64,000 nucleotides of DNA from Jatrophihabitans endophyticus. Lineage in GTDB: Bacteria > Actinomycetota > Actinomycetes > Mycobacteriales > Jatrophihabitantaceae. Each line of letters begins with the position of its first letter. The stretch's first letter is position 1. The position numbers and the translations under genes are program-made. The notes under the pieces are model-generated. The model had not been told where the DNA came from and made no database searches. It saw nothing but the letters and a program-made list of their open reading frames with translations. The stretch is from NCBI RefSeq assembly GCF_900129455.1, contig NZ_FQVU01000003.1, positions 806,001 through 870,000 on the forward strand, given 5' to 3'. Positions 1-64,000 of this stretch are shown piece by piece.

Positions 1-1078
1 GCCAGAGCGGCGGGACGTAGGCCAAGAGGATCATCGCCGCGTAGCCCGCCGGCAGCTGCGGTGACTCGTCGAAGTGGCGCAGCGACTGGTAGCGCCGGGT
101 GGGATTGGCGTGGTGGTCGCTGTGGCGCTGCAGGTGGTAGAGGAACAGGTTCGTCGTCAGGTGGTTGGAGTTCCAGCTGTGCCGCGGCGTCACCCGCTCG
201 GGCCGGCCGCGCTCGGTCGTCTCCCGCAGCAGGCCGTAGTGCTCGAGGTAGTTCACGGCTTCGAGCAGGCTGAAGGCGAGGACGGCCTGGCCGAGCAGGT
301 AGGGCAGGACGCCGACGCCGAAGAGCGCGATCGTCACCGCCCAGAGCACGAGCGTCATGGCCCAGGCGTTGAGGACGTCGTTGCGCAGCGTCCACACGCC
401 CGTGTCCAACCGCCGCAGCCGGGTGCGTTCGAGCCGCCAGCCGTTGACCACGCTGCCCCGGACCGTCCGCGGCCAGAAGCGCCAGAAGGACTCGCCGAGC
501 CGACTGGAGGCCGGGTCGTCGGCGGTCGCGACCCGGACGTGGTGGCCGCGGTTGTGCTCGATGAAGAAGTGGCCGTAGCCGCTCGGGGCGAGCGCGATGC
601 GGGCGAACCAGCGCTCCAGATGCTCCTTCTTGTGGCCGAGCTCGTGGGCGGTGTTGATCGCGATGCCGTTGAGCAGGCCGAGCGTCGTCATGACGCCGAG
701 GCGGTCGATCACCGTCATTCCGTCGCCCCGGGTCATCAGCCAGAACCCGGTGAAGAACGCGACGAACTGGCACGGCAGGAACAGGTAGGTGACCCACCGG
801 TAGTAGCGGTCCTGCTCCAGCCAGGCCAGCGCCTCCTCGGGCGCGTTGTTGCGGTCGTCGCCGATCACGACGTCGAGCAGCGGGATGAGCGCGTGCACGA
901 CCATCGGCCCGATCCACCAGAAGAGGCCGAGCCCGGTCAGCTCGACCAGCCCCCAGCCGGCGAACAGGAACAGCGGCACCACCGTCCCCAGCAGCCAGAG
1001 GTAGCGCTTGCGGTCGCGCCAGCGGGGGCGGTCGGTCGCGGCGGCGGCGAGCTGGCGGCTGGACATCGACAGGCGCAT
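1..1078 (-). CDS. alkB: alkane 1-monooxygenase, C-terminus cut by window edge
   Basis: Membrane di-iron hydroxylase that oxidises the terminal methyl of alkanes, normally with electrons from rubredoxin. Translation from the ATG at 1078 shows the whole AlkB histidine signature in order: HELGHKK, EHNRGHH, NYLEHYG and LQRHSDHH, with hydrophobic helices before and between them. The frame stays open to base 1, so the C-terminus (and any fused or following rubredoxin) lies outside the window; about 359 residues are visible. The ATG sits 7 nt after a TACGGT -10 hexamer, so the mRNA is probably leaderless and this start is favoured over the internal Met five codons in. The next gene upstream on the same strand is the GH3 beta-glucosidase, with no obvious functional link. 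Confidence 0.93.
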   Translation of the reverse strand, partial: MRLSMSSRQLAAAATDRPRWRDRKRYLWLLGTVVPLFLFAGWGLVELTGLGLFWWIGPMVVHALIPLLDVVIGDDRNNAPEEALAWLEQDRYYRWVTYLFLPCQFVAFFTGFWLMTRGDGMTVIDRLGVMTTLGLLNGIAINTAHELGHKKEHLERWFARIALAPSGYGHFFIEHNRGHHVRVATADDPASSRLGESFWRFWPRTVRGSVVNGWRLERTRLRRLDTGVWTLRNDVLNAWAMTLVLWAVTIALFGVGVLPYLLGQAVLAFSLLEAVNYLEHYGLLRETTERGRPERVTPRHSWNSNHLTTNLFLYHLQRHSDHHANPTRRYQSLRHFDESPQLPAGYAAMILLAYVPPLW

Positions 1079-1085
1079 GGTCCAG

Positions 1086-1114
1086 ACCGTAGACACGAAC
1101 CCTGGATTTGTAAA
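1086..1114 (-). promoter_or_regulatory. alkB promoter, leaderless type
   Basis: On the minus strand TTTACA (1114-1109) and TACGGT (1091-1086) are separated by exactly 17 nt, and TACGGT is followed by 7 nt and the alkB ATG. This is the best-formed -35/-10 pair in the window and predicts transcription starting at or next to the A of the start codon. Confidence 0.65.
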
Positions 1115-1143
1115 CGGCGGCCCGCTGGGTCGCCCGCCGCGGG

Positions 1144-3480
1144 TCAGACCACCCGGAGCTCGTCGGTGAGGGGGGTGTCGTCCGAGCTGGTGCCGGCGTA
1201 GACGTGGATGGTGCCGCGCTCGACCACGAACCGGGCGTCGCCGTCGTAGAAGCCGACGTCGCTCGGCGTCAGCGTGAAGCGGACGGTGCGCGAGGCGCCC
1301 GCCGCGAGTGTCACCCGCTGGAACCCGCGCAGCCGTCGCACCGGCTGCACCACCGAGGCCACCGGGTCGTGGATGTAGAGCTGGACGACCTCGTCACCGG
1401 CGACCTCGCCGGTGTTGCGCACCGTCACCGTCACCGACACCGAGCCGCCGGAGCGGTGCAGGGTGTGCGAGCTCAGCCGCAGGTCGGCGACCGCGAAGGT
1501 CGTGTACGACAGCCCGAAGCCGAACTCGAGCTGCGGGCCGCTGGGCAGGTCGAGGTATTTCGACGTGTACTTGTTGTCCGGGTCGGCGGGCCGTCCGGTG
1601 TTCTCGTGGTTGTAGTAGATCGGCACCTGACCGACGCTGCGGGGGAAGCTGACCGGCAGCTTGCCGCCGGGGTTCACGGCACCGGTGAGCACGTCGGCGA
1701 TCGCGTTGCCGCCCTGCGAGCCGGGCGCCCACGCCTCCAGGACGGCGGGTGCGGCGGCGAGCACGTCGGCGATGGTGAGCGGCCGGCCGTTGATCAGCAC
1801 CACCGCGGTGCGCTTCGCGGCGGCCGCCACCGCCTCCACCAGCCGGCTCTGGACGCCGGGCAGACCGATGTCGCTGCGGGCAGCCGCCTCGCCGCTCATG
1901 TCGGCGGTCTCGCCGACGGCCAGCACGACCGCGTCGGCCTTGCGGGCAGCGGCCACCGCGGCGGCGAAGCCGGAGGTGTCGGTGCCGTTGACGTCGCACC
2001 CCTTCACGTACACGACGGCCTTGCCCGCTGCCTGCAGACCGGCCTCGATGGTGACCGGAGGCGTGACCGGTCCGAGCCCGGCCCAGGTGCCGTTCAGGTC
2101 GGTCGTCGCTCGACCGAGCGGACCGACGAGGGCGACCGTCTTCACCCCGGAGCCGAAGGGCAGCACGTCGTCCTCGTTGCGCAACAGCACCATCGAGCGC
2201 GCGGCCGCGGCGCGCGCCGCCTTGGCGTTCGCGGCGCTGATCGTGGTCACCGCTCGCTTCGGGTCGGTGTAGGGGTTCTCGAACAGGCCGAGGCGGAACT
2301 TGATGCGCAACAGCCGCCGCACGGCGTCGTCGATCTCGCGCCGGGTGACGCGCCCGGCCGCGAGCAGGGCCACGCCGAAGTCGACGTAGTTGGTGCTCAC
2401 CATCTCCATGTCGACGCCGGCGTTGAGGCCGGCCGCGGCGGCATCGGCCCCGCCGCCGGCGAGCCCGTGGTTGATGAGCTCCTGGATGCCGGTGTAGTCG
2501 CTGACGACGAAGCCGTCGAAGTCGTAGCGCTCCTTGAGGACCTCGCGGATCGCGTACTCGCTGCCGTGCGCCGGAACGCCCGCGATGGTGTTGAACGACG
2601 CCATCGCCGTGGCCACCCCGGCCCGCACCGCGGCGAGGAACGGCGGCAGGTACAGGTTGTGCAGTCGCTGCAGCGACACGTCGACGGTGTTGTAGTCGCG
2701 CCCGCCCTCCGCGCCGCCGTAGGCGACGTAGTGCTTCATGCAGGCGGCCAGCCGGTCGCGCGCGGAGTAGTCCGAGCCCTGGTAGCCGTCGACCTTGGCC
2801 GCGGCGAAGGCGGCGGTGAGGAACGGGTCCTCGCCGTTGCCCTCGGCGATCCGGCCCCAGCGGGGCTCGTGGGTGACGTCCATCATCGGCGCGTAGGTCC
2901 AGTGCTGGCCACTGGCCCGTGCCTCCGCGGCGGAGATGCGCCCGTCGGTGCGCGCGACCTCGGGGTCCCAGCTGCTCGCCGTGCCCAGCGGGATCGGGAA
3001 GTTCGTGACGTACCCGTGGATGACGTCGAGGCCGAAGATGAGCGGGATGCCCAGACGGGTCTTCTCGACGGCCTGGTGCTGCACCGCGTCGAGCACGGCG
3101 GAGTCGGTGACGCTGAACAGTCCGCCGACCCCGCCGGCGGTGCCCAGCCCGGCCTTCGCGAGATCGGCGGTGTTCACCAGCTGCAGCTGACCGAGCTTCT
3201 CGGCGAGCGTCATGCGCCGCAGCAGCGCGTCGATGCGGCGCTCCGTCGCGCGGTCCGGACGGCCGTGACCGGGACGGCGCCGGTCGGCGGGCAGGGCGGG
3301 GTCGGCGGATCCGCGCGAGCCCCCGTGGCCGCGGTCCGCGGCCGGGTCGGCATCGGCCCGCGTGGCCCCGAGCAGGCCGGTGGCGGACGCTGCGCCGAGG
3401 GCGGTCGCCCCCGCGGCGGCGCCGAGCAGCCGACGGCGGCTCGGGCCGGTCGCCGGACGGGGATCGAGGGTGTCGGACAT
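1144..3480 (-). CDS. bglX: Tat-exported glycoside hydrolase family 3 beta-glucosidase
   Basis: Secreted beta-glucosidase/exo-glycosidase of 778 residues. The N-terminus has a twin-arginine signal ([11 protein letters not shown], residues about 14-24, then a hydrophobic stretch), so it is probably exported folded. A low-complexity Arg/Gly/Pro linker leads into the GH3 N-domain ([11 protein letters not shown]), the nucleophile motif [11 protein letters not shown] with Asp328, the GH3 C-domain and a C-terminal fibronectin-III-like domain after [11 protein letters not shown]. Length and order match the BglX group. A good Shine-Dalgarno (GAAGGAG, 5 nt from ATG) supports the start. It stands alone, divergent from pafA. 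True substrate (cellobiose, laminaribiose, xylobiose) cannot be read from sequence. Confidence 0.93.
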
Positions 3481-3632
3481 GTCCGCTCCTTCGCGGTCGT
3501 GGATCGGGACCTGCGGTCACTCTCGCCCTCCAGCGGCAAAAGTGTCCAGACCGAACAAACCCGCTCACACTCGCGCTTCACCTGTGTGGTGTCGTCCGTC
3601 CCGAGCGACGGGCGGCGACCGCCTCGCGCGGA

Positions 3633-3638
3633 TAGGCT
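3633..3638 (+). promoter_or_regulatory. pafA -10 element, leaderless type
   Basis: TAGGCT followed by 7 nt and the pafA GTG. The intervening GGAGGG could also act as a Shine-Dalgarno if transcription begins further upstream. Confidence 0.5.
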
Positions 3639-3645
3639 GGAGGGC

Positions 3646-5013
3646 GTGCAGAAGCGGATCATGGGCATCGAGAACGAGTACGGGGTCACCTGCACGTTCC
3701 ACGGCCAGCGCCGCCTCTCGCCCGACGAGGTGGCGCGCTACCTGTTCCGGCGGGTGGTGTCGTGGGGCCGTTCGTCCAACGTGTTCCTCAAGAACGGCGC
3801 CCGGCTCTACCTCGACGTCGGCAGCCACCCCGAGTACGCGACCCCCGAGTGCGATTCGCTGACCGGCCTCGTCGCGCACGACAAGGCCGGCGAGCGCGTG
3901 CTCGAGGGTCTCGTCGTCGACGCCGAGAAACGGCTGCACGACGAGGGCATCGCCGGCGACATCTACCTGTTCAAGAACAACACCGACTCGGCCGGCAACT
4001 CCTACGGCTGCCACGAGAACTACCTCGTGGGCCGCCACGGCGAGTTCAGCCGGCTCGCCGACGTGCTCATCCCGTTCCTCGTCACCCGCCAGCTGATCTG
4101 CGGCGCCGGCAAGGTGCTGCAGACGCCGCGGGGCGCGGTGTTCTGCGTCAGCCAACGCGCCGAGCACATCTGGGAGGGCGTGTCGTCGGCGACCACCCGC
4201 AGCCGTCCCATCATCAACACGCGCGACGAGCCGCACGCCGACGCCGAGCGCTACCGGCGGCTGCACGTCATCGTCGGCGACTCGAACATGAACGAGTCGA
4301 CCACGCTGCTCAAGGTGGGCTCGGCCGACCTCGTGCTGCGCATGATCGAGCAGGGCGTGCAGTTCCCCGACCTCATGCTGGAGAACCCGATCCGCGCGAT
4401 CCGCGAGATCAGCCACGACCTCACCGGCACGCGTCCGGTGCGCCTCGCGGCCGGCCGGGGCGCGTCGGCGCTGCAGATCCAGCGCGAGTACTACTCGCGC
4501 GCGGTCGACTTCGTCGGGCGCAGCGGCGACCCCGCCGGCGACGGGTCGGACAAGCGCGTCCTCGAGCTCTGGGGCCGGGCGCTGGACGCCGTCGAGTCGC
4601 AGGATCTCTCGCTCATCGACCGGGAGATCGACTGGGCCACCAAGTACCAGCTGATCGAGCGGTACCGCGCCAAGCACGACCTGCCGCTGAGCTCGCCCCG
4701 CGTCGCCCAGCTCGACCTCGCCTACCACGACATCTCGCGCACCCGCGGGCTCTACTACCTGCTGCAGCGCAAGGGAGCGGTCGAGCGGGTCGTCGGCGAC
4801 CTCGCCGTGTTCGAGGCCAAATCCGTGCCGCCGCAGACGACCCGGGCCAAGCTGCGCGGCGACTTCATCAAGCGCGCGCAGGAGCGGCGGCGCGACTTCA
4901 CCGTGGACTGGGTGCACCTCAAGCTGAACGACCAGGCCCAGCGCACCGTCCTGTGCAAGGATCCCTTCCGCAGCGTCGACGAGCGGGTCGAGAAGCTCAT
5001 CGCGTCCATGTAG
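3646..5013 (+). CDS. pafA: Pup-protein ligase PafA
   Basis: Cytoplasmic ATP-dependent ligase that joins the C-terminal Glu of the ubiquitin-like Pup to lysines of target proteins, marking them for the actinobacterial proteasome. The 455-residue protein begins [14 protein letters not shown]9 and E11 are the expected ATP/Mg ligands of the glutamine-synthetase-like fold and D57 in [15 protein letters not shown] matches the catalytic base. Full length with the conserved C-terminal domain. The GTG at 3646 is fixed by the conserved N-terminus and a TAGGCT hexamer 7 nt upstream. Followed by pafB and pafC, as in other actinobacteria; pup, dop and the proteasome subunits are not in this window, so they must lie elsewhere. 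Confidence 0.97.
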
Positions 5014-5116
5014 CGCACCGGCAGGTACCGGTGGGTTGGTCGCGTCCGGAAGAATCGCGTGACATGGGGACGGGGCAGCCGGGGGTGTCGTCACCGCGTC
5101 GTGCCAGGACAGGGCT

Positions 5117-5122
5117 TACGTT
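5117..5122 (+). promoter_or_regulatory. pafB -10 element, leaderless type
   Basis: TACGTT followed by 7 nt and the ATG at 5130. It supports starting PafB at the conserved MAARRAERLVNLV rather than at the ATG 66 nt upstream (5064). Confidence 0.5.
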
Positions 5123-5129
5123 CGAGGAC

Positions 5130-6083
5130 ATGGCGGCACGGCGGGCGGAACGACTGGTGAACCTCGTCATCTGCCTGCTCTCGACCCGCCAGTTCCTCGG
5201 CGCCGAACGCATCCGCGACGCCGTGCCCGGGTACGAGGCGGCCGACGGCGCGCGGGCGACCGACGACGCGTTCAAGCGCATGTTCGAGCGCGACAAGGCC
5301 GAGCTGCGCGATCTCGGCATCCCGCTCGAGACCGGCCGCAACAGTCACTTCGACAGCGAGGACGGCTACCGCATCCGGCGTGGCGACTACGAGCTGCCGA
5401 CCATCGAGTTCGACGCCGACGAGGCCGCGGCCGTCGGGCTCGCCGCCCGCCTGTGGCAGTCGGCCACCCTCGGCGAGCCCGCCCGGCAGGCGCTGATCAA
5501 GCTGCGCGCCGCCGGCACCGAGGTCCGCACCGCCGACGCCCCCGGCGCGATGCCGCAGCTCGACGCCAGCGACCCCAGCCTGCCCTCGCTGCTCGACGCC
5601 GCCCGCACCGCCACCGTCGTCCGCTTCGACTACGTCAAGGCCGGCGCCGACGCCGCGCTGGAACGCACGCTCGAACCGTGGGGGGTGCTGTCCTGGCGCC
5701 GACGCTGGTACGTCGCCGGGTTCGACCGCGACCGCGGCGAGCCGCGCAGCTTCCGCCTCTCCCGGATCGCCGGCGCCGTGCGCACGGTCGGTGCGCCGGA
5801 CGCCTTCACGCGTCCCGAGCACGTGGACCTGCTCGGCCTCGTCGCCGGCCGCAACCCCGAGGACGGCCGGACGGCGCGGGTCCGCGTGTCCGGGCACGGC
5901 GCGGGTCAGCTGCGACGACTCGCCCAGCGGGAGGCCGGCGACGTGCTGTCGATCGGCTACACCGACACCGAATGGCTGGCGCGGCTCATCGCGGCGGCCG
6001 GCGCGGGTGCGCACGTCCTCGAACCGGACGACCTCGCCGCGGCGGTCGTCGGCCGGTTGCGCGCCGTGACGGGGGTGCGCTGA
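5130..6083 (+). CDS. pafB: DNA-damage transcription activator subunit PafB
   Basis: WYL-domain regulator, one half of the PafBC activator that drives the LexA-independent DNA-damage response of actinobacteria. The 317-residue protein opens with a winged-helix DNA-binding domain (ERLVNLVICLLSTRQFLGAE), followed by a WYL domain (about residues 140-210, motif WRRRWYVAGFDRDRGE) and a C-terminal WCX extension. The start at 5130 matches family N-termini; 5064 would add 22 unconserved residues. It overlaps pafC by 1 nt (TGATG), so the subunits are translationally coupled. The name reflects its position by pafA; family work places it in DNA damage rather than pupylation. Confidence 0.94.
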   Translation: MAARRAERLVNLVICLLSTRQFLGAERIRDAVPGYEAADGARATDDAFKRMFERDKAELRDLGIPLETGRNSHFDSEDGYRIRRGDYELPTIEFDADEAAAVGLAARLWQSATLGEPARQALIKLRAAGTEVRTADAPGAMPQLDASDPSLPSLLDAARTATVVRFDYVKAGADAALERTLEPWGVLSWRRRWYVAGFDRDRGEPRSFRLSRIAGAVRTVGAPDAFTRPEHVDLLGLVAGRNPEDGRTARVRVSGHGAGQLRRLAQREAGDVLSIGYTDTEWLARLIAAAGAGAHVLEPDDLAAAVVGRLRAVTGVR

Positions 6084-7063
6084 TGGCGGGCAAGACACGC
6101 TCGGCCAACGAGGAGCGGCTGCCCCGGCTGCTGGCCCTCGTGCCTTACCTGCAGGCCCGGCCCGGCATCGGCGTCGAGCAGGCGGCGGCCGACTTCGGTG
6201 TCAGCGGCGCGCAGCTGCGCAAGGACCTCACCCTGCTGTGGATGTGCGGGCTGCCCGGTCACGGTCCCGGCGACCTCATCGACCTCTCCTTCGAGGGCGA
6301 GGGCGTCTCGGTCGTGTTCGACGCGGGGATGTCGCGGCCGCTGCGCCTGACGGCCGAGGAGGCGCTGGCCCTCGTGGTCGCCCTGCGCACCCTCGCCGAG
6401 ACCCCCGGGCTCGCCGACACCGACGCGGTCGCCCGGGCGCTCGCGAAGGTCGAGTCGGCGGCCGGTGGCGCCGTCCCCGACGAGACCGTCGCCGTCGAGC
6501 TCGACGCGCGCGAGCGGTTCGTCCCGCTGCTGCGCCGCGCCCTCGACGGCCACCGCGCGCTGTGGCTGCGCTATTACAGCGCGACCCGCGACGAGACCAC
6601 CGAGCGCACGATCGACCCGGTCCGGCTCTTCGAGGCCGACGGCGAGACCTACGTCGAGGCGTGGTGCCGTCGCGTGGAGGGCATGCGGATGTTCCGGGCC
6701 GACCGCATCGACGACCTGCGGCTGCTCGACGAGCCGGCCGCGGTGCCCGACAACGTCGAGCTGCGTGACCTCGCCGAGGGGGTCTTCCAACCGGCGGCCG
6801 AGCACCTGCTCGTCGACCTGCGGGTGGGGCCGGCCTACGCCTGGGTCGCGGACTACTACCCGACCGAGCGGACCGTCGAGGACGGCGCGCTGCTGGTGAT
6901 CAGCCTGCGTGTGGCCGACCCGGCGTGGGTGCGCTCCCTCGTGCTCGGCTCGGCCGGGCAGGTCGAGGTCCTGGCGCCCGACTGGCTCGCCGAGGGGGTG
7001 CGTGACGACGCCGCCCGCGCGCTCGCGCGCTACGCCGACGAGCCGTCGACCGGGCCGAAGTAG
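6083..7063 (+). CDS. pafC: DNA-damage transcription activator subunit PafC
   Basis: Partner WYL-domain regulator of PafB, 326 residues. It has an N-terminal winged helix (LPRLLALVPYLQARPGIGVEQ), a WYL domain around residues 150-215 (ALWLRYYSATRDE, then FEADGETYVEAWCRRVEGMRMFRADRI) and a WCX C-terminal domain. PafB and PafC form a heterodimer that responds to DNA damage and acts with sigma-A on promoters carrying an upstream-shifted recognition element; a matching element precedes uvrA at 34992-35014. The ATG shares its A with the pafB stop. The pafC stop codon TAG forms the first three bases of the -10 hexamer for the next gene. Confidence 0.94.
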   Translation: MAGKTRSANEERLPRLLALVPYLQARPGIGVEQAAADFGVSGAQLRKDLTLLWMCGLPGHGPGDLIDLSFEGEGVSVVFDAGMSRPLRLTAEEALALVVALRTLAETPGLADTDAVARALAKVESAAGGAVPDETVAVELDARERFVPLLRRALDGHRALWLRYYSATRDETTERTIDPVRLFEADGETYVEAWCRRVEGMRMFRADRIDDLRLLDEPAAVPDNVELRDLAEGVFQPAAEHLLVDLRVGPAYAWVADYYPTERTVEDGALLVISLRVADPAWVRSLVLGSAGQVEVLAPDWLAEGVRDDAARALARYADEPSTGPK

Positions 7064-7066
7064 AGT
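7061..7066 (+). promoter_or_regulatory. -10 element for the small membrane protein, overlapping the pafC stop
   Basis: TAGAGT, 6 nt before the ATG at 7073. Its first three bases are the pafC stop codon, so the downstream tat/hel genes can be expressed from their own leaderless transcript. Confidence 0.45.
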
Positions 7067-7072
7067 TGCGCC

Positions 7073-7291
7073 ATGGCCTGGATCCCGATCGCGGCGTGGG
7101 GCGTCGCCGCCGTGGTGGCGCTCGTCGTCCTCGGGTACTGCGCCTACGAGATCAGTTGGAAGACCAAGCGGCTGCGCCGGGACATGGACGAGCTGACGAA
7201 GGTCAACGCCCAGCTGACCCAGCTGCGGGGCGAGCTCACCGAGACACTCACCGAGACGCAGCGCCGACTGGCCGCGAGCGGGCTGGGCTGA
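7073..7291 (+). CDS. small single-pass membrane protein with coiled coil, in the tatA position
   Basis: A 72-residue protein: residues about 5-27 form one hydrophobic helix (AAWGVAAVVALVVLGYCAYEI), then a basic stretch (KTKRLRR) and a heptad-like polar helix (about 37-67). It sits between pafC and tatC, where many actinobacteria carry tatA. The topology (short N-terminal helix, amphipathic helix) is superficially TatA-like, but the defining Phe-Gly hinge and LP motif are missing and the polar part looks like a coiled coil. I therefore do not call it TatA. It ends 7 nt before tatC, so co-transcription is likely. Function unknown; an envelope or Tat accessory role is only inference. Confidence 0.75.
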   Translation: MAWIPIAAWGVAAVVALVVLGYCAYEISWKTKRLRRDMDELTKVNAQLTQLRGELTETLTETQRRLAASGLG

Positions 7292-7298
7292 GCCGGCC

Positions 7299-8258
7299 GT
7301 GGCCCGAGCGGACGACGCGTCCGACGCCGCGACCCGGCGGGGTCGTCGGGGCAGGAAATCCCGGCCGCCCAAGACCGACGACGGCCGCATGCCGGTCATG
7401 GACCACCTGCGCGAGCTGCGCCGTCGCATCGTGGCCATCGTCGTCATCGTGGCTGTCGGCGGCATCGTCGGCTGGTTCTTCTACATCTCGATCCTGGACT
7501 TCCTCAAGGACCCGTATTGCGCCATCCCGAGCGAGTACCGGGCGGCGCCCACGGCGTCCGGCGAATGCGTGCTCGTCTACCACGGTGCGCTGGACGGCTT
7601 CACGACGCGCCTGAAGGTGTCGGCCATCGCCGGGGCGGTGCTCACCGGCCCGTTCTGGCTCTACCAGATCTGGGCGTTCATCACGCCCGGGCTGCGCCGC
7701 AACGAACGCCGGTACACGCTGCTGTTCGTCGCGATGTCGACGATCCTGTTCGCCGCGGGCATGTCGCTGGCCTACGTCGTCCTCGGCAAGGGCCTGAAGA
7801 TCATCATCGAGGGCTCCGGCAGCGGGACGGCCGCGCAGCTGACGGTCAGCGACTACATCTCGTTCGTGACGCTGCTGCTGGTCACCTTCGGCGCGGCGTT
7901 CGAGCTGCCGCTGATCCTGGTGCTCGCCAACTTCGCGGGAGCGTTGCCGGCGAAGTGGCTCAAGAAGTCGCAGCGGGTCGCGATCTTCCTGATCTTCCTG
8001 TTCGCGGGGGTGGCCACGCCGACGGCCGACCCGTTCACGATGTGCGCGATGGCGATCCCGATGGTGATCCTGTTCGAGGTCGCCGTGCTCGTCGCCCACG
8101 TCCACGACAAGCGCAAGGCCGCGCGCCGCGCCGCGGAGCGGGCCGAACCGCACCTCGAGGACCACGTGCCGTCCTCGATCGACCCGATCCCGCAGCCGTT
8201 GGACTCGACACGACAGGTCGAGCCGCGCCGCACGGACGTGTGGTCGGACATCACGTGA
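7299..8258 (+). CDS. tatC: Sec-independent protein translocase subunit TatC
   Basis: Polytopic receptor of the twin-arginine translocase that binds the RR signal peptides of folded exported proteins (the GH3 enzyme of this window is one candidate client). The 319-residue protein has six hydrophobic helices and the signature segments MDHLRELRRRI near the N-terminus and FITPGLRRNERR, whose Pro and Glu belong to the signal-peptide-binding surface. Compared with enterobacterial TatC it has about 30 extra basic residues at the N-terminus and a charged C-terminal tail. GTG at 7299 follows the preceding small gene by 7 nt. No tatA or tatB is present in the window. Confidence 0.95.
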   Translation: MARADDASDAATRRGRRGRKSRPPKTDDGRMPVMDHLRELRRRIVAIVVIVAVGGIVGWFFYISILDFLKDPYCAIPSEYRAAPTASGECVLVYHGALDGFTTRLKVSAIAGAVLTGPFWLYQIWAFITPGLRRNERRYTLLFVAMSTILFAAGMSLAYVVLGKGLKIIIEGSGSGTAAQLTVSDYISFVTLLLVTFGAAFELPLILVLANFAGALPAKWLKKSQRVAIFLIFLFAGVATPTADPFTMCAMAIPMVILFEVAVLVAHVHDKRKAARRAAERAEPHLEDHVPSSIDPIPQPLDSTRQVEPRRTDVWSDIT

Positions 8259-8262
8259 GCCG

Positions 8263-8295
8263 TTGACGGCGCCACCGGACACCGCCTCCTACCCT
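8263..8295 (+). promoter_or_regulatory. helY promoter region with leaderless-type -10
   Basis: TACCCT (8290-8295) lies 7 nt before the helY ATG. The only -35-like match upstream is TTGACG at 8263-8268, 21 nt away, which is too far for a standard promoter, so the -35 is weak or absent. Confidence 0.45.
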
Positions 8296-8302
8296 GGACG
8301 GT

Positions 8303-11035
8303 ATGTCGTCGCCGAGTGAGCGGTACGCCGCGGCGCGGCGGCGCAGTGGCCGTCCCGTCCTCACCGACTTCCGGGCCGGCTACTCCTTCGCCCTCGACCC
8401 GTTCCAGCTCGAGTCGTGCGAGCACCTCGAGGACGGGTACTCGGTGCTCGTCTGCGCCCCGACCGGCGCGGGCAAGACGGTGGTGGGGGAGTTCGCGGTC
8501 CACCTCGCGCTGGCGGCGGGTCAGAAGTGCTTCTACACGACGCCGATCAAGGCGTTGTCGAACCAGAAGTACCACGATCTCGTCGACCGCTACGGCGCGG
8601 CGCAGGTCGGGCTGCTGACCGGGGACAACGCCATCAACTCCGGCGCGCCGGTGGTCGTGATGACCACCGAGGTGCTGCGCAACATGCTCTACGTCGGCAG
8701 CGAGGCGCTCGCCGGCCTCGGCTACGTCGTCATGGACGAGGTGCACTACCTGGGCGACCGGTTCCGTGGCGCGGTCTGGGAGGAGGTGATCATCCACCTG
8801 CCCGCGGCCGTCCGGCTCGTGTCGCTGTCGGCGACCGTCTCCAACGCCGAGGAGTTCGGCGAGTGGCTGGTGACCGTCCGCGGCGAGACGCGCGTGGTCG
8901 TGCACGAGGAGCGGCCGGTGCCGCTGTGGCAGCACGTGCTGGTCGGGACGCGGATGTTCGACCTGTTCGGCGCGGACGCGGCGACGGTCGAGGCCGGGCT
9001 GCTGCGCCACGTCGCGGACCGCACCCGCTACCTCGACCCCGTCCCGGGGCGCCGCGGCGGCCGCCCGCCGCGGGGATGGCGCCCGCCCGACCGTCCCGCG
9101 GTGATCTCGCGGCTCGACCGCGAGGGGCTGCTGCCGGCGATCACCTTCATCTTCAGCCGTGCCGGCTGCGACGCCGCGGCCAAGCAGTGCGTCGACGCCG
9201 GGATGTGGCTCACCGACCAGGCCGAGCGGGACGAGATCGACGAGGTCGTGGACGAGCTGACCGGCTCGGTGCCGCCCGAGGACCTCGACGTGCTCGGCTT
9301 CTGGGAATGGCGTGACGCGCTGCGCCGCGGCGTCGCCGCCCATCACGCCGGGCTCGTCCCCGCGTTCAAGCAGACGGTCGAGGAGCTGTTCGTGCGCGGG
9401 CTCGTGCGCGCGGTGTTCGCGACCGAGACGTTGGCGCTCGGCATCAACATGCCCGCGCGCACCGTCGTCCTGGAACGGCTGACGAAGTACAACGGCGAGG
9501 CGCACGCCGACATCACCCCGGGGGAGTTCACGCAGCTCACCGGTCGTGCCGGGCGCCGCGGGATCGACGTCGAGGGGCACGCCGTCGTGCTGTGGTCGCC
9601 GGACGTCGATCCGCAGCGGGTGGCCGGGCTGGCGTCCAACCGCACGTACCCGCTGCGCTCGTCGTTCCGACCGTCCTACAACATGTCCGTGAACCTGGTC
9701 GACCAGCTGGGACGGCCGGCGGCGCGAGGGCTGCTCGAGGCGTCGTTCGCGCAGTTCCAGGCCGACCGCGGTGTCGCCGGCCTGCTCGCGCAGATCCGCC
9801 GCAACGACGAGACGCGGCGCCAGTTCGAGCAGCAGATGACGTGCCACCTCGGCGACTTCGCCGAGTACGCCGACCTGCGCCGCCGCCTGGGCGACCGCGA
9901 GACGCTGCTGGCCCGCGAGGGGGCCGCCCAGCGGCGGGGCGCGATCGCGTCGTCACTGGAGGCGCTGCGGCGCGGGGACGTGATCCGCGTGCCGCGCGGC
10001 AAGCGTTCCGGGCTCGCGGTCGTCCTCGATCCCGGGGTGCAGGCGCAGGACGACCCGCGACCGCTGGTCGTCACCGAGGGGCGGTGGTCCGGCCGGCTCT
10101 CGCTCGTCGACTTCCCCGAGACGGTCGACGTCCTCGGGACGGTGCGGGTGCCCAAGCACGTCAACCACCGCTCGCCGCAGGAGCGGCGCGACCTCGCGTC
10201 CAGCATCCGGGCGCTGGACGTGCCGCCGCCGGAGCGCAAGCGTCGTGCGCGCGGCGCCCACACCGACGACGACCACGAGGTGCTGCGGCTGCGCGCGGCG
10301 CTGCGCGCCCATCCGTGCCACCAGTGCGCCGACCGCGAGCAGCACGCCCGCTGGGGCGAGCGGTACAGCCGGCTGACGCGGGAGAACGACGGACTGCGCT
10401 CGCGCATCGAGGGGCGTACCGGTTCGCTCGGTCGGACGTTCGATCGCATCACCGACCTGCTCACCGACCGCGGCTACCTGCTCGACGACGCGGCCACCCC
10501 GGCCGGCCGGCAGCTGGGACGCATCTGGTCCGAGGCCGACCTGCTCGCCGCGGAGTGCCTGCGCGCCGGCGCCTGGGACGGTCTGGACGCGGCCGAGCTC
10601 GCCGCCGTCGTGTCGACGCTCGTGTACGAGCCGCGTCGTGACGAGCTGCTGGTCGACACGCTGCCGACGCCCGCGCTGCGCGACGCCCTGGCCCGCACCG
10701 AGCGGATCTGGGGCGAGCTCGCCGACGACGAACGCGCGCGCCAGCTGCGCCCCAGTCGCGAACCGCAGCTCGGTTTCGTCTGGGCCAGCTACCGGTGGGC
10801 GCGGCAGGAACGGCTGGACCGCGTCCTCGACGTCGCCTCGCACCGCGGCACCGAGCTGTCGGCCGGTGACTTCATCCGGTGGTGCAAGCAGCTGCTGGAC
10901 CTGCTCGACCAGCTCGCGGTCGCCCCGCGCGGCGTCGGCGCCCCGCGCGGGGGCGGTTCGACGGTGGCGGCGACGGCGCGCGCCGCGGCCCACGCCGTCC
11001 GACACGGCGTGGTGGCGCAGAGCATGCAGCCCTGA
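8303..11035 (+). CDS. helY: superfamily 2 DEAD/DEAH-box helicase, Ski2/Mtr4-like HelY
   Basis: ATP-dependent nucleic-acid helicase of 910 residues resembling eukaryotic Ski2/Mtr4 and mycobacterial HelY, expected to work in RNA processing or decay. Motifs seen: Walker A APTGAGKT (G55-T59), DEVH box at 145-148, motif III LSATVSNAEEF, motif VI QLTGRAGRRGID, then a long C-terminal region ending in a DSHCT-type helical domain. A basic linker (about 625-650) and a Cys pair (HPCHQCADREQH) lie in the second half. The ATG is set by the N-terminus and the TACCCT hexamer 7 nt upstream. The tatC-helY order matches other actinobacteria. Confidence 0.93.
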   Translation: MSSPSERYAAARRRSGRPVLTDFRAGYSFALDPFQLESCEHLEDGYSVLVCAPTGAGKTVVGEFAVHLALAAGQKCFYTTPIKALSNQKYHDLVDRYGAAQVGLLTGDNAINSGAPVVVMTTEVLRNMLYVGSEALAGLGYVVMDEVHYLGDRFRGAVWEEVIIHLPAAVRLVSLSATVSNAEEFGEWLVTVRGETRVVVHEERPVPLWQHVLVGTRMFDLFGADAATVEAGLLRHVADRTRYLDPVPGRRGGRPPRGWRPPDRPAVISRLDREGLLPAITFIFSRAGCDAAAKQCVDAGMWLTDQAERDEIDEVVDELTGSVPPEDLDVLGFWEWRDALRRGVAAHHAGLVPAFKQTVEELFVRGLVRAVFATETLALGINMPARTVVLERLTKYNGEAHADITPGEFTQLTGRAGRRGIDVEGHAVVLWSPDVDPQRVAGLASNRTYPLRSSFRPSYNMSVNLVDQLGRPAARGLLEASFAQFQADRGVAGLLAQIRRNDETRRQFEQQMTCHLGDFAEYADLRRRLGDRETLLAREGAAQRRGAIASSLEALRRGDVIRVPRGKRSGLAVVLDPGVQAQDDPRPLVVTEGRWSGRLSLVDFPETVDVLGTVRVPKHVNHRSPQERRDLASSIRALDVPPPERKRRARGAHTDDDHEVLRLRAALRAHPCHQCADREQHARWGERYSRLTRENDGLRSRIEGRTGSLGRTFDRITDLLTDRGYLLDDAATPAGRQLGRIWSEADLLAAECLRAGAWDGLDAAELAAVVSTLVYEPRRDELLVDTLPTPALRDALARTERIWGELADDERARQLRPSREPQLGFVWASYRWARQERLDRVLDVASHRGTELSAGDFIRWCKQLLDLLDQLAVAPRGVGAPRGGGSTVAATARAAAHAVRHGVVAQSMQP

Positions 11036-11052
11036 GACCGCGTGTCCTTCTC

Positions 11053-11081
11053 ATGACGGCGTTCGGGCGAGGCAGTAGCGT
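11053..11081 (+). promoter_or_regulatory. promoter of the Gln/Tyr-repeat membrane protein
   Basis: ATGACG (11053-11058) and TAGCGT (11076-11081) are 17 nt apart. Transcription from here would give a leader of about 27 nt that includes the GAGGTG ribosome-binding site before ATG 11115. Confidence 0.45.
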
Positions 11082-11114
11082 GAGCGCGCGACGACGAGCG
11101 GACGAGGTGTGGTC

Positions 11115-12131
11115 ATGACCGAGCAGGGCGGCGATTCGGGCTCCGACCGGGGTACGGGCAACCAGTGGGGCGACCCCGTGCACAGCCAGCGCAGCCCGGG
11201 GTCGGCGGACATCAATCGTCCCGGCGACGCCGCCGGGTCCGGCGCCGGCTCGTCCGCGGCGGGGCACGGCGACTCGCAGGCGTACCGCCAGCCGGGCTAC
11301 GGCGAGCAACAGCACGGCGAACAGGGCTACGGGCAGCAGGATTACGGGCAGCAGGATTACGGCCAGCAGGATTACGGCCAGCAGGATTACGGCCAGCAGG
11401 ATTACGGCCAGCAGGATTACGGCCAGCAGGATTACGGCCAGCAGGGCTACGGGCAGCAGGCTTACGGGCAGCAGGCTTACGGGCAGCAGGGCTACGGGCA
11501 GCAGGGCTACGGGCAGCAGGGCTACGGGCAGCAGGGCTACGGCCAGCAGGGCTACGGCCAGCAGGGCTACGGGCAGCAGGGCTACGGGCAGCAGGATCAC
11601 GGCGGGTCGGACGCCGGCACCCAGCAGTACGGCGCGCAACCGGGCGCGTACGGCACCCAGGCGTATCCCGCGCAGCCGGCCGACTACGGCCACCAGTACG
11701 GCACCCAGCAGTACGGTCAGCCGGCCGATTACGGCCAGCAGTACGGCACGCAGCAGTACGGGAGCCAGCAGTACGGCCAGCCCGGGTACGGCCAGTACTC
11801 CGGCCAGCCGGGTGCCGGGCCGCGCACGAGCCGCAAGGGGCTCTGGATCACCCTCGGCGCGATTGTCGTCGCGCTGGCCGCGGCTGCCGTCCTCGTGTTC
11901 GTGGTGTTCCCGACCCAGCTCGGCATCTCGGACAAGAAGCTCAGCCATACGGCCGTCGAGAACTACATCGCCAGCAAGCTCGACGCCGACGACGTGGACT
12001 GCAACGGCGGCCAGGACTTCACGATGGCCAAGGACGGTGACACGTTCACCTGCCGCGCCGGTGGCGGCACCACGTTCACCGTCACCATCACCGACAAGGA
12101 CGACGGCCGCTACAGCGTCAGCGGCGGCTGA
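11115..12131 (+). CDS. membrane protein: Gln/Gly/Tyr pentapeptide repeats, one TM helix, DUF4333-like domain
   Basis: A 338-residue protein in three parts. Residues 1-235 are low-complexity and rich in Gln, Gly and Tyr, including 18 uninterrupted five-residue units of the form (D/G/A)YGQQ (residues 71-160). Then come a basic patch (RTSRKG), one transmembrane helix (about 238-262, [20 protein letters not shown]) and a roughly 65-residue extracytoplasmic domain with two Cys (VDCNGG, FTCRAG) resembling DUF4333. The positive-inside rule puts the repeats in the cytoplasm. ATG 11115 is preferred over GTG 11109 because GAGGTG lies 5 nt upstream. A homologous-looking architecture is encoded at 21080-21826. 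Function unknown. Confidence 0.85.
11325..11594 (+). repeat. 18-unit, 15-bp in-frame tandem repeat (VNTR-like)
   Basis: Eighteen consecutive 15-bp units encode (D/G/A)YGQQ. Units fall in blocks: one GY, seven DY, one GY, two AY, seven GY. Several adjacent units are identical at the DNA level apart from the GGC/GGG glycine codon, the pattern left by recent slippage or unequal crossover. Copy number is likely to vary between strains. Confidence 0.97.
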
Positions 12132-12149
12132 CCCCGGCGCCGTCAGCCG
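12125..12149. terminator. bidirectional hairpin containing both convergent stop codons
   Basis: CGGCTGAC and GTCAGCCG form a perfect 8-bp stem with a 9-nt loop. The TGA of the plus-strand membrane protein (12129-12131) and the TGA of the minus-strand exonuclease (12145-12143) both lie in the stem, so one sequence probably ends both transcripts. Confidence 0.6.
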
Positions 12150-13045
12150 ACGGCGGCGGCGATGGCCTTGTGCATCCGTGCGACCGAGCTCGCCACGCCG
12201 AGCTCGTCGGCCAGCGCGGCGAGCCGGTCCGGGTCGCGTGGGGACGCGGGCAGGTGGTCGGCGACCTCCGCCACCGCGGCGTCGGTCCGGCCCCGCACGG
12301 CGGCCGGCGCGACGGCGAGGTAGTCGCGGGCCTTGCGGACCTTCGCGGCGGCGCCGGCGGGGAATCCGTCGTCGCCCGCGTCGGCGGCGGCGACGATGTC
12401 CTCGATCGCGCCGAAGCGGCCGACGAGCGCGGCCGCGGTCTTCTCCCCGACACCGGGGACGCCGGGCAGCCCGTCGCTCGGATCGCCCCGCAGCACCGCG
12501 AAGTCGGCGTAGTGCGCGGCCGGGACGCCGTACTTGGCGAGCACCTCGGCCGGCCCGAGCGTCTCCAGCCTCGCCAGCCCGCGCCCCGTGTAGAGCACGG
12601 TCACCCGCTCGGTCGCGAGCGCGATCAGGTCGCGGTCGCCGGTGACGACCTCGACCGGGTCCTCGTCGCGCTCGGCGAGCGTGGCGATCACGTCGTCGGC
12701 CTCGAAACCCTCGGCGCCGGCGCAGGCCAACCCGAACGCGGTGAGCACCTCGAGCAGCAGCGGCACCTGCGGCGACAGCGCGTGCGGGACCTCCTCGCCA
12801 CCGTCCTTCGCGACCCGGTGCGCCTTGTAGGTGGGGACGAGCTCGACCCGGAACGCGGGACGCCAGTCGAGGTCGAGGCACGCGACCCAGCGCGCCGGTC
12901 GACGACGCTCGATCAGCGAGGCCGCCATGTCGAGGAAGCCGCGGACGGCGTTGACGGGCCGGCCGTCGGGCGCCGTGATCGACTCCGGCACCGCGTAGAA
13001 CGCGCGGAAGTAGAGCCCGGCCGCGTCCACCAGCATGAGGCTCAC
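12143..13045 (-). CDS. FEN-like 5'-3' exonuclease (PIN/H3TH fold)
   Basis: A 300-residue free-standing 5'-3' exonuclease/flap endonuclease like the N-terminal domain of DNA polymerase I. Visible motifs: LVDAAGLYFRAFYA (first metal-binding Asp), EADDVIATLAE, TGDRDLIALA, and the helix-hairpin-helix region DPSDGLPGVPGVGEKTAAAL. Starts with GTG, whose bases overlap the LacI regulator stop (GTGA), so the two are translationally coupled. A second, different FEN-like protein is encoded at 18116-19147. Mycobacteria also carry such a gene next to helY. Likely substrates are 5' flaps or RNA primers during Okazaki-fragment maturation or repair. Confidence 0.93.
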   Translation of the reverse strand: MSLMLVDAAGLYFRAFYAVPESITAPDGRPVNAVRGFLDMAASLIERRRPARWVACLDLDWRPAFRVELVPTYKAHRVAKDGGEEVPHALSPQVPLLLEVLTAFGLACAGAEGFEADDVIATLAERDEDPVEVVTGDRDLIALATERVTVLYTGRGLARLETLGPAEVLAKYGVPAAHYADFAVLRGDPSDGLPGVPGVGEKTAAALVGRFGAIEDIVAAADAGDDGFPAGAAAKVRKARDYLAVAPAAVRGRTDAAVAEVADHLPASPRDPDRLAALADELGVASSVARMHKAIAAAVG

Positions 13046-14076
13046 GCCGAGCCGCCCGGCCCGTCCCCGGGGGCGCGGGTGGAGTTGCGCACGACCAGCT
13101 CGGTCGGCAGCGTCACCGACGGGTCCCGCGCGACCCCGCCGTCGGAGTCGGCGATCAGGTTGAGCAGCCGCGTCGTGATGTCGAGGGCCTGCTCGGCCAC
13201 CGGCTGCCGGACGGTGGTGAGGTCCATCAGGTCGGAGAAGGGCTGGTCGTCGAAGCCGACGACCGAGATGTCCTCGGGCACCCGCAGCCCACGGTCGTGG
13301 ATGGCCCGCAGCGCGCCGTAGGCCATCTCGTCGCTCTCCGCGAATAGCGCCGTCGGCGGCTCGGGCACGGCGAGCAGCCGCTGTGCCGCCTCGATGCCGC
13401 CCTCGACGGTGAAGAAGCCCAGCTGCTCGAGAGCCGGGTCCGGCTCGACGCCGACGGCGGCGAGGGCCCGGTGGTAGCCGGTGCGGCGGTGCAGGGGCGG
13501 GGTGAAGCGCATGGGGTCGTCGGTGTCGCCGCCGATGAGGCCGACGCGCCGATGGCCGAGGGAGGTCAGGTAGGTGACGGCGTCGCAGGCCGCGGCGATG
13601 TCGTCGATGCCGGCCGACAGCGTGCCCCGCCGCTCGATGCCCAGCAGCCCCACGGGCAGGTCGAGGTCCTCGAGCGCCGCGAACTCGGCGTCGTCGAGGA
13701 CGAGGCTCGCGACGATGACTCCGTCCACGCGCTTGCGCATGGGCATGACGTCGAAGAACCGGTCGCGTCCGCTGGGGTCGCCGAGGTTGTACAGCAGCAG
13801 GTCGAAGTTCTCGCGCCGGAGCGCGTTCTCGACGGTCGCGATGACCTCGGAGAAGAACCAGCGGTTGACGAAGGGCACGACCAGCCCGACCGTCGTGGTG
13901 CGTCCGCTCGCCAGCCGGGCCGCGAACGGCGAGGCGACGTAGTCCAGCTCGGCCGCCGCGGCCAGTACGCGGTCGCGGGTCGCGGTGGCGACGTCGGGCA
14001 GCCCGCGCAGTGCACGCGACACCGTGGCGATCGAGACGCCGGCACGACGCGCGACGTCCTCGATGCTCGCGACCAT
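13042..14076 (-). CDS. LacI-family transcriptional regulator
   Basis: A 344-residue repressor. The N-terminal helix-turn-helix reads IEDVARRAGVSIATVSRALRG, followed by the hinge and a periplasmic-binding-protein-like ligand domain (VGLVVPFVNRWFFSEV ... VVGFDDQPFSDLMDLTTVRQ). The ATG at 14076 gives the canonical family N-terminus; transcription probably starts below the TAGCGT at 14119-14114. It is coupled to the exonuclease gene by a GTGA overlap and is divergent from the amidohydrolase at 14171, so it may regulate itself and that gene. No sugar transporter or glycosidase is adjacent, so the ligand is unknown. Confidence 0.92.
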   Translation of the reverse strand: MVASIEDVARRAGVSIATVSRALRGLPDVATATRDRVLAAAAELDYVASPFAARLASGRTTTVGLVVPFVNRWFFSEVIATVENALRRENFDLLLYNLGDPSGRDRFFDVMPMRKRVDGVIVASLVLDDAEFAALEDLDLPVGLLGIERRGTLSAGIDDIAAACDAVTYLTSLGHRRVGLIGGDTDDPMRFTPPLHRRTGYHRALAAVGVEPDPALEQLGFFTVEGGIEAAQRLLAVPEPPTALFAESDEMAYGALRAIHDRGLRVPEDISVVGFDDQPFSDLMDLTTVRQPVAEQALDITTRLLNLIADSDGGVARDPSVTLPTELVVRNSTRAPGDGPGGSA

Positions 14077-14092
14077 CGCCTCGACCCCCCGG

Positions 14093-14119
14093 TAGCGCAC
14101 GACTGTTGCGTGCACGCTA
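14093..14119. promoter_or_regulatory. inverted repeat between the divergent LacI and amidohydrolase genes
   Basis: A 27-bp segment begins TAGCG and ends CGCTA. Inside it GCACG and CGTGC form a second inverted pair with a 7-nt spacer. The minus-strand TAGCGT -10 hexamer of the regulator lies in it. It is a plausible LacI-family operator but only partly symmetrical. Confidence 0.35.
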
Positions 14120-14170
14120 CCTCCGCCCCGATGTCCCGGCGGGGACGGCACACGCTGGCACACTCGGATC

Positions 14171-15727
14171 GTGCCGACGCTGTACCGCAACGGATCCGTC
14201 CTGACGCCCACGCCGGCCGCGGCGACCGCACTGCTCGTCGACGGCGGGCGGATCGCCTGGATCGGCACGGCGGCCGCCGCGCCCGATCTCCCCGACCGCG
14301 ACGTCGTCGACCTCGCCGGGGGCCTCGTCGCACCGGCGTTCGTCGACGCGCACGTCCACACGACCGACACCGGGCTCGCGATCACCGGCCTGGACCTGCG
14401 GACGGCGCGCTCCCTGCGCGAGGCGCTCGACCTCGTCGAGCGGGCCGCCCGCGCGTCGCGGGGACGGCCGGTGCTCGGGGGCGGGTGGGACGAGACGACC
14501 TGGCCGGAGCAGCGTCCCCCGACGTCGGCGGAGCTCGACCGCGCCTCCTACGGCGGGCTGGTCTACCTGGCCCGCGTCGACATCCACTCGGCCGTGGCGT
14601 CGTCGTCGCTGCGCGCGGCCGTGCCGGGGCTCGCGGGGCTCGCGGGCGACCGCGGGGACGGCTGGGTCGGCGAGCCGGACGCCCACGACGCCGTGCGGCG
14701 CGCCGCGCTCGCCGCCGTCACCCGCGGCCAGCGACGCGACGCGCAGCGCGCCGCGCTGCGCCACGCGGCCGGGCTCGGCGTGGCGAGCGTGCACGAGATG
14801 GCCGGCCCGACGATCTCCGGCGAGGCCGACCTCGCCGACCTGCTCGCGCTCGCCGCCGTGGAGCCGCTGCCCGAGGTCGTGGGCTACTGGGGCGAGCTGC
14901 ACGGGATCGACACCGCCCGCGAGCTGGGCGCCACCGGGGCCGGTGGTGACCTGTTCTGCGACGGCTCGTTCGGATCGGCGACGGCGGCGCTGGGGGAGCC
15001 GTACGCCGACCGGGCCGGGGACGACCGGGGCTGGCTGCGTTTCGACACCGAGGACGTCGCCGCGCACATCGCGGCCTGCGTCGCGGCGGGCCTGCAGTCG
15101 GGCTTCCACGCCATCGGCGACGCCGCCGTGGACCAGGTCCTGGCCGCGGCCGAGCTCGTGACGGCGCGACTGGGCCACCCGCTGTGCCCCGGACACCGCC
15201 TCGAGCACGCCGAGTACGTGCGCGACCCCGCCCGGCTGGCGGCCAGCGGGCTGACGGCGTCGGTGCAGCCGTGCTTCGACGCGCTGTGGGGCGGCCGGAG
15301 CGGGATGTACGCCGAACGGCTGGGGCCCGATCGCGCGCTCGCCCTGAACCGGTTCGCCGACCTCGCGGCGGCCGGCGTGCCGCTGGCGTTCGGGTCCGAC
15401 TCGCCGGTCACCGGCATCGGCCCGTGGGCGGCGGTGCGCGCCGCCGTCGGGCATCACGACCCCGCCGCGGCGATCCCGCTCGAGGCCGCCTTCGCCGCGC
15501 ACACCCGCGGCGGGTGGCTCGCGGCCGGCCGCCGCGACGAGGGCACGCTCGCCGTCGGGGCCGCCGCCACCTTCGCGGTGTGGGACGTGTCGGGCCGGCC
15601 GCGACACGCGTCCGGGCTGCCCGACGTCGCCGCGACGCCGGCCGACGACCCGGGCCCGCGGTGCGTGACGACGGTACTGCGCGGTCGGACGCTGCACGCC
15701 GCCGACGACGCGACGCCACGGGCATGA
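14171..15727 (+). CDS. amidohydrolase (YtcJ-like, amidohydrolase_3 family)
   Basis: A 518-residue metal-dependent hydrolase. The N-terminal beta-sandwich strand ([12 protein letters not shown]) leads into the metal motif [10 protein letters not shown], the internal [11 protein letters not shown] segment typical of the N-substituted formamide deformylase/YtcJ branch, [21 protein letters not shown] and the C-terminal FGSDSPV Asp. The sandwich closes with [11 protein letters not shown]. First of four genes linked by 4-nt overlaps (amidohydrolase, lnt, ppm, exonuclease). GTG 14171 follows CACACT by 6 nt, a weak leaderless-type signal. The substrate cannot be inferred; the neighbours suggest housekeeping expression rather than a catabolic cluster. 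Confidence 0.85.
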
Positions 15728-15762
15728 CCGTCGCCTCAGCCGCCGGCAGCGATACTGGTCCG

Positions 15763-17367
15763 ATGACCGCCCTCGCCGCCGTCCGCCCGGCCGCGTTCCC
15801 GCGCCGGTGGGCGGCGCTGGTCGCCGTCGGCGGCGGCGTGATCGGGGTGCTCGCGTTCCCGACCGTCGGCTGGTGGCCCGCCGCGCTGCTGTCGGTGGCC
15901 ATGCTCTCGCTGGCGGTGGACGGCCGCCGCGCCCGCACCGGGGCGTGGCTGGGCTACGCCTACGGGCTCGCCTTCCTGCTGCCCCTCGTGCACTGGACCG
16001 GGGTGTACGTCGGTCCGGTGCCCTGGCTGCTGCTGTGCGCCGCGTGTGCCGCCTTCTTCGCGGTGCTCGGCGCCGTCCTCCCCGTCCTCGCCCGCGTGCC
16101 GGGTGGGGCGTTCTGGGTGGGCGCGGCGTGGGTGCTGCAGGAGTTCCTGCGCGATCGGCTGCCGTTCGGCGGCTTCCCGTGGGGGCGGCTGGCCTTCAGC
16201 CAGGCCACGTCGCCGCTGCGCTGGTTCGCCGCACTGGGCGGTGCGCCGCTCGTGACGTTCGCCGTCGCCGTGGCCGGCGCCGGGCTGGCCTCGGCGCTGC
16301 GTGCCGCGTGGCCGTGGCGCAGCCGAGGCGTGATCGCGGGCGCCGCCCTCGCACTCGCCGTCCCCGCCCTCGGCGCGCTGGTGGCGTGGCCGCTCGGCCC
16401 GGCCCCCGACCGCGACGGGCGCACCGAGCGGATCGCGGTCATCCAGGGCGGCCTGCCCGATCGCGGCCTGCAGTTCCAGGACCGTGCCCGCCAGGTGCTC
16501 GACAACCACGTGCGGCAGACGCTCGCCCTCGCGCGACGCATCGACGCGGGGGAGGTCGCCCGCCCGGATCTCGTGCTGTGGCCGGAGAACTCCTCGGACA
16601 TCGACCCGTACCGCGACGCGGCCGCCTACGCCGAGATCGACCGCGCGGTGAAGGCGGTGGGCGCGCCGGTGCTGGTCGGCGCGATCCTGCAGGGGCCGGG
16701 GGCCGACCACCGGCGCAACGCCGGGATCCTGTGGTCGCCGACGACCGGCCCCGGCGCCCGCTACGAGAAGCGGCACCCGGTGCCCTTCGCGGAGTACATC
16801 CCGCTGCGCGGCATCGCCGAGGCGGTCAGCTCGGACGCGAAGTCGGTCACGCAGGACATGGTGGCGGGGACGGGCGACGGCCTGCTGCGCGGCGGACCGG
16901 TCCCGCTCGGCGACGTCATCTGCTTCGAGGTGGCCTACGACGACCTCGTCCGCTCCTCGGTGTCGGCCGGGGCGCAGCTGCTCGTCGTGCAGACGAACAA
17001 CGCGACGTTCGGGCACACCGCCGAGACGTACCAGCAGCTGGCGATGAGTCAGCTCCGGGCCGTCGAGAGCGGCCGCACCGTCGTGCAGGCGTCGACGACG
17101 GGCGAGTCGGCCGTCATCGGCCCGGACGGCGGGATCCGCGCGCGGTCGGGCGCGCTGTTCACGCCGGCGACCCTGCTCGAGACGGTGCCGGTGCGCAGCG
17201 CGCAGACGCCGGCCACCGTGGTCGGGGCGTGGCCCGAGTACGTGCTGACCTTCCTCGCCGCCGCCGGCGTGCTCGCGGTGATCACGCTGCGGCGACGTCG
17301 CAGCGCGACCCCGGAGCCACCCCCGCCCGCAGCGCCGGCCCGCGACCAGGCCATGGTGACGACATGA
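15763..17367 (+). CDS. lnt: apolipoprotein N-acyltransferase
   Basis: Integral membrane enzyme that adds the third acyl chain to the N-terminal Cys of lipoproteins. The first ~210 residues form a multi-helix membrane block, followed by a nitrilase-like CN-hydrolase domain with the full catalytic triad: Glu in WPENSS, Lys in [14 protein letters not shown] and Cys in [10 protein letters not shown] last TM helix and a Pro-rich tail close the ~534-residue protein. ATG 15763 (6 nt after GATACT) is chosen; ATG 15724, which overlaps the amidohydrolase stop as ATGA, is an equally legal start and adds 13 residues. Its 3' end overlaps ppm by ATGA. In some mycobacteria Lnt and Ppm are fused; here they are separate. 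Confidence 0.93.
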
Positions 17368-18119
17368 GCCCGCAGACCGTCGGCCGCGTCCTCGTCGTGA
17401 TCCCGACCTACGACGAGCGCGACAACATCGAGATCATCCTGGCCCGACTGCGGTCGGCCGTGCCGACCGCGCACGTGCTCGTGGTCGACGACGGCAGCCC
17501 GGACGGCACCGGCAAGCTCGTCGAGTCGCTGGCCGATGACGACGACCACGTCCACCTCCTGCAGCGCACCGAGAAACGCGGGCTCGGCGCGGCCTACGTG
17601 GCCGGCTTCCGGTGGGGCCTCGACGCGGGGTACGACGTCCTGGTCGAGATGGACGCCGACGGCTCCCACTCGCCCGAGCAGCTGCCACGCCTGCTCACGG
17701 CGCTGGCCGACGCCGACCTCGTGCTCGGCTCGCGCTGGGTCCCCGGAGGCTCGGTGGTGAACTGGCCGCGGTCGCGCCAGCTGATCTCCCAGGGTGGCAG
17801 CCTCTACTCGCGCCTCGCCCTCGGTGTCGCGCTGCGCGACGTCACCGGCGGCTACCGTGCGTTCCGGCGCGACGTGCTCGAGGGCATCGACTACGCCGGC
17901 GTCGCCTCGCAGGGCTACTGCTTCCAGATCGACCTCGCGACCCGCGCACTCCGGGCCGGGTACCGCGTGGTCGAGGTCCCCATCACGTTCGTCGAACGGG
18001 AACGGGGCGAGTCGAAGATGAGCGGCGACATCGTCCGCGAAGCACTGATACGGGTGTCTCAGTGGGGGCTCGCGCACCGTCGCGACCAGCTGCGCGCGCG
18101 CTGGGGGCGCCGGCGATGA
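17364..18119 (+). CDS. ppm1: polyprenol monophosphomannose synthase (GT2)
   Basis: A 251-residue family-2 glycosyltransferase that transfers mannose from GDP-mannose to polyprenyl phosphate, making the donor for protein O-mannosylation and lipoglycan assembly. Motifs: [13 protein letters not shown] at the N-terminus, [11 protein letters not shown], the DXD-like [22 protein letters not shown] and the C-terminal [16 protein letters not shown]. No C-terminal membrane domain. Overlaps lnt upstream (ATGA at 17364) and the exonuclease downstream (ATGA at 18116). The lnt-ppm pairing next to rbpA matches other actinobacteria. Confidence 0.93.
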
Positions 18120-19147
18120 CCGATGCGACCGTGCTGGTGGTCGACGGCAACTCCCTCGTCCACCGCAGCTTCCACGCGCAGGCCCACACCGGGGAGCCGG
18201 CGTGGGCGGTGCGTGGCCTGCTGACCCAGCTGGTCGCCGCCGTGGATCGCATCCGGCCGGTCGGCGTCGTGGTGGGGTTCGACGACCCCGAGCGGTCGCT
18301 GCGCCGCGAACGGTGGCCGCAGTACAAGGCGAACCGCGGCGAGAAGCTGGACACCCTGGTCGAGCAGCTCGCCGACGCGGTGGCGACGCTGCGTGAGCTC
18401 GGCCTGGCCGTCGTCGTCCCGCCCGGTCTGGAGGCCGACGACGTGCTGTGCTCGACCGCCGCGGTCGCCGCGCGCGCCGGGGCCAGGACGGTCGTGGTGA
18501 CCTCCGACCGCGACGCGTTCGCGCTGATCGACGACACCACGTGCGTGCTGCGCATCATCAACGGCGGGGTCGAGGCGTCCCCGCTGATGACGCCCGACCG
18601 GCTGGTGACCCTCCTCGGCGTGCGCCCCGAGCAGTACCGGGACTTCGCCGCGCTCCGTGGCGACCCGTCGGACAACCTGCCGGGCGTACGCGGTGTGGGG
18701 CCGCGCACCGCGGCGCGTCTGCTCGCCGCGTTCGGCACCGCCCGGGCCGCGTTCGACGACCTGGCCGCCGTGCGCACCCACCTCGGGGCGGGGGTCACGG
18801 CGCGGTTGGCGGCCCCCGGGGCCCGCGCCGCGTGGGAGCTCAACTGCCAGGTCATGACGATGCGTGACGACGTCGAGATCGGACTGGCGCTCGACGCCGG
18901 GCCGGGCGTGCTGCCGCTGCCGGCCGAGGTCGTCGACCGGGTCTACCGTTCGCACCGCCTCACCTGGTCGGCGGGGCAGGCCGTGCGCGTGCTCGCCGAG
19001 GTCGACGCGGACGTGCCGGTGCCGACCTACGCCGACGCCGGCGGTGACGACTGGTTCCCGACGGGCACCACGGCGCCCCGCCGCGTCCCGCGGCTGCCCC
19101 GTGCCACACCCCGCACGCCGAGCTCGGAGCAGCTGTCGCTGTTCTGA
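18116..19147 (+). CDS. second FEN-like 5'-3' exonuclease with C-terminal clamp-binding motif
   Basis: A 343-residue PIN-fold 5' nuclease. Motifs: [57 protein letters not shown] and the H3TH region [21 protein letters not shown]. After the nuclease core an unstructured Arg/Pro/Thr tail ends in SEQLSLF; QLSLF is the textbook bacterial beta-sliding-clamp binding motif at the extreme C-terminus, absent from the 12143-13045 paralogue. It is the last of four overlapping genes whose other members handle lipoproteins and polyprenol sugars, so expression is tied to growth. Likely role: clamp-directed flap or primer removal. A hairpin follows at 19160-19192. Confidence 0.92.
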
Positions 19148-19159
19148 CCGGGACGCGAG

Positions 19160-19192
19160 ACGGCCGCCCGGAGAGATCCTCCGGACGGCCGT
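19160..19192. terminator. bidirectional hairpin terminator between exonuclease and rbpA
   Basis: Two 14-nt arms (19160-19173 and 19179-19192) pair with one mismatch around a 5-nt loop, giving a very GC-rich stem between the convergent genes. There is no T-tract, as usual in high-GC actinobacteria. Confidence 0.7.
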
Positions 19193-19213
19193 GTCGGCGT
19201 CGTAGCGCTGGGG

Positions 19214-19561
19214 TCAGGCGGACTTCTGGCCGCGCCGGGCGCGCAGGACGTCCAGCCGCTCGGCCAGGACCTCTTCGAGGTCGGCGATGGTGCGGCGCTC
19301 CATCAGCATGTCCCAGTGGGTGCGCGGCGCCTTGGTCTTCTTCGCCTCGGGCTCGGGGCCGTCGATCAGCTTCGCCGTGCTGCCGTCGAACTTGCAGTCC
19401 CAGGTCGGCGGGATCTCGGCCTCTTCGGAGAACGGCACCGTGAACTCGTGGCCGCGCTCGCAGCGGTAGGCGGCGACGTTGCGAGGCGCGGGCTCCGCGC
19501 CGTACTCCGTCTCGTAGCTGATAGCGCCGAGCCGGCTGCCGCGCAGGGTGCGGTCTGCCAT
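19214..19561 (-). CDS. rbpA: RNA polymerase-binding protein RbpA (zinc site degenerate)
   Basis: A 115-residue actinobacterial RNA-polymerase-associated factor that binds sigma-A/sigma-B holoenzyme and stabilises the open complex. Full-length signature: MADRTLRGSRLGAISYETE (N-terminal tail and core), WDMLMERRTIADLEEVLAERL (sigma-interaction domain). The zinc site keeps C34, H38 and C56 but residue 59 is Asp instead of Cys, so metal binding is probably lost. A near-perfect Shine-Dalgarno (GAGGAGGT, 5 nt spacing) marks the ATG. A second, shorter RbpA at 55461-55802 keeps all four ligands. Confidence 0.95.
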   Translation of the reverse strand: MADRTLRGSRLGAISYETEYGAEPAPRNVAAYRCERGHEFTVPFSEEAEIPPTWDCKFDGSTAKLIDGPEPEAKKTKAPRTHWDMLMERRTIADLEEVLAERLDVLRARRGQKSA

Positions 19562-19821
19562 CGGGCACCTCCTCGATCGTGTCTTCGTCGATGGGACGGC
19601 GCGGTGGGCGCTGCCCTGCGGATGTTGCTTCCTACTGTGTCGTTCGCGGCGCGGCACCCGATCGGATGCACGCAGCGGGACCGTCATCTGACCAACGAAC
19701 AGGATGGCTCGATGATTCCCCTATGGTCGGGGTGGTAACCCCGGGACGGCCGCGTCGAGCTCAGTGCCGTGCCAGCGCGAATCCGGCGCATTCCCCGACA
19801 CACCACCCGCGGAGGGTCACG

Positions 19822-20259
19822 ATGCGAAGCCCGTGGAGAGCTCGGGCCGGACGGGCGACACCGCCGCCGGCGTCGGGGTCGGCGCTGGGATCGGCGTTGG
19901 GACCGGTGCGGCTCGGCCTCGCCGCCGGCCGCCTCGTCGCGCCCGCCGCCTTCGTCCGCGCGCTCGGTGCCGACGCGGGCACCGCGCGGCGCGTCACCTG
20001 GTTGACCCGGATGCTCGGGGTGCGGGACCTGGCGCTCGCGGTCGGCGTCACCGGCACGGTCCGGCGCGGCGGCGACGCCCGCGGCTGGCTGCTCGCCGCC
20101 GGGGCCGCCGACGCCGTGGACGCGGTCGTGATCGCCCGCGCGGCGTCGGTCGGCCGGTTGGGCGGGTCGGTGCCGGGACTCGTGGCCGTCGCGGGGGCAG
20201 GCTCCGCCGTGGCCCACGTCGTCGCCGCCCTCGCTCAGGGCAGCTCGAGGGCCAGCTGA
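19822..20259 (+). CDS. hypothetical membrane protein, 145 aa
   Basis: I do not recognise a named family. After a basic, Pro/Ser-rich start there are about four weakly hydrophobic helices rich in Ala, Gly and Val, including the segment WLTRMLGVRDLALAVG seen in small uncharacterised actinobacterial membrane proteins. GGAGG lies 6 nt before the ATG at 19822, a good ribosome-binding site. Its last 25 bases overlap the 3' end of the convergent thymidine kinase gene. Confidence 0.7.
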   Translation: MRSPWRARAGRATPPPASGSALGSALGPVRLGLAAGRLVAPAAFVRALGADAGTARRVTWLTRMLGVRDLALAVGVTGTVRRGGDARGWLLAAGAADAVDAVVIARAASVGRLGGSVPGLVAVAGAGSAVAHVVAALAQGSSRAS

Positions 20260-21041
20260 CCTCGTCCCGCGGCGGTGCCGAGGTCGCCGCGGCGGTGGTG
20301 CGTGCGGCAGAGGACCTGGTAGTGCACCTCGGGTTCGACGCCGGTCGCCGACGCGGCATCGTCACCACCGCCAGCGCCGGTGCCGCCGGCGGTGCCGTGG
20401 TCGGCGGCGAGCGTGTCGGCGACGACGACGGTGTCGCCCTCACGGACGACGCGACCGTCCACGACGCGTGCGTTGAGCCGCCCGGGCCGCCCGCACCAGC
20501 ACAGCACCTCGACGTGGACGGGGACGGTCTCGTCGGCCAGCTCGAACAACCGCTTGGCGCCCGGCAGCAGCTCGGTCCGGAAGTCGGTCGCGAGCCCGAA
20601 GCAGTACACGTCGACGTGCGAGTCGTCGGCGAGCTCGGCGAGCTGGTCGACGTGAGCGGCGGTGAGGAACCCGGCCTCGTCCACGATCAGGTAGTCGACG
20701 GCGCGCCCGGCCGCCCAGTGCTCGCGCACCAGCAGCCGGATGTCGGTGTCGTCGCCGAGCTCGATCGCGGCCCGCGCGAGCCCGACCCGGGTGGTGATCG
20801 CGGCGCCCCCGGAGCGGTCGTAGCGCACCAGCAGCATGCCGTGCCGACCCTGCCGGGCGTGGTTGTGGTCGATCTGCAGGGCGAGGGTGGACTTCCCGCA
20901 GTCCATCGGGCCGTGGAAGAACTTCAGCTGCGCCGGCATCGGCGTGGCGCGGCGGTTGCCGGCGGCGGGAACGGAGGAGAGCGCGCCACGGTCCTCGCGG
21001 GGATCGCGGGCCTCGCGGATCACGGGCACCGGTTCGAGCAC
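20235..21041 (-). CDS. tdk: thymidine kinase (type II)
   Basis: Phosphorylates thymidine to dTMP in nucleoside salvage. P-loop GPMDCGKST, Walker-B-like LIVDEAGFL, the thymidine-pocket region YCFGLATDFR and a structural zinc site (CWC ... CRTH) are present. A Gly/Ala-rich insertion lies between the zinc Cys pairs. GTG 21041 is chosen because a TAGCGT hexamer sits 7 nt upstream and the ~34-residue N-terminal extension has the G/C third-position bias of real coding sequence. The conserved family start MPAQLKFF is at 20939 and could be the true one. The 3' end overlaps the convergent membrane-protein gene. Confidence 0.9.
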   Translation of the reverse strand: MLEPVPVIREARDPREDRGALSSVPAAGNRRATPMPAQLKFFHGPMDCGKSTLALQIDHNHARQGRHGMLLVRYDRSGGAAITTRVGLARAAIELGDDTDIRLLVREHWAAGRAVDYLIVDEAGFLTAAHVDQLAELADDSHVDVYCFGLATDFRTELLPGAKRLFELADETVPVHVEVLCWCGRPGRLNARVVDGRVVREGDTVVVADTLAADHGTAGGTGAGGGDDAASATGVEPEVHYQVLCRTHHRRGDLGTAAGRGQLALELP

Positions 21042-21048
21042 GCGGCAC

Positions 21049-21054
21049 ACGCTA
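21049..21054 (-). promoter_or_regulatory. tdk -10 element, leaderless type
   Basis: TAGCGT on the minus strand, 7 nt upstream of GTG 21041. The GTG at 21050 overlaps the hexamer and so cannot be translated from this transcript. Confidence 0.45.
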
Positions 21055-21079
21055 CCGAGGGCGCCCCCGAGCGATGGGC

Positions 21080-21826
21080 TCAGCTCTCGTCCACGTCCAC
21101 GACGTAGTACTTGCCGTCGGACTCCTTCTCGACCGTGACCTTCAGCGTGGTCTCGCCGTCGGAGGATTTGAACGTGTAGGTCGGCCCGGACTGCCCCGAC
21201 GCCTGGGTCGGTGAGTAGATCTTGTCCGGGCCGATGAGCCCAGCGACCTCCGAGGAGCTGACGCGGTCCTCGTACACGCAGCCCTGCGCCTGGTCGGCGG
21301 AGCTGAGCGTGATGAAGCTGACGAAGAGCCGGGCCGTGCTCTCGGCGTCCTTCGTGCTGGCGCAGATGCTGAAGGTGCTGGCCGTGCTGCCGGACGTCTC
21401 GCCCGCCGTGCTCGAGTCGTCCGACGTGCTCGGCGTCGGTGAGCCGGTGGGGAAGTCGGGTCCGCCGGAGCCGGTGGCGGTGGCGCCGGTGGACGAGGCG
21501 ACGGGATCGCCCGAACCGCCGGAGAACACGCCGGTGGCCGCCAGCACGATGACCACCAGCCCCGCGACGATGACCGCGCCCAGCGCGACGAACAGCCAGC
21601 GCCGGGTGCCGTCACCGCCGTGGCCGCCACCGCCGTAGGGCGGCTGCTGCGGCGCGCCGTACCCGCCGCCGTACTGCCCCCCGTACTGGCCGCCGTACTG
21701 CCCCCCGCCGTACTGACCGTCGTACTGGCCCCCGTCGTACTGGCCCCCGTAGGGGTAGCGCGGCTCGCCGTACGGCCCGGGGTGCTGGTTGCCGTACGGG
21801 TCGCCGCCGTGGCCCTGCTCGCTCAT
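21080..21826 (-). CDS. membrane protein: Gly/Tyr/Gln-rich N-terminus, one TM helix, small extracytoplasmic domain
   Basis: A 248-residue protein built like the one at 11115-12131. Residues 1-62 are low-complexity (repeats of GGQYGG/YDGGQ and APQQPPYGGG), then RRW and one TM helix (LFVALGAVIVAGLVVIVLAATG), a Ser/Thr/Gly linker, and a ~100-residue domain with two Cys (FSICAST, QGCVYED) ending in a beta-rich KVTVEKESDGKYYVVDV. I do not recognise that domain; the position suggests an NTF2-like or DUF4878-like fold, unproven. ATG 21826 gives MSEQGHGG, which resembles the MTEQGG start of the other protein. No strong Shine-Dalgarno. Confidence 0.8.
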   Translation of the reverse strand: MSEQGHGGDPYGNQHPGPYGEPRYPYGGQYDGGQYDGQYGGGQYGGQYGGQYGGGYGAPQQPPYGGGGHGGDGTRRWLFVALGAVIVAGLVVIVLAATGVFSGGSGDPVASSTGATATGSGGPDFPTGSPTPSTSDDSSTAGETSGSTASTFSICASTKDAESTARLFVSFITLSSADQAQGCVYEDRVSSSEVAGLIGPDKIYSPTQASGQSGPTYTFKSSDGETTLKVTVEKESDGKYYVVDVDES

Positions 21827-21879
21827 GGTCGGCCATTGTGCCGTGCCCCGCGGTCCGTCGCTCTGCCACACTCGCGGAC

Positions 21880-22302
21880 GTGACCGAGGATCCCGCCACA
21901 GCCGCACGGTCGAGCATGAGTCGCAACGTCCTGGGCGGCGTGCTCGCGGAGTGCGGAACGGCGCCCGTGACCGGCTTCCACCGCGACGGCCACTGCACGA
22001 GCGGGGTCGAGGACGTCGGCAACCACACCGTCTGTGCCGTGGTGACCGCCGAGTTCCTGGCCCACCAGCAGTCAGTCGGCAACGACCTGTCGACGCCGCG
22101 TCCGCAGTTCCGCTTCCCGGGGCTGCAGCCCGGCGACCGGTGGTGCGTCGTCGCGCTGCGGTGGCTGCAGGCGCACGAGGACGGCGTGGCCCCGCCGGTC
22201 GTGCTCGCGGCCACCAACCGGCGGGCGCTCGCGGTCGTGGACCTCGCCGTCCTGCGGCAGTACGCCGTCGACGTACCCGACGATCCCGGGGTGCTGGGCT
22301 GA
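21880..22302 (+). CDS. DUF2237 family protein
   Basis: A 140-residue protein matching DUF2237 throughout: NVLGGVLAECG, PVTGFHRDGHC, HTVCAVVTAEFL, GNDLSTPRPQFRFPGLQPGDRWC. The conserved Cys/His/Asp positions suggest a metal- or thiol-dependent role, but no member is firmly characterised to my knowledge. GTG 21880 (7 nt after CACACT) is chosen; ATG 21916 is an alternative just before the conserved block. The next gene begins close to its stop, so a two-gene transcript is likely. Confidence 0.85.
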   Translation: MTEDPATAARSSMSRNVLGGVLAECGTAPVTGFHRDGHCTSGVEDVGNHTVCAVVTAEFLAHQQSVGNDLSTPRPQFRFPGLQPGDRWCVVALRWLQAHEDGVAPPVVLAATNRRALAVVDLAVLRQYAVDVPDDPGVLG

Positions 22303-22355
22303 TCACCGACGACGCGCTGACGCAGGGACGGCCCGAGCGCTCCCTGCGCCGGTGG

Positions 22356-24629
22356 GTGCGCGACGGCGTCGACCGGCTGGCCGGCGCCGACCCGGGGCTG
22401 ACGCAGCTGCGCACCGCCACCCAGGCGATCCTCGGCATCGTCGTCGCGGTGGGCCTGGTCTACGGGTTCGTGCGACTCACCGGGGCGCTGCAGCTGCCCG
22501 CCGCCGCCGGGCCGCCCGCCGTCGTCACGGCCACGAACCACGCCCTGCTGATCGTCTCGATGCTCGTCGGCGGCATCCTCGCGATGATGGCCGGCTTCGT
22601 GGTCAACGACCCGTCGCCGCGCCAGCAGTTGGTGTCGACGCTGTTGCTGCCCGCACCCATGCTCGCCGCGATCGCCGTCGGGCTGCTGCTCGGGCCGTAC
22701 CGGGTGGCCTCGCTGGCGTGGCTGGTCGTGCTGATGACCCTGGCGGTTTACGTGCGCCGCTGGGGCCCGCGCGGCTTCGCGGCGGGGCTGGTCGCGTTCA
22801 ACGGCGGCTTCCTCGGCTTCTTCCTGCACCGGCAGCTCTCCCTCGGCGACCTCGGGTGGCTGGCCGCGGACGTCGGGCTGGGCGTCGTCGCCGCGTCGTT
22901 CGTGCGCTTCGTGGTCCTGCGCGACGACCCGGAGCGCGCGCTGGAGCGGATGCGGCGTTCCTGGCAGCAGCGGGCCCGTCGCCTGCTCGACCTCGGCGCC
23001 GAGACCGTGGCGGCGTCCGGGCCCCGCCACCGCAGCCGCGACGGCGTGGACGCGCTGCACCGGCACCCGCACGACGGGCAGCTGCGCCGTCAGGTCGTCC
23101 GGCTCAACGAGTCGACGCTGATCATCGAGGCGCAGCTCGTGCTGACGTCGCCGACGTCGGCCAGGGTGGAGGCCCAGGAGCTGTTCGGCGCGGAGCTGTC
23201 GCTGACCAACTGCGCGCGGTTCTGCGCGGCGCTGCCGCACGTGCTCACGCCGGCGGACGCGGCCCTGCGGGCCGGCGCGGACGCGGCGGTCCGCGCGGCC
23301 CGCGACGAGCAGTGGCCGCTGGTGCGGGACCGGGCGGCAGGGCTGCGCGAACACCCCGGCTCGACCGAGCGGGCGACGACGCTCGTCCGGCGGCTCGCGC
23401 TCTCCCTGGAGCAGTACGCGGCCTCGCGCGAGCGGCTGCACCACGCGATCGAGGAGCGTCGCCGGGGCGTCACCGTCGCGACCTTCCAGCCGGCCGTCGA
23501 GCTGGCCAGCGGCTTCCTGCCCGGGTCGGTGCCGGTCAGTGCCCAGGCGTCGACCACGCCGGGGCGGGGGCGGTTCGAGCGGACGGTGATGCCGCCCTAC
23601 GTGCGCTCGTCGCTGCAGATCGCGGTGGCTGCGACCGTCGCGGTGGTCGTCGGTGACCTCGTGGACGGCTTCCGGCTCTACTGGGCGGTGCTGGCCGCGT
23701 TCCTCGCGTTCATGGCGACGACGAACACCGGTGAGCAGGTGCGCAAGGCGCTGTTCCGTGTCGCGGGGACGGCGATCGGGATCGTCGTCGGCGACGTGCT
23801 CGTGCACGCGACCGGTGGGAACGTGGCGGCCGCCTTGCCGGTCGTGCTGGTGGTGCTGTTCCTCGGCATCTACCTCATCCGCACCAACTACACGTTCATG
23901 GTCGTCGGCGTGACGATGATGCTGTCCTTGCTCTACTACCAGCTGGGCGAGTTCAGCTGGGACCTGCTCGTGCTGCGGCTCGCCGAGACGGCCGTCGGCG
24001 TCGGGGCCGTCGTGCTGACCGTGCTGGTGGTGTTCCCGCTGCGGCCACAGCGGGTGATCGCCGCGGGTGTGCTGCTGTGGTTCCGTGCGCTGGCGACGCT
24101 GCTGGACCACTCGCTGGACCGGCTGCTCGGCGGCGAAACGCGGCCGCTGCGCTCGGACATCCGCGCCCTCGACGCGTCCTGGGCGGCGCTCGAGGCGGCG
24201 GCCGAACCGCTGCGGCGCGCGACCTTCGGGCGCAACTCGACCCAGCTCGCCGAGATCCGCGCCGTCAGCTCGGCCGCGCGGTTCTACGCCCGCTCGCTCG
24301 GCGACGCCGTGGCCGAGCTCGCCGACCCCCACCTTCCGGCGCTGCGCCCGGCGGCGCGCGACCTGCGCGGCTCGGTGGCGGCGATCGACACCCGGCTGGA
24401 GAGCGGCACGCACGGTACGTACGTGCGGGCCGCGGCGCTGGTCGAGCGCGCGGCCCGCGAGCTGCCCGCGGACGCCGAGCTCGCGCACCTGGCCCTGCGC
24501 GACCTCACGCTGCTCGACGGCGCGCTGGCGCGGTTCGCCGCCGCGCTCGATATGCAGGTGCGCGACCACGACACGTCCGACCTGCTCGGCGGCGGAGGCG
24601 GCGGCGGCCACGGCGCCCCCTCCCCGTGA
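22356..24629 (+). CDS. FUSC-family aromatic-acid-exporter-like membrane protein
   Basis: About 757 residues with two membrane blocks (about residues 20-190 and 410-570), each of several helices, separated and followed by soluble helical regions. This is the layout of the FUSC/YccS/aromatic-acid-exporter family (FRLYWAVLAAFLAFMATTNTGEQ in the second block is typical). Start assignment is uncertain: between the DUF2237 stop (22302) and the first helix the only usual in-frame start is GTG 22356, without a ribosome-binding site. The C-terminus is a poly-Gly stretch whose TGA stop (24627-24629) lies in the left arm of the 54-bp palindrome. Substrate unknown. Confidence 0.82.
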   Translation: MRDGVDRLAGADPGLTQLRTATQAILGIVVAVGLVYGFVRLTGALQLPAAAGPPAVVTATNHALLIVSMLVGGILAMMAGFVVNDPSPRQQLVSTLLLPAPMLAAIAVGLLLGPYRVASLAWLVVLMTLAVYVRRWGPRGFAAGLVAFNGGFLGFFLHRQLSLGDLGWLAADVGLGVVAASFVRFVVLRDDPERALERMRRSWQQRARRLLDLGAETVAASGPRHRSRDGVDALHRHPHDGQLRRQVVRLNESTLIIEAQLVLTSPTSARVEAQELFGAELSLTNCARFCAALPHVLTPADAALRAGADAAVRAARDEQWPLVRDRAAGLREHPGSTERATTLVRRLALSLEQYAASRERLHHAIEERRRGVTVATFQPAVELASGFLPGSVPVSAQASTTPGRGRFERTVMPPYVRSSLQIAVAATVAVVVGDLVDGFRLYWAVLAAFLAFMATTNTGEQVRKALFRVAGTAIGIVVGDVLVHATGGNVAAALPVVLVVLFLGIYLIRTNYTFMVVGVTMMLSLLYYQLGEFSWDLLVLRLAETAVGVGAVVLTVLVVFPLRPQRVIAAGVLLWFRALATLLDHSLDRLLGGETRPLRSDIRALDASWAALEAAAEPLRRATFGRNSTQLAEIRAVSSAARFYARSLGDAVAELADPHLPALRPAARDLRGSVAAIDTRLESGTHGTYVRAAALVERAARELPADAELAHLALRDLTLLDGALARFAAALDMQVRDHDTSDLLGGGGGGGHGAPSP

Positions 24630-24679
24630 TCGACATCCGCTTACCGCCGTCCCGGCGACGGGAAGCGGATGTGGATCAC
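24626..24679. repeat. 54-bp palindromic element, copy 1; also convergent terminator
   Basis: Two 17-nt arms (24626-24642, 24663-24679) pair with one mismatch around a 20-nt centre that itself folds. The outer TGATC/GATCA bases supply the stop codon of the FUSC gene on the plus strand and of the hydrolase on the minus strand. The same element, with compensated stem changes, recurs at 39368-39421. Confidence 0.85.
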
Positions 24680-25341
24680 CAGCCGCGCTCGCGCCACTCC
24701 GCGAGGTGGGGGCGCTCCGCGCCGAGGGTCGAGTCGTCGCCGTGGCCCGGGTAGAACCAGGTGTCGTCCGGGAGCGTCGCGAACACCCGCTGCTCGACGT
24801 CGTCGAGCAGCGAGGTGAAGTCGGTGGGTGACCACGTCTTGCCGACGCCGCCGGGGAAGAGCGAGTCACCGGTGAACAGGTGGGCGACGCCCTCGGGATC
24901 GCGGTAGACGAGCGCGACCGAGCCGGGGGTGTGCCCGCGCAGGTGGATCACCTCGAGCGTCGCGTCGCCCACGGTGACGGTGTCGCCGTGCTGCAGCCGC
25001 TCGTCGACGGCGACGGGGAGCTCGTCGGCGTCGTCGGCGCCCGCGTACACCGCGGCCCCCGCGAAGTCGGCGGTCTCGGCCAGCGCCTCCCAGTGGTCCT
25101 GGTGGCGGTGGGTGGTGAGGACGGCCGACACCGGGGGGCCCTCGAACTCCACCAGCTCGCGCAGCCGGTCCGCCTCGTTGGCCGCGTCGACGAGCAGGCC
25201 CTCGTCGGTCTGCGTGCAGCGCAGCAGGTAGGCGTTGTTGTTCATCGGCCCGACCGCGAGCTTGGCGATCGTCAGCCCGGGCAGCCGTCGGACGTCCTTG
25301 GTGCCGCCGACCTCGACGTGGCCGGTGTAGGTATCGCTCAC
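24676..25341 (-). CDS. metallo-beta-lactamase-fold hydrolase (glyoxalase II-like)
   Basis: A 221-residue MBL-fold hydrolase. Zinc ligands visible: THRHQDHW (HxHxDH), HLRGHTPGS, LFTGDSLF and FYPGHGDDS. Size and motif spacing fit the glyoxalase-II-like/thioesterase branch; because mycothiol metabolism is present nearby, a mycothiol-conjugate thioesterase is possible but unproven. GTG 25341 lies 8 nt after a TAGCGT hexamer. The stop codon is in the right arm of the 54-bp palindrome. Divided from the next minus-strand gene by 11 bp. Confidence 0.9.
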   Translation of the reverse strand: MSDTYTGHVEVGGTKDVRRLPGLTIAKLAVGPMNNNAYLLRCTQTDEGLLVDAANEADRLRELVEFEGPPVSAVLTTHRHQDHWEALAETADFAGAAVYAGADDADELPVAVDERLQHGDTVTVGDATLEVIHLRGHTPGSVALVYRDPEGVAHLFTGDSLFPGGVGKTWSPTDFTSLLDDVEQRVFATLPDDTWFYPGHGDDSTLGAERPHLAEWRERGW

Positions 25342-25349
25342 ACCGCAGG

Positions 25350-25355
25350 ACGCTA
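25350..25355 (-). promoter_or_regulatory. -10 element of the MBL-fold hydrolase
   Basis: TAGCGT on the minus strand, 8 nt before GTG 25341. It overlaps the 3' end of the DUF4032 gene. Confidence 0.4.
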
Positions 25356-26609
25356 GTCGAAGATCGGCGCGAACTCCTCGGTCGGTGGCCCCTGGGAGAG
25401 GTCGACGCGGGTGTCGGGCAGGTCGGCCAGCACCGTGCCGACGTACGACGCCACGGCCGCGGCGCGACCGACGTCCTGGCCGTTCTTCTCCGACAGCAGC
25501 CAGCGGTGCTCGCTGATCTCGTGGAACAGCTCGGCGTCGGGCAGCTTGACCCGCAGCTGCGGCGGGACCAGCCCGACCGTCCCGTAGAACTTCTCGTCCA
25601 GCCAGCGCCGGGCTGCGAGGTCCTCGGGGATGGTCTGGTTGGTGCCCGACTCCCACTTGGCCCGGAACCGGCTGAGGTCGCCGAGCAGCGCGCGGGCCTG
25701 GTTCTCCTGCACCCGCAGCCCGGTGAGTTCGAAGAGCCGGCGCTGGTGGTGGCCGGCCTCGACGACGTGCGTGCCGAAGCGCACCCGCAGGCCGTCCGGC
25801 ACCGTCTTGATCGCCAGCTCGCTGACGTCGAAACCCAGCTCGTTGAGCCGGCGCAGCTGCGCGTTGATCCGGAAGTTCTCGCCCGACGGCACGATGAGGT
25901 CGCTGGTGAGCTCCTCCCACAGCGAGTCGTAGCGCGGGCGCAGGCTCAGCGCGGTCTCGGCCGCGTCCACGTCGGTGCTCATCAAGCCGGCGGCCTGCAG
26001 GTCGAACAGCTCGCCGGCGATGTTCATGGTGGCGATCTGCAGATCCGAGTCACGCTGGCCGGGGGAGAGCGTCTCGTGCATCTCGCCGGTCTCGGCGTCG
26101 ACGAGGTAGGCGGCCAGGGCGCCCGCGTCGCGACGGAACAGCGTGTTCGATAGCGAGCAGTCACCCCAGTAGAAGCCGGCGAGATGCAGCTGGACGAACA
26201 GCGCGGCGAGACCGTCGAGCAGCCGGGTGCGCAGGTGCGGCAGGCTGCGTCCGGTGAACAATGCCCGATACGGCTGCGAGAACTGCAGGTGGCGGGTGAC
26301 GAGCAGCGCGCCGAGCTCCTCGCCGGCGTGGTCGACCCGTTCGGTGACCGTGCCGTAGGCCTCCACGACCGGGACGGAGGCCTCGGCCAGCGAGCGCAGC
26401 AGCCGGTGCTCGCGCAGCACGTATCGGTCGGTGGCCTCCTTGATGGCGAAGACCTCGCCGGAGAGCTCCACGAACCGGACGACGTGGCGGGAGATGCCGC
26501 GTGGCACGAACACCAGCCGCTCGCGCGGCCACTGCGCCAGCGGCAGCTCGAAGGGCAGGTCGAGCAGGGCGGTGTTCGTCCCGAGCGTGGTCAGGCGGTA
26601 GTTGCCCAC
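25353..26609 (-). CDS. DUF4032 protein with kinase-like N-terminal fold
   Basis: A 418-residue protein. The first ~200 residues look like a degenerate aminoglycoside-phosphotransferase/lipopolysaccharide-kinase fold: FAIKEATDRYVLREHRLLRSL (Lys and Glu of an N-lobe) and HLAGFYWGDCSLSNTLF followed by YLVDAETGEMH (catalytic-loop and Asp-motif analogues, with the usual HGD replaced by WGD). The remainder matches DUF4032 (KTVPDGLRVRFGTHVVEAGHH). Whether it phosphorylates anything is unknown. GTG 26609 follows TACGCT by 7 nt. Next to mycothione reductase on the same strand. Confidence 0.82.
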   Translation of the reverse strand: MGNYRLTTLGTNTALLDLPFELPLAQWPRERLVFVPRGISRHVVRFVELSGEVFAIKEATDRYVLREHRLLRSLAEASVPVVEAYGTVTERVDHAGEELGALLVTRHLQFSQPYRALFTGRSLPHLRTRLLDGLAALFVQLHLAGFYWGDCSLSNTLFRRDAGALAAYLVDAETGEMHETLSPGQRDSDLQIATMNIAGELFDLQAAGLMSTDVDAAETALSLRPRYDSLWEELTSDLIVPSGENFRINAQLRRLNELGFDVSELAIKTVPDGLRVRFGTHVVEAGHHQRRLFELTGLRVQENQARALLGDLSRFRAKWESGTNQTIPEDLAARRWLDEKFYGTVGLVPPQLRVKLPDAELFHEISEHRWLLSEKNGQDVGRAAAVASYVGTVLADLPDTRVDLSQGPPTEEFAPIFD

Positions 26610-26616
26610 GAGGACG

Positions 26617-26622
26617 AGCGTA
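26617..26622 (-). promoter_or_regulatory. -10 element of the DUF4032 gene
   Basis: TACGCT on the minus strand, exactly 7 nt before GTG 26609. Confidence 0.5.
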
Positions 26623-26651
26623 GGGCGTCGCGCTCTACCGGGGCAGCGTTC

Positions 26652-28013
26652 TCAGTCGAGTTCCAGGGCCAGCAGCGCGTTCTCGACGACCTCGGTGAGC
26701 GCCGGATGGATCCAGTACTGGTCCCGGGCCATCTCGCGCACGCCGAGGCCGAAGCTCATCGCCTGCACGATCGGCTGCACGAGCGTGGACGCCTGCTCGC
26801 CCATGATGTGCGCCCCCAGCAGCTGACCGGTGGAGGGGTCGGCGATGAGCTTGCAGACGGAGGTCTCGTCGACCATCGCCCAGCCGTAGGCCACCGACGC
26901 GTAGTCCTGCACGACCGTGACGTAGCGGCGGCCCGACGCCTGCGCCTGCTCCTCGGTGAGACCGACCGACGCCAGCTGCGGGTACGTGAAGACGGCCGCC
27001 GGCACGACGTCGTGGCGCGAGCGCTGCAGGTCGTCCGGGTGTGCGAGGTTGTGCGCGACGACCCGGGCCTCCTGGTTGGCGACGTGCTTGAGCTGGTGCT
27101 CGGTCGACACGTCGCCGAGTGCCCAGACGCCGTCGGCGGTGGTGCGCTGGTACTCGTCGACGACGATGCGCCCGTCGTCGTGGACGTCGACGCCGGCCTT
27201 GTCGAGCCCGAGCCGGTCGGAGTTCGGGACGCGCCCCGCCGCGACGAGGATGTCGTCGGCGCGCACCTGCGAGCCGTCGGAGAGCTCGACGGTGAGGTCG
27301 CCGGTGGTGCCCGAGATGCCGGTGACGTCGACGCCGAGGCGGAGGTCCCAGTCGTCGCGCACGAGGTCGGTGAGCCGGGTGGTGATGTCCTCGTCCATGG
27401 CTCGCAGCAGTCGCGAACGGGACACCACCGTGACCTTCGTGCCGAACGCGGTGAAGACGTGCGCGAACTCGGCGGCTATGTAGCCGGCCCCCACGATCAC
27501 GAGCCGCTCCGGCAGGTCCGGGATCCGCATGACGGTGTCGGACGTGTGGAACGGGACGTCGGCGTCCGCGATCGGCGGCGGGATCAGCGGCCGGGACCCG
27601 GTCGCGAGCACGATCCGGTCGCCGGTGATCGTCTCGCCGGTGGACAGCCGCAGCGTGCGGGGCTCGGTGAACTCGGCGTGCGCCTCGTACAGGGTGACGT
27701 TCGGCGACCCGCTGGCCCGGTACTCGCGGCCGCCGGCCGAGATCGGGTCGATGCGACCGAAGACGCGGTCGCGGATCGCCGTCCAGTCGGCGCGCAGCGA
27801 CGCGGGCTGCAGCCCGAGCCGGCCGGCGTGCGCGGCCTTGGCCGCGGTGTCGGCCGGGTAGACGTACATCTTCGTCGGGATGCAGCCCACGTTCAGGCAG
27901 GTGCCGCCGAAGACGCCCTCCTCGACGATCGCGATGCTCAGGTCGTCGAAATCCGGGGTGACGAGCGAGTTGCCCGATCCGGAGCCGACGATCACCAGGT
28001 CGTAGTGCGTCAC
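26652..28013 (-). CDS. mtr: mycothione reductase
   Basis: FAD/NADPH disulphide reductase that regenerates mycothiol from mycothione, the actinobacterial counterpart of glutathione reductase. The 453-residue chain shows the FAD motif IVGSGSGNSLV, redox-active Cys pair GGTCLNVGCIPTKMY, NADPH-binding VIVGAGYIAAEFAHVF, FAD motif GVWALGDVS and the C-terminal dimer-interface WIHPALTEVVENAL with the catalytic His. The VGSGSGNS variant of the usual GxGxxG is typical of Mtr rather than LpdA. GTG 28013 lies 7 nt after TACCGT. Confidence 0.93.
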   Translation of the reverse strand: MTHYDLVIVGSGSGNSLVTPDFDDLSIAIVEEGVFGGTCLNVGCIPTKMYVYPADTAAKAAHAGRLGLQPASLRADWTAIRDRVFGRIDPISAGGREYRASGSPNVTLYEAHAEFTEPRTLRLSTGETITGDRIVLATGSRPLIPPPIADADVPFHTSDTVMRIPDLPERLVIVGAGYIAAEFAHVFTAFGTKVTVVSRSRLLRAMDEDITTRLTDLVRDDWDLRLGVDVTGISGTTGDLTVELSDGSQVRADDILVAAGRVPNSDRLGLDKAGVDVHDDGRIVVDEYQRTTADGVWALGDVSTEHQLKHVANQEARVVAHNLAHPDDLQRSRHDVVPAAVFTYPQLASVGLTEEQAQASGRRYVTVVQDYASVAYGWAMVDETSVCKLIADPSTGQLLGAHIMGEQASTLVQPIVQAMSFGLGVREMARDQYWIHPALTEVVENALLALELD

Positions 28014-28020
28014 GTGCCAG

Positions 28021-28026
28021 ACGGTA
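28021..28026 (-). promoter_or_regulatory. mtr -10 element, leaderless type
   Basis: TACCGT on the minus strand, 7 nt before GTG 28013, in the short gap after the RIO-kinase gene. Confidence 0.5.
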
Positions 28027-28032
28027 CCCGCG

Positions 28033-28857
28033 CTACCAGCGCGCCACCGCCGTCGCCATGAGGTCGCCGAAGAGGTGGTCGAGGTCGGGACCGTCGAGCC
28101 CACGGGCGGCGAACCACGTGCAGACGTTGCGGCAGTCGCGCTCCAGATAGCTCGCCCCCTGCGGGTTGATCACCAGGTCGACGACCTGGGGCAGGTCGAT
28201 CAGCACGAGCCGGCCGCGGTGGACGAGCAGGTTGTACGCCGAGAGGTCGCCGTGCGCGTAACCGGCACGGGCCAGCCCGTGCATCGCCTGCACGCACTGG
28301 TCGAAGAGGTCGGCGAGCTCGGTGGGCTCGGGGCGGCACTGCGCCAGCCGCGGCGCGGCGGTGCCGTCGTCCTCGCCGACGAACTCGAGCAGGAGCTCGG
28401 TGCCGAGCAGCTGGACCGGGTAGGGGACGGGTACGCCGTCGCCCCACAGTTCGGCGAGGGCGCGGAACTCGGCGGCCGCCCACGTGCCGGCGGCGACCTC
28501 ACGGCCGTACCCGGTGCCGCGGGCCACGGCGCGCTGGTCGCGCGAGCGGCGGCTGCGGCGGCCCTCCTGGTAGCCGGCGTCGCGGTGGAAGAGGCGGTGG
28601 TCGGTGCTGCGGTAGCGCTTGGCCGCGAGCAGCGACTCGACGTCGCCCAGCGCGCGGCGCACGAGGTGGACGTCGGCCTCCTTGCCGGTCTTCAGGACGC
28701 CGAGCTCGGTGTCGAGCGCGTTGTGGTCGGTGATCACCCAGTCCGGGACCGGGTCGGGGCCGTGGGTGGCCTGCGCGTAGGTGGAGTACGGAAGCTGGAC
28801 GTACGCGTCGTCGGAACTGCCGCGATCGCGGTCGTAGAGGGACGGGTCGTAGGGCAC
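28033..28857 (-). CDS. RIO1-like serine protein kinase
   Basis: A 274-residue atypical kinase. ATP-binding segment VLKTGKEADVHLVRRA, catalytic loop HGDLSAYNLLV and metal-binding LIDLPQVVDLV are intact, so activity is likely. RIO kinases act in ribosome maturation in archaea and eukaryotes; the role of actinobacterial versions is poorly known. GTG 28857 has GGAG 6-7 nt upstream. The 57-nt leader between a possible 17-codon upstream ORF (28915-28968) and this start can fold a GGGCAG/CTGCCC hairpin. Divergent from proS. Confidence 0.88.
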   Translation of the reverse strand: MPYDPSLYDRDRGSSDDAYVQLPYSTYAQATHGPDPVPDWVITDHNALDTELGVLKTGKEADVHLVRRALGDVESLLAAKRYRSTDHRLFHRDAGYQEGRRSRRSRDQRAVARGTGYGREVAAGTWAAAEFRALAELWGDGVPVPYPVQLLGTELLLEFVGEDDGTAAPRLAQCRPEPTELADLFDQCVQAMHGLARAGYAHGDLSAYNLLVHRGRLVLIDLPQVVDLVINPQGASYLERDCRNVCTWFAARGLDGPDLDHLFGDLMATAVARW

Positions 28858-28914
28858 TGCGGGCTCCGGGAGGGCAGGACGCGCTGCCCGGGGCCGGATC
28901 GGCAGGTGACCGGG

Positions 28915-28968
28915 TCAGTGCGTGGGCGGGAGGGGGGCGACGGCGGTCGCCCGGGCGGCGGTGGACAC
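28915..28968 (-). CDS. possible 17-aa leader peptide upstream of the RIO kinase
   Basis: GTG with an excellent Shine-Dalgarno (GGAGGT, 5 nt spacing) opens MSTAARATAVAPLPPTH and a TGA. The reading frame has G/C in most third positions, ends in a Pro-rich PLPP segment and is followed by a hairpin-forming leader before the kinase gene. The strength of the ribosome-binding site is the main evidence. It may be a translated regulatory ORF; it could also be chance. Confidence 0.35.
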   Translation of the reverse strand: MSTAARATAVAPLPPTH

Positions 28969-29046
28969 GCGGCACCTCCGATCTCCCTCGCGGACGCCCG
29001 CGCGGTGGGGACGTCGACTGCTCGATCCTCCCGCGTGCCGCAACCC

Positions 29047-29103
29047 GGTTTCCCCGCTGGTGCTCGGGTGGCGGCGTCCGAGGCGAGCACTGGCGGGGAA
29101 ACC
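29047..29103. promoter_or_regulatory. 20-bp-arm inverted repeat over the proS promoter
   Basis: Arms 29047-29066 and 29084-29103 match at 18 of 20 positions across a 17-bp spacer. The right arm ends 15 bp before the proS TAGCCT -10 hexamer, so it covers the -35 region. It is also upstream of the divergent leader-peptide/RIO-kinase transcript. Confidence 0.6.
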
Positions 29104-29118
29104 CGCGGGTGGCGCCAC

Positions 29119-29124
29119 TAGCCT
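29119..29124 (+). promoter_or_regulatory. proS -10 element, leaderless type
   Basis: TAGCCT, 6 nt before GTG 29131. A leaderless start rules out a T-box or other long 5' leader at this gene. Confidence 0.5.
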
Positions 29125-29130
29125 TGTCCC

Positions 29131-30873
29131 GTGCTGCGAATGTCGACCCTGTTCCTGCGGACCCTGCGCGACGACCCGGCCGACGCCGAGGTGCCGAGCC
29201 ACAAGCTGCTCGTCCGCGCCGGGTACGTGCGCCGGGTGGCGCCCGGCATCTACTCGTGGCTGCCGCTGGGCATGGCCGTGCTGCGCAGGGTCGAGGCCAT
29301 CATCCGCGAGGAGATGGCGGCGATCGGGTCGCAGGAGGTGCACTTCCCGGCGCTCGTGCCCCGCGAGATCTTCGAGCAGAGCGGCCGCTGGAACGACTAC
29401 GGCGACACGCTGTTCCGGCTGCAGGACCGCAAGGACGCCGACTACCTGCTCGCGCCGACCCACGAGGAGCTCTTCACGCTGCTCGTCAAGGGCGAGTACT
29501 CGTCCTACAAGGACTTCCCGCTCGCGCTGTACCAGATCCAGACCAAGTACCGCGACGAGGCGCGGCCCCGCGCCGGCATCCTGCGCGGCCGCGAGTTCGT
29601 CATGAAGGACTCGTACTCCTTCGACCTCACCGACGAGGGGCTGGAGACGTCGTACCGCGCGCACCGCGACGCCTACGAGCGGATCTTCACCCGCATGGGC
29701 ATGACCTACAAGATCGTCTTCGCGGTCTCGGGCGCTATGGGCGGCTCGGCGTCGGAAGAGTTCCTCGTCCCCGCGGCGTCCGGCGAGGACACCTTCGTCC
29801 AGTGCACGAACTGCGACTACGCGGCCAACACCGAGGCCGTCGTCATCGCCGCGCCGGAGCCGGTCGACCCGTCGGCGCACGCGCCGCTGCAGGTGCTCGA
29901 CACCCCGGACACCCCGACGATCGACACGCTGGTGACGAAGGTCAACGAGCTGGGCATCGTCGCCACGGCCGCCGACACGCTGAAGAACGTCGTGCTGCGC
30001 ACGCTCGCGCCGGGAGCCGACGAGTGGGAGCTGCTCGTCGTCGGCGTGCCGGGCGACCGCGAGGTCGACCTCAAACGGCTCGGCGGTCAGCTCGAGCCGA
30101 CGCTGGTGGAGCAGGCCGGGCCCGAGGACCTCGCCAAGCACCCCGGCCTGGTCAAGGGCTACATCGGCCCGCAGGTGCTCGCCGACCTCGAGATCCGCTA
30201 CCTCGTCGACCCGCTCGTGGTCGAGGGCAGCGAGTGGATCACCGGCGCCAACGTGGCGAACGAGCACGCCGCCCACGTGGTGCGCGGCCGCGACTTCGTG
30301 CCCGACGGCGAGATCGGCGCCGTCGAGATCCGTGACGGCGACCGCTGCGCCCGCTGCGGTTCCACGCTGGAGATCGCCCGCGGCATCGAGATGGGGCACG
30401 TCTTCGCGCTCGGCCGCAAGTACGCCGAGACCTTCGGGCTGCAGGCGCTCGACCAGAACGGCAAGCCGCAGACCATCACCATGGGCTCCTACGGCGTCGG
30501 CGTGACGCGCGCCGTGGCGGCCATCGCCGAGCAGACCTACGACGACAAGGGGCTGTGCTGGCCGCGCTCCGTCGCGCCCGCGGACGTCCACGTGGTCGCG
30601 ACCGGCAAGGACGACACGGTCTTCTCCGCCGCCGAGGAGATCGCCCGCGACCTCGGGACGGCGGGCGTCGAGGTGCTCTACGACGACCGGCGCCAGGTCT
30701 CGCCCGGCGTGAAGTTCAAGGACGCCGAGCTGCTGGGCGTCCCGACCGTGCTGATCGTGGGCAAGGGCCTCGTCGACGGCACCGTCGAGCTCCGCGATCG
30801 TCGCACCGACGAGCGACGCGACGTGCCGGTGGCCGACGCGGCCGCCGAGGTGCGACGGGCGGTCGGCCGGTGA
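29131..30873 (+). CDS. proS: prolyl-tRNA synthetase, bacterial type with editing domain
   Basis: Class II aminoacyl-tRNA synthetase charging tRNA-Pro. The 580-residue length and domain order (catalytic motifs 1-2, an INS/YbaK-like editing insertion between about 225 and 380, motif 3, anticodon domain) are those of bacterial-type ProS. Signatures: [47 protein letters not shown]. The editing domain hydrolyses Ala-tRNA-Pro. GTG 29131 is 6 nt after [15 protein letters not shown] two codons later is a possible alternative. The stop overlaps the next gene (GTGA). Confidence 0.97.
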
Positions 30874-32840
30874 CCGTCGCGCCGTACGGCAGTTGGCGCT
30901 CGCCGATCAGCGCGACGTCGCTGGCGACGGGCGGTCACGCGGTCGGCGGCGCGCGTTTCGTCGGCGAGGACGTGTGGTGGCTCGAGGCGCGTCCCGAGGA
31001 GTCGGGTCGCTACGCGATCAGGCGGCACGGGCAGCACGGCGTCGAGGACGTCCTGCCGGCGCCGTGGAACGCCCGCACCCGCGTCCACGAGTACGGCGGC
31101 GGCGCGTGGACGGCGACGCCCGACGGCATCGTCGTGTTCGCCGAGTTCGGCGACCAGCGGCTCTACCGTCTGGACGAGCCCGGCGGCACCCCGGTCCCGC
31201 TCACCCCCGAGCCGCCCGAACCGGGCGCCTGGCGCTACGGCGAGCTCGCGTTCCTGCGCGTCGGCGAGGTGTGGTGCGTGCGCGAGCGGCACGCCGCCGA
31301 CGGCACGATCACCCGCGACATCGCCGCCGTGCCCGTCGACGGTTCGGCGGCTGCGGACGACAGCCGCGTCCGCAGCGTCGTCGCCGGGTCGCGCTTCCTG
31401 GCCGCCCCGCGCATCTCGCCGGACGGCCGCCGGCTCGCCTGGATCGCCTGGGAGCACCCGCAGCTCCCGTGGGACGGCACGGAGCTCCGCGTCGCCGAGC
31501 TCGGCGCCGACGGCGTCGCCGGCGAAGCCCGGACGCTGCTGGGCTCGACGACCGAGTCGGTGCTGCAGCCGGAGTGGCGCGACACGTCGTCGCTGTACGC
31601 GCTCACCGACCGCACCGGCTTCTGGAACCTCCACGTCGTCGGGGTGGACGGCGACGCCGCGCCGGTCCCGGTCGCGCCCGTCGCGGCCGACATCGGCGGG
31701 CCGCTGTGGCAACTGGGGGCGCGGTGGTACGCGGTGCTCCCCGACGACCGCCTGCTGGTCGTGCGCACCGTCGGCACCGACACGCTGGCCGTGCTCGATC
31801 CCGGCGCGGGCACCTACGCCGACGTCGACCTCGGCGACCACACCACCGTGCAGCTCGGCCCGTACCGCGATGGGACGGTGCTGCTGACCACCCACGGTGC
31901 CCGCACGCCGTCGGGCATCCGTCGCTTCGACCTCACCGACCTCACCGACCTCACCGACGGCGTGACGACCGACGTCCGGCTCGCCGTCGACGAGGTGCCC
32001 GACGACGCGTACCTGCCGCTCGCCGAGCAGCACACGTTCGCGGGCGAGGCGGGACGCGAGGTGCACGCCGTCGTCTACCGGCCGCGCAACGCCGGGTACG
32101 AGGCGCCGGCGGGGGAGCGGCCGCCGTTCGTCGCGTTCGTGCACGGCGGCCCCACCGCCCACGTCACGCCGATGCTGTCGCCGTCCGTCGCGTACTACAC
32201 CAGCCGCGGCATCGGCGTCGTCGACGTCAACTACGGCGGATCCACCGGGTACGGCCGGGCCTACCGCGAGCAGCTGCGCGGGCAGTGGGGCGTCGTCGAC
32301 GTCGAGGACACCGTCAGCGCGGTGCGGGGGCTCGCCGACGCGGGCATCGCCGACGGCGCGCGGCTGGGCATCGAGGGCGGCTCGGCCGGCGGCTGGACGG
32401 TGCTGAGCGCGCTGACCACGACCGACGTGTTCGCCTGCGGCGTCTCCCACTTCGGTGTGGCCGAGCTGGTGCGGTTCGCGCAGGAGACCCACGACTTCGA
32501 GTCGCGCTACCTGGACGGCCTCGTCGGCCCGCTGCCCGAGGCCCGCGAGCTCTACGACCAGCGGGCCCCGGTGAACAACGTCGAGGGCCTGTCGTGCCCG
32601 GTGCTGCTGCTGCAGGGACTCGACGACCCCATCGTCCCGCCGTCGCAGGCGGAGCGCTTCCGGGACGCGATGATCGCCAAGGGCCTGCCGCACGCGTACC
32701 GCGCGTACGAGGGCGAGTCCCACGGCTTCCGTCGTCGCGAGACGATCGTCGACGCTCGCGAGTCCGCGCTGTCGTTCTACGGCCAGGTCTTCGGCTTCGA
32801 GCCCCCGGACGTGCCGGCTCTGGAGCTGACGCGGCCGTGA
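30870..32840 (+). CDS. S9-family prolyl oligopeptidase-like peptidase
   Basis: A 656-residue serine peptidase/acyl-aminoacyl-peptidase-like enzyme: an N-terminal beta-propeller (about residues 10-400) and a C-terminal alpha/beta-hydrolase domain with GGSAGGWT (catalytic Ser), [13 protein letters not shown] (Asp) and YEGESHGFR (His). No signal peptide, so cytoplasmic. A short [10 protein letters not shown] repeat lies in the last propeller blade. GTG 30870 overlaps the proS stop and its own stop overlaps the following gene in the same way, forming a coupled proS-peptidase-hydrolase unit. Confidence 0.92.
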
Positions 32841-33661
32841 TCGGCCGGCGGCACGCGATCGAGGTGGACGGCCGGACGCTGGTCGCCCACGACGGTGGCG
32901 GGGACGGCCCCGTCGCGGTCTGGCATCACGGCTCGCCGCAGACCGGCGCGCTGCTCGCGCCCGTGGTCGAGGCTGCCCGGGCCCGCGGCCTGCGGGTGGT
33001 GTCGTACGCACGGCCGTCCTACGGCGGGTCGTCCCCCCGGCCCGGCCGGGCCGTCGCGTCGGCCGCGGCCGACGTCGCGGCGGTGGCGGACGCGCTCGGG
33101 ATCGAGCGCTACGCGGTGGTCGGCGCGTCCGGCGGCGGCCCGCACGCGCTGGCCTGCGCCGCGCTCACCCCGGAACGGGTGACCGCGGTGGCCTCCCTGG
33201 CCGGCATCGCGCCCCGCGACGCCGCGATCGACTGGTACGCCGGCATGGTCGCCCCCGACGGACTCCGCGCCGCCGAGGCCGGCCGCGACGCCCGGGCCCG
33301 CTTCGTCGAGACCGAGGAGTTCGACGAGGCCAGCTTCGTCGACGCGGACTGGGCGGCGCTCGCCGGCGAGTGGCGGGCGCTCGGTGCCGACGCCGGCGCC
33401 GCCGGCGCCGCCGGCCCCGACGGGCTGGTCGACGACGACGTCGAGTTCGTGTCGCCGTGGGGGTTCGCGCTCGACGCGGTGCGGGCGCCGGCGCTGGTCG
33501 TGCGGGGCGGCCGCGACCGGGTGGTGCCCGCGACGCACGGCGACTGGCTCGCGGCCGCGCTGCCCCAGGCCGAGCTGTGGGCGCGTCCCGACGACGGTCA
33601 CGTGTCGGTGCTGACGGCCCTGCCCGACGTGCTGTCCTGGCTGGCCGCGCGGAGCGGCTGA
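32837..33661 (+). CDS. alpha/beta-fold hydrolase
   Basis: A 274-residue soluble hydrolase. Oxyanion region WHHGSPQ, nucleophile elbow VVGASGGGPHAL (Ser in G-A-S-G-G), acid in RGGRDRVVP and His in DDGHVSVL are visible. An Ala/Gly-rich insert (AGAAGAAGPDG) is found in the cap. Starts with GTG overlapping the peptidase stop (GTGA). Substrate unknown; coupling to an oligopeptidase hints at esterase or peptidase-type housekeeping. Confidence 0.88.
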   Translation: MIGRRHAIEVDGRTLVAHDGGGDGPVAVWHHGSPQTGALLAPVVEAARARGLRVVSYARPSYGGSSPRPGRAVASAAADVAAVADALGIERYAVVGASGGGPHALACAALTPERVTAVASLAGIAPRDAAIDWYAGMVAPDGLRAAEAGRDARARFVETEEFDEASFVDADWAALAGEWRALGADAGAAGAAGPDGLVDDDVEFVSPWGFALDAVRAPALVVRGGRDRVVPATHGDWLAAALPQAELWARPDDGHVSVLTALPDVLSWLAARSG

Positions 33662-33670
33662 GTCGTTCGC

Positions 33671-33676
33671 TACGGT
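33671..33676 (+). promoter_or_regulatory. ung -10 element, leaderless type
   Basis: TACGGT, 6 nt before GTG 33683. Confidence 0.5.
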
Positions 33677-33682
33677 CGGCCG

Positions 33683-34360
33683 GTGCCCGCGCCACCGCTG
33701 ACCGACGTCGTCGAGACGGGCTGGGCCGACGCGCTCGCCCCGGTGGCGGAGCAGGTGACGGCGATGGGGGAGTTCCTGCGGGCCGAGGTCGCGGCGGGCC
33801 GGACGTATCTCCCCGCCGCCGAGCACATCCTGCGCGCGTTCACCCGCCCGTTCGCCGACGTCCGGGTGCTGATCGTGGGGCAGGACCCGTACCCGACCCC
33901 CGGCCATCCGATCGGGCTGTCGTTCGCCGTCGACCGGGACGTCCGGCCGCTGCCGCCGTCGCTGCGCAACATCTACAAGGAGCTGCAGGCCGATCTCGGT
34001 GTCACGCCACCCGAGCACGGCGACCTCACCGCCTGGGCCGACCACGGGGTGCTGCTGCTCAACCGCGCGCTGACCGTCGCGCCCGGGAAGCCCGCCTCGC
34101 ATCGCGACAAGGGGTGGGAGCCGATCACCGAGCAGGCGATCCGTGCACTCGCCGCCCGCGGCGGCCCGCTCGTCGCCATCCTCTGGGGCCGCGACGCGCG
34201 CAACCTGAAGCCGCTGCTCGGCGACGTCCCGGTCATCGAGTCCGCGCACCCGAGCCCGCTGTCGGCCTCCGGCGGCTTCTTCGGTTCGCGGCCCTTCGGC
34301 AGGGCCAACGCCGCCCTCGTCGCCCAGGGCGGCCAGCCGGTCGACTGGTCGCTGACGTAG
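33683..34360 (+). CDS. ung: uracil-DNA glycosylase, family 1
   Basis: Removes uracil from DNA at the start of base-excision repair. The 225-residue protein carries [17 protein letters not shown] (D68 activates water) and the DNA-intercalating [17 protein letters not shown] loop, both diagnostic of family 1. Single gene with its own leaderless-type promoter, followed by a convergent hairpin (34378-34425). Other repair genes in the window are uvrA, uvrC and two FEN-like nucleases. Confidence 0.97.
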
Positions 34361-34377
34361 CACCCCGTCGGCTCGTG

Positions 34378-34425
34378 GATCTTCCTGCACGGGGTGCGTG
34401 CGGACGCTCGCGGTGCAGGAAGGTC
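34378..34425. terminator. bidirectional hairpin between ung and the PPOX gene
   Basis: Arms 34378-34390 and 34413-34425 pair over 13 bp with one T/G (wobble in RNA) position, around a 22-nt loop that holds a small GCGT/ACGC hairpin. It lies between two convergent genes. Confidence 0.65.
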
Positions 34426-34439
34426 GCGGCTGTCCGTGG

Positions 34440-34904
34440 CTAGTCGGCGAGGCGGGCGGGGAATCCGCCGGTGGCGACCGGGCCCCACCGGGTGGGCGTC
34501 ACGCGGATCAGCGACTTGCCCTGGTCGCTCATGGCCTGGCGGTACTCGTCCCAGTCGGGGTGCTCGCCGCTGATGCTGCGGAAGTAGTCGACCAGCGGCT
34601 CGATCGAGTCGGGCAGGTCGAGCACCTCGGCCGTCCCGTCGACCTGGACCCACGGGTCGTTCCATTCGTCGGAGATCACCATGACGGCGCACTCGGGGCT
34701 GCGGCGCAGGTTCGCGACCTTCGCGCGCTCCGGGTAGGTGGAGATCACGATGCGGCCCTCGCCGTCCACCCCGCCGGTGACGGGCGAGAGCTGCGGGCTG
34801 CCGTCGCGGCGCCGGGTGACGAGGATCATCCGGTGCCGCGGACGGACGAAGTCGAGCAGTCCGGCGAGGTCGACGCGGGTGTTGGTGGCGACGGAACGGG
34901 GCAC
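34440..34904 (-). CDS. PPOX-class flavin/F420-dependent enzyme
   Basis: A 154-residue split-barrel protein of the pyridoxamine-5'-phosphate-oxidase-like superfamily. [20 protein letters not shown], followed by [24 protein letters not shown] and [12 protein letters not shown], follows the pattern of F420-dependent PPOX enzymes that bind the cofactor at a dimer interface. Cofactor (F420 or FMN) cannot be decided. GTG 34904 is chosen; upstream in-frame sequence looks non-coding. Confidence 0.85.
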
Positions 34905-34991
34905 GCAGGAGTCATGCCCGCCCCGTCCACGACTCAACCGCCGGCGTCGCGGGGTGGCGGTGGGCCACCGGCGCCGCCCCGCGGAATCCCG

Positions 34992-35014
34992 TTGTCGGTC
35001 GACGTCATTACTCT
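34992..35014 (+). promoter_or_regulatory. LexA-independent DNA-damage promoter (RecA-NDp / PafBC type) of uvrA
   Basis: TTGTCGGTC (34992-35000), exactly 8 nt, then TACTCT (35009-35014). The published actinobacterial motif is TTGTCRGTG-N8-TAnnnT; all invariant positions match and only the terminal G is C. It lies 36 nt upstream of the uvrA GTG and predicts a leader of about 30 nt containing an AAGAGAG ribosome-binding site. Confidence 0.8.
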
Positions 35015-35050
35015 CGGGACCGACCTGCGCACTCGACAAGAGAGATCCGC

Positions 35051-37987
<2,937 letters not shown>

Positions 37988-38025
37988 CCCGTCGGCCGGC
38001 GACCCCGGAGGTCGGCGTCGCGGTC

Positions 38026-38076
38026 TTGAGCGGTTGCTCAATTCGCTGCTAGGCTCCTGTTTGAGCGATCGCTCAA
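38026..38076 (+). promoter_or_regulatory. TetR-operon promoter with two operators
   Basis: TTGAGCGGTTGCTCAA (38026-38041) and the perfect 16-bp palindrome TTGAGCGATCGCTCAA (38061-38076) share the half-site TTGAGC/GCTCAA. Between them is TAGGCT (38050-38055), 18 nt after TTGAGC, so the first operator covers the -35 and the second the start region. The TetR gene is the second gene downstream: a classical autorepressed unit. Confidence 0.85.
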
Positions 38077-38088
38077 CGGAGGGGGACC

Positions 38089-38712
38089 ATGACGACGGCG
38101 GACGCGGTGGCGCGGTGCTGCGGGATCGGTGCGGTCGCCGGCTTGGTGAGCGGCGCCGCCGTCGGGACGATGGTCTTCCCGCTGTTCGGGACGGTGTGTG
38201 GGGCGGGTTACGGCGTGGTCGTCGGCCTCGTCCTCGGCCTCGTGGAGTCCGCGGTGCTCGTCCCGCTGGCGGCCGCGGGCGCGGGTCTGGGGGTGCTGCG
38301 GGCCGCGGGGGCGGCGACGGCCGCGGCCGGGATGGCGGCGTTCGCCCACGGGGTCGCCGACGTCACGGGTCGGTCGCTCGTGGGTCTGCTCGTGCTGGCC
38401 GCCGGCGTCGGCGCCGCCCTCACCCGGCGAGCCGTCCGACCGCAGGCGGCGAATGTGCCGTTCACCTCCCCGATCGCGCGCGTCGCGGCCGTCGTCGTCA
38501 CGGTGGCGACGGTGATCGGCACGGTGACCGGCGCCCTGATCGGCATGCGGGTGGACCGGTCGGCGGCGTGGTTCGCGGCCGTCGAGGGCCTGCTCGCCGG
38601 CGCGGTGGTGGGTCTGCACGGCGCAGCGGTCGTCACCCTCGTCATGCTCGGCCGGGAGCGACGGCACCGCGCGCCGCGGTCCGGCCGCGCGACCACGGCG
38701 CCGCGACGGTGA
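38089..38712 (+). CDS. hypothetical multi-pass membrane protein of the TetR operon
   Basis: A 207-residue hydrophobic protein with about six Gly/Ala/Val-rich helices arranged as two similar halves, each holding a Gly-rich [11 protein letters not shown] / [10 protein letters not shown]-type segment, and a basic C-terminal tail. I recognise no family. GGAGGGGG lies 5 nt before the ATG. It overlaps the TetR gene by GTGA, so the regulator and this protein are co-expressed and co-repressed; a small-molecule efflux or tolerance role is an inference from that pairing only. Confidence 0.82.
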
Positions 38713-39338
38713 GCGACACCCGGGCGCGGCTGTTGGCCGCGGCGGCCGCGACACTGCGCGACGAGGGCATCGCGGGGCTGTCGGCCCGCACGGTCGCCGC
38801 GCGGGCCGAGGTCAACCAGGCGTTGATCTTCTACCACTACAAGACCCTGCCGGGGCTGGTCGACGCCGCGGTGCGGACGTCGGTCGAGGACAGTGTGGCG
38901 TCCTACCGCGCGCGGTTCGCGGCGGTCGGCTCGCTCGTCGAGCTGCTGCGGGTCGGCCGCGAGCTGCACGAGCGGGAGCGCTCGCTCGGGAACGTGGCGA
39001 TGATGGCGCAGCTGCTGGCCGGGGCCCAGCGTGATCCCGTGCTCGCCGGGGCGGCACGCCACGCGATGACCCGGTGGAACGCCGAGATCGAGGCGGTCGT
39101 GCGTCGCGTGCTCGCCGGCAGCCCGCTGGCCGAGATCGCGGACCCGGCGGGCACGGCGGCGGCGATCAGCGCGGGCTTCCTCGGCCTGGAGCTCTACGAG
39201 GGGGTGGACGCCGCCGGGGCCACCGCCGCGCTCGACGCGTTGGAGCGGCTGGGCGCCCTCGTGGAGGTCGTCGACGACCTCGGGCCGGTGGCGCGCCGGG
39301 CGCTCCGGGCGAAGGTGCGTCGCCTCGGCCGGCCCTGA
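38709..39338 (+). CDS. TetR-family transcriptional regulator
   Basis: A 209-residue repressor. The N-terminal helix-turn-helix [37 protein letters not shown] (shown in part) is canonical; the remaining helices form the ligand-binding domain. GTG 38709 overlaps the upstream stop. The operator pair at 38026-38076 is its likely target, giving negative autoregulation of both genes. Ligand unknown. Confidence 0.93.
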
Positions 39339-39367
39339 CGGCGCGAGCGCGGAGCCGACCGAGGCCG

Positions 39368-39421
39368 GTGATCCACATCCGGTTCCCGTCGTCCTGGCGG
39401 CGGTAACCGGGTGTGGATCAC
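39368..39421. repeat. 54-bp palindromic element, copy 2
   Basis: Arms 39368-39384 and 39405-39421 (17 nt each, one mismatch) flank a 20-nt centre, the same size as copy 1. Stem bases differ from copy 1 in a compensated way (CGCTT/AAGCG there, CGGTT/AACCG here). It lies between the tetR stop and the MFS gene, both on the plus strand, so it can act as the tetR terminator. Confidence 0.85.
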
Positions 39422-39484
39422 CTGATCGGGGCGCGCATCGCATCGCGCCCGAAACCTGTCGCTACCCCGTGCGACGCTGAGGCG

Positions 39485-40717
39485 GTGATCGAGTCGTACC
39501 GCGCCGTGCTGCGCCACGGCGACGTACGACGGGTCCTGCTGCTCGGCACGATCGTGCGGGTCCCGCTGTGGGCGGCGAACGTGATCCTCACCCTGCACGT
39601 CGTCACCACGCTCGACCGGTCCTATGCCGCCGCCGGCCTGCTCGCGGCGGTCGCCACGGTGGCGCTGAGCGTGAGCGCGCCGTGGCGTGGGCGGCGGCTC
39701 GACCGCGACGGGCTGCGCGCGGCCGTCGCACCGTCGCTGGTGGTCCTCGCCGGCTGCTGGTCGGTCGCCCCGTTCGTCGGATACTGGCCGCTGCTCGTCT
39801 TGGCCGCCGTGGCGGGCCTGTTCGAGGTGCCGTCGTTCTCCATCGTGCGGCAGGTGCTGCTGCGCGCCGTCCCCGAGGGGCAGCGCACCACGGCGCTGTC
39901 GATCGACTCGGTGGCCGTCGAGGTGTCGTTCATGATCGGCCCCGCGCTGGGCGTCGTGCTCGCCACCTACCTGCCGACCTCGTGGGCGCTGTTCGCGTGC
40001 CAGTTCGCGTCGGTCGCCGGCGGCGTCGCGATCTGGCTCGCCGACCCGCCGCTGCGGGGCACCCCGGCGCCGGCCGCGCCCGCCGACCCGGCGCCGGCCG
40101 CGCCCACCGGTCACCGTCCGCCCGCGGTGCGCGACTGGCTCGACCTGCGCGTCGGCGCACTGCTCGTCATGAGCGCCGCGGCCACCATGGTGCTCACCGG
40201 CACCGACGTGGGCGTGGTCGCCGCGTTGCGCGACATGGACCACCAGACCTGGATCGGCTGGGAGCTCGCGGTCTGGGGCGCTGGGTCGGCGGTGGGCGGT
40301 CTCGTGTACGGCGCGCTGCGGCGCACGATCCCGGTCGCGGCGCTGCTGGCGCTGCTGGCGGCGACGGCGCTGCCGGTGGCCCTCGGCGGGGAGCCGCTGC
40401 TGCTCGCGGCGCTGCTGTTCGTCACGGGGTTCTGGTGCGCCCCGACCGTCACCGCGTCGGTCGACGAGCTGACGCGCTTCGTGCCCGAGCGCGTCCGGGG
40501 CGAGGCGCTCGGGTGGCACGGCTCGGCGCTGACGCTGGGCTCGGGCGTGGGCGCGCCGCTCGCGGGGATCGCGATCGACCACGTGGGGTGGCGCGGCGGA
40601 TTCGTGCTGCCCGCGCTGCTCGGTCTGCTGGCCGCGGCGTTCGGGTGGGCGGCGTCGCGCCGTGGGGTGGAGCGGACGGCGACGACCACCGCCCGGCGTC
40701 CGCTCGTGGAGACCTGA
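39485..40717 (+). CDS. major facilitator superfamily transporter
   Basis: A 410-residue transporter with about 12 TM helices. The loop after helices 2-3 (APWRGRRLDRDGLR) is the A-motif-like Arg-rich region; a Pro/Ala linker (about 185-205) separates the halves. The fold resembles multidrug-type exporters; substrate unknown. GTG 39485 is chosen (6 nt after GACGCT, protein starts just before helix 1). An earlier in-frame GTG at 39413 lies inside the palindrome and would add 24 unconserved residues. Confidence 0.85.
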   Translation: MIESYRAVLRHGDVRRVLLLGTIVRVPLWAANVILTLHVVTTLDRSYAAAGLLAAVATVALSVSAPWRGRRLDRDGLRAAVAPSLVVLAGCWSVAPFVGYWPLLVLAAVAGLFEVPSFSIVRQVLLRAVPEGQRTTALSIDSVAVEVSFMIGPALGVVLATYLPTSWALFACQFASVAGGVAIWLADPPLRGTPAPAAPADPAPAAPTGHRPPAVRDWLDLRVGALLVMSAAATMVLTGTDVGVVAALRDMDHQTWIGWELAVWGAGSAVGGLVYGALRRTIPVAALLALLAATALPVALGGEPLLLAALLFVTGFWCAPTVTASVDELTRFVPERVRGEALGWHGSALTLGSGVGAPLAGIAIDHVGWRGGFVLPALLGLLAAAFGWAASRRGVERTATTTARRPLVET

Positions 40718-40755
40718 GCGGGCCGGCGCCGGTCGGTGCAGCAGAATCGGACGCC

Positions 40756-41808
40756 ATGGACCCCGCTGCCGACCTGCCCGCGATCGACCCGACGCTCCGA
40801 CGCTTCGTCGCCGGGCTGCCCAAGGCCGAGCTGCACGTCCATCATGTCGGGTCGGCGTCCCCGCAGGTCGTGGCCGAGCTCGCCGCCCGTCACGAGGGTG
40901 CGTCGCCGGTGCCCGCCGACCCGGCGCTGCTGGCCGACTACTTCCGCTTCACGGACTTCGCGCACTTCATCACCGTCTACCTCTCGGTGGTCGACCTGAT
41001 CCGCGACGCGGAGGACGTGTGGACGCTGACCCACGGCATCGCCCGCGACCTCGCCGACCAGAACGTGCGCTACGCCGAGCTGACGCTCACGCCGTACTCG
41101 TCGGTGGTGCGCGGGGTGCCGGCCGCGGCGTACTGCGAGGCGGTCGAGGACGCCCGCCGGCGCGCCCGCGAGGACTTCGGCGTGGCGCTGTCGTGGTGCT
41201 TCGACATCCCGGGTGAGGCCGGGCTCCCGGCCGCGGACACGACCCTGGAGATCGCCACCCGCTACCGCCCCGACGGCCTGGTCAGCTTCGGGCTGGGCGG
41301 TCCCGAGATCGGCGTCCCGCGTGCGCAGTTCGCGCCCCACTTCCGGGCCGCGATCGCCGAGGGGCTGCACAGCGTCCCGCACGCGGGGGAGTCCACCGGA
41401 CCGGAGACCGTCTGGGACGCGCTCGACCACCTGGGCGCCGAACGCATCGGGCACGGCATCGCCGCGGCGGCCGATCCCAGGCTGCTCGCGCATCTCGCGG
41501 AGCAGGGCATCCCGCTCGAGGTGTGCCCGACCTCGAACGTCCGTACCCGCTCGGTGCCGAGCCTGGCCGAGCACCCGCTGCCGGCGCTGGTCGCCGCAGG
41601 GGTGCCGGTGACGATCAACTCCGACGACCCGCCGATGTTCTCGACGACCCTCAACCAGGAGTACGCGGTCGCCGCGCAGCTGCTCGGCCTCACCGAGCAC
41701 GGTGTCGCCGAGCTGGCCCGCGCAGCCGTCCGCGCCTCGTTCCTGGACGAGCCCGGGAAGGCGTTGCTGCTCGCCGAGATCGACGACTACCGCGACACGG
41801 CCGGCTGA
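40756..41808 (+). CDS. add: adenosine-deaminase-family enzyme with altered substrate motif
   Basis: A 350-residue amidohydrolase of the adenosine/adenine deaminase family. Zinc ligands: KAELHVHHVGS near the N-terminus, SVPHAGESTGPE (His and catalytic Glu), ERIGHGI, and TINSDDPPMF (Asp pair). Family members that use adenosine have H-x-H-L-D-G at the first site, where the Asp contacts the ribose 5' side; here the residues are H-V-H-H-V-G. The reaction (deamination at C6 of a purine) is likely kept, but the true substrate may not be adenosine. 6-amino-6-deoxyfutalosine is one alternative. ATG 40756. Confidence 0.85.
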   Translation: MDPAADLPAIDPTLRRFVAGLPKAELHVHHVGSASPQVVAELAARHEGASPVPADPALLADYFRFTDFAHFITVYLSVVDLIRDAEDVWTLTHGIARDLADQNVRYAELTLTPYSSVVRGVPAAAYCEAVEDARRRAREDFGVALSWCFDIPGEAGLPAADTTLEIATRYRPDGLVSFGLGGPEIGVPRAQFAPHFRAAIAEGLHSVPHAGESTGPETVWDALDHLGAERIGHGIAAAADPRLLAHLAEQGIPLEVCPTSNVRTRSVPSLAEHPLPALVAAGVPVTINSDDPPMFSTTLNQEYAVAAQLLGLTEHGVAELARAAVRASFLDEPGKALLLAEIDDYRDTAG

Positions 41809-41829
41809 GAGATCGGCAGCGAGCACGCG

Positions 41830-41859
41830 TTGACCTCACGCCCGCGGGCAGGGCAGGTT
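41830..41859 (+). promoter_or_regulatory. promoter of the secreted C-x5-C repeat protein
   Basis: TTGACC (41830-41835) and CAGGTT (41854-41859), 18 nt apart. A leader of about 22 nt would follow, containing GGAGGGGG before GTG 41888. Confidence 0.45.
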
Positions 41860-41887
41860 TACCCCACCTGAGTGGAGGGGGCAGCTC

Positions 41888-43567
41888 GTGCGGTTCGTCC
41901 GGTTCCTGTTCGTCGTCGTGCTCGTCGGTGGCGGAGTGCTCGCCGCGGCCGGGGTGTCGGCCGAGGCGCGCGCCCCGCGGCCGGTCATCACGTCGGTCGA
42001 GGCCGCCTACGGCTCGAGCGTCGGCTACGCCCACCTGATCATCCACGGCCGTCACCTCACCGGCGGCACGGTGACCGTCGCCGGCCGCCGCACGGACGCC
42101 ACGGTGATCGACGCCGAGGTCATCACCGCCTTTCCGGCCGGCCACCGCCACGGCACCCGCTTCCCGGTCGTCGTCCGGACGAAGGCCGGGACGTCGAACA
42201 CGGCGCGCTACGAGTTCCGGCACGCCCGCCAGCCCGGCACCCTGCGCGCCGTCGCCGCCGAGGCCGCACCCGGCGGGAAGGCCGCCGACCTCGAGTACTC
42301 GGCGACCCGGTGTCCCGCCGTCGGCACCTGCATCAGCCTCGGCTCCGACTTCAGCGGTGCCGGCCCCGTCGCCCGGGTCACGACGAACGGCCGGACGATC
42401 ACGCAGCGGGTCCCGGTCCCGGCCGACTCCGACGGTGACGGCACCGCCGATCTCGCCGACCTCGCGTGCCCCACCGCGACCTACTGCGTGGCCGTCGGCG
42501 GCTACAACGCCGACAGCGCGAGCCTGATCAGCACCTGGGACGGCCGCGCCTGGACCTCGGTGACGGCGCCCGTCCCGCCCGAGGGCGACAACGGGGCCGT
42601 GGGCGCCCTGCTCCACGTGGCGTGCGGCGGCCCGGGGCACTGCGTCGCGTTCGACCAGCAGCACGTCTACACCCTGGACGGCGGCACGTGGCAGGTCACC
42701 GCGGCGCCCGTGCCCGCCGGCTCGCGTCACGTCGTCCTCGACCACGTCTCCTGCCCGGTCGCCGGGTGGTGCACGGTCACCGGCTCCGCCGACACCGCGA
42801 CGACGAGCCGGAACATCGTCGCGGTCCGGGCGGGGACCACCTGGACGTCGCGGTTCCTGCCGAATCCGCCGCACTGGAAACAGAAGTTCAACCCCGACGT
42901 CGACGGTCTCGACTGCGCGCACCGGGACCGGTGCACCCTGCTGGCCGGCGGGCTCGCCGGTGGCGGCGCCGCGCCGCTGTCGTTCGCGACGCTGCACGGC
43001 GGCGCCGTGCACTGGACCGCGGTGCCGGTGCCGGCCGACGCGAGGTCGGCCACCGCGTGGGCCGTGGCCGTCGAGGGCGACGCGTCGCTGCGCTGCCCGA
43101 CGACCGGCACCTGCTGGGCGCTGGCCGCCTACTCGGTCCGCGGGCTGTCCGGCCGGCGGGGACTCCAACCGGTCGCGCTGCGCCTGCACGACGGCACGAC
43201 GGCACGCGTCTTCCCCATGCCCCGTCCTGCGACGTCGAGGACGGGGTGGTTCGCACTGTCCGACCTGGCCTGCGCGAACCCGAGTGCGTGCGTCGCCGTG
43301 GGATCACGCGGCGACGGCGACGCGAACGACGTCCGCGGCGACGCGATCGTCGAGACCTACGCCGACGGCGTGTGGACGCCGGTGGCCGCGCCGAGCCCGA
43401 AGGGACGTCCGAGGTACTCGGGCTACGAGTTCACCGCCGTCGACTGCGCCGCGGTCGGGCGGTGCACCGCGGTCGGGGACTACAACTACGACCACGACCC
43501 CGACGCGGGGGAGGGTGAACCCCTCGAGAAGTCGAGGCCGGTGATCCTGGACATCACCCCTCGCTGA
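41888..43567 (+). CDS. secreted protein: IPT/TIG-like domain plus eight Cys-x5-Cys repeats
   Basis: A 559-residue exported protein. Residues 1-28 are a Sec signal peptide (MRFVRFLFVVVLVGGGVLAAAG ... EARA, shown in part). Next comes a ~85-residue IPT/TIG-like beta-sandwich (PVITSVEAAYGSSVGYAHLIIHG). The rest holds eight repeats of the form hydrophobic-C-x5-C-hydrophobic (RCPAVGTC, ACPTATYC, ACGGPGHC, SCPVAGWC, DCAHRDRC, RCPTTGTC, ACANPSAC, DCAAVGRC), spaced by about 45-60 residues, often followed by VGxY. This suggests a disulphide-stapled beta-propeller. No enzyme motif seen. GGAGGGGG precedes GTG 41888. Confidence 0.85.
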   Translation: MRFVRFLFVVVLVGGGVLAAAGVSAEARAPRPVITSVEAAYGSSVGYAHLIIHGRHLTGGTVTVAGRRTDATVIDAEVITAFPAGHRHGTRFPVVVRTKAGTSNTARYEFRHARQPGTLRAVAAEAAPGGKAADLEYSATRCPAVGTCISLGSDFSGAGPVARVTTNGRTITQRVPVPADSDGDGTADLADLACPTATYCVAVGGYNADSASLISTWDGRAWTSVTAPVPPEGDNGAVGALLHVACGGPGHCVAFDQQHVYTLDGGTWQVTAAPVPAGSRHVVLDHVSCPVAGWCTVTGSADTATTSRNIVAVRAGTTWTSRFLPNPPHWKQKFNPDVDGLDCAHRDRCTLLAGGLAGGGAAPLSFATLHGGAVHWTAVPVPADARSATAWAVAVEGDASLRCPTTGTCWALAAYSVRGLSGRRGLQPVALRLHDGTTARVFPMPRPATSRTGWFALSDLACANPSACVAVGSRGDGDANDVRGDAIVETYADGVWTPVAAPSPKGRPRYSGYEFTAVDCAAVGRCTAVGDYNYDHDPDAGEGEPLEKSRPVILDITPR

Positions 43568-43605
43568 CCCGATCGGCGCCGGGGCTGCACCGTGCGGCGA
43601 GGGGG

Positions 43606-43695
43606 AGCCAGCGCCCGGAAGCCCAGCGCCCGTAAGCCCAGCGCCCGGAAGCCCAGCGCCCGTAAGCCCAGCGCCCGTAAGCCCAGCGCCCGGAA
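43606..43695 (+). repeat. six 15-bp tandem repeats upstream of uvrC
   Basis: Six units of GCCCAGCGCCCGKAA (first unit slightly divergent), with K = G,T,G,T,T,G in order. The array is intergenic, starts 39 bp after the preceding stop and ends 17 bp before the uvrC TAACCT hexamer. No spacers, so not CRISPR. Confidence 0.95.
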
Positions 43696-43712
43696 GCGTC
43701 GCCCCCGGCTAC

Positions 43713-43718
43713 TAACCT
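43713..43718 (+). promoter_or_regulatory. uvrC -10 element, leaderless type
   Basis: TAACCT, followed by GGAGGAC (7 nt) and GTG 43726. The -35 position falls in the last 15-bp repeat unit. Confidence 0.5.
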
Positions 43719-43725
43719 GGAGGAC

Positions 43726-45750
43726 GTGCCCGACCCGTCCACGTATCGCCCCGCTCCCGGGACGATCCCGCTGGAGCCGGGCGTCTACAAGTTCCGCGAC
43801 GAGCGCGGCCGCGTCATCTACGTCGGCAAGGCAAAAAGCCTGCGGCAGCGGCTGAACTCCTACTTCGCCGACATCGCCGGACTGCACCAGCGCACCCGGC
43901 AGATGGTCACCACGGCCGCGAGCGTCGAGTGGACCGTCGTGCGCACCGAGGTCGAGGCGCTGCAGCTCGAGTACAACTGGATCAAGGAGTTCGACCCGCG
44001 CTTCAACGTCCGCTACCGCGACGACAAGTCCTACCCGTCGCTGGCCGTGACACTGTACGAGGAGTACCCGCGGCTGCAGGTGATGCGCGGCCCCAAGCGC
44101 AAGGGCGTGCGCTACTTCGGCCCCTACTCGCACGCGTGGGCGATCCGCGAGACGCTCGACCTGCTCACCCGGGTGTTTCCGGCCCGCACCTGCTCGGCCG
44201 GCGTCTTCAAGCGCGCCGGCCAGGTCGGCCGGCCGTGCCTGCTCGGCTACATCGGCAAGTGCAGCGCGCCGTGCGTGGGCCGGGTGAGCGCCGACGAGCA
44301 CCGCGACATCGTCGACGAGTTCTGCGACTTCATGGCCGGCAAGACCGACACCATGGCGCGTCGCCTCGAACGCGAGATGGTCGAGGCGAGCGGGAACCTC
44401 GAGTTCGAGCGGGCCGCCCGGCTGCGCGACGACCTCGGTGCGCTGAACCGGGCGCTGGAGAAGCAGGCCGTCGTGTTCGGTGACGGCACCGACGCCGACG
44501 TCGTCGCCTTCGCCGAGGACGAGCTCGAGGCGGCGGTGCAGGTGTTCCACGTCCGGGGCGGTCGCGTGCGCGGGCAGCGCGGGTGGGTCGTCGACCGGTT
44601 GGACGAGATGTCGACCGGCGACCTCGTCGAGCAGTTCCTCACCCAGTTCTACGGCCTGTTCACCGACGGCGGCGAGGACATCCCGCGCGAGGTGCTGGTG
44701 CCGGTGCTGCCCGACGACGCCACCGTGCTCGAGGAATGGCTGGGCGAGCGGCGGGGGCGCCGGGTCTCGGTGCGGGTGCCGCAGCGCGGCGACAAGCGGG
44801 CGCTGGCCGAGACGGTCGCACGGAACGCGGCCCAGTCGCTGAACCAGCACAAGCTCAAGCGCGCCTCGGACCTCACCGCCCGCTCGCGCGCCCTGGACGA
44901 GCTGCAGGAGAGCCTGGAGCTGCCGTCGGCGCCGCTGCGCATCGAGTGCTTCGACATCAGCCACGTGCAGGGCACGAACGTCGTGGCGAGCATGGTGGTG
45001 TTCGAGGACGGCCTGCCCCGCAAGAGCGAGTACCGACGCTTCGCGCTGCGCGACACCTCCGAGGGCACCGGCGACGTCCAGTGGATCGCCGAGGTCACCC
45101 GCCGCCGCTTCGCGCGCTACCTGAACGACCAGCTCGACGAGGGCGCCGACGCCGACAGCGATCCCGGCGCCGAGGCGGTGGAGTCCGCCGGCGAACCCGG
45201 GGTGGGCGACGCACCCCCGGCCGTGCCGTCGGGGATCGACCCGGCGACCGGACGTCCCAAGAAGTTCGCGTACCCGCCCAACCTGCTCGTCGTCGACGGG
45301 GGCGCGCCGCAGGTGGCGGCGGCCGCGGCGGTGCTGGCCGACCTCGGCATCGACGACGTGGCGCTCGTCGGCCTCGCCAAGCGACTGGAGGAGGTCTGGC
45401 TGCCGGGCCAGCCGTACCCGGCGATCCTGCCGCGGACCTCCGAGGGGCTCTACCTGCTGCAGCGGGTCCGGGACGAGGCACACCGCTTCGCCATCACCTA
45501 CCACCGGCAGAAGCGGTCCAAGGCCATGACGACCTCCGCCCTCGACGGCATCCCCGGCCTCGGCGAGACCCGCCGCAAGGCGCTGATGAAGCGGTTCGGC
45601 TCGCTCAAGCGGTTGCGGGCCGCCGACGTCACCGAGATCGTCGAGGTGCCCGGCATCGGCCGGCGGACCGCGGCGGCCATCGTCGCCGCCCTCGCCGCTG
45701 AGGGCGCGGCCGCGCCCGCCGTCAACGTCACCACCGGGGAAGTGCTGTGA
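43726..45750 (+). CDS. uvrC: excinuclease ABC subunit C
   Basis: Dual-incision nuclease of nucleotide-excision repair, 674 residues. GIY-YIG domain ([22 protein letters not shown]) makes the 3' cut, the UVR domain ([16 protein letters not shown]) binds UvrB, the RNase-H-like domain ([20 protein letters not shown] ... [11 protein letters not shown]) makes the 5' cut, and a tandem helix-hairpin-helix ([34 protein letters not shown]) closes the protein. An acidic Pro/Ala insert lies near residues 470-500. GTG start; its stop overlaps rapZ (GTGA). Confidence 0.98.
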
Positions 45751-46667
45751 ACGAACGCGACACCACGACCGGCGCCGTCCCCGCCGACGCCGCTCCCGCC
45801 GGCGCGCTGGAGACGGTGATCATCACCGGGCTGTCCGGAGCGGGGCGCAGCACGGCGGCCAAATGCTTCGAGGACCTCGGCTTCTTCGTCGTCGACAACC
45901 TCCCGCCCGAGCTCATCGGCACCCTCGTCGACCTCGGCAGCCGCAGCCAGGGCGCGGTCACCCGGCTCGCCGTCGTCATGGACGTCCGCGGTCGGGCGTT
46001 CTCGAAGGACCTGCGCGGCACCATCCGCGGCATGCCGCGGACGTTGCGGCCGCGGGTGCTGTTCCTGGAGGCCGGCTCGGACGTCCTCGTGCGCCGCTTC
46101 GAGAGCGTGCGCCGCGCCCACCCGTTGCAGGGCGGCGGCCGCCTCGTCGACGGCATCAACGCCGAGCGGGAACTGCTCGCCGGCCTGCGCGACGACGCCG
46201 ACCTCGTCATCGACACCAGTAACCGGTCGGTGCACGACCTGCGCCGCGCCATCGAGTCGGCGTTCACCGGCCCGGCCTCCGACGACGCCCTCGCGCTGCG
46301 CGCCACCGTGCTGTCCTTCGGGTTCAAGTACGGCCTGCCGGTCGATGCCGACATGGTCGTCGACGTCCGGTTCCTGCCCAACCCGCACTGGATCCCGGAG
46401 CTGCGCGACCTCACCGGCCAGGACGAGGAGGTCAGCGACTACGTGCTGGGCCAGGAGGGCGCCACCGAGTTCCTGGACAGCTACACCGACCTGCTGCGCA
46501 TCGTCGGGGCGGGCTACCGGCGCGAGAGCAAGCGATTCCTCACCCTCGCCGTCGGCTGCACCGGCGGCAAGCACCGCTCGGTGGCGATGAGCCGGCAGCT
46601 CGCGGCCCGGCTCGATGCCATGGGGGTGCGGACCCACGTCGTGCACCGGGACCTCGGTCGTGAGTGA
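45747..46667 (+). CDS. rapZ: RapZ-family nucleotide-binding protein
   Basis: A 306-residue RapZ/YvcJ P-loop protein. Walker [10 protein letters not shown] near residue 29, [11 protein letters not shown], and the C-terminal domain with [23 protein letters not shown] and CTGGKHRSV. In enterobacteria it controls GlmS via small RNAs; in actinobacteria it always accompanies yvcK and whiA and its job is less clear. A 25-residue Ala-rich N-terminal extension precedes the core. Coupled to uvrC (GTGA) and overlapped by yvcK. Confidence 0.95.
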
Positions 46668-47700
46668 CGCGGCGGCGTCGGGAGCATCGGGAGCGCCACG
46701 CGCGACGGGCCGGCCGGTGAAGGCGGTGGCGCTGGGCGGCGGGCACGGTCTGCACGCGTCGCTGTCGGCGCTGCGCCTGCTCACCGACGACCTCACCGCG
46801 ATCGTCACGGTGGCCGACGACGGCGGCTCGTCCGGGCGCATCCGGCGCGAGCTCAAGGTGCTGCCGCCCGGTGACCTGCGCATGGCGCTCGCCGCCCTCG
46901 CCGGCGCCGACCCGGAGGCGACGGCGTGGGCCGAGCTGCTGCAGCACCGGCTGGGCGGTCACGGCGTGCTCGCCGGCCACCCCGTCGGCAACCTCGTGCT
47001 CACCGGGCTGCTGGAACGCGAGCCCGACCCGGTGGCCGCGCTCGCGCGTCTCGGCGCGCTGGTCGGCGCGGTGGGCCGGGTGCTGCCGATGAGCCCGGTC
47101 CCGCTCGATCTCGTCGGCGAGGCCGACCACTTCGACCCCGACGACCCGTCGCGCACCCGCAAGATCCGCGGTCAGGTCTCCATCGCCACCACGCCGGGCC
47201 GGGTGCGCTCGATCTCGTTGCTGCCCCCCGGCGCGCCGGCCTGCGCCGACGCGGTCGACGCCGTGCGCGAGGCCGATCTCGTGCTGCTCGGCCCCGGGTC
47301 CTGGTTCACCAGCGTCATCCCGCACCTGCTGCTGCGCGAGCTCGGCAAGACCCTCGCCAACACCACCGCTCGACTCGTCGTCGTCCTCAACCTGGTGCCC
47401 CAGCTCGGCGAGACCGACGCCTACGAACCTCACGAGCTGCTCGCCCTGCTGCAGACGCACGCCGAGCCGTTCGGGGGGCTGCCCATCGACACCGTGCTGG
47501 CCGACGAGGATTCCGTTCTCGACCTCACCGATCTCGCCGGTTACGTCTCCCGGATCGGTGCGCAACTGCGTGTGTCTAGACTCGCTGCCGACGACAGCGC
47601 GGAGCGCCACGACCCGCTCCGGCTGAGTCGAGCTCTGCAGGACGTACTGGACGGGGCCGCACACGGACTCGCCGGGGGAGGAGCCAGCGCATGGCAATGA
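46660..47700 (+). CDS. yvcK: YvcK/CuvA-family gluconeogenesis and cell-shape protein
   Basis: A 346-residue CofD-like protein: [20 protein letters not shown] (nucleotide-binding Gly-rich loop, shown in full), [40 protein letters not shown] and the terminal [14 protein letters not shown]. Family members bind UDP-sugars and are needed for cell-wall growth on gluconeogenic carbon. GTG 46660 (8-nt overlap with rapZ) is chosen; the GTG just before KAVALGGG is a possible shorter start. Overlaps whiA by 10 nt. Confidence 0.94.
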
Positions 47701-48671
47701 CCGCCGCGGTGAAGGACGAGCTCAGCCGAGTGCCGGTCAGCCGTATGTCGGCGCGCAAGAGCGAGCTCGCCACGATGCTCCGCTTCGCCGGTGCGCTGCA
47801 CCTGGTCGGCGGCCACATCGTCATCGAGGCCGAGCTCGACACGGGCTCGGTGGCGCGGCGGCTGCGCAAGGAGATCGCCGAGATCTTCGGGCACGGCTCG
47901 GAGGTCCAGATCGTCGCCGCCGCCGGCCTGCGTCGGACCAGTCGCTACCTCGTGCGGGTCACCAAGGACGGCGAGCGGCTCGCCCGGCAGGCGGGACTCG
48001 TCGACCTGCGGGGCCGGCCGGTCAAGGGGCTGCCGCACCTCGTCGTGGCCGGCGGCGTCGCCGACGCCGAAGCGGCCTGGCGTGGCGCGTTCCTCGCCCA
48101 CGGCTCGCTCACCGAGCCCGGCCGCGCGTGCTCGTTGGAGATCTCCTGCCCGTCGGCCGAGGCGGCTCTCGCCCTGGTCGGCGTCGGCCGGCGCCTCGGC
48201 GTCTCGGCCAAGGCGCGCGAGGTGCGCGGCGGCGACCGCGTCCTCGTCCGCGACGGCGACGCCATCGGCGCGCTGCTCACGCGCATCGGCGCCCACGACT
48301 CGGTGATGGCGTGGGAGGAGCGGCGCATGCGCCGCGAGGTGCGCGCGACCGCCAACAGGCTCGCGAACTTCGACGACGCGAACCTGCGCCGGTCGGCGCG
48401 GGCCGCCGTCGCCGCGGGCGCGCGGGTCGCGCGGGCGCTGGAGATCCTCGGCGACGACGCCCCCGACCACCTGCTGCAGGCGGGTCGGCTGCGCCTGGAG
48501 CACAAGCAGGCCTCGCTCGAGGAGCTGGGCGCGCTCTCGGAACCGGTCATGACCAAGGACGCGGTCGCCGGCCGCATCCGCCGGCTGCTGGCGATGGCCG
48601 ACAAGCGGGCCAGCGACCTCGGCATCCCCGACACCGAGTCGGCCGTCACCCCCGAGATGCTCGCTCCCTGA
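47691..48671 (+). CDS. whiA: sporulation/cell-division regulator WhiA
   Basis: A 326-residue WhiA with an N-terminal LAGLIDADG-homing-endonuclease-like fold and a C-terminal helix-turn-helix ([20 protein letters not shown] region). In sporulating actinobacteria it works with WhiB to activate division genes; in others it influences division and chromosome segregation. ATG 47691 has GGAGGA 8 nt upstream, within the end of yvcK, so it is coupled. [20 protein letters not shown] at the N-terminus is diagnostic. Confidence 0.97.
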
Positions 48672-48739
48672 CCGACCCGCCGCGCGGATCGAACCCTTCC
48701 GGCCGCCGCTGCGTTTCCCCTGTCGGTCAAGTACTAGTG

Positions 48740-48753
48740 CCATCGTCCGATGG
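48740..48753. promoter_or_regulatory. short palindrome in the gap after whiA
   Basis: CCATCG-TC-CGATGG, a perfect 6-bp inverted repeat, in the 145-bp gap upstream of the secreted repeat protein. It may be an operator for the two-component operon. No strong promoter hexamers stand out around it. Confidence 0.3.
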
Positions 48754-48816
48754 TGCGGTGAACCCGAGCTGCAGCAGATTCGACGGTGCACACCGAAGCC
48801 TGACCGGGAGTAGACC

Positions 48817-49323
48817 GTGAATCGACTCGTCATCGCCGGCGCCACCGCCGTCGGCGCCCTCGCCATCGCCGTCCCCACCGCCTTCGCGCTCGCCGGCGCC
48901 CCCTCGTTCAACGAGCGGGTGCCGGTGCGCACGCCGTCGCAGGCCGCCGTTGTCTTTTTCGACGACCACGGCCGCGCCGTCGAGTCACGCGGCAGCGCCT
49001 CGCCGACGGCCACCCCGACCACCGGCGCGACGAGCGCCCGGCCCACCGCCTCGGCCGCCGCCGCGTCGAGCGCCGCCTCGACGCACGGGCGGCACCACGG
49101 CCGCGGCAGCGAGGCCGGCGACGACCACGGCCGCAGTCGCGAGCCCGGGGACGACCACGGTCGCCGCAGCGAGCCCGGCGACGATCGCGGCCGCCACAGC
49201 AGCGAGCCCGGGGACGATCGCGGTCGCCGCAGCAGCGAGCCCGGGGACGATCGCGGTCGCCGCAGCAGCGAGGCCGGCGACGACCACGGCCGCCACGGCG
49301 GCGGCGACGATCGAGACCGGTAG
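48817..49323 (+). CDS. small secreted Asp/His/Arg-rich repeat protein
   Basis: A 168-residue protein with a Sec-type signal (residues 1-27, ending AFALAG), a short globular-looking piece (FNERVPVRTPSQAAVVFFDDHGR), a Thr/Ser/Ala linker and six tandem charged repeats of 10-11 residues (E-P/A-GDD-H/R-GR...). The repeats look unstructured and could bind metal or charged polymers; no family is recognised. GTG 48817 has GGGAG upstream. It ends 3 bp before the sensor kinase gene, so it is probably the first gene of the two-component operon. Confidence 0.75.
   Translation: MNRLVIAGATAVGALAIAVPTAFALAGAPSFNERVPVRTPSQAAVVFFDDHGRAVESRGSASPTATPTTGATSARPTASAAAASSAASTHGRHHGRGSEAGDDHGRSREPGDDHGRRSEPGDDRGRHSSEPGDDRGRRSSEPGDDRGRRSSEAGDDHGRHGGGDDRDR
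49111..49302 (+). repeat. six in-frame tandem repeats of 30-33 bp
   Basis: Units begin GAG(C/G)CCGG(G/C)GACGA and run 30, 30, 33, 33, 33 and about 33 bp. Two adjacent 33-bp units (49204-49236 and 49237-49269) are identical, pointing to recent duplication. Confidence 0.9.
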
Positions 49324-49326
49324 CCG

Positions 49327-50802
49327 ATGAGCCGACCCGCCCCCACCGACACCGACCCGCGTCCCGACACGGACGCGGGTCGTGCCGCTGCCGTCGCCGA
49401 CTGGGTCGTGGTCCGGCCCGCGGGCGCACGCCGTCCCGGCCGGTTGCCGCGGCTGCGCACCGTCCTGCTCCAGGTCGGCGCGGCGGCCGTCGTCGTGATC
49501 GCCGCGGTGGCGGTGGTGGGCCTGCTCGTCAGCCGGCGCGCCGCCGAGAGCGAGTCGGTGCGTGACGCGGCCGAGCTCACCAACGTCCTCGCCGACACCG
49601 CGGTGCAACCCGCGCTGACCGATCCGATGGCCACCAGCACCACCGCGGCGGCCGGGATCGCTCCGGTGGTGCGCGCCCAGCTGCTGTCGCGCGCGGCCAT
49701 CGTGCGGGTCAAGCTGTGGAGCCCGCAGGGCCGCATCCTGTGGTCGGACGAGCCGCGTCTCGTCGGGCAACGCTTCGAGCTCGAGGGCGACGCCCGCGAG
49801 GCGCTCACCGACCAGCAGGTGAGCGCCGACATCAGCGATCTCGACGAGCCCGAGAACCGCTACGAGCGCGGCCGGGGCACGCTGCTCGAGGTCCACCGCG
49901 CGGTCTGGACGCCCGCCGGTCACCCGCTGCTGCTCGAGACCTACTTCCGCTACGACCAGGTCGCCGACCGCGCCCACTCGATCTGGCGTGGCTTCGCCGG
50001 CATCACGCTCGGCAGCATCGGTGCGCTCGTGCTGCTGCTCGTCCCGCTCGGCTGGACGCTGCTGTCCCGTGCCCGCCGCGCGCAGCAGCAGCGCGAGGAC
50101 ATGCTGCGCCGCGCCATGGACGCCTCGCTCGACGAGCGGCGCCGCATCGCCGCGACCCTGCACGACGGTGTCGTGCAGGACCTCGTCGCCGCCTCCTTCG
50201 CCATCGCCGCCGGCGCGCAGGACGCCGACGCCCGCGGCAACGACACCCTCGGCGGGCAGCTGCGCGACGCCCGCGACACCGTCCGCTCCAGCATCGGCGG
50301 CATGCGCTCGCTGCTCGTCGACATCTACCCGCCGAACCTGCACGACGCGGGACTGCCGGCTGCGCTCCGCGACCTCGTCACCGGCCTGCGGTTGGACGCC
50401 GAGCTGGTCGTCGACGTCGCCATCGACGAGGCGGCCTGCGACCGCCTCGACCCCGCCGGCACCGAGGCGGTCTTCCGCACCGCCCAGGAGGCGTTGCGCA
50501 ACGTCGCCACCCACGCCCGCGCGACACGCGTCGACGTGAGCGTGCACCGCGAGCAGGAGGGCTCGGGCGACGGGGACGGCGCGGACGGCGCCGGGTTCGT
50601 CGTCCTCGAGGTTGCCGACGACGGGACGGGCTTCGACCCGGCGACCCGGCCGGCGGGGCACTTCGGGCTGTCGCTCATGGACGACGTCGCCCGCGAGCAG
50701 GGCGGCGAGCTGGCGCTGCGTACCGCACCGGGCGCGGGGACGGCGTGGCGGCTGCGGCTGCCCGCGCAGCGGCGGGCGGTCGTGCCGGCGGGGTCCGCAT
50801 GA
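49327..50802 (+). CDS. NarL-type sensor histidine kinase
   Basis: A 491-residue membrane kinase. One TM helix near residues 50-70, an extracytoplasmic sensor segment (about 75-215), a second TM helix (about 220-245), then HisKA_3 with the phospho-accepting H279 in RRRIAATLHDGVVQDLVA, and the HATPase domain (TAQEALRNVATHARAT, VADDGTGFDP, GHFGLSLMDDVAREQGG). The stimulus is unknown. Overlaps the response regulator by ATGA. Confidence 0.94.
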   Translation: MSRPAPTDTDPRPDTDAGRAAAVADWVVVRPAGARRPGRLPRLRTVLLQVGAAAVVVIAAVAVVGLLVSRRAAESESVRDAAELTNVLADTAVQPALTDPMATSTTAAAGIAPVVRAQLLSRAAIVRVKLWSPQGRILWSDEPRLVGQRFELEGDAREALTDQQVSADISDLDEPENRYERGRGTLLEVHRAVWTPAGHPLLLETYFRYDQVADRAHSIWRGFAGITLGSIGALVLLLVPLGWTLLSRARRAQQQREDMLRRAMDASLDERRRIAATLHDGVVQDLVAASFAIAAGAQDADARGNDTLGGQLRDARDTVRSSIGGMRSLLVDIYPPNLHDAGLPAALRDLVTGLRLDAELVVDVAIDEAACDRLDPAGTEAVFRTAQEALRNVATHARATRVDVSVHREQEGSGDGDGADGAGFVVLEVADDGTGFDPATRPAGHFGLSLMDDVAREQGGELALRTAPGAGTAWRLRLPAQRRAVVPAGSA

Positions 50803-51431
50803 TCCGGGTCGTGGTCGTCGACGACCACCGGCTGGTGCGGGTGGGCCTGGCGTCCGTGCTGGGTTCCGCGGCCGACGTCGCGGTCGTGGGGGAGGCCGAG
50901 AACGGTGCCCACGCGGTCGAGCTGCTCACCGGCGGCGACCCGCTGGCCGCCGACGTCGTGCTCATGGACCTCTCCATGCCGGTGCTCGACGGCGTCGGCG
51001 CGACGCGGGCGCTGCAGGCCGCGCGCCCGGACGTCCGCGTGGTGGTGCTCTCGTCGTTCGCCGACCGCAAGCAGGTCCGCGACGCGGTGGCCGCCGGCGC
51101 GGTCGGCTACGTGCTCAAGGACTGCACGCCCGAGGAGCTGCTCACCGCGATCCGTGCCGCCGCCGCCGGGCACACCCCGCTCGACCCGCGGGTGGCGGGC
51201 GCCCTGCTGCCCGCGCGCGGCGGACCCGACCCCGCCGACACCCTCAGCGAGCGCGAGACCGAGGTGCTGCGTCTCGCCGCCCAGGGTCTCGCCAACAAGC
51301 AGATCGGCCGGTCGCTCGGCATCTCCGAACGCACCGTCAAGGTGCATCTCGGCAACGTCTTCCGGCGCATCGGCGTCACCGACCGCACCTCGGCCGCGCT
51401 GTGGGCCCGCGAGCACCTGCCCGCCGAGTGA
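50799..51431 (+). CDS. NarL/LuxR-type response regulator
   Basis: A 210-residue regulator with a receiver domain (VVVDDHRLVRVGL, phospho-accepting D57 in VLMDLSMPVLDG, conserved Lys in GYVLKDC) and a C-terminal LuxR helix-turn-helix (LSERETEVLRLAAQGLANKQ ... GISERTVKVHLGNVFRRIG). Translationally coupled to its kinase. Probable targets include its own operon with the secreted repeat protein. Confidence 0.95.
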   Translation: MIRVVVVDDHRLVRVGLASVLGSAADVAVVGEAENGAHAVELLTGGDPLAADVVLMDLSMPVLDGVGATRALQAARPDVRVVVLSSFADRKQVRDAVAAGAVGYVLKDCTPEELLTAIRAAAAGHTPLDPRVAGALLPARGGPDPADTLSERETEVLRLAAQGLANKQIGRSLGISERTVKVHLGNVFRRIGVTDRTSAALWAREHLPAE

Positions 51432-51624
51432 GGTCCCGCGACCGCGCTCGCCGGTCTCGGCGCGGTGGCCGCGTCGGCCGGCCGGCCCGTCTGGCCGGAC
51501 TGGGCGGGTCCGTTCCTGGCCGGCTGACCACCGCCCCGGCCGCGTTACGGTGGGGGACCGGGCCCGGCGCGGAGCACGACCGCGCGCCGGCCGGCCACGG
51601 GACGCCGACAGCGAGGAGCCCATC

Positions 51625-51948
51625 ATGACCAACCCCGAGGACACTACGCCCGGCGGCGCCGGCGCCTCCGACGGCGCCGCGGCCAAGGCCCGCGACGCCT
51701 TTGCCCGCGCCAAGGCCGCCGCCGCCCCGAAGATCGCCAAGGCCCAGGCGCAGGCCGCCCCCCGCGCGGAGAAGGCCGCGGCGAAGGCGGGCAGCCTGTT
51801 CGGTCAGCTGCGCGACAAGGCGAAGGACACCGCGAAGGGCTTCGGGGAGGGGTACGGCCACAAGGGCGGCGGCGACGCGAACCCCCAGCAGCCCGGCGAG
51901 GCGGGGCCCGACGGGCCGTCCACGCGTCCCTCGCCCGGCCCCCGCTGA
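51625..51948 (+). CDS. small Ala/Lys-rich hypothetical protein
   Basis: A 107-residue protein without signal or TM helix. The central part (about residues 18-75) is an Ala/Lys/Arg-rich, probably helical segment (AKAAAAPKIAKAQAQAAPR), the tail is Gly/Pro-rich. The composition resembles histone-H1-like or stress-related low-complexity proteins, but no family can be assigned. GAGGAG lies 6 nt before ATG 51625. It stands between the two-component system and gap. Confidence 0.65.
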   Translation: MTNPEDTTPGGAGASDGAAAKARDAFARAKAAAAPKIAKAQAQAAPRAEKAAAKAGSLFGQLRDKAKDTAKGFGEGYGHKGGGDANPQQPGEAGPDGPSTRPSPGPR

Positions 51949-51998
51949 CCCGTACCGCCCGGTCACCTCGGCGCGCGAGGCCGCCCCGGCCCACCCGA

Positions 51999-52004
51999 TA
52001 GGGT
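51999..52004 (+). promoter_or_regulatory. -10 element for the gap operon
   Basis: TAGGGT, giving a leader of about 50 nt with GAGGAG 7 nt before the gap GTG. The -35 is not recognisable. Confidence 0.4.
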
Positions 52005-52025
52005 CGGGGTTCGCGCATCGTGTGA

Positions 52026-53066
<1,041 letters not shown>

Positions 53067-53071
53067 GTCGC

Positions 53072-54292
53072 ATGCGCACGCTCGACGACCTGCTCGGGGT
53101 CGGGGTGACGGGCCGCCGCGTGCTCGTCCGCTCCGACCTCAACGTGCCGCTGCAGGACGGGGCGGTCGGCGACGACGGTCGCATCCGCGCGTCGCTGCCG
53201 GTGCTCACCAAGCTGCTCGACCACGGCGCGCGGGTCATCGTCACCGCGCACCTCGGTCGGCCCAAGGGCGCGCCGGACGAGAAGTACTCGCTGCGGCCGG
53301 TGGCCGATCGGCTCGCCCAGCTGCTCGGCCGGCCGGTCGAGTTCGCCACCGACACCGTGGGCGAGAGCGCGCGGCTGCTGGCCGAGGGCCTGGCCGACGG
53401 CGAGCTGCTGCTGCTCGAGAACGTCCGCTTCAACGCGGGCGAGACGAGCAAGGACGACGCCGAACGCGCGGCGTTCGCCCGCGAGCTCGCCGGGCTGACC
53501 GGCGGTGAGGGCACCGACACCGAGCCCGCCGGCGCCTACGTCGACGACGCGTTCGGCGCCGTGCACCGCAAGCACGCGTCGGTCTACGACGTCGCCGGGC
53601 TGCTGCCGCACTACTGCGGCGACCTCGTGCGCGACGAGCTGACGGTCCTGCGGCGGCTGACCGGCGAGCCAGAACGGCCCTACGCGGTGGTGCTCGGCGG
53701 CTCCAAGGTCAGCGACAAGCTCGCCGTCATCGAATCGCTGCTGCCCAAGGTCGACACGCTGCTCGTCGGCGGTGGCATGTGCTTCACGTTCCTCGCGGCA
53801 CGAGGCCACGAGGTCGGTGACTCGTTGCTGGAGCAGGACCAGATCGACAACTGCCGCCGCTTCCTCGACGAGGCCGGCGACAAGATCGTGCTGCCGACCG
53901 ACGTCGTGGTGGCCGCCGAGGTCGCCGCCGACGCCGGGACACGCACCGTCCCCGCCGACGCGATCCCGGCGGGACAGAAGGGGCTCGACATCGGTCCGGA
54001 CTCCGTCCGCGAGTTCGCCGCCCGCCTCGACGGCGCGCGGACGGTGTTCTGGAACGGCCCGATGGGCGTCTTCGAGCTCGCGCCGTTCGCGGCCGGCACG
54101 AAGGGGGTCGCCGAGGCCGTCGCCGGCACGCCCGGGCTGTCGGTCGTCGGGGGTGGCGACTCCGCCGCCGCCGTGCGGGCGCTCGGCCTCGACGAGTCCT
54201 CGTTCGGCCACATCTCCACCGGCGGCGGCGCCTCGTTGGAGTTCCTCGAGGGCAAGGAGCTGCCCGGTGTTTCGGTTCTTGAGGCGAGCTAG
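53072..54292 (+). CDS. pgk: phosphoglycerate kinase
   Basis: Makes ATP from 1,3-bisphosphoglycerate. A 406-residue two-domain kinase: [52 protein letters not shown] and the nucleotide loop [10 protein letters not shown] ... [20 protein letters not shown] 53072 gives the family N-terminus; no Shine-Dalgarno is clear, fitting tight coupling to gap. Confidence 0.98.
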
Positions 54293-54296
54293 CGGG

Positions 54297-55145
54297 ATGG
54301 CACCGGCCAGCAAGGGCACGACGAAGCCGCTGCCGCCGATCGAGGGCCGCCGCCCGCTGATCGCCGGCAACTGGAAGATGAACTACAACCACCTCGAGGC
54401 CATCGGGCTGCTGCAGAAGCTGATCTTCAGCCTCGACGAGGAGCAGACGCACCGGGTCGAGGTCGCGGTGCTCCCGCCGTTCGTCGACCTGCGCAGCGTG
54501 CAGACGGTGATCGACGGCGACCAGGTGCCGATCGCGTTCGGCGCGCAGGATCTCTCGCCGCACGACTCGGGCGCCTACACCGGTGACGTCAGCGGCCCGA
54601 TGCTCGCCAAGCTCGGCTGCCGCTTCGTGGTCGTCGGGCACTCCGAGCGCCGCGAGTACCACGCCGAGGGCGACGACGTCGTGAACACCAAGGTGGTCGC
54701 CGCCTACCGCAACGGGGTCACCCCGATCCTGTGCGTGGGGGAGACGCTGGACGTCCGCGAGGCCGGCGGGCACATCGAGCACACGACCGCGCAACTGACC
54801 GCCGCGCTGCGCGGCGTCACCGCCGAGCAGGCCGAGACGCTCGTCGTGGCCTACGAACCGGTGTGGGCGATCGGCACCGGCAAGGTCGCCACACCCGACG
54901 ACGCGCAGGAGGTCTGCGCCGCGCTGCGGGCCACGCTCGCGCAGCTCTACTCGACCGAGCTGGCCGGCACCGTGCGCATCCTCTACGGCGGTTCGGTCAA
55001 GGCGGCCAACGCCGCCGAGATCGTCGGCCGGCCCGACGTCGACGGCGCCCTCGTCGGTGGCGCGAGCCTGGATGCCGAGGAGTTCGCCAAGATCTGCATC
55101 GCGGCGGGCACACCGGCCGGCGCGGCCGCGACCGGCGTTGGGTAA
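54297..55145 (+). CDS. tpiA: triosephosphate isomerase
   Basis: Interconverts DHAP and GAP. A 282-residue TIM barrel with NWKMN (catalytic Lys), VVGHSERR (His), [12 protein letters not shown] (Glu) and [13 protein letters not shown] (phosphate loop). It has a ~22-residue basic/Pro N-terminal extension before the core and a short C-terminal tail. Starts 4 bp after the pgk stop. Confidence 0.98.
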
Positions 55146-55202
55146 TGTCGTGACGATCTCGCGCGCGCACGACGTGCGCCCGCGCACCGAGCCGACCGAG
55201 GT

Positions 55203-55445
55203 ATGTCCATGATTCTGGCGCTGTCGATCGTGATGGTCGTGGCCAGCCTGCTGCTGATCGTGCTGGTGCTGCTGCACCGCGGCAAGGGTGGCGGCCTGTC
55301 CTCGATGCTGGGCGGATCGTTCAACTCGAGCCTCTCCGGCTCGTCGGTGGTCGAACGCAACCTCGACCGGCTCACCGTCGTCGCCGGTGCCGTCTGGACG
55401 ATCTCCATCGTCGGGTTGTGCCTGCTGTACAAGAACCAGGGCTGA
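55203..55445 (+). CDS. secG: preprotein translocase subunit SecG
   Basis: An 80-residue small subunit of the SecYEG channel with two TM helices (about 4-24 and 57-75) joined by a Gly/Ser-rich loop (GKGGGLSSMLGG). ATG 55203 is listed, but ATG 55209 has better spacing (7 nt) from GAGG and may be the real start. Conserved position after tpiA. Confidence 0.93.
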   Translation: MSMILALSIVMVVASLLLIVLVLLHRGKGGGLSSMLGGSFNSSLSGSSVVERNLDRLTVVAGAVWTISIVGLCLLYKNQG

Positions 55446-55460
55446 GAAGGGACAACGTAC

Positions 55461-55802
55461 GTGGCTGGTGGCAGTGCGATTCGGGGCAGCCGGGTCGGGG
55501 CGGGGCCGATGGGCGAGAACGAGCGCGGTGAGTCCGCGCCGCGCCAGGTCGTCTCCTTCTTCTGCGCGAACGGCCACGAGGTCCGGCCCGCGTTCTCGAC
55601 CGATGCGCCCCTGCCCGATACGTGGGACTGCCCGCGGTGCGGGTTCCCGGCCGGCCGGGCCGCGGACGCGCCGCCGAGCGCGCCGCGCAACGAGCCGTAC
55701 AAGACGCATCTCGCGTACGTGAAGGAGCGTCGCTCCGACGAGGACGGCGAGGCCATCCTCGAGGAGGCGCTGGCCCGCCTCCGTGCCCGGCGCGGCGAGT
55801 AG
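55461..55802 (+). CDS. RNA polymerase-binding protein RbpA, second paralogue with intact zinc site
   Basis: A 113-residue RbpA. It keeps the core (IRGSRVG ... CANGHEVRPAFSTDA) and the C-terminal sigma-interaction helix (KTHLAYVKERRSDEDGEAIL). All four zinc ligands are present (C35, H39, C57, C60 in WDCPRCG), unlike the paralogue at 19214. The sigma-contacting part is also divergent (HLAYVKERR versus HWDMLMERR), so it may prefer another sigma factor or condition. GTG 55461, 15 bp after secG. Confidence 0.88.
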   Translation: MAGGSAIRGSRVGAGPMGENERGESAPRQVVSFFCANGHEVRPAFSTDAPLPDTWDCPRCGFPAGRAADAPPSAPRNEPYKTHLAYVKERRSDEDGEAILEEALARLRARRGE

Positions 55803-55887
55803 CGCGCCGAGGTGACCCTGCCGCCCACCGTGGTCCTGCCGTTGTACGGCAGCGATCCGGAGCGCGGCGACCTCGCTCCCTAGATCC

Positions 55888-55910
55888 GGACCGGACCGCC
55901 GTCCGCGTCC
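55888..55910 (+). terminator. hairpin after the gap operon
   Basis: GGACCGGAC / GTCCG(C)GTCC forms a 9-bp stem with one bulged base and a CGCC loop, between rbpA and the MFS gene. Moderate evidence for the end of the glycolytic operon. Confidence 0.4.
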
Positions 55911-55931
55911 GTCCGATCCCCGGGAGCAACC

Positions 55932-57098
55932 ATGGCGCAGTTGCGCGCCGTCCTGTCCACCCCGCAGGTCCCGCACCTGCTCGCCTTCGCGCTCGTCGGT
56001 CGGCTGCCGACGGCGATGTCGGCGTTGGCCGTGCTGCTGCTCGTCCGCGGGCAGGGCGGCACCTACACCCTCGCCGGCGGTCTCGCGGCCCTGCTGACCG
56101 CCGGGACGGCGGTCGGCCAGCCGTTGCTCGCGCGGGTCGTCGACCGTCGTGGCCAACCGGCGGTGCTCGTCCTCGCCGCGCTGGTCAGCTCCGTCGCCTT
56201 CGTCGTGCTCGCGCTCGCCGGGGTCGGCCACGTCGGCGTCTCCGCCGTCGCGGCCGCCGTCGCCGGGCTCGGAACGCCGCCGCTCGAGCCCTGCCTGCGG
56301 GCCCTCTGGCCCGACGTCGTCGGCACCGGCCCGCGCTTGCAGGCCGCGTTCAGCCTCGACGTGGGCGCCCAAGAGGTCGTCTACGTGGTCGGTCCGCTGC
56401 TCGCGACGGCCGGCGTCGCGCTGCTCGGCGACGCCGGCGGCGTGCTCGCCTGCGTGCTCTTCGGCGCGGCGGGCACGCTCGCCTTCGTGGCGCTGCGCGC
56501 GCCGCGCGACTGGCGCCCGACGCCGCACGAGGGACGCCGCGGCACGCCGCTGCGTCATCCCGTGCTCGTCCGGCTGTTCGTCGCCACGCTCGCGTGCGGC
56601 GTCCCGGTCGGTGCGCTGGCCGTGGTGGCCGCGGCCTACGCCGGGGGGCGGCACAGCACGGTGCTCACGGGGTGGGCGCTGGCCGCCAATGCGGCCGGTG
56701 CGCTGGTCGCGGGGCTCTACGGCGCGGCGCACAGCGAGGCCGAGCCGCCGCGTCTCGCCCTGGCCGCGGCCGCGCTCGCCGGCGGGTACGTCCCGCTCGC
56801 GCTGCCGCTGCCGCCCGTCGCCTGGTTGCCGCTGGCCGCGTTGTCCGGGCTCGCGCTGCCGGTCGTGCTCACCGCCGTCTTCAGCACCGTGCAGCGGCTC
56901 TGTCCGCCCGCCCTGCTGACCGAGGCCAACGCCTGGGTCGCCACTGCCTTCGGGCTCGGGGCGGCCGGCGCCGCGTCGGTGGCCGGCGTCGTCACCGACC
57001 GGTTCACCGCGGACGTCGCCGTCGCCGCCGTCGTGCTCGGCGCGGCGGCGGCCGCCGCGGTGGCGAGCCTGCTGACGGGGCGCGTCGGCTCGGGTTGA
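55932..57098 (+). CDS. major facilitator superfamily transporter
   Basis: A 388-residue protein with about 12 TM helices, short loops and no large soluble domain. Segment ARVVDRRGQPAVLV after helix 2 is the usual basic A-motif loop. The fold is of the drug/sugar-exporter type; nothing identifies a substrate. GGGAG lies 5 nt before ATG 55932. It ends before the 58-bp palindrome at 57151. Confidence 0.85.
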   Translation: MAQLRAVLSTPQVPHLLAFALVGRLPTAMSALAVLLLVRGQGGTYTLAGGLAALLTAGTAVGQPLLARVVDRRGQPAVLVLAALVSSVAFVVLALAGVGHVGVSAVAAAVAGLGTPPLEPCLRALWPDVVGTGPRLQAAFSLDVGAQEVVYVVGPLLATAGVALLGDAGGVLACVLFGAAGTLAFVALRAPRDWRPTPHEGRRGTPLRHPVLVRLFVATLACGVPVGALAVVAAAYAGGRHSTVLTGWALAANAAGALVAGLYGAAHSEAEPPRLALAAAALAGGYVPLALPLPPVAWLPLAALSGLALPVVLTAVFSTVQRLCPPALLTEANAWVATAFGLGAAGAASVAGVVTDRFTADVAVAAVVLGAAAAAAVASLLTGRVGSG

Positions 57099-57150
57099 GC
57101 CGGGAACCAGCGGCGCGCGACGGGCGTCGCCGCCCCCTGCTTCCCGCCGG

Positions 57151-57208
57151 GTTGTCCTACAGCCCGTGTGCAGCGCGTATACGGGCTGCACACGGGCCGT
57201 GGGACAAC
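57151..57208. terminator. 58-bp near-perfect palindrome between convergent operons
   Basis: Arms 57151-57174 and 57185-57208 pair over 24 bp with one wobble and one mismatch; the inner 13 bp next to the loop are perfect. The 10-nt centre contains the palindrome CGTATACG. It separates the plus-strand MFS gene from pgl on the minus strand and should form a very strong bidirectional hairpin. Confidence 0.8.
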
Positions 57209-57260
57209 GCGCGGCACACCGGTGCGGGTGAGGCGTCGGCCGCGCAGCGGCGCGGCCGGG

Positions 57261-58031
57261 TCAGCTCTCGAGTCCGGCCGCGGCGTCCTCGTCGACCAGC
57301 CACAGGGTCCGCTCGCGGCCCCGCGGTCCCGCCGACGGCACCTCGGTGCGATCGGCCCCGGCGACGGCCCTCGCCACCGCCTCGGCCTTGCCGCTCCCGG
57401 ACGCCACGAACCAGATCTCGCGGGCGGCGTCCAGCGCCGGGAAGGTCAACGAGAGCCGGTCCGGCGGCGGCTTGGGGGAGTCGTGGACCGCGATGACGGA
57501 CCGGTCGAGGACGGCCGTACCGGGGTGTCCGGGGAAGAGTGAGGCGCAGTGGCCGTCCGGCCCGATGCCGAGCAGCACCACGTCGAAGGCCGGGGTGTCG
57601 GCTCCGTCGGCGGCCTCGGCCAATGCTGCGGCGTACGCCTGGGCGGCGGCCTCGGCGTCGTCGAAGCCGGCGTCGGCGGCCGGCATCGGGTGCAGCTTGG
57701 CCGGGTCGACGGGCACGCGGTCGAAGAGCTTCGCCCGGGCGGGGCGATCGTTGCGATCCTCCGAGTCGGCCGGCACCCAGCGCTCGTCGCCCCACCAGAC
57801 GTGGACGGCACTCCAGTCGAGGGCCTCGGCGCGGGGCGCCAGCGCCGCGAGCACCTGCTCGAGGATGCCGCCGCCGGTGACGACCAGGTGCGCGACCCCG
57901 CGCGCGGTGATCGCCGCGGCGAGCGCGGCGGTGGTGCGGTCGGCGGTGCTCTGCGCCAGCTCGTCGGCCGACGGCTGCACGACGACCTCGGGCGCCGCGC
58001 CGGCGGCGCCCGTCGTTGCGTCGTCGCTCAC
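57261..58031 (-). CDS. pgl: 6-phosphogluconolactonase
   Basis: Hydrolyses 6-phosphogluconolactone in the oxidative pentose-phosphate pathway. A 256-residue DevB-type protein: VTGGGILEQVLAAL, HVWWGDERWVPADSEDRN, LLGIGPDGHCASLFPGHP, and SGSGKAEAVARAV. GTG 58031 overlaps the opcA stop (GTGA). Last gene of the tkt-tal-zwf-opcA-pgl operon. Confidence 0.96.
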   Translation of the reverse strand: MSDDATTGAAGAAPEVVVQPSADELAQSTADRTTAALAAAITARGVAHLVVTGGGILEQVLAALAPRAEALDWSAVHVWWGDERWVPADSEDRNDRPARAKLFDRVPVDPAKLHPMPAADAGFDDAEAAAQAYAAALAEAADGADTPAFDVVLLGIGPDGHCASLFPGHPGTAVLDRSVIAVHDSPKPPPDRLSLTFPALDAAREIWFVASGSGKAEAVARAVAGADRTEVPSAGPRGRERTLWLVDEDAAAGLES

Positions 58032-59035
58032 GATGCGGCCTCCTCGGGCTCGGGCTGCTGCGGTCCCTCCTTGCCGGTGGCGGGATCCCACCAGATGTGC
58101 TGGCGCGTCGACGAGCGCTCCTCGAGACCCTCGACGCCGGTGACCTCCGACAGCGCGGCCGCGTAGATGTGGTCGGCGTCGAGGCGGCGCAGCTCCTCGG
58201 CCAGCAGCTCGCCGAGCGGGCGCTCGCCGAAGGGCTGGTAGGAGTCCTGCTGTCCCTCGCGGCGCAGCACCAGGCTGCTGCCCTCGAGCGTGGCCCGCGT
58301 CGTCTTGCCGTTGGCGAACTCGATCTCGACGCCGCTGATCGGCTCGTCGTCGGTGCCGTCGACCGACACGTCCAGATCGAGGCGCGAGGCCAGCCACCCG
58401 GCCAGCAACCGGGCCGAGGGCTCGTTGCTGCCGCCGCGCACCGTGGCCCCGGTCGGGGCGTGCCGCCGCCGGCCGTCGAACGCGGACGCGAGCGCCGCGC
58501 GCCACGGGGTGAGCCGCGTCCAGGCGAGATCGGTGTCGCCCGGGGCGAAGTCGACCGCCCGCTGCTGCAGCGCCGCGCTCGGGTCCTCCGAGCGCAGCAC
58601 GTCGGTGATGCGCCGCTCGGCGAACACGCCGAGCGGGTCGTAGGCGATCTTGTCCGGCGGCTGGCCGAACCACCACGTGACGACGGGCGCGTCCGGCGCG
58701 AGCAGCGGCAGCGTCACCGACTCGGCGTGCAGCGCCAGCCGGCCGTACATGCGCAGCACCACCGACTCGCCCGGCCCGAGCCGGCCGCCGATGGTCACCT
58801 CGGCGTCCAGCCGCGGCACGGGCGCGTCGATCTGCTGCCGGACGACCATGAGCATCCGCATCGGATGCATGCTGGCGGCGAGCGCGGCGGCCTCCTCGGC
58901 CTCCTCGATGTCCTGGTGGTCGGTGACGACGACGAGGGTCAGCGCGAGGCCGGAGGTCACGGCGCCGCCGGTGCGTCGCTCGGCCGCGAGCGCGCGGACG
59001 ACGTGGGTGCCGGTGGTGTCCCAGAGAGTGGTCAT
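58028..59035 (-). CDS. opcA: glucose-6-phosphate dehydrogenase assembly protein OpcA
   Basis: A 335-residue OpcA, which in actinobacteria and cyanobacteria associates with and activates G6PDH. Features: N-terminal LWDTTGTHVVRALAAE, VVTWWFGQPPDKIAYDPLG, DLAWTRLTPWRAALASAFD. ATG 59035 begins 2 bp after the zwf stop; upstream ATGs in the same frame lie inside zwf and are less likely. Genetic linkage to zwf fits the physical partnership. Confidence 0.96.
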   Translation of the reverse strand: MTTLWDTTGTHVVRALAAERRTGGAVTSGLALTLVVVTDHQDIEEAEEAAALAASMHPMRMLMVVRQQIDAPVPRLDAEVTIGGRLGPGESVVLRMYGRLALHAESVTLPLLAPDAPVVTWWFGQPPDKIAYDPLGVFAERRITDVLRSEDPSAALQQRAVDFAPGDTDLAWTRLTPWRAALASAFDGRRRHAPTGATVRGGSNEPSARLLAGWLASRLDLDVSVDGTDDEPISGVEIEFANGKTTRATLEGSSLVLRREGQQDSYQPFGERPLGELLAEELRRLDADHIYAAALSEVTGVEGLEERSSTRQHIWWDPATGKEGPQQPEPEEAAS

Positions 59036-59037
59036 GA

Positions 59038-60795
<1,758 letters not shown>

Positions 60796-60823
60796 CGCCG
60801 CCCCTCCGTCGCCGACGCCGCAC

Positions 60824-61933
60824 TCACTTGGCCGCGGCCTCCAGCTGGCCCTTGACGCTGTCGGCCAGCTGCGCGTAGGAATCCTCGAACTTCTGCACGC
60901 CCTCGTCCTCGAGGGTGTGAATGACCTCGTCGTAGCTCACGCCCAGCGCGTTGAGGTCGTCGATGACCGTGCGGGCCTCGTCATAGGTACCGGTGATGGT
61001 GTCGCCGCCGATCTTGCCGTGGTCGGCGACGGCGTCGAGCGTGGCCTCGGGCATCGTGTTCACGGTGTTCTGGGCCACGAGGTCGACGACGTACATCGTG
61101 TCGTCGTAGGCCGGGTCCTTGACGCCGGTCGAGGCCCACAGCGGCCGCTGCACGTTCGCGCCGGCGCTCTCGAGGTCTTTCCAGCGCTCGGAGGTGAACA
61201 CCTTCTCGTAGCGCTCGTAGGCCAGTCGCGCGTTGGCGAGCGCCGCCTTGCCACGCAGGGCCTTCGCCTCGTCCGACCCGATCTTGTCCAGCTGCTTGTC
61301 GATCTCGGTGTCCACGCGGGAGACGAAGAACGAGGCGACCGAGCGGATCGTCTGCAGGTCGACGCCGTTGCCGCGGGCCTGCTCGAGGCCGTCGAGGTAG
61401 GCGGCCATGACCGCGTCGTAGCGGTCGAGGCCGAAGATGAGCGTGACGTTGACGCTGATGCCCGCGGCGGTGGCGGCCGTGATCGAGGGCAGCCCCTCCT
61501 CGGTGGCGGGGATCTTGATCATCACGTTCGGCCGGTCGACGAGCCACCACAGCGCCTTGGCCTCGGCCGTCGTGCGCTCGGTGTCGTGGGCGAGACGGGG
61601 GTCGACCTCGATCGACACCCGGCCGTCCTTGCCGCCGGTCTTGTCGAACACCGGCTTGAGGACGTCGCACGCCCAGCGGATGTCGAAGGCCATCAGGTAG
61701 CGAACGGCCTCGTCGACGTCGGTCTTGCGCAGCGCGAGGTCACGCGCCTGCTCGTCGTAGGCGTCGCCCTTCTCGAGGGCCTTCTGGAAGATGGTCGGGT
61801 TGCTGGTCACGCCGACGACGTTCTTCGTGTCGACGAGCTGCTGCAGGTTGCCACTGCGCAGCCGCTCGCGGCTGATGTCGTCCAACCAGATCGAGACGTC
61901 CTGGTCGGAAAGGTCCTTGAGCGCATCGCTCAT
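60824..61933 (-). CDS. tal: transaldolase
   Basis: A 369-residue actinobacterial-type transaldolase that moves a dihydroxyacetone unit between sugar phosphates. Schiff-base Lys in [12 protein letters not shown]-terminal [12 protein letters not shown], and [13 protein letters not shown] are diagnostic. Length is that of the long TalB-like actinobacterial group. GGAG in the 20-bp gap after tkt precedes ATG 61933. No pgi gene lies between tal and zwf, unlike in some relatives. Confidence 0.97.
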
Positions 61934-61953
61934 GACAGTTCTCCTTTGCTCGT

Positions 61954-64000
<2,047 letters not shown>

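Follow-up and report, generated by a model that had tools for sequence, protein, structure and literature searches.

A stand-alone FEN-family nuclease of actinobacteria with a conserved C-terminal motif of the predicted sliding-clamp-binding type

The 64,000-nt stretch of Jatrophihabitans endophyticus DNA analysed here (contig NZ_FQVU01000003.1, positions 806,001 to 870,000; hereafter the window) encodes a FEN-like nuclease that ends in a sliding-clamp-type motif and lies directly behind lnt and ppm, which raises the questions of what this enzyme does, whether its tail is a clamp ligand, and whether its neighbours bear on its function. The nuclease, referred to as clamp-FEN, is composed as follows.

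18116-19147 (stop included), + strand: the clamp-FEN gene, assigned from its translation, Pfam, PDB matches, AlphaFold2/Foldseek and a tree.
18116-19000, + strand: the folded FEN core, about residues 1-295, delimited by the alignment of relatives and by pLDDT values that mostly exceed 90 as far as residue 290.
19001-19129, + strand: a linker (about residues 296-338) of divergent sequence and probably disordered, recognized by its pLDDT and low column identity.
19079-19099, + strand: a second conserved patch within the linker, RRVPRLP, residues 322-328, found by a pattern count against shuffled sequences.
19130-19144, + strand: the clamp-binding-type motif QLSLF, residues 339-343, kept in relatives and agreeing with the consensus given in PMC11139829.

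The ORF begins with ATG, ends with TGA and encodes 343 amino acids with the C-terminus SSEQLSLF. Both Pfam domains 5_3_exonuc_N (114.8 bits, cut-off 34.3) and 5_3_exonuc (64.1 bits, cut-off 40) scored above their cut-offs, and the assignment to the PolA-type 5'-3' exonuclease/FEN family, proposed in the original prediction as a FEN-like exonuclease, was thus confirmed at the level of sequence. The nearest solved relatives by sequence were the DNA polymerase I (Pol I) of Mycobacterium smegmatis (6vde, 1.2e-41) and that of Taq (5e-33), and FenA matched at 9.4e-18 in the PDB sequence search. In an alignment with 64 relatives, D10, D56, E106, D108, D109, D131, D133, D183 and D186 were invariant, and D108, D133 and D186 corresponded to D125, D148 and D208 of FenA when the printed alignment (6c33 versus the FenA of the window) was read by eye. 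The full set of FEN active-site acidic residues appears to be kept, and the enzyme is predicted to be catalytically intact. The AlphaFold2 model had a mean pLDDT of 90.6, with block means of 55, 51, 61 and 51 over residues 301-340 and 38 for the last three residues. Its best Foldseek matches were a plastid exonuclease, E. coli ExoIX (TMt up to 0.89) and M. smegmatis FenA (0.74-0.75), and the FEN1-PCNA-ligase complex 7qo1 was among the weak matches.

A second stand-alone FEN gene is located in the same window.

12143-13045, - strand: the FenA orthologue, a paralogue without the tail, assigned from PDB 6c33, its translation and the tree.

This protein matched M. smegmatis FenA (PDB 6c33) at 1.6e-85 and ended in ...MHKAIAAAVG, in agreement with the original statement that the paralogue lacks the motif. 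The further suggestion that it has another duty was not supported, since it is the orthologue of a characterised flap endonuclease. When 114 FEN sequences were analysed by maximum likelihood (tree displayed with a midpoint root), the 78 clamp-FEN sequences formed a clade apart from the 24 FenA (the only FenA sequences placed in the tree) and 12 PolA sequences with a support of 100/99, indicating that clamp-FEN is not a FenA orthologue. The window genome encodes one member each of clamp-FEN, FenA and PolA, and its PolA retains the FEN domain. Clamp-FEN lies 5 kb from fenA through local placement only; no match to helY or FenA (at least 45% identity) was present in the flanks of 80 named relatives. 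The interval between helY and fenA (11109-12131, + strand) encodes a DUF4333-containing protein in which nearly identical repeats form a long array.

According to PMC11139829, QL(S/D)LF is the clamp consensus and the motif is defined as Q-aliphatic-x-[LM]-[FL], to which QLSLF conforms. The motif would also be accessible, as the C-terminus of the model is flexible with block pLDDT values below 62 from residue 301, and one DnaN-type match was detected in the window genome. A first search for relatives recovered 27 orthologous loci, and all 26 with a complete end terminated in LF followed by 0-2 residues (24 Q[LM][SAT]LF, one ELTLF and one GDTLF); the first refuting case named in the original prediction, a motif not conserved in close homologues, was thus not encountered. 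Among the named relatives, which are the best 80 of 462 confirmed in GTDB genomes, 77 had a complete 3' end, and 60 of these ended in L[FW] plus 0-2 residues as compared with 5 of 673 neighbouring ORFs (Fisher p ~1e-66, relatedness ignored). A stricter pattern composed after the tails were seen, [QED][LMPAEDTI][STA]L[FW] plus 0-2 residues, was found in 55/77 relatives and 0/673 neighbouring ORFs. The original description of SEQLSLF as a canonical clamp motif at the C-terminus was therefore borne out as to the ending and its conservation.

The 17 relatives without such an end consisted of L046, which lies beside a contig end, and 16 members of one Nocardioides/Aeromicrobium-type clade (support 100/100) in which the whole tail is absent. 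This clade comprises L085-L088, L094, L096-L100, L103-L105, L108, L111 and L112, and its tail was either lost or never present; in certain other Nocardioides the copy is tailed. Both branches of the first fork of the clamp-FEN clade, the Micromonosporaceae-type and the main group, contain the motif, a distribution compatible with a tail that was ancestral and lost once, the deep forks being weakly supported (89/45 and 87/79).

The linker, on the other hand, was almost unalignable: over 42 positions the commonest residue reached a frequency of 0.56 once and 0.41 once, and otherwise at most 0.33. The motif is thus firmly judged, from these sequences, to be strongly conserved while the linker drifts. 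Within the linker, the pattern R..[FYHL][PG][PKR]L, defined post hoc, was present in 36/61 tails against a mean of 5.3 and a maximum of 12 in 500 shuffles, and this patch is possibly a second partner site. The LF-type end was absent from FenA (0/24; 24 relatives' loci, one of them cut by a contig end, plus the window's own), from PolA (0/12), and from 17 stand-alone FEN loci of other actinobacterial groups (L202-L217 and L219, two with an internal stop). It was present in all 22 NucS loci read (of 26 matches). Binding of QLSLF to the sliding clamp is accordingly a well-supported prediction, backed by this conservation.

Among 61 genomes of the order, clamp-FEN was detected in 27 (best match 1.7e-64 or better), namely 21/24 of the window's family and 6/37 outside it, whereas a FenA-size stand-alone match, counted from the listing, was present in 60, the exception being a 63% complete genome (G023). 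The order genomes overlap with the named loci, so that the two counts are not independent. Clamp-FEN was also rare in a sample of 396 genomes of the phylum, among the matches listed: the strongest were the window's own, one tailed (G367, EDDQLSLF) and one tail-less (G422), and the next among those listed were other stand-alone FENs without LF ends, followed by PolA. Such a patchy distribution argues for an accessory role. A phage or plasmid origin was considered and rejected: the nuclease matched 92 phage and 150 plasmid records, all below 60% identity, and several of the 8/92 and 10/150 matches listed were PolA.

The upstream regions of the relatives gave a further indication of the role. A LexA-independent damage promoter, tTGTCRgtg-8 nt-TannnT, has been described (PMC5656591), and sites resembling this PafBC damage promoter occur in many relatives, where the start is leaderless and TGTCG is placed 8 nt from an AGAGT-like -10. 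An earlier scan without fixed spacing was replaced by a spaced test with control ORFs, in which the start distance was fixed at 5-9 nt and the threshold at 12, the weights and threshold being set after the sites had been seen. Scores of at least 12 were obtained for 22/59 main-group clamp-FEN genes versus 14/563 control ORFs (Fisher p 8e-16, relatedness ignored), for 1/15 of the Micromonosporaceae/Geodermatophilaceae-type genes and for 0/16 of the tail-less ones; the sites often had no T at the first -10 position. As a positive control, all 20 recA upstream regions examined (of 25 matches, 5 partial ones being left out) scored 13.5-16.9, 18 of them at least 15.2. Damage induction of clamp-FEN appears likely in part of the relatives, as judged from these sites. 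The window nuclease showed no P1-type promoter, its best leaderless score being 8.2, and the best P1 score on the + strand of 13901-18140 was 12.9, inside lnt.

The window also contains the putative regulator of such promoters.

5580-6721, + strand: two adjacent WYL-domain matches (5580-5774 and 6524-6721; PF13280), next to helY.

These matches (G000:C3:811580-811774 and 812524-812721 in genome coordinates) lie in ORFs ending at 6083 and 7063, which we read as pafB/pafC-like, the names being given by interpretation. In the region of about 1-7063, the WYL genes adjoin an upstream ORF that resembles the Pup ligase PafA by eye, and helY and fenA follow further on, an order known from mycobacteria. 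The FenA protein (MSMEG_3883) is reported to be 1.6-fold lower in a pafBC mutant (PMC5656591). Elsewhere in the window, a P1 (PafBC)-type site, TTGTCGGTC-N8-TTACTCT, is located at 34992-35014 (+), 36 nt before uvrA (35051-37987, 978 aa with Pfam UvrA domains), and is the only one scoring at least 14.5 on either strand.

The strongest alternative is the one originally put forward, namely that clamp-FEN is the main primer/flap nuclease of Okazaki fragments while FenA has another duty. The clamp sits at every Okazaki junction, primer removal in Bacillus subtilis is reported to depend primarily on a discrete FEN rather than on Pol I, this FEN being proposed as the main Okazaki nuclease (PMC10191290), and with 21/24 genomes the gene may be near fixation in the window's family. 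However, the absence of clamp-FEN from 34/61 order genomes as against the near-universal FenA-size match, the FEN-containing PolA of the window genome, the rarity among the matches listed for the phylum sample, and the damage-type promoter in a share of relatives all speak against it, and we consider such a replicative role unlikely.

Another candidate role, less probable still, is that of the 5'-3' exonuclease acting after NucS in actinobacterial non-canonical mismatch repair, with both enzymes recruited by the clamp. NucS has the same kind of LF end (22/22) in the same genome set, and according to PMC11551767, M. smegmatis uses a limited 5'-3' exonuclease after NucS, which is not FenA, removal of fenA having left NucS repair unchanged. 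On the other hand, M. smegmatis-type genomes, as assigned by inference, had no clamp-FEN match among those listed and yet perform NucS repair, and NucS is present in genomes without clamp-FEN, so that this assignment appears improbable.

It could also be asked whether the LF end serves as a degradation tag or as a ligand of a partner other than the clamp. The second motif position, aliphatic in the consensus, was acidic in 16 of 70 tails. Since these 70 rows had been picked for [LM][FW] at positions 4-5, only positions 1-3 provide a fair test, and there Q occupied position 1 in 62/70 (0.89) and S, T or A position 3 in 68/70. In addition, 10/70 tails continued for 1-2 residues beyond F, which argues against a strictly terminal degron, and NucS carries the same kind of terminus. 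A tag or foreign ligand is thus a very improbable explanation of the tail.

The remaining question concerned the association with lnt and ppm.

17364-18119, + strand: a ppm-type glycosyltransferase gene directly upstream of the nuclease (Pfam Glycos_transf_2; ATGA overlap).
19160-19192, no strand assigned: a terminator-like inverted repeat, read by eye, between the nuclease and the convergent rbpA.

The ATG of the nuclease (18116-18118) lies inside an ATGA shared with the ppm stop, and the start of ppm overlaps the end of lnt (TIGR00546, 252.4 bits versus a cut-off of 132.9) likewise at 17364-17367; upstream, an amidohydrolase gene (14171-15727, Pfam Amidohydro_3) is followed by lnt after 35 nt. 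The 4-nt overlap and the gene order given in the original prediction were therefore correct, and the nuclease is probably co-transcribed with lnt-ppm in the window genome. Twenty ppm loci were read, comprising 17 relatives with ppm facing rbpA, G024, G002 and the window itself. The nuclease was absent between ppm and the convergent rbpA in all 17 relatives, the gap being below 150 nt in 11 (G001, G003, G004, G005, G006, G007, G011, G012, G013, G014 and G025) and 0.5-1.3 kb in 6 (G026, G027, G028, G030, G031 and G033); in G024, rbpA was not found within the 1.5 kb flank of ppm. In the complete genomes G006 and G012, the coordinates place clamp-FEN and ppm 0.75 and 1.75 Mb apart; G010 and G015 were left out of this statement because their best ppm match was only 44% identical.

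Within the genus, G001 has an empty ppm-rbpA junction, with a similar inverted repeat directly 3' of ppm (by eye) and the nuclease on another contig. In G002, one contig breaks off within the nuclease gene, which there faces rbpA in convergent orientation, and another starts within ppm, so that this genome probably shares the arrangement of the window, the join itself falling between contigs. Neither lnt nor a ppm orthologue nor rbpA was found in the flanks (up to 6 kb, many shorter) of any of the 80 named relatives, two weak glycosyltransferase matches (27-36% identity) having been dropped. Clustering of the neighbours of these loci and the window, with flanks of differing length and with gene order not displayed for 12/80 loci where the ORF caller missed the target, revealed no frequent neighbour, and a conserved neighbourhood of clamp-FEN was accordingly rejected. 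As to a vacated ancestral site in the window genome (G000), the asparaginase-like neighbour of the G001 nuclease had no match there, and in G006 its coordinates are about 0.14 Mb away from those of the nuclease.

Given this synteny, the linkage to lnt-ppm is most simply a derived, local arrangement, and it looks as if the nuclease gene came to lie between ppm and the terminator-like repeat by a recent move. A function together with Lnt and Ppm in envelope biogenesis, which the ATGA overlap and probable co-transcription might suggest, is hardly credible against the 17 empty junctions, the 0/80 flanks and the megabase-scale separations, and a functional link to lipoprotein or mannolipid synthesis was rejected on these grounds. 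The puzzle originally raised, why the nuclease is expressed with lipoprotein and mannolipid enzymes, thus largely dissolves, because the linkage was seen only in the window genome and probably in one other of the genus.

Taken together, we consider it probable that clamp-FEN has an accessory role in repair, in which a catalytically intact flap endonuclease/5'-3' exonuclease would be tethered to DnaN by its C-terminal QLSLF. We infer a repair rather than a replication role from the patchiness and the promoters only. The original designation as the replication flap/primer nuclease is difficult to reconcile with 27/61 as against 60/61 genomes and with a PolA that keeps its own FEN domain. In the proposed mechanism, QLSLF, at the end of a flexible tail some 45 residues long, would bind DnaN, the tether would bring the nuclease to 5' ends behind the loaded clamp, and the nuclease would trim 5' flaps or 5' ends arising from repair or from interrupted lagging-strand synthesis. 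In many relatives, the enzyme would probably be induced by DNA damage via the leaderless PafBC-type promoter, and its place behind ppm in the window genome would reflect recent relocation rather than a lipoprotein or mannolipid role. A bolder version, to which we give somewhat less than even credence, is that clamp-FEN may constitute a third actinobacterial 5' nuclease family, permanently clamp-tethered and PafBC-induced in many species, as a counterpart of FEN1-PCNA for damage repair that in one genus exchanged its own damage promoter for a housekeeping operon.

As for known systems, M. smegmatis FenA (MSMEG_3883, PDB 6c33-6c36) is a stand-alone actinobacterial FEN with the same fold, and its mutated active-site aspartates correspond to residues invariant in clamp-FEN; it differs in belonging to another clade (100/99), in lacking the tail (0/24) and in having its own copy in the window. 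The FEN domain of Pol I (M. smegmatis 6vde, Taq) gave the best sequence matches among solved structures, but clamp-FEN has no polymerase part and forms a separate clade, and the PolA C-termini are without the motif (0/12). E. coli ExoIX/Xni and B. subtilis FEN (YpcP) are discrete bacterial FENs like clamp-FEN, which, however, scored only 95 bits against NF007017 (NCBIfam; cut-off 261) and thus fell outside the Xni family. A word search of the main text on the B. subtilis FEN (PMC10191290) gave no hit for "clamp" or "DnaN". More generally, the cited passages of these papers present bacterial flap nucleases as a Pol I domain or as discrete enzymes and describe no clamp link, and the open-access literature covered (titles, abstract openings and passages) yielded no description of a discrete bacterial FEN with a clamp motif.

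Stand-alone FEN-like nucleases have been surveyed in PMC12926913, which describes PolA2/APEX as confined to Actinobacteria and, with its internal QxxLF, as a predicted client of the clamp; unlike clamp-FEN, it is a polymerase without a FEN domain. The window genome has a second A-family polymerase match (G000:C1:370689-371582), possibly PolA2/APEX. Such second matches were common in genomes with and without clamp-FEN, and an obligate pairing was rejected because the 99% complete G006 has clamp-FEN and one A-family match only. EndoMS/NucS, also an actinobacterial nuclease, likewise ends in an LF clamp motif, and its last five residues are needed in vivo in M. smegmatis (PMC11551767), but its fold is unrelated and its action mismatch-specific.

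The closest analogy to the proposed tether is offered by human FEN1-PCNA, in which a C-terminal peptide holds a FEN on the sliding clamp. Human FEN1 binds PCNA through a PIP box, whereas clamp-FEN belongs to an independent family and has a bacterial-type clamp motif instead. A discrete FEN whose clamp tail is conserved would thus be a bacterial parallel to FEN1-PCNA, and clamp-FEN offers a directly testable candidate for the processing of 5' ends coupled to the clamp during repair in actinobacteria.
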